10,783 nt of DNA from Pseudomonadota bacterium (GTDB lineage Bacteria > Pseudomonadota > Gammaproteobacteria > Steroidobacterales > Steroidobacteraceae), in NCBI GenBank assembly GCA_021817875.1, contig JAKAFQ010000100.1, positions 1 to 10,783 of the forward strand, written 5' to 3'. The position numbers and the translations under genes are program-made. Below, in pieces: positions 1 through 10,783 of the stretch. Under the pieces are notes generated by a model. The model did no database searches. It was given only the letters and a program-made list of their open reading frames with translations, and had not been told where the DNA came from. Numbering within the stretch: position 1 is the stretch's first letter; every line of letters begins with the position of its first letter.

Positions 1-809
1 TCCGCTGCATTGAACTTCGGTGCGCGCTTTTCGCGGGCGGCGGCGATGCCTTCCTTGAGATCCTCAGTGTGGCTCATCGTCGCCACGCCCCAGAAGCTTG
101 CGTTCATTGAGCTGATCAGGTCGAGATGCCAGCTCTGGCGCAACTGTTGTTTGGTGGCTTCGAGCGCAAGGCGCGGGTAGGCTGCGATGCGAGCCGCGAG
201 GGCCGCTGCCTCTTCGAGCAAAGCCTCGGGCGCCACGACTCGGTTGACGAGGCCAATCTCGAGAGCGCGCGCGGCGTCGATCACGTCGCCGGTGAACGCG
301 AGTTCGGCTGCGAGGCCCGAGCCGATCAGCCTTGGCAGGAAGTAGGTGCCGCCGTTTCCGGGATTCAGCCCCAGTTTGATGTAGGTCTCACCGAGCTTTG
401 CGCGTGTTGAAGCAAGGCGCATGTCACAGGCCAGCGCGAGGTCTAGGCCGCCTGCAGTGGCTCCACCGTTGATTGCTGCGATGACCGGCAGCCGGCAGGT
501 GACAACACGCTGGGTCACCGGCCAGAGCACGCGGGCGTTGTACGGTTCGTGCGTTCGCGGCAACTCTTCGTCGATATAGCGCTGGAACTCGACGAGGTCG
601 GCACCTGCGCAGAACTGCTGGCCGGCGCCGGTAAGCACGAGAACGCGCACCGACGGGTCGGTCTCCAAGGTCGTCAGGGCGGCGAGCATGTCGCGAGCGA
701 GCTCGGGCACAACTCCGTTGCCTCGCTCGGGGCGGTTCATGGTGAGCAATGCGACGCCGTCGGCGACGATCTCGTAGTAGCACGTCTCGAGTTCGACTCG
801 CTGACTCAT
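1..809 (-). CDS. Enoyl-CoA hydratase/isomerase (crotonase) family protein, 3' end outside window
   Basis: Crotonase-fold enzyme acting on a CoA thioester, read from ATG at 809 for 269 codons without a stop; only a few C-terminal codons should be missing because the usual crotonase tail (KRAPKF) is present. The oxyanion-hole segment FCAGADL is at residues 66-72, and the second conserved loop (NGGATAGG) at 114-121 is followed by LALACDMRLA. The position of the first catalytic Glu of classical hydratases holds Asp123, and the position of the second Glu appears to be Tyr143, so simple syn-hydration is doubtful; an isomerase, hydrolase or lyase role is possible. A good Shine-Dalgarno (GGAAGG, 817-822) lies 7 bases before the start. 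It is the last visible gene of the minus-strand operon, 34 bases after the thiolase stop. Family is sure; reaction is not. Confidence 0.9.
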   Translation of the reverse strand, partial: MSQRVELETCYYEIVADGVALLTMNRPERGNGVVPELARDMLAALTTLETDPSVRVLVLTGAGQQFCAGADLVEFQRYIDEELPRTHEPYNARVLWPVTQRVVTCRLPVIAAINGGATAGGLDLALACDMRLASTRAKLGETYIKLGLNPGNGGTYFLPRLIGSGLAAELAFTGDVIDAARALEIGLVNRVVAPEALLEEAAALAARIAAYPRLALEATKQQLRQSWHLDLISSMNASFWGVATMSHTEDLKEGIAAAREKRAPKFNAA

Positions 810-843
810 GACTTGACCTTCCGCAGAGATTCACGCATCGACA

Positions 844-2019
844 TCAGTCGACGCGCTTGACGACAGTCGAAACGGCCAGGGCGTAGGTGCCAGCCAGCCA
901 TCCGCCGCCATTGATCGCCAGGCCGACGCGGGCATTCTGGACTTGACGCTTGCCCGCCTCGCCGCGCAGTTGGTGGCAGAGCTCGACGACCTGCGCACAG
1001 CCGGTGGCGCCGAGAGCATGTCCGCGGCTGAGCAGCCCGCCGCTGACATTGACCGGAGTCTTGCCACCCAGATCCGTTTCACCTCTACGCACCAGGTGGT
1101 GAGCTTCGCCATGCTCGCACAGGTCGATTTCGCCGTATTGGAGTAGTTCGGCAGGGGCCGCGGCGTCGTGCAATTCGATCAGGTCGAATCCGCGTGGGCC
1201 GATGCCGGAGGACTCGTAGGCTGCCCGCGCGGCGGGCCGCACCGGGCTTTGCCGGTCGCCCGGCGAAGCGGCAACATGGGAGCAGACAACTTCGACCACC
1301 TTGCGCTTGAGCCGCTTGGCGTATCCGGGCGAGCACAACAGCAGTGCAGCGGCGCCATCTGTGGTCGGGGCGCACATGGCCAATGTCAGGGGGTCGACGA
1401 TCAGGCGGCTGGCCATCACCTCCTCGATCGTCTGCGGCGTACGAAAGTGGGCGTTTTCGTTCAGTGCAGCATGACGGCGGTTCTTGACAGCGACGCGGGC
1501 GAAGTCTTCGGCGGTGGCCTGATGCTCACTCAGATACTCGCGTGCGACGCCGGCGTAGAAGTCCATCAGGATCGAGTTACTCGCCATTTCGCCGGGCACC
1601 GCCTCACCGATTTCTTCGATGTCGGTGGAACCGCGGAGCGCGTTGAAAGGGCGTGTCCGGTCCGCATGGTTCATCTGCTCCGCGCCGATCACCATGATGA
1701 CTTCGGCCCGTCCGCCGGAGATCGCGTCAAAGGCCAATTGCAGAGCAGACCCGCCAGAAGCACATGCATTCTCAACGTTGATAAGCGACTTGCGACCCAG
1801 CGCGTGATGTCGTAGAGCGACCTGACCCCGGATCATCTCCTGCTGATTGACGATGCCCGCGATTGCATTGCCAAAGAACACTCTCTGCACATCCTCGGCC
1901 GGAATGCCGGCATCGGCAAGCGCCTTGTCGGCGGCTTCGACAGCCATCGCTCGGATGCCGCGTCCTGCAAACCGGCCAAATTGGGTCATGCCGACGCCGG
2001 CAATCAAGACTCGTGTCAC
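844..2019 (-). CDS. Thiolase family protein (SCP2/acetyl-CoA acetyltransferase-like), active-site residues present
   Basis: Thiolase-fold enzyme of 391 residues, expected to cleave a 3-ketoacyl-CoA with CoASH, or to run the reverse condensation. The nucleophilic Cys86 sits in NACASGG, His284 in the HDAAAPAE motif (HDxFxPAE type), and His334 in SGGLLSRGHALGATG. The C-terminal glycine loop is INGGG, lacking the second Cys of classical biosynthetic thiolases, as is common in the SCP2-like branch. The start is a GTG whose bases overlap the TGA of the upstream ligase gene (GTGA, 2016-2019), with AAGGAG 8 bases upstream, so translation is probably coupled. It forms part of the six-gene minus-strand operon. 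Unlike the other thiolase-fold gene of this operon it keeps the catalytic set, so it is the best candidate for the true thiolytic step. Substrate unknown. Confidence 0.93.
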   Translation of the reverse strand: MTRVLIAGVGMTQFGRFAGRGIRAMAVEAADKALADAGIPAEDVQRVFFGNAIAGIVNQQEMIRGQVALRHHALGRKSLINVENACASGGSALQLAFDAISGGRAEVIMVIGAEQMNHADRTRPFNALRGSTDIEEIGEAVPGEMASNSILMDFYAGVAREYLSEHQATAEDFARVAVKNRRHAALNENAHFRTPQTIEEVMASRLIVDPLTLAMCAPTTDGAAALLLCSPGYAKRLKRKVVEVVCSHVAASPGDRQSPVRPAARAAYESSGIGPRGFDLIELHDAAAPAELLQYGEIDLCEHGEAHHLVRRGETDLGGKTPVNVSGGLLSRGHALGATGCAQVVELCHQLRGEAGKRQVQNARVGLAINGGGWLAGTYALAVSTVVKRVD

Positions 2020-3620
2020 TTGGATCTCTCCTTCGTTGCTGACTTCGGCGTCGGTGCACCACCGCCGATGCGGCCCTCATGCCCGACCCAGTACTTTTCG
2101 CGGATCTCCCGGCGCATCACCTTCCCGTAGCCACTGACGGGCAGGGCATCGGTGAACTCCACGCTCTTGGGCTTCTTGTAGCCGGCCAGATTGCGACCGC
2201 AGTGATCGATGATGTCGTTCGCGGTCACCGAAGCGCCCGGCTCCAAGACCACGAGTGCATGCACCGCCTCGCCCCAGTACTCGTGCGGGATGCCGAACAC
2301 CACGACAGTGTTGACGGCCGGGTGCTGCACGATCACTTCCTCGACTTCGCGCGGATAGACGTTGTTGCCACCGCTGATGATCATGTCTTTGGCGCGGTCG
2401 AGCAGAAACAGGTAGCCTGTTTCGTCGAGCATGCCGATGTCCCCTGTGTGCAGCCAGCCGCCGCGCATCGTCTCGGCAGTGGCTTCTGGGTTGTTCCAGT
2501 AGCCTTGCATGACGATGTCGCCGCGCACGCAGATTTCACCTTCCTGGCCAGGTGGAAGCGTCCGATCATCGGCGTCGACGACTCGCACTTCGACGTCGGT
2601 GCGGATCGTGCCGGCTGAGCCGATTCGCGGGTCGTTCGCGGCAAGCAGGCGGGAGTGATCGGCCGAACTCATACCACTGATCGTGATCGGCGACTCGCCC
2701 TGGCCATAGAGCTGGACGAACACTGGCCCAAAGGCCTTGATGGCATTGCGGAGGTGCTCGACGTAGATGGGTGCCCCACCGTACGTGATCGCTTTCAGGC
2801 TCGAAAGGTCGAATCGGCCGGGGACGAAGTCCTCGAGCATCTTGATGATTTGCGTTGGAGCGAGAAACGCGATGTGAGAGACCTTCTTGGACTCGATCAG
2901 CGCAAAGAAAGCCGCCGGCTCGAAGCTCTTGCTTTCGAAGATCACGTTGGTCGCGGCCCGCGCGATCGCTGGCAGCGCGATGATCCCGCTTCCATGGGAC
3001 AGCGGCGCGGCGTGAGCCACTACCTCGCCGGGCTGGATGTTGTGCAAGTCGGCAAGGTAGTTCATGACCATGACGCGTACGGTACGGTGCGTCCATGTCG
3101 CGCCCTTGGGCCGCCCTGTCGTGCCGGACGTGTAGAACAGCCAGCACGGATCCGTCGCCTGCACCTCCGCGGCCTCTTTCAGTTTCGCAGCCGGATCCAG
3201 CAGATGTGCATAGGCGATGGCGTCCGCAACTTCGTCGGTGCAGACGCGATGCCGTAAACCGGCGAAGTCGGCCAAGTGCTCGCGAATGCCTTCGTCGTAC
3301 TCGGCACCGTGTATCAGCACCTTTGCACCGGAATTGCCCACGATGTAGGCCATCTCTTTGGGGTGCAGGCGGGCGTTTATGGGAACCACCACCAGCCCCG
3401 CAGCGAAGCAGGCAAACACCGTCTCCAGGATGCGCGGGCTGTTGGCCAGGCAGAACGCCACGCGGTCGCCGCGCTGCAGGCCCCGTGCAAGCAGGTTGCC
3501 GCCGATAGTCAGCGCCCGTTCGTGGAACTCCCGATAGGTCAGTGTTTCCGTTCCATGAACGATGGCGGCCTGATCTGCGCGAAGGCGCGTTGCTTTCTCG
3601 AGAAATGCAAAGGTATTCAT
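2016..3620 (-). CDS. AMP-forming acyl-CoA synthetase/ligase (ANL superfamily)
   Basis: A 534-residue ligase that would activate a carboxylic acid with ATP and CoA through an acyl-adenylate, a normal length for the family. The motifs come in order: P-loop YTSGTTGRPKG at 163-173, the YGGAP segment at 280-284, YGQGES at 305-310, the ATP-ribose Asp394 in HTGD (391-394), hinge region DRAKDMIISGG (408-418), and the A10 motif GYGKVMRRE with the adenylation Lys500. All key residues are present, so it should be active. It follows the DUF35 gene by 9 bases and overlaps the next gene by 4. No strong Shine-Dalgarno is seen before its ATG, consistent with coupling to the upstream gene. A member of the medium/long-chain or cyclic acid ligase group is likely; the acid cannot be named from sequence. 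The C-terminal tail (about 515-534) is basic and low in complexity. Confidence 0.95.
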   Translation of the reverse strand: MNTFAFLEKATRLRADQAAIVHGTETLTYREFHERALTIGGNLLARGLQRGDRVAFCLANSPRILETVFACFAAGLVVVPINARLHPKEMAYIVGNSGAKVLIHGAEYDEGIREHLADFAGLRHRVCTDEVADAIAYAHLLDPAAKLKEAAEVQATDPCWLFYTSGTTGRPKGATWTHRTVRVMVMNYLADLHNIQPGEVVAHAAPLSHGSGIIALPAIARAATNVIFESKSFEPAAFFALIESKKVSHIAFLAPTQIIKMLEDFVPGRFDLSSLKAITYGGAPIYVEHLRNAIKAFGPVFVQLYGQGESPITISGMSSADHSRLLAANDPRIGSAGTIRTDVEVRVVDADDRTLPPGQEGEICVRGDIVMQGYWNNPEATAETMRGGWLHTGDIGMLDETGYLFLLDRAKDMIISGGNNVYPREVEEVIVQHPAVNTVVVFGIPHEYWGEAVHALVVLEPGASVTANDIIDHCGRNLAGYKKPKSVEFTDALPVSGYGKVMRREIREKYWVGHEGRIGGGAPTPKSATKERSK

Positions 3621-3629
3621 CGCGGCCAG

Positions 3630-4034
3630 TCAGGATTTGGCGTTTGTGAACCATGCACAGTCGCGCGGTGCAACTTGCTGTGGTGGCGCCGACGAGAACG
3701 CCACCGGTTGCTCACACTCGTAGCTGGTCCAACTTCCATCGGTGTCGGGCCGCAAGCGGGTGAGCATCTGCACACCCTCTTCCAGTTTCACGACGCCCAC
3801 CGCGTACGGCAGATCCTGGGAGAAGCCTTCGGGCGCCCCCGCGAGCAGCACGGTAAAGCTGTGCAGTACCCCCTTGCCCGCGGACTTCTGCCAACCCAGT
3901 GACTGCGACTGACAGTGCGGGCAAGCATGCCGGGGGTACATGTTCAGCTTGCCGCAGTCGTTGCATTTCTGCAGGAGCAACTCGCCACGGCTGAGGCCGG
4001 CGCGGAATTCGTCCCGGATCAGATTGGTACTCAT
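3630..4034 (-). CDS. DUF35-type protein: zinc ribbon plus OB-fold acyl-CoA-binding domain
   Basis: A 134-residue protein with the two-part structure of the DUF35/OB-fold family. The N-terminal rubredoxin-like zinc ribbon has Cys24 and Cys27 (CNDC) and Cys38 and Cys41 (CPHC); an OB-fold follows from about residue 50 to the end. Family members are non-catalytic partners that sit on thiolase-fold enzymes (for example ChsH2 with Ltp2, or BbsA with BbsB) and help bind CoA substrates. Here the gene starts within the stop codon of the upstream thiolase-like gene (TGATG, 4032-4036), which strongly suggests the two proteins form a complex. The four Cys are all present, so zinc binding is expected. Upstream purine-rich sequence (GGGGG, about 4041-4045) can serve as ribosome site. 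Confidence 0.92.
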   Translation of the reverse strand: MSTNLIRDEFRAGLSRGELLLQKCNDCGKLNMYPRHACPHCQSQSLGWQKSAGKGVLHSFTVLLAGAPEGFSQDLPYAVGVVKLEEGVQMLTRLRPDTDGSWTSYECEQPVAFSSAPPQQVAPRDCAWFTNAKS

Positions 4035-5263
4035 CAGTTGCCCCCGTTTGCGCCCTGCTCGAGGAGCAGGATCTGTGCGTCCATGTAACTTCCGCCGGTA
4101 CCACCCACGACGCAGCGCTTGACTCCCGGTACTTGTCGCTGTGAGCCGGCCCGGCCAAGCAATTGGCGAACCCCCTCGACGAGGAGCGCTGTGCCACCCC
4201 CGACTCCCGTGTGGCCGGCGGAAAGCATGCCGCCGTTGGTGTTGCAGGGCAGCTTGCCGCCCGGGTCGGCGGCTCCGGAGGCGAACCAGCGGGCCCCTTC
4301 GCCCGGCTCGCAGAAGCCAAGACCTTCAACAGCACTGGTGGTGACCGCCGCATAGGTGTCGTAGATCTGCGCCATCTGGATGTCCTTGGGACTCCAGCCA
4401 GACTGCTCGTAGGCTCTTCGGGCCGCCGTGGCCCATCCGAGCGTGGCCAGGTCACGTTCTTGACCAATGCTGTAGTGGCTGACACAACCACCGGAACCCG
4501 CAACGCGTACCGTGGCACCAATGCCGCGTCGGCGCGCGTTTTCGGCGCTGGTCATCACAAATGCCACGGCGCCGTCCGCCAGCATCGGGCACTCGAGCGC
4601 ATGAAGCGGATCGGCAACCATCTTTGAGGCCAAGACCTTCTCAACCGTCAAGGGCTTGCCGTAGTACATGGCGTTGGGGTTGAGCTGAGCCCACTTCCGA
4701 AGCGTCACGCAGACCGATGCCATGTCGGCCGCGCTCGAATGCGTGGCGTACATATAGCGCCGCTGGATGAGTGCCCCGATGGCATTGAACTGCAGGCCTG
4801 TGGGCTTTTCCCATTCGTTAGGAATGCCGTACCGGCTGAGCATCGTGACCATCTCATTCACATCGGCTGAACCCCAGCGCTCGCAGTTGAGCACCAGCAC
4901 GTTGCGCGCGTGTCCCGAAGCAATCAGCCCCGAGGCTAGGCGCACCGCGTTGTCGCTCGTGGACCCGCCCGAGTGCACCATGAAGCTCGACTTGAGATGT
5001 CCCAGCAGCCCCAACTCCTCCGCCATGCGCGAGAAGATGAGGTCGGCTTGATCGACGGGCGAGTGAAGGCACGGGATCAGCAGGATGGTGTCGACGTCGC
5101 GCGGCACCATGCCCGCGTCCTTCAGCGCGAGCAAGCCCACATGGGTCAGGTCGCCAATGAAGTTGCGGTCGGGATAGCGTCCAGAGGGCAACTCCCCCGT
5201 CCCGATGAAGACCGGATCGTTGGGCGACTTGGCGCTGATGTTGAGGGGCCAGGTGTCTGCCAT
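4034..5263 (-). CDS. Thiolase-fold protein lacking the catalytic Cys; possible Ltp2-like aldolase subunit
   Basis: A 409-residue thiolase-superfamily protein with an altered active site. Where the other thiolase of this operon has NACASGG, this one reads MVHSGGSTSD (residues 95-104), with no Cys at the nucleophile position. The usual HDxF motif is YDTYAAV, so His is replaced by Tyr301. The third motif, NGGMLSAGHTGVGGG (343-357), keeps His351. The C-terminal loop is VVGGTGG (385-391). A claisen-type thiolase reaction through an acyl-Cys is therefore unlikely. From memory, the steroid side-chain aldolase Ltp2 also lacks the Cys, uses Tyr residues, and needs a DUF35 partner; the DUF35 gene directly overlaps here. 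A retro-aldol role on a 3-hydroxyacyl-CoA is the inference. It starts 2 bases after the maoC stop, with AGGGAG 7 bases before the ATG. A structural, non-catalytic role is the alternative. Confidence 0.9.
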   Translation of the reverse strand: MADTWPLNISAKSPNDPVFIGTGELPSGRYPDRNFIGDLTHVGLLALKDAGMVPRDVDTILLIPCLHSPVDQADLIFSRMAEELGLLGHLKSSFMVHSGGSTSDNAVRLASGLIASGHARNVLVLNCERWGSADVNEMVTMLSRYGIPNEWEKPTGLQFNAIGALIQRRYMYATHSSAADMASVCVTLRKWAQLNPNAMYYGKPLTVEKVLASKMVADPLHALECPMLADGAVAFVMTSAENARRRGIGATVRVAGSGGCVSHYSIGQERDLATLGWATAARRAYEQSGWSPKDIQMAQIYDTYAAVTTSAVEGLGFCEPGEGARWFASGAADPGGKLPCNTNGGMLSAGHTGVGGGTALLVEGVRQLLGRAGSQRQVPGVKRCVVGGTGGSYMDAQILLLEQGANGGN

Positions 5264-5265
5264 GG

Positions 5266-5748
5266 TCAGGCTCCCTGCTGGACGCGGCGCCGCGCCAGCA
5301 TGATTTGCAGAAAGTTCATCACCTCTTCCTCTCGTTGATTGCGTACCGAGTAGTTCACGTGCACGGTGCCATACTTGGGGTTGTTGCCCGCGGAGAGTTC
5401 GACGACGGTCGCGTGCACCTTCAGCGTGTCGCCAGAAATCACGGGCTTGAGCGCGCGCAGGGTCTTGATCTCGACCAAGGCGGTAATCGCATTGCCGTAG
5501 AAGCCGCTCATGCCCACAAGGCCGACCGCGAACGCAAAGGTCAGCGGGCCGTGCGCGATTCGCGTTCCGAAACGGGTCGACTTGCCGTACTCTTCGTCAG
5601 TGTGCAAAGGGTAGTGGTCACCGGTCAGACCGGAGAACACGGTGAGATCGCCGATATCAACCGTTCGGCCACGAGTGATCACCTTGTCGCCGACGGTGAA
5701 ATCCTCGAAGGTCTTCTCCTGAGGGTCGTTCCAGACGCGTTCGCTCAT
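5266..5748 (-). CDS. MaoC-family (R)-specific enoyl-CoA hydratase, hotdog fold
   Basis: A 160-residue single-hotdog protein of the MaoC/R-hydratase type, adding water to a trans-2-enoyl-CoA to give a 3-hydroxyacyl-CoA. The catalytic dyad is visible in GDHYPLH as Asp44 and His49 (family pattern DxNPxH, with Asn replaced by Tyr), followed by the overhanging segment ending RIAHGPLT (63-70). I chose the ATG at 5748 because GGAGAG (5755-5760) lies 6 bases upstream. A longer reading from a TTG at 5766 would place the start inside the operator and has no ribosome site. It is the first gene of the minus-strand operon, 27-30 bases from the predicted transcription start. Its likely product, a 3-hydroxyacyl-CoA, fits the proposed retro-aldol role of the next gene, as in the ChsH1-ChsH2-Ltp2 arrangement. 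It could also be a monomer or dimer partner without that link. Confidence 0.92.
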   Translation of the reverse strand: MSERVWNDPQEKTFEDFTVGDKVITRGRTVDIGDLTVFSGLTGDHYPLHTDEEYGKSTRFGTRIAHGPLTFAFAVGLVGMSGFYGNAITALVEIKTLRALKPVISGDTLKVHATVVELSAGNNPKYGTVHVNYSVRNQREEEVMNFLQIMLARRRVQQGA

Positions 5749-5760
5749 CAGCGGCTCTCC

Positions 5761-5776
5761 AAACAAGCATTTGTTT
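5761..5776. promoter_or_regulatory. Operator A: TetR-type palindrome at the start of the minus operon
   Basis: AAACAAGCATTTGTTT is a perfect 6-bp inverted repeat with a 4-base centre. It lies between the -10 box (5782-5787) and the Shine-Dalgarno (5755-5760) of the maoC gene, covering the predicted transcription start near 5775. The same sequence pattern occurs at two other promoters in the window and, weaker, ahead of the tetR gene. Binding here would block RNA polymerase. Seen directly; the regulator identity is inferred. Confidence 0.75.
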
Positions 5777-5781
5777 TGAAC

Positions 5782-5810
5782 ACTCTATGACTTCCGTGCA
5801 GCAACGTCAA
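5782..5810 (-). promoter_or_regulatory. Sigma-70-type promoter for the minus-strand CoA operon
   Basis: On the minus strand, a -35 box TTGACG (5805-5810) is followed after 17 bases by TAGAGT (5782-5787, 4 of 6 to TATAAT). Transcription would begin near 5775, giving a leader of about 27 bases to the maoC ATG. The downstream edge abuts operator A. Spacing and placement make this the likely single promoter for the six tightly linked genes. Confidence 0.65.
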
Positions 5811-5879
5811 GCCTCGATGACTCCTGAGTGACCCCCATGCCCGTCAGAGCCAGGTGCGCCGCGTTGCGGCCCGCTCCCA

Positions 5880-5908
5880 TTGACAGGTCGGCCACATGTT
5901 CATAGTAT
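5880..5908 (+). promoter_or_regulatory. Sigma-70-type promoter for the flavoprotein gene
   Basis: A consensus -35 TTGACA (5880-5885) is followed after exactly 17 bases by TAGTAT (5903-5908). Operator B begins at the very next base. The predicted start near 5915 leaves a leader of about 50 bases to the ATG at 5964. Together with the opposite-facing promoter at 5782-5810 it forms a divergent control region. Confidence 0.65.
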
Positions 5909-5924
5909 AAACAAATGATTGTTT
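5909..5924. promoter_or_regulatory. Operator B: TetR-type palindrome at the flavoprotein promoter
   Basis: AAACAAATGATTGTTT is a perfect 6-bp inverted repeat around a 4-base centre, starting directly after the -10 box and covering the predicted transcription start. It shares both half-sites with operators A and C. Its centre is 148 bases from that of operator A, about 14 helical turns, so cooperative binding across the divergent region is possible but unproven. Confidence 0.75.
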
Positions 5925-5963
5925 TGAGATCGCGTCGAGCCTGTTGGGTGGGGGTGCGCAGCG

Positions 5964-7154
5964 ATGCAACGGGTGCATGACCACATCGTCATTGCGGGCG
6001 GCGGGCTCGCGGCCGTGCGCACAGCGCAGGCGTTGCGCGACTTGAAGCACGAAGGGGCTATCACGCTCCTGTGTGCCGAAAACGAACTTCCGTACGACCG
6101 GCCGCCGCTGTCTAAGGCCTATCTGACGGGCAAAGTGGCCGATGAGCAGATTCGGCTGCTGCCGGCACAAGAGTACGCCGAACTCGGTATCGAGGTGCAG
6201 CTTGGCGCCCGTGCGGTTGGCTTGGACCGTGTCGGCCGATCCGTGCGCATCGCGGGTGGCCGCACTTTGAGCTACGACCACCTTGTCGTCGCAACGGGCG
6301 CGCGGCCGATCCGGTTGCCCGCCTTCGAGGGGCGCGAGAATGTCTATGTCCTTCGCGATTCAGGCGACGCAAGGCGCCTGCGCGAGGCGCTTGCGCCCGG
6401 ACGTCGACTTGGCATCGTCGGCGCGGGCTTCATTGGCCTGGAGATTGCCGCCACGGCACGTGAACTCGGCGCAGAGGTGACTTTGATCGAGGTCGCGGCG
6501 GCGCCGCTGGCGTCGATTCTCGGCACCGAGCTCGGAGGCTGCATTCAGCGTTGGCACGAACGCAAGGGGCTGCGTTTCCAGTGCGGCGCCGCTGTCCGCG
6601 CCGTGCACGGCAACGGCCGGGTCGAGTCGATTGAGCTGGTGACGGGCGCGGTAGTCGACGTCGATGCTGTCGTGGTCAGCGTCGGTCAGCTTCCCAATGT
6701 GGAATGGCTGGAAGCAGCAGGATTGCTTCTGAATCGAGGGCTGGTCTGCGACGCCCACGGGCGCACTCTCGATCCAAGGGTGTTCGGAGCGGGTGACGCG
6801 GTCTGCACGCAGGTCGGCACGTCCTTCCACCCGACCCGCCAATGGACGGCAGTGACAGAACAGGCCAGCCGAGTGGCCGCGGCATTGTGCCATCAGGGGG
6901 ACCCCGGCCCCGTCGTCGAGGACAACTACTTCTGGTCGGACCAGCACGGTCTTCGGCTGCAATTTGCTGGGCAGGTGCCGGCACAGCCGCGGCTTGTCTG
7001 GGTCCGTGGTGGCCCAGACGAGGAGCGATTTGCGGTTCTGTGCTGCACGTCGACCAGCGTGTCTGCGGTCTTCAGCCTGGGGTGCCCACGTGATTTCCTT
7101 GTTCACAGCATGCCCTTGCGCCGTGGTGAGCTGACGCCGGCGCCGATCGGTTGA
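5964..7154 (+). CDS. FAD/NAD(P)-dependent ferredoxin reductase-type flavoprotein
   Basis: A 396-residue pyridine nucleotide-disulfide oxidoreductase of the rubredoxin/ferredoxin reductase group, which moves electrons from NAD(P)H through FAD to a ferredoxin feeding an oxygenase or P450. The N-terminal FAD loop is IVIAGGGLAAVRTA (8-21), a GxGxxA variant; YDRPPLSK follows at 44-51 and ATGARP at 110-115. The NAD(P) Rossmann loop GIVGAGFIGLE is at 150-160 and ends at Glu176 (LIE), which favours NADH. The second FAD motif VFGAGDAV is at 273-280. No CxxxxC redox disulfide is seen, as expected for this group. A purine-rich stretch (GGTGGGGG, 5947-5954) lies 9 bases before the ATG. No ferredoxin, Rieske or P450 gene is in the window, so its partner must be elsewhere. 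It shares the operator with the CoA operon and is transcribed away from it. Confidence 0.92.
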   Translation: MQRVHDHIVIAGGGLAAVRTAQALRDLKHEGAITLLCAENELPYDRPPLSKAYLTGKVADEQIRLLPAQEYAELGIEVQLGARAVGLDRVGRSVRIAGGRTLSYDHLVVATGARPIRLPAFEGRENVYVLRDSGDARRLREALAPGRRLGIVGAGFIGLEIAATARELGAEVTLIEVAAAPLASILGTELGGCIQRWHERKGLRFQCGAAVRAVHGNGRVESIELVTGAVVDVDAVVVSVGQLPNVEWLEAAGLLLNRGLVCDAHGRTLDPRVFGAGDAVCTQVGTSFHPTRQWTAVTEQASRVAAALCHQGDPGPVVEDNYFWSDQHGLRLQFAGQVPAQPRLVWVRGGPDEERFAVLCCTSTSVSAVFSLGCPRDFLVHSMPLRRGELTPAPIG

Positions 7155-7177
7155 CTGGCGACCACGATTGGCGGAGA

Positions 7178-7197
7178 AGTGGCCCGAGTGGGCCGCT
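7178..7197 (+). terminator. Hairpin after the flavoprotein gene, possible weak terminator
   Basis: AGTGGCCC and GGGCCGCT pair as an 8-bp stem (one G-U) around the 4-base loop GAGT, 24 bases after the flavoprotein stop. There is no following run of T, so it is not a textbook intrinsic terminator. It could slow or end transcription before tetR, or stabilise the transcript end. Confidence 0.35.
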
Positions 7198-7238
7198 GAG
7201 TCCTGTTGGCGCAGAGGCGGCACGGGTCAGATTCTTGA

Positions 7239-7254
7239 GAGCAAACGCTTGTTC
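7239..7254. promoter_or_regulatory. Operator D: weaker copy of the palindrome ahead of tetR
   Basis: GAGCAAACGCTTGTTC keeps the CAA-N4-TTG core of operators A-C, with half-sites GAGCAA and (reversed) GAACAA that differ at one position. It lies about 70-85 bases before the tetR GTG, in the stretch where its promoter must be. This suggests autoregulation by the TetR protein. It is less like the others, so support is moderate. Confidence 0.55.
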
Positions 7255-7265
7255 CGAAATCTTCC

Positions 7266-7271
7266 TACAAT
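7266..7271 (+). promoter_or_regulatory. Possible -10 box for tetR
   Basis: TACAAT matches the -10 consensus in 5 of 6 bases and lies 54 bases before the GTG start of tetR. No good -35 is found at 16-18 bases upstream; that position falls within operator D. Binding of a protein there would block the promoter. A guess from one hexamer. Confidence 0.35.
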
Positions 7272-7325
7272 CCACTTCAAGACCGGCACCGATCCGTTCG
7301 GGCGCCTAACCTGAGGTTCAACCCA

Positions 7326-8018
7326 GTGAATAGTTCGGCGGTTACAAGTCTCAGCCCGCGCGAAGCCATCGCGGACGTCGCAGTCAAGTTGTTCAGTGAG
7401 CACGGCTATACGGGCACGACGATGCGAGACATCGCGAAGGCCGTCGGGGTATTGCCGGGAAGCCTCTACGCGCACATCGACAGCAAGGACCAGCTGCTGC
7501 TCGAGATCGTGAGCGAAGGGATCTCGCGTTTCCTTGGGATCGAAGGCGAGTTGAAGGGCACGAGAGCTTCGGCCATCGATCAACTGCGCACGGCAATTCG
7601 CTGGCACATGTCGGTGGTTGCGGAAGATCCGCAGCGCACGCTGGTCGTGTTCCACCAGTGGCGCTTCCTCGAGGAGCCAAACCGGTCCAAGGCGGTGGTG
7701 ATGCGGCGCCGGTACGCAGAGGCATTCTTTCGCATCATCGACCTGGGCAAGGCCAGCGGCGAATTTAGCCCGGCGCTTGACACGCGGGTGGCTGTGTTCG
7801 GCGTTCTTGGGGCTTTGAACTGGGTTCCCGAGTGGTTTTCGCCGAACGGCGCGATGACTGCTTCGGAGATTGCGGAAAGGCTTGCCGACACTCTGATCCG
7901 GGGTCTGTGTGCGGGCCCGACTTGGAACGGCGCCATGAGGAGTCCCTCAGCGGCCGAGCCCGCTGCTACGCAAGCAAAGTCTCGCGGTAAGAAGATTACC
8001 CGCAAACCTCCGCGCTGA
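7326..8018 (+). CDS. TetR/AcrR-family transcriptional regulator, possibly KstR2-like
   Basis: A 230-residue one-domain-plus-ligand-pocket repressor. The N-terminal helix-turn-helix covers about residues 12-58, with the recognition part TMRDIAKAVGVLPGSLYAHI (32-51) and the usual SKDQLL after it. The C-terminal domain ends with LNWVPEWFSPNGAMTASEIA, a pattern I associate with KstR2 and related regulators that bind CoA thioesters. A basic, low-complexity tail (about 206-230) follows. The start is GTG at 7326, with TGAGG 9 bases before it; no ATG upstream fits the domain. It lies among the palindromes it probably binds, with one ahead of its own gene. Expected role: repress the minus operon, the flavoprotein and the crotonase gene until a CoA intermediate accumulates. 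Ligand and exact subfamily are inferred. Confidence 0.9.
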   Translation: MNSSAVTSLSPREAIADVAVKLFSEHGYTGTTMRDIAKAVGVLPGSLYAHIDSKDQLLLEIVSEGISRFLGIEGELKGTRASAIDQLRTAIRWHMSVVAEDPQRTLVVFHQWRFLEEPNRSKAVVMRRRYAEAFFRIIDLGKASGEFSPALDTRVAVFGVLGALNWVPEWFSPNGAMTASEIAERLADTLIRGLCAGPTWNGAMRSPSAAEPAATQAKSRGKKITRKPPR

Positions 8019-8115
8019 GATCAACTGCGAGAGGTCACGCCAGGGTGTGCTTCGGTTGAGCTTGGGGTCCCCAGTCGATTGTTAGTGCTTCCCCAAGGGG
8101 CCTGGGTCTATCCCC

Positions 8116-8143
8116 TTGACAACGACGGAGTGCGCGATCTAAG
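8116..8143 (+). promoter_or_regulatory. Sigma-70-type promoter for the truncated crotonase gene
   Basis: A consensus -35 TTGACA (8116-8121) is followed after 16 bases by TCTAAG (8138-8143, 4 of 6). Operator C starts 4 bases further on, the same arrangement as at the other two promoters. The -10 is modest; the shared layout gives it weight. Confidence 0.55.
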
Positions 8144-8147
8144 CTCA

Positions 8148-8163
8148 AAACAACTGTTTGTTT
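8148..8163. promoter_or_regulatory. Operator C: TetR-type palindrome ahead of the truncated crotonase gene
   Basis: AAACAACTGTTTGTTT is a perfect 6-bp inverted repeat around a 4-base centre, just after the -10 box and over the predicted transcription start near 8150. Both half-sites equal those of operators A and B, so the crotonase gene should belong to the same regulon. Confidence 0.75.
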
Positions 8164-8302
8164 TGTGGATCGCGCTCAAGGCTCCCTGGATGGCATCCCG
8201 CAACTTGAGCGGGTCTTGTCTGTTGTCGCCGGCGACTATGAAACCACCCTGCGAGACAACCATTCTGCGCTCGATGCGCTCCCTTCACTAGGTGTACCGA
8301 CC
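8164..8302 (+). other. Leader between operator C and the crotonase start
   Basis: About 139 bases separate the operator from the ATG at 8303, longer than the 27-50 base leaders of the two sister promoters. The frame of the crotonase stays open back to a GTG at 8165, but that GTG adjoins the operator, has no ribosome site, and the extra 46 residues look unlike a crotonase N-terminus. I see no convincing gene, riboswitch or terminator here. Confidence 0.4.
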
Positions 8303-8846
8303 ATGACACAAATTGTCCCGCGCTTTGAAGGCTATTGTCGCCGCTACCGCAACATCGCGCTCGAACGCGATGACGGCGTTCTAACGATGCGCTTCCACAC
8401 TGCCGATGGCCCGTTCGTCTGGAGCGCCGAGGCTCACGAAGAGTTGGGCTTCTGCTTCTCCGATGTGGCTTCCGACCGCGACAACAAGGTCGTAGTGATG
8501 ACTGGAACTGGCGCGAGTTGGTGCGTGGACATCAACGCGGCCAGTTTCAAGCTCAGTTCCGCCGGCGACTGGGACCACATCATCCACGATGGAAGGCGTC
8601 TGCTGACGAATCTGATGGACATCGAGGTGCCGGTGATTGCCGCCGTGAACGGCCCCGCGCGCATCCACCCGGAAATCCCTGTGCTCGCGGACGTAGTGCT
8701 CGCAGCCGACACAGCGCTCTTCCAGGACGCGCCTCACTTTATGTCGGGCATCGTACCGGGCGACGGCGCGCACGTTGTCTGGCCGCATGTGCTGGGGCCA
8801 AACCGCGGACGCTATTTCCTGATTACTGGGCAGGAAATGAACGCGC
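8303..8846 (+). pseudogene. Enoyl-CoA hydratase/isomerase family gene, cut by an IS21-family element
   Basis: Native coding sequence runs from ATG at 8303 (AGGTG 8 bases upstream) for 181 residues and then enters the insertion sequence; crotonases are usually about 250-270 residues, so the C-terminal third is lost. Visible family features are [15 protein letters not shown] (68-82) in the place of the first oxyanion-hole loop, [20 protein letters not shown] (116-135) for the second, and [16 protein letters not shown] (140-155). Glu124 occupies the position of the first catalytic Glu; the second seems absent. The reading frame continues through IS sequence to a stop at 9041-9043, adding about 58 codons plus stop of unrelated residues antisense to istB. 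The missing C-terminal helices normally form the oligomer interface, so the product is probably inactive. It sits under operator C, so its intact form was part of the regulon. Confidence 0.85.
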
Positions 8847-8852
8847 TGTCAC

Positions 8853-8896
8853 GAGTCGGCGTAATCCGGCCACCCGGAGTCGGCATATATCGGCCA
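8853..8896. repeat. Two tandem 20-base repeats at the IS21 end
   Basis: GAGTCGGCGTAATCCGGCCA (8853-8872) and GAGTCGGCATATATCGGCCA (8877-8896) agree in 16 of 20 bases with a 24-base period. Multiple short repeats near the tips are typical transposase-binding sites of IS21-family elements. Confidence 0.7.
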
Positions 8897-8943
8897 GTGG
8901 AGCCGGTGCCGAGAGGGGTCTCGAACGACCCTGTTGAAGGACG

Positions 8944-9735
8944 TTATTTTGCCGGGTTTTGGGGTTTGTTCGAAGGGGTGTTTTTTGAAGCTGGCGGCAC
9001 CTTCGGATCGCGGTACGAACGCCCGTTGAGCTCGAGGCAGTAGGCGTTGTGGCGCAGGCGGTCGAGGGTGGCGGCGGCGAGCAGCCGGTTGGCGGCGAAG
9101 GCCTGGTCCCACTCGTCGAAGTCGAGGTTGCTGGTGACGATGGTGGCGGCCTGCTCGTAGCGCTCGGCGATGAGGTCGTGCAGGTCCTCGTCGGCCGGGG
9201 CGCGCAAGGGCTTGAGACCAAAGTCGTCGATGATGAGCAGGGGCACCCGCGCCAGGGTGGCGAGCTTGCGCTCGTAGGCACCGGTGGCGCGCGCCGCGTG
9301 CAGAGTCTGGGTGAGTCCGGCGCAGGTGGCGAACACGACGTCCACGCCCTGGCGCACGGCGCAGTGGCCCAGGGCCTGGGCCAAGTGCGATTTGCCCACG
9401 CCGCTGGGGCCGACGATGAGCACCGGGGCCTTCTCCTGCAGGTAACGCCCGCTGGCCAGGTCATGCACGAGCTGGCGGTTGAGCCTGGGGAGTCGATCGA
9501 AGTCGAACTGCTCCAGGGTCTTGTTCGTGCGGAACTGGGCACGGCGCAGGCGCATGGAGAACTTCTTGTTCTCACGCCTGGCGACCTCGTCGCCGACGAG
9601 CAGCGCGAGGAACTCGGTGTAGGCCAGCTTGCCGTCGATGGCCTGGCGGTTGCGGGCTTCGAGCGAGTCGAGGATGCCCGAGAGGCGAAGCTGCTTGAGC
9701 TGGGGGCCGAGCTCGGGGATGGGGTTGAGGTTCAT
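8944..9735 (-). CDS. istB: IS21-family ATPase helper protein IstB
   Basis: A 263-residue AAA+ ATPase that assists the IstA transposase by binding target DNA and remodelling it. Walker A is GPSGVGKS (109-116), Walker B LLIIDD (166-171), and the sensor segment TSNLDFDEW is at 201-209. I start it at the ATG at 9735 because AGGAG lies 7 bases upstream; the longer reading from a TTG at 9768 has no ribosome site. The N-terminal segment ([16 protein letters not shown]) is the usual IstB opening. It follows istA by 84 bases. All motifs are intact, so it should be functional. The last 15 or so residues are low-complexity. Confidence 0.95.
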
Positions 9736-9819
9736 GGAAGGGCTCCTGGTGGCGCAGCCGCGGCTCAAGGCACGCCGGGCGCGGGCCGCGGCGGCGAGCG
9801 CCGCGCCGACGGCGTGGGT

Positions 9820-10783
9820 TCAATGCAGGCTGGGCGGCTCGAACAGCTCGGCGGCCGAGCGCACGAAGCGCGCGCTGCGGTACGCGCTCGGGGTGTGGGT
9901 CTCGATGGGCGGCTGCTGGTCGGCGCCGGTGGCCAGGATGGTCTTGACGGTGCGGTAGTACGGGCTGCCGTGGTCCATCGCCCGGGCGCAGGCGGCTTCC
10001 AGACGCCCCTGGCCGAAGCGCTTGCCCAACTGCAGCACGCCTTGGGCTGCGCGCAGCCGCTCGGAGATGCGGTCGCTGAGCAGCGCCTCGATCAGCTCGG
10101 CGCAGCGCGGCCCCACCTTGCCGGCCTGCTGGACGCACCAGTGGCGGTCGTGGGCGAAGAAGGCTCGGGCCTGCGGCGGCATGTGGTCGGTGACGGTGCG
10201 CCGTTCGCCGCGACGCTGCACGCGGGCGTGGGTGTGGACGTGGCGGTAGTCCTCGAACAGGGCCACCGCGGAGTCGGTCGCGCGCAGCCACAGCACCTTG
10301 CCGACCAGGGTGAACGGCACCGAGTACAGGCCGTCATCGAACTTGACGTGGCAGTCGCGGTGCACGGTGACGCGGTGCCAGCTTCCCAGGTCGGGCGCGA
10401 CCGCCGGCAGCGGCAGCATCAGGGGCCGCTCCAGCTCGAACAGCGCCAGCGGCTGCTGGCGGGTCGTGCCGTGGTCGCGCCGGCCGGCTTCCTCCAGTAC
10501 CCAGGTGCGCGCCTGGGCGTTGAGATCGGCAAGGTCGCGGAAAGATCGCGTGGGCAGGAAGTTGCCCTTGACGTACTTCACGCCGGACTCGACGATGCCC
10601 TTCTTCTGTGGATCGTGGGGCGGGCAGGCCTCGATGCGGAAGCCATAGCCTTCGGCGCATTCGGCGTAGGCGCGCTGCACCAGCGGGTCGTGGTTGCACG
10701 CCTTGGTGATCGCGCACTTGGCGTTGTCGACGATCACCCGCGCCGGCACGGCGCCGAACCACTCGAAGGCGCGGCGGTGGCAA
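9820..10783 (-). CDS. istA: IS21-family transposase IstA, N-terminal part outside window
   Basis: The C-terminal part of a DDE transposase; the frame is open to the right edge, beginning with HRRAFEWFGAVPARVIVDN. The second catalytic Asp is in VDN (codon 10726-10728) and the catalytic Glu in KKGIVESGVKY (codon 10588-10590). The following region includes the family's C-terminal beta domain (HVKFDDGLYSVP). The stop is TGA at 9820-9822. The N-terminal helix-turn-helix and first catalytic Asp lie outside. A GTG at 10747-10749 could be misread as a start, but the family sequence plainly extends further. No frameshift is visible in this part, so the element may be active. Confidence 0.93.
   Translation of the reverse strand, partial: CHRRAFEWFGAVPARVIVDNAKCAITKACNHDPLVQRAYAECAEGYGFRIEACPPHDPQKKGIVESGVKYVKGNFLPTRSFRDLADLNAQARTWVLEEAGRRDHGTTRQQPLALFELERPLMLPLPAVAPDLGSWHRVTVHRDCHVKFDDGLYSVPFTLVGKVLWLRATDSAVALFEDYRHVHTHARVQRRGERRTVTDHMPPQARAFFAHDRHWCVQQAGKVGPRCAELIEALLSDRISERLRAAQGVLQLGKRFGQGRLEAACARAMDHGSPYYRTVKTILATGADQQPPIETHTPSAYRSARFVRSAAELFEPPSLH

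Follow-up and report, generated by a model that had tools for sequence, protein, structure and literature searches.

Which regulator reads a palindrome that recurs at several promoters of one catabolic cluster, and to what known system does that regulator belong? We address this question for a stretch of 10,783 nucleotides from a Pseudomonadota bacterium of the Steroidobacteraceae (contig JAKAFQ010000100.1, hereafter the window), which the first-pass annotation had described as a compact TetR regulon and likened to KstR2-type control. The names of relatives, too, make a proteobacterial origin of the window likely. Its nine annotated genes are as follows, with percentages referring to the comparison with Rhodococcus.

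3..809, minus strand: enoyl-CoA hydratase, running off the window (66% to Rhodococcus)
844..2019, minus strand: thiolase 2 (47% to Rhodococcus)
2016..3620, minus strand: acyl-CoA synthetase (38% to Rhodococcus)
3630..4034, minus strand: Zn-ribbon/OB-fold partner, ChsH2-like (47% to Rhodococcus)
4034..5263, minus strand: thiolase 1 (65% to Rhodococcus)
5266..5748, minus strand: MaoC-type hydratase, leading the leftward operon (57% to Rhodococcus)
5964..7154, plus strand: ferredoxin-NAD(P)H reductase, putative target of operator 2 (45% to a Rhodococcus gene)
7326..8018, plus strand: tetR, a repressor with TetR_N and TetR_C_24 domains and the recognition helix GSLYAHI (residues 45-51)
8303..8847 (end approximate, placed by eye), plus strand: enoyl-CoA hydratase of the third unit (46% to Rhodococcus ECHb)

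The last of these genes, behind operator 3 and beginning at 8303, is truncated, and the element that interrupts it looks like an IS21-type element. When plasmids were searched for closer DNA relatives of the window, the IS21 part alone was matched.

A pattern scan of the whole window recovered AAACAA-N4-TTGTTT exactly at 5761-5776, 5909-5924 and 8148-8163, together with a weaker copy ahead of tetR at 7239-7254 (3 mismatches), in full agreement with the three copies and one variant originally described; at up to 3 mismatches the scan returned these four sites and no others. Shuffled windows contained a mean of 0.90 places with up to 3 mismatches, with four being reached in 1 of 200 shuffles, and under a first-order Markov model 8.3e-5 exact copies would be expected per window, versus the 3 observed. 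Within each operator copy six of the eight pairs are complementary, and the four central bases are free. The operators and the promoters beside them are:

5761..5776, minus strand: operator 1, AAACAAGCATTTGTTT (read on the plus strand), exact match, at the promoter of the maoC-thiolase-OB-ACS-thiolase-ECH operon
5782..5810, minus strand: sigma-70-like promoter of the leftward operon, TTGACG-17-TAGAGT; operator 1 starts 5 bases after the -10
5880..5908, plus strand: sigma-70-like promoter of the ferredoxin reductase gene, TTGACA-17-TAGTAT; operator 2 starts 0 bases after the -10
5909..5924, plus strand: operator 2, AAACAAATGATTGTTT, exact match, abutting the -10 of the ferredoxin reductase promoter
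7239..7254, plus strand: weaker operator before tetR, GAGCAAACGCTTGTTC, 1 mismatch to AACnA-N4-TnGTT
8116..8143, plus strand: weak promoter of the third unit, TTGACA-16-TCTAAG, missed by the consensus promoter scanner
8148..8163, plus strand: operator 3, AAACAACTGTTTGTTT, exact match, 4 bases past the -10 of the third unit

As had been proposed, the exact copies begin 0-5 bases past a -10, with a TTGAC(A/G) -35 at a spacing of 16-17, the -10 of the third promoter (TCTAAG) being weak. The consensus scanner reported two promoters between 5600 and 8400 (shuffle mean 0.5), which are those of operators 1 and 2. The copy at 7239 does not share the -10/operator placement of the exact copies. The same layout is also what one would see if some other regulator bound these sites, or if they were core-promoter features, with the TetR a bystander: the sites fall where transcription would start in promoter-like sequences, binding by the TetR is a prediction, and the weakest of the four sites is the one before tetR itself. 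The homologous clusters described below bear on this point.

The TetR_N domain of the protein scores 60.3 bits (Pfam cut-off 24) and TetR_C_24 (PF17932) 110.9 bits (cut-off 26.4), placing it in the TetR/AcrR family and in the TetR_C_24 group. Its predicted structure is the all-helical TetR fold (pLDDT 88.9), and the best PDB match in the fold search is PfmR of Thermus thermophilus (TM 0.86-0.88 by target length). PfmR and AibR of Myxococcus xanthus are among the best structural matches, at 26-31% identity in that search, and the structural neighbours that bind CoA compounds are AibR with isovaleryl-CoA, FadR with stearoyl-CoA, and KstR2; AibR has been solved with isovaleryl-CoA and operator DNA, as judged by PDB titles. 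PfmR differs in its GC-rich operator, according to an excerpt of PMC7022988, and in its helix, ALYHHF versus SLYAHI in the window TetR.

KstR2, the repressor of the HIP/steroid ring pathway in mycolic-acid actinobacteria, shares with the window TetR the fold and the control of an acyl-CoA pathway. If the window protein were a KstR2-type repressor that responds to a steroid C/D-ring CoA thioester and was transferred into a proteobacterium, one could point to the sequence match with KstR2 (5.5e-15; rank 11 in the fold search), to the name 'cholesterol catabolism regulator' that a source gives to some relatives, and to an operator register, AnCAA....TTGnT, common to both systems (A at -7, C at -5, A at -3; KstR2 side from an excerpt of PMC3068626). 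The differences lie in the operator core, the recognition helix and, as far as the window extends, gene content. The KstR2 operator, given in that excerpt as AnCAAGnnCTTGnT, is nowhere matched exactly in the window, and against it the four sites show 1, 2, 1 and 2 mismatches; the recognition helix reads SLYHHF in KstR2 and SLYAHI in the window TetR; and KstR2 is the eighth best PDB sequence match. No ipdAB-type CoA transferase is found among the nine annotated genes of this short contig. In the tree, the KstR2-like Rhodococcus protein 2ibd, used as a stand-in for KstR2, falls in another group on a long branch with weak support (87/55), at most a weak point against the KstR2 reading. The motifs KstR2-3 (EDRNxQQRK) and KstR2-5 (YRFIRDT[VT]W), two of the five in PMC13176608 being checked, are absent from the window TetR, a weak test because KstR2-3 is reported, in the consulted portion of that paper, from Mycobacteriaceae only and 2ibd itself would fail the strict form of either motif. 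We therefore reject membership of KstR2 on the ground that its operator AnCAAGnnCTTGnT has no exact copy here; little is added by the motif test or by the tree, and the KstR2-type reading as a whole strikes us as very unlikely.

A closer parallel is PaaR of Thermus thermophilus (TTHA0973), a TetR repressor of phenylacetate genes, with the operator consensus AACnAACGTTnGTT in an excerpt of PMC6651687. The likeness extends to the acyl-CoA catabolic targets and the outer operator frame: AACnA-N4-TnGTT is matched exactly at three window sites, and the full consensus AACnAACGTTnGTT, as excerpted there, with 2 mismatches at each site. The likeness in helix comes by way of paa-linked Chloroflexota relatives, with SLY[AS]HI and near-PaaR sites, rather than from the sequence of TTHA0973 itself. 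Among 13 Chloroflexota TetRs with SLY[AS]HI, 12 lie near a paaA homologue in the stretch examined and the thirteenth lies beside a paaB-like match; the best sites of these TetRs depart from the Thermus PaaR consensus by 1-2 mismatches. These relatives, together with the resemblance of the window MaoC to the PaaZ hydratase domain, would suit a recruited true phenylacetate PaaR that responds to phenylacetyl-CoA or a close aryl-CoA, the cluster being an aromatic side-chain pathway. We regard this as unlikely: the core of the consensus is not matched, leaving the 2 mismatches at every window site, and paaABCDE are absent from the annotated genes both of the window and of the homologous Rhodococcus stretch. 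Full membership of PaaR is rejected because the operator core differs and the window lacks the paa linkage; PaaR is still the best description of how the window repressor would work.

The operator recurs in other bacteria. Plasmid pR8L1 of Rhodococcus sp. 008, 694 kb long, carries a homologous cluster whose two TetRs are 43% identical to that of the window, and all six places with up to 1 mismatch in the 694 kb scanned fall between genes of this cluster. At up to 2 mismatches there are eight operator-like sites across six intergenic stretches of the cluster; the -10/operator spacing is as in the window at four of the eight and at least three fit poorly, with promoter boxes chosen by a loose score and no shuffle control, and at one of the four well-fitting sites an alternative promoter candidate scores higher. 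Upstream of one of the two Rhodococcus tetR genes there is no site. Two further products of the cluster, an OTEMO-like Baeyer-Villiger enzyme and a P450 akin to CYP125 and P450cam, have their genes outside the window; they hint at a possible cyclic terpenoid substrate and speak against the phenylacetate reading. The 5.3 Mb of an actinobacterial MAG contain three places with up to 1 mismatch, all of them on the two contigs that carry matching pathway genes, and the only two such places on a Paraburkholderia plasmid flank its own TetR. In the tree, the window TetR groups with the Rhodococcus and actinobacterial-MAG TetRs (support 100/99); its closest relatives among those listed are 52-87% identical.

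Of the scans of four other records, those of the Rhodococcus plasmid and the actinobacterial MAG, both by way of the homologous pathway, thus bore out the suggested link to catabolic genes; a whole-record scan of the Chloroflexi MAG gave no excess of operator places. Totals at up to 2 mismatches, set against a reversed-pattern control, were 13 versus 9 for the Rhodococcus plasmid, 9 versus 5 for the actinobacterial MAG, 17 versus 17 for the Chloroflexi MAG and 9 versus 10 for the Paraburkholderia plasmid. Since these totals are near the control, the weight falls on where the sites lie and on the places with up to 1 mismatch. The compact-regulon proposal gains from finding this operator again in homologous clusters of other bacteria, in partly conserved placement, and its recurrence at the corresponding genes of distant bacteria makes the switch look both genuine and ancient.

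The frame is also associated with the sequence of the recognition helix. In the discovery set, AACnA-N4-TnGTT lies ahead of 18 of 27 tetR genes with the helix S[LI]Y[AS]H[IV] versus 0 of 34 with other helices; in a second set, with the rule stated beforehand, the counts are 12 of 29 versus 1 of 17. Relatedness of the genes counted inflates this association. One lineage, at the level of an order, fits poorly, with the exact frame present upstream of only 4 of the 20 tetR genes encoding S[LI]Y[AS]H[IV], and two Deinococcus members do not have the frame upstream of tetR. In two other phyla the frame stands ahead of numerous related tetR genes, and it is associated with the helix sequence; the sites, moreover, accompany homologous pathway genes with their TetRs. 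Both points argue against the TetR being a bystander, a reading that we consider very unlikely. A rule pairing a His/Tyr helix with C at -6 was dropped for want of cases (44 genes gave C three times and G once).

Taken together, the sites, their placement, the homologous sites and the helix association make it likely that the TetR encoded at 7326-8018 represses three units through AAACAA-N4-TTGTTT, with a DNA reading that is PaaR-like rather than KstR2-like (the frame AACnA-N4-TnGTT paired with the helix S[LI]Y[AS]H[IV]). The TetR_C_24 repressor, as a dimer, would occupy the site at three promoters, those of the leftward beta-oxidation operon, the ferredoxin reductase gene and the enoyl-CoA hydratase gene. 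RNA polymerase would be blocked because the bound site lies right behind the -10, where transcription starts, and tetR would damp its own expression through the weaker site at 7239. Release would most likely come from a CoA thioester of the pathway, as with phenylacetyl-CoA for PaaR and isovaleryl-CoA for AibR. Most probably, then, the protein is a PaaR-like repressor responsive to acyl-CoA and belongs to a known general type, with its binding and effector predicted.

More tentatively, and with odds that we put somewhat below even, the operator of a TetR_C_24 repressor may be readable from its helix, S-L-Y-(A/S/G)-H-(I/V) corresponding to AACnA-N4-TnGTT and a bulky His/Tyr turning the A at -6 to C or G. 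Such a rule would hold for the repressors of very distinct acyl-CoA pathways across Actinomycetota, Chloroflexota and Pseudomonadota, and the window's pathway would have passed from phylum to phylum along with its repressor and operators, often keeping the 0-5 base spacing. Among the open-licence papers listed in literature searches, none had a title or opening lines of an abstract on this operator; the recognition-code work listed there concerns the LacI, GntR and IclR families.

The regulator and its sites are a candidate for an inducible switch acting on a degradative route whose Rhodococcus version includes an OTEMO-like Baeyer-Villiger enzyme and the P450. Operators are known for few of the very common TetR repressors that control acyl-CoA pathways; if an operator frame can be linked to a short motif in the helix, sites and targets could be predicted from sequence for many unstudied regulators.

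The AAACAA-N4-TTGTTT operator reported in the first-pass annotation was found as described, with three exact 16-mers (5761–5776, 5909–5924 and 8148–8163) and a weaker copy (7239–7254) ahead of tetR, and a search of the window at up to three mismatches returned no further places. The expected number of exact copies in the window is 8.3e-5, versus the 3 observed. The placement claimed for the exact copies, just past a -10 box, stands as to spacing (operator start 5, 0 and 4 bases past the -10 for the copies at 5761, 5909 and 8148), but the third -10 is weak. A consensus promoter scanner detected only the first two of the three promoters, and the variant lacks the -10/operator placement of the exact copies. 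Gene calling with Pfam and NCBIfam named nine protein genes in the window.

Protein genes of the window, with protein identity to the counterpart on Rhodococcus plasmid pR8L1
3–809, leftward, enoyl-CoA hydratase, running off the window end (66%)
844–2019, leftward, thiolase 2 (47%)
2016–3620, leftward, acyl-CoA synthetase (38%)
3630–4034, leftward, Zn-ribbon/OB-fold partner (OB protein; 47%)
4034–5263, leftward, thiolase 1 (65%)
5266–5748, leftward, MaoC hydratase (57%)
5964–7154, rightward, ferredoxin reductase (45%)
7326–8018, rightward, TetR repressor (43%; two copies on pR8L1)
8303 to about 8847, rightward, third enoyl-CoA hydratase, interrupted (46%)

The interruption of the third enoyl-CoA hydratase looks like an IS21-type element (8848–10783), apparently inserted into the third regulated gene. 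It contains, both on the minus strand, an istB-like gene (8944–9768) and a candidate istA-like frame that continues past the window end. Two 20-base direct repeats, of a sort typical of IS21 ends, lie at its end (8853 and 8877), and the istB stretch shares 72% DNA identity with Paraburkholderia plasmid copies.

The few named relatives of the TetR and thiolase 1 belong to Steroidobacteraceae, Rhodocyclaceae, Porticoccaceae, Panacagrimonas and Sphingomicrobium, which makes a proteobacterial host likely. Among the 120 proteins listed for each, five contig sizes are common to both (12580, 39940, 59521, 123035 and 295768), suggesting that the two may share contigs.

A TetR search among plasmids identified pR8L1 of Rhodococcus sp. 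008, where a cluster (locus L005) parallels the window gene for gene. This cluster carries eight operator places with up to two mismatches, in six intergenic stretches, the site at 24046 overlapping the final base of the preceding gene. The whole 694-kb plasmid contains 13 such places, or 11 distinct ones once two pairs of shifted readings are merged, and 8 of the 11 fall within 317855–339105; since a reversed control pattern gave 9 places versus 13 for the operator, the raw total alone is uninformative. All six places with at most one mismatch lie in this span, which is 3.1% of the record; simple arithmetic puts the chance at ~1e-9, for a span defined by the matches themselves. Counted without a shuffle control, half of the eight sites (8914, 12058, 18902 and 25855) have a TTG(A/T)C(A/G) -35 and an operator 0–5 bases past a -10-like hexamer, with a different promoter candidate scoring higher at 8914. 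Sites 4679 and 4620 have only poor boxes at that placement, and at 18768 and 24046 none appeared in the top four candidates for the strand that was scored. Taken together, the sites, their placement and the same operator at homologous genes elsewhere uphold the compact TetR regulon. The L005 cluster (3765–27320), which also encodes a P450, a ferredoxin, a Baeyer-Villiger enzyme, SDRs, an SMP-30/gluconolactonase-family protein and two paralogous TetRs, is apparently one operator regulon.

An actinobacterial MAG (G001, 5.3 Mb) has nine places with up to two mismatches (control 5), and its three places with at most one mismatch all lie on two contigs, C359 (L001) and C224 (L068). C359 encodes counterparts of the Rhodococcus acyl-CoA dehydrogenase (71% identity), P450 (66%), ferredoxin (59%), synthetase (57%) and TetR (44%). 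C224 carries thiolase 1 (68%), MaoC, the OB protein, enoyl-CoA hydratases, thiolase 2, a synthetase, a CoA transferase and a Rieske-oxygenase-like gene; its exact operator precedes an ORF with a signal-peptide-like start (judged by eye), ~400 bases past the pathway genes. The pathway is rare in the class of G001: thiolase 1 (E up to 1e-110) was found in 1 of its 395 genomes, G001 itself. A Paraburkholderia plasmid has 9 places (control 10), and the only two with at most one mismatch flank its own TetR. A Chloroflexi MAG (G002) has 17 places (control 17), where one two-mismatch place lies immediately upstream of the TetR gene.

Genomes with TetR relatives (E up to 1e-30) number 18 of 396 in Actinomycetota and 9 of 301 in Chloroflexota. 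Across the 61 TetR genes that formed a discovery set, the exact outer frame of the operator (AACnA-N4-TnGTT), sought within 300 bases upstream of tetR, precedes 16/23 genes with an SLYAH recognition helix versus 2/38 others (Fisher p = 1.3e-7; shuffle expectation 0.04 and 0.09). The two frame-bearing others have helices SIYAHI and SLYSHI, and post hoc regrouping as S[LI]Y[AS]H[IV] gives 18/27 versus 0/34. SLYAH genes without the exact frame are the window tetR (one mismatch), both Rhodococcus genes (one and two), L010, the near-identical L041 and L042 (one each) and the Deinococcus gene L077.

With the helix rule fixed beforehand, a second set of 46 further TetRs was scored. The class that includes G002 supplied 17 of them; the other 29 were the top-ranking ones with new loci in the order of genome G003. 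Predicted positives had the exact frame in 12/29 cases, or 15/29 at up to one mismatch (shuffle expectation 0.03 exact), and predicted negatives in 1/17 (helix SLYGHI; expectation 0.10). The resulting p = 0.016 is too good because six of the 17 negatives (L109, L110, L111, L113, L114 and L116) are close copies with near-identical upstream matches. Exact frames precede 8/9 predicted positives in Chloroflexota, the remaining one having one mismatch, and 4/20 in the order of G003, so the rule is good in some lineages and poor in another; in the latter the operator may lie elsewhere or autoregulation may have been lost.

Across all 107 TetRs, helices pairing a small residue with His have A at operator position -6 in 31/57 (C in 1, G in 1), helices with His or Tyr instead of the small residue in 0/44 (C in 3, G in 1), and the remaining six have G in one. 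None of these tests corrects for kinship among the TetRs. On the tree, helix class needs at least three changes, against a shuffled mean of 24.0, and well-supported branches force only one. One clade holds 13 Actinomycetota S[LI]YAH[IV] TetRs (L051–L056, L058–L063 and L065) whose own promoters carry AAACGACCGTTTGTTT-like sites, mostly the sole site in the 5–20 kb examined, from which the window's pathway is absent. Upstream of the tetR genes of L067 (G249; tetR at 9463 and 8649) and L134, with helices SLYYYI and SLYHHI, are the palindromes TACCAATCG(T/A)TTGGT(T/A) and AACCAAACGTTTGGTA, which have C at -6 and may represent a sister operator.

The proposal that the window TetR is of KstR2 type is not supported. 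The KstR2 operator, AnCAAGnnCTTGnT (PMC3068626), shares the register of the window sites but differs in its core, and the KstR2 helix, SLYHHF, differs from SLYAHI. Two KstR2 motifs described in PMC13176608 are absent from the window TetR, but their narrow definition leaves room for a distant KstR2 relative. A fold search with the window TetR model (pLDDT 88.9) placed PfmR, a Rhodococcus TetR and AibR with isovaleryl-CoA (its ligand according to PDB titles) closest, with KstR2 at rank 11. Two copies of AAGCAAATGCTTGTTT, in either orientation, lie near a Paraburkholderia TetR with a KstR2-type helix (SLFHHF); these sites (3981 and 8036 of L006, a Paraburkholderia sprentiae plasmid locus) surround the TetR, an AraC gene and beta-oxidation genes, making L006, among the loci examined, the strongest candidate for KstR2-like control in a proteobacterium.

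Thermus PaaR is the better model for how the window TetR reads DNA. Its measured consensus, AACnAACGTTnGTT (PMC6651687), shares the outer frame of the window sites but differs in core, and a title cited there gives phenylacetyl-CoA as effector. Chloroflexota SLY[AS]HI TetRs have best sites one or two mismatches from this consensus, with a paaA homologue in the stretch examined for 12/13 and a short paaB-like match in L096.

In the Rhodococcus cluster the operator also precedes the gene for the Baeyer-Villiger enzyme. In the PDB this enzyme matches OTEMO best (599.6 bits), an enzyme of camphor degradation, and the cluster's P450 matches CYP125 and P450cam. These similarities suggest that the probable Rhodococcus substrate is a cyclic terpenoid or an alicyclic acid of similar kind; the window has neither a Baeyer-Villiger enzyme gene nor a P450 gene. 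The sites, their placement, their occurrence at homologous genes and the clade of the TetR are direct observations; by established TetR biology, a TetR dimer would occupy each site, overlapping the transcription start, and would repress transcription until released by a CoA thioester of the pathway.
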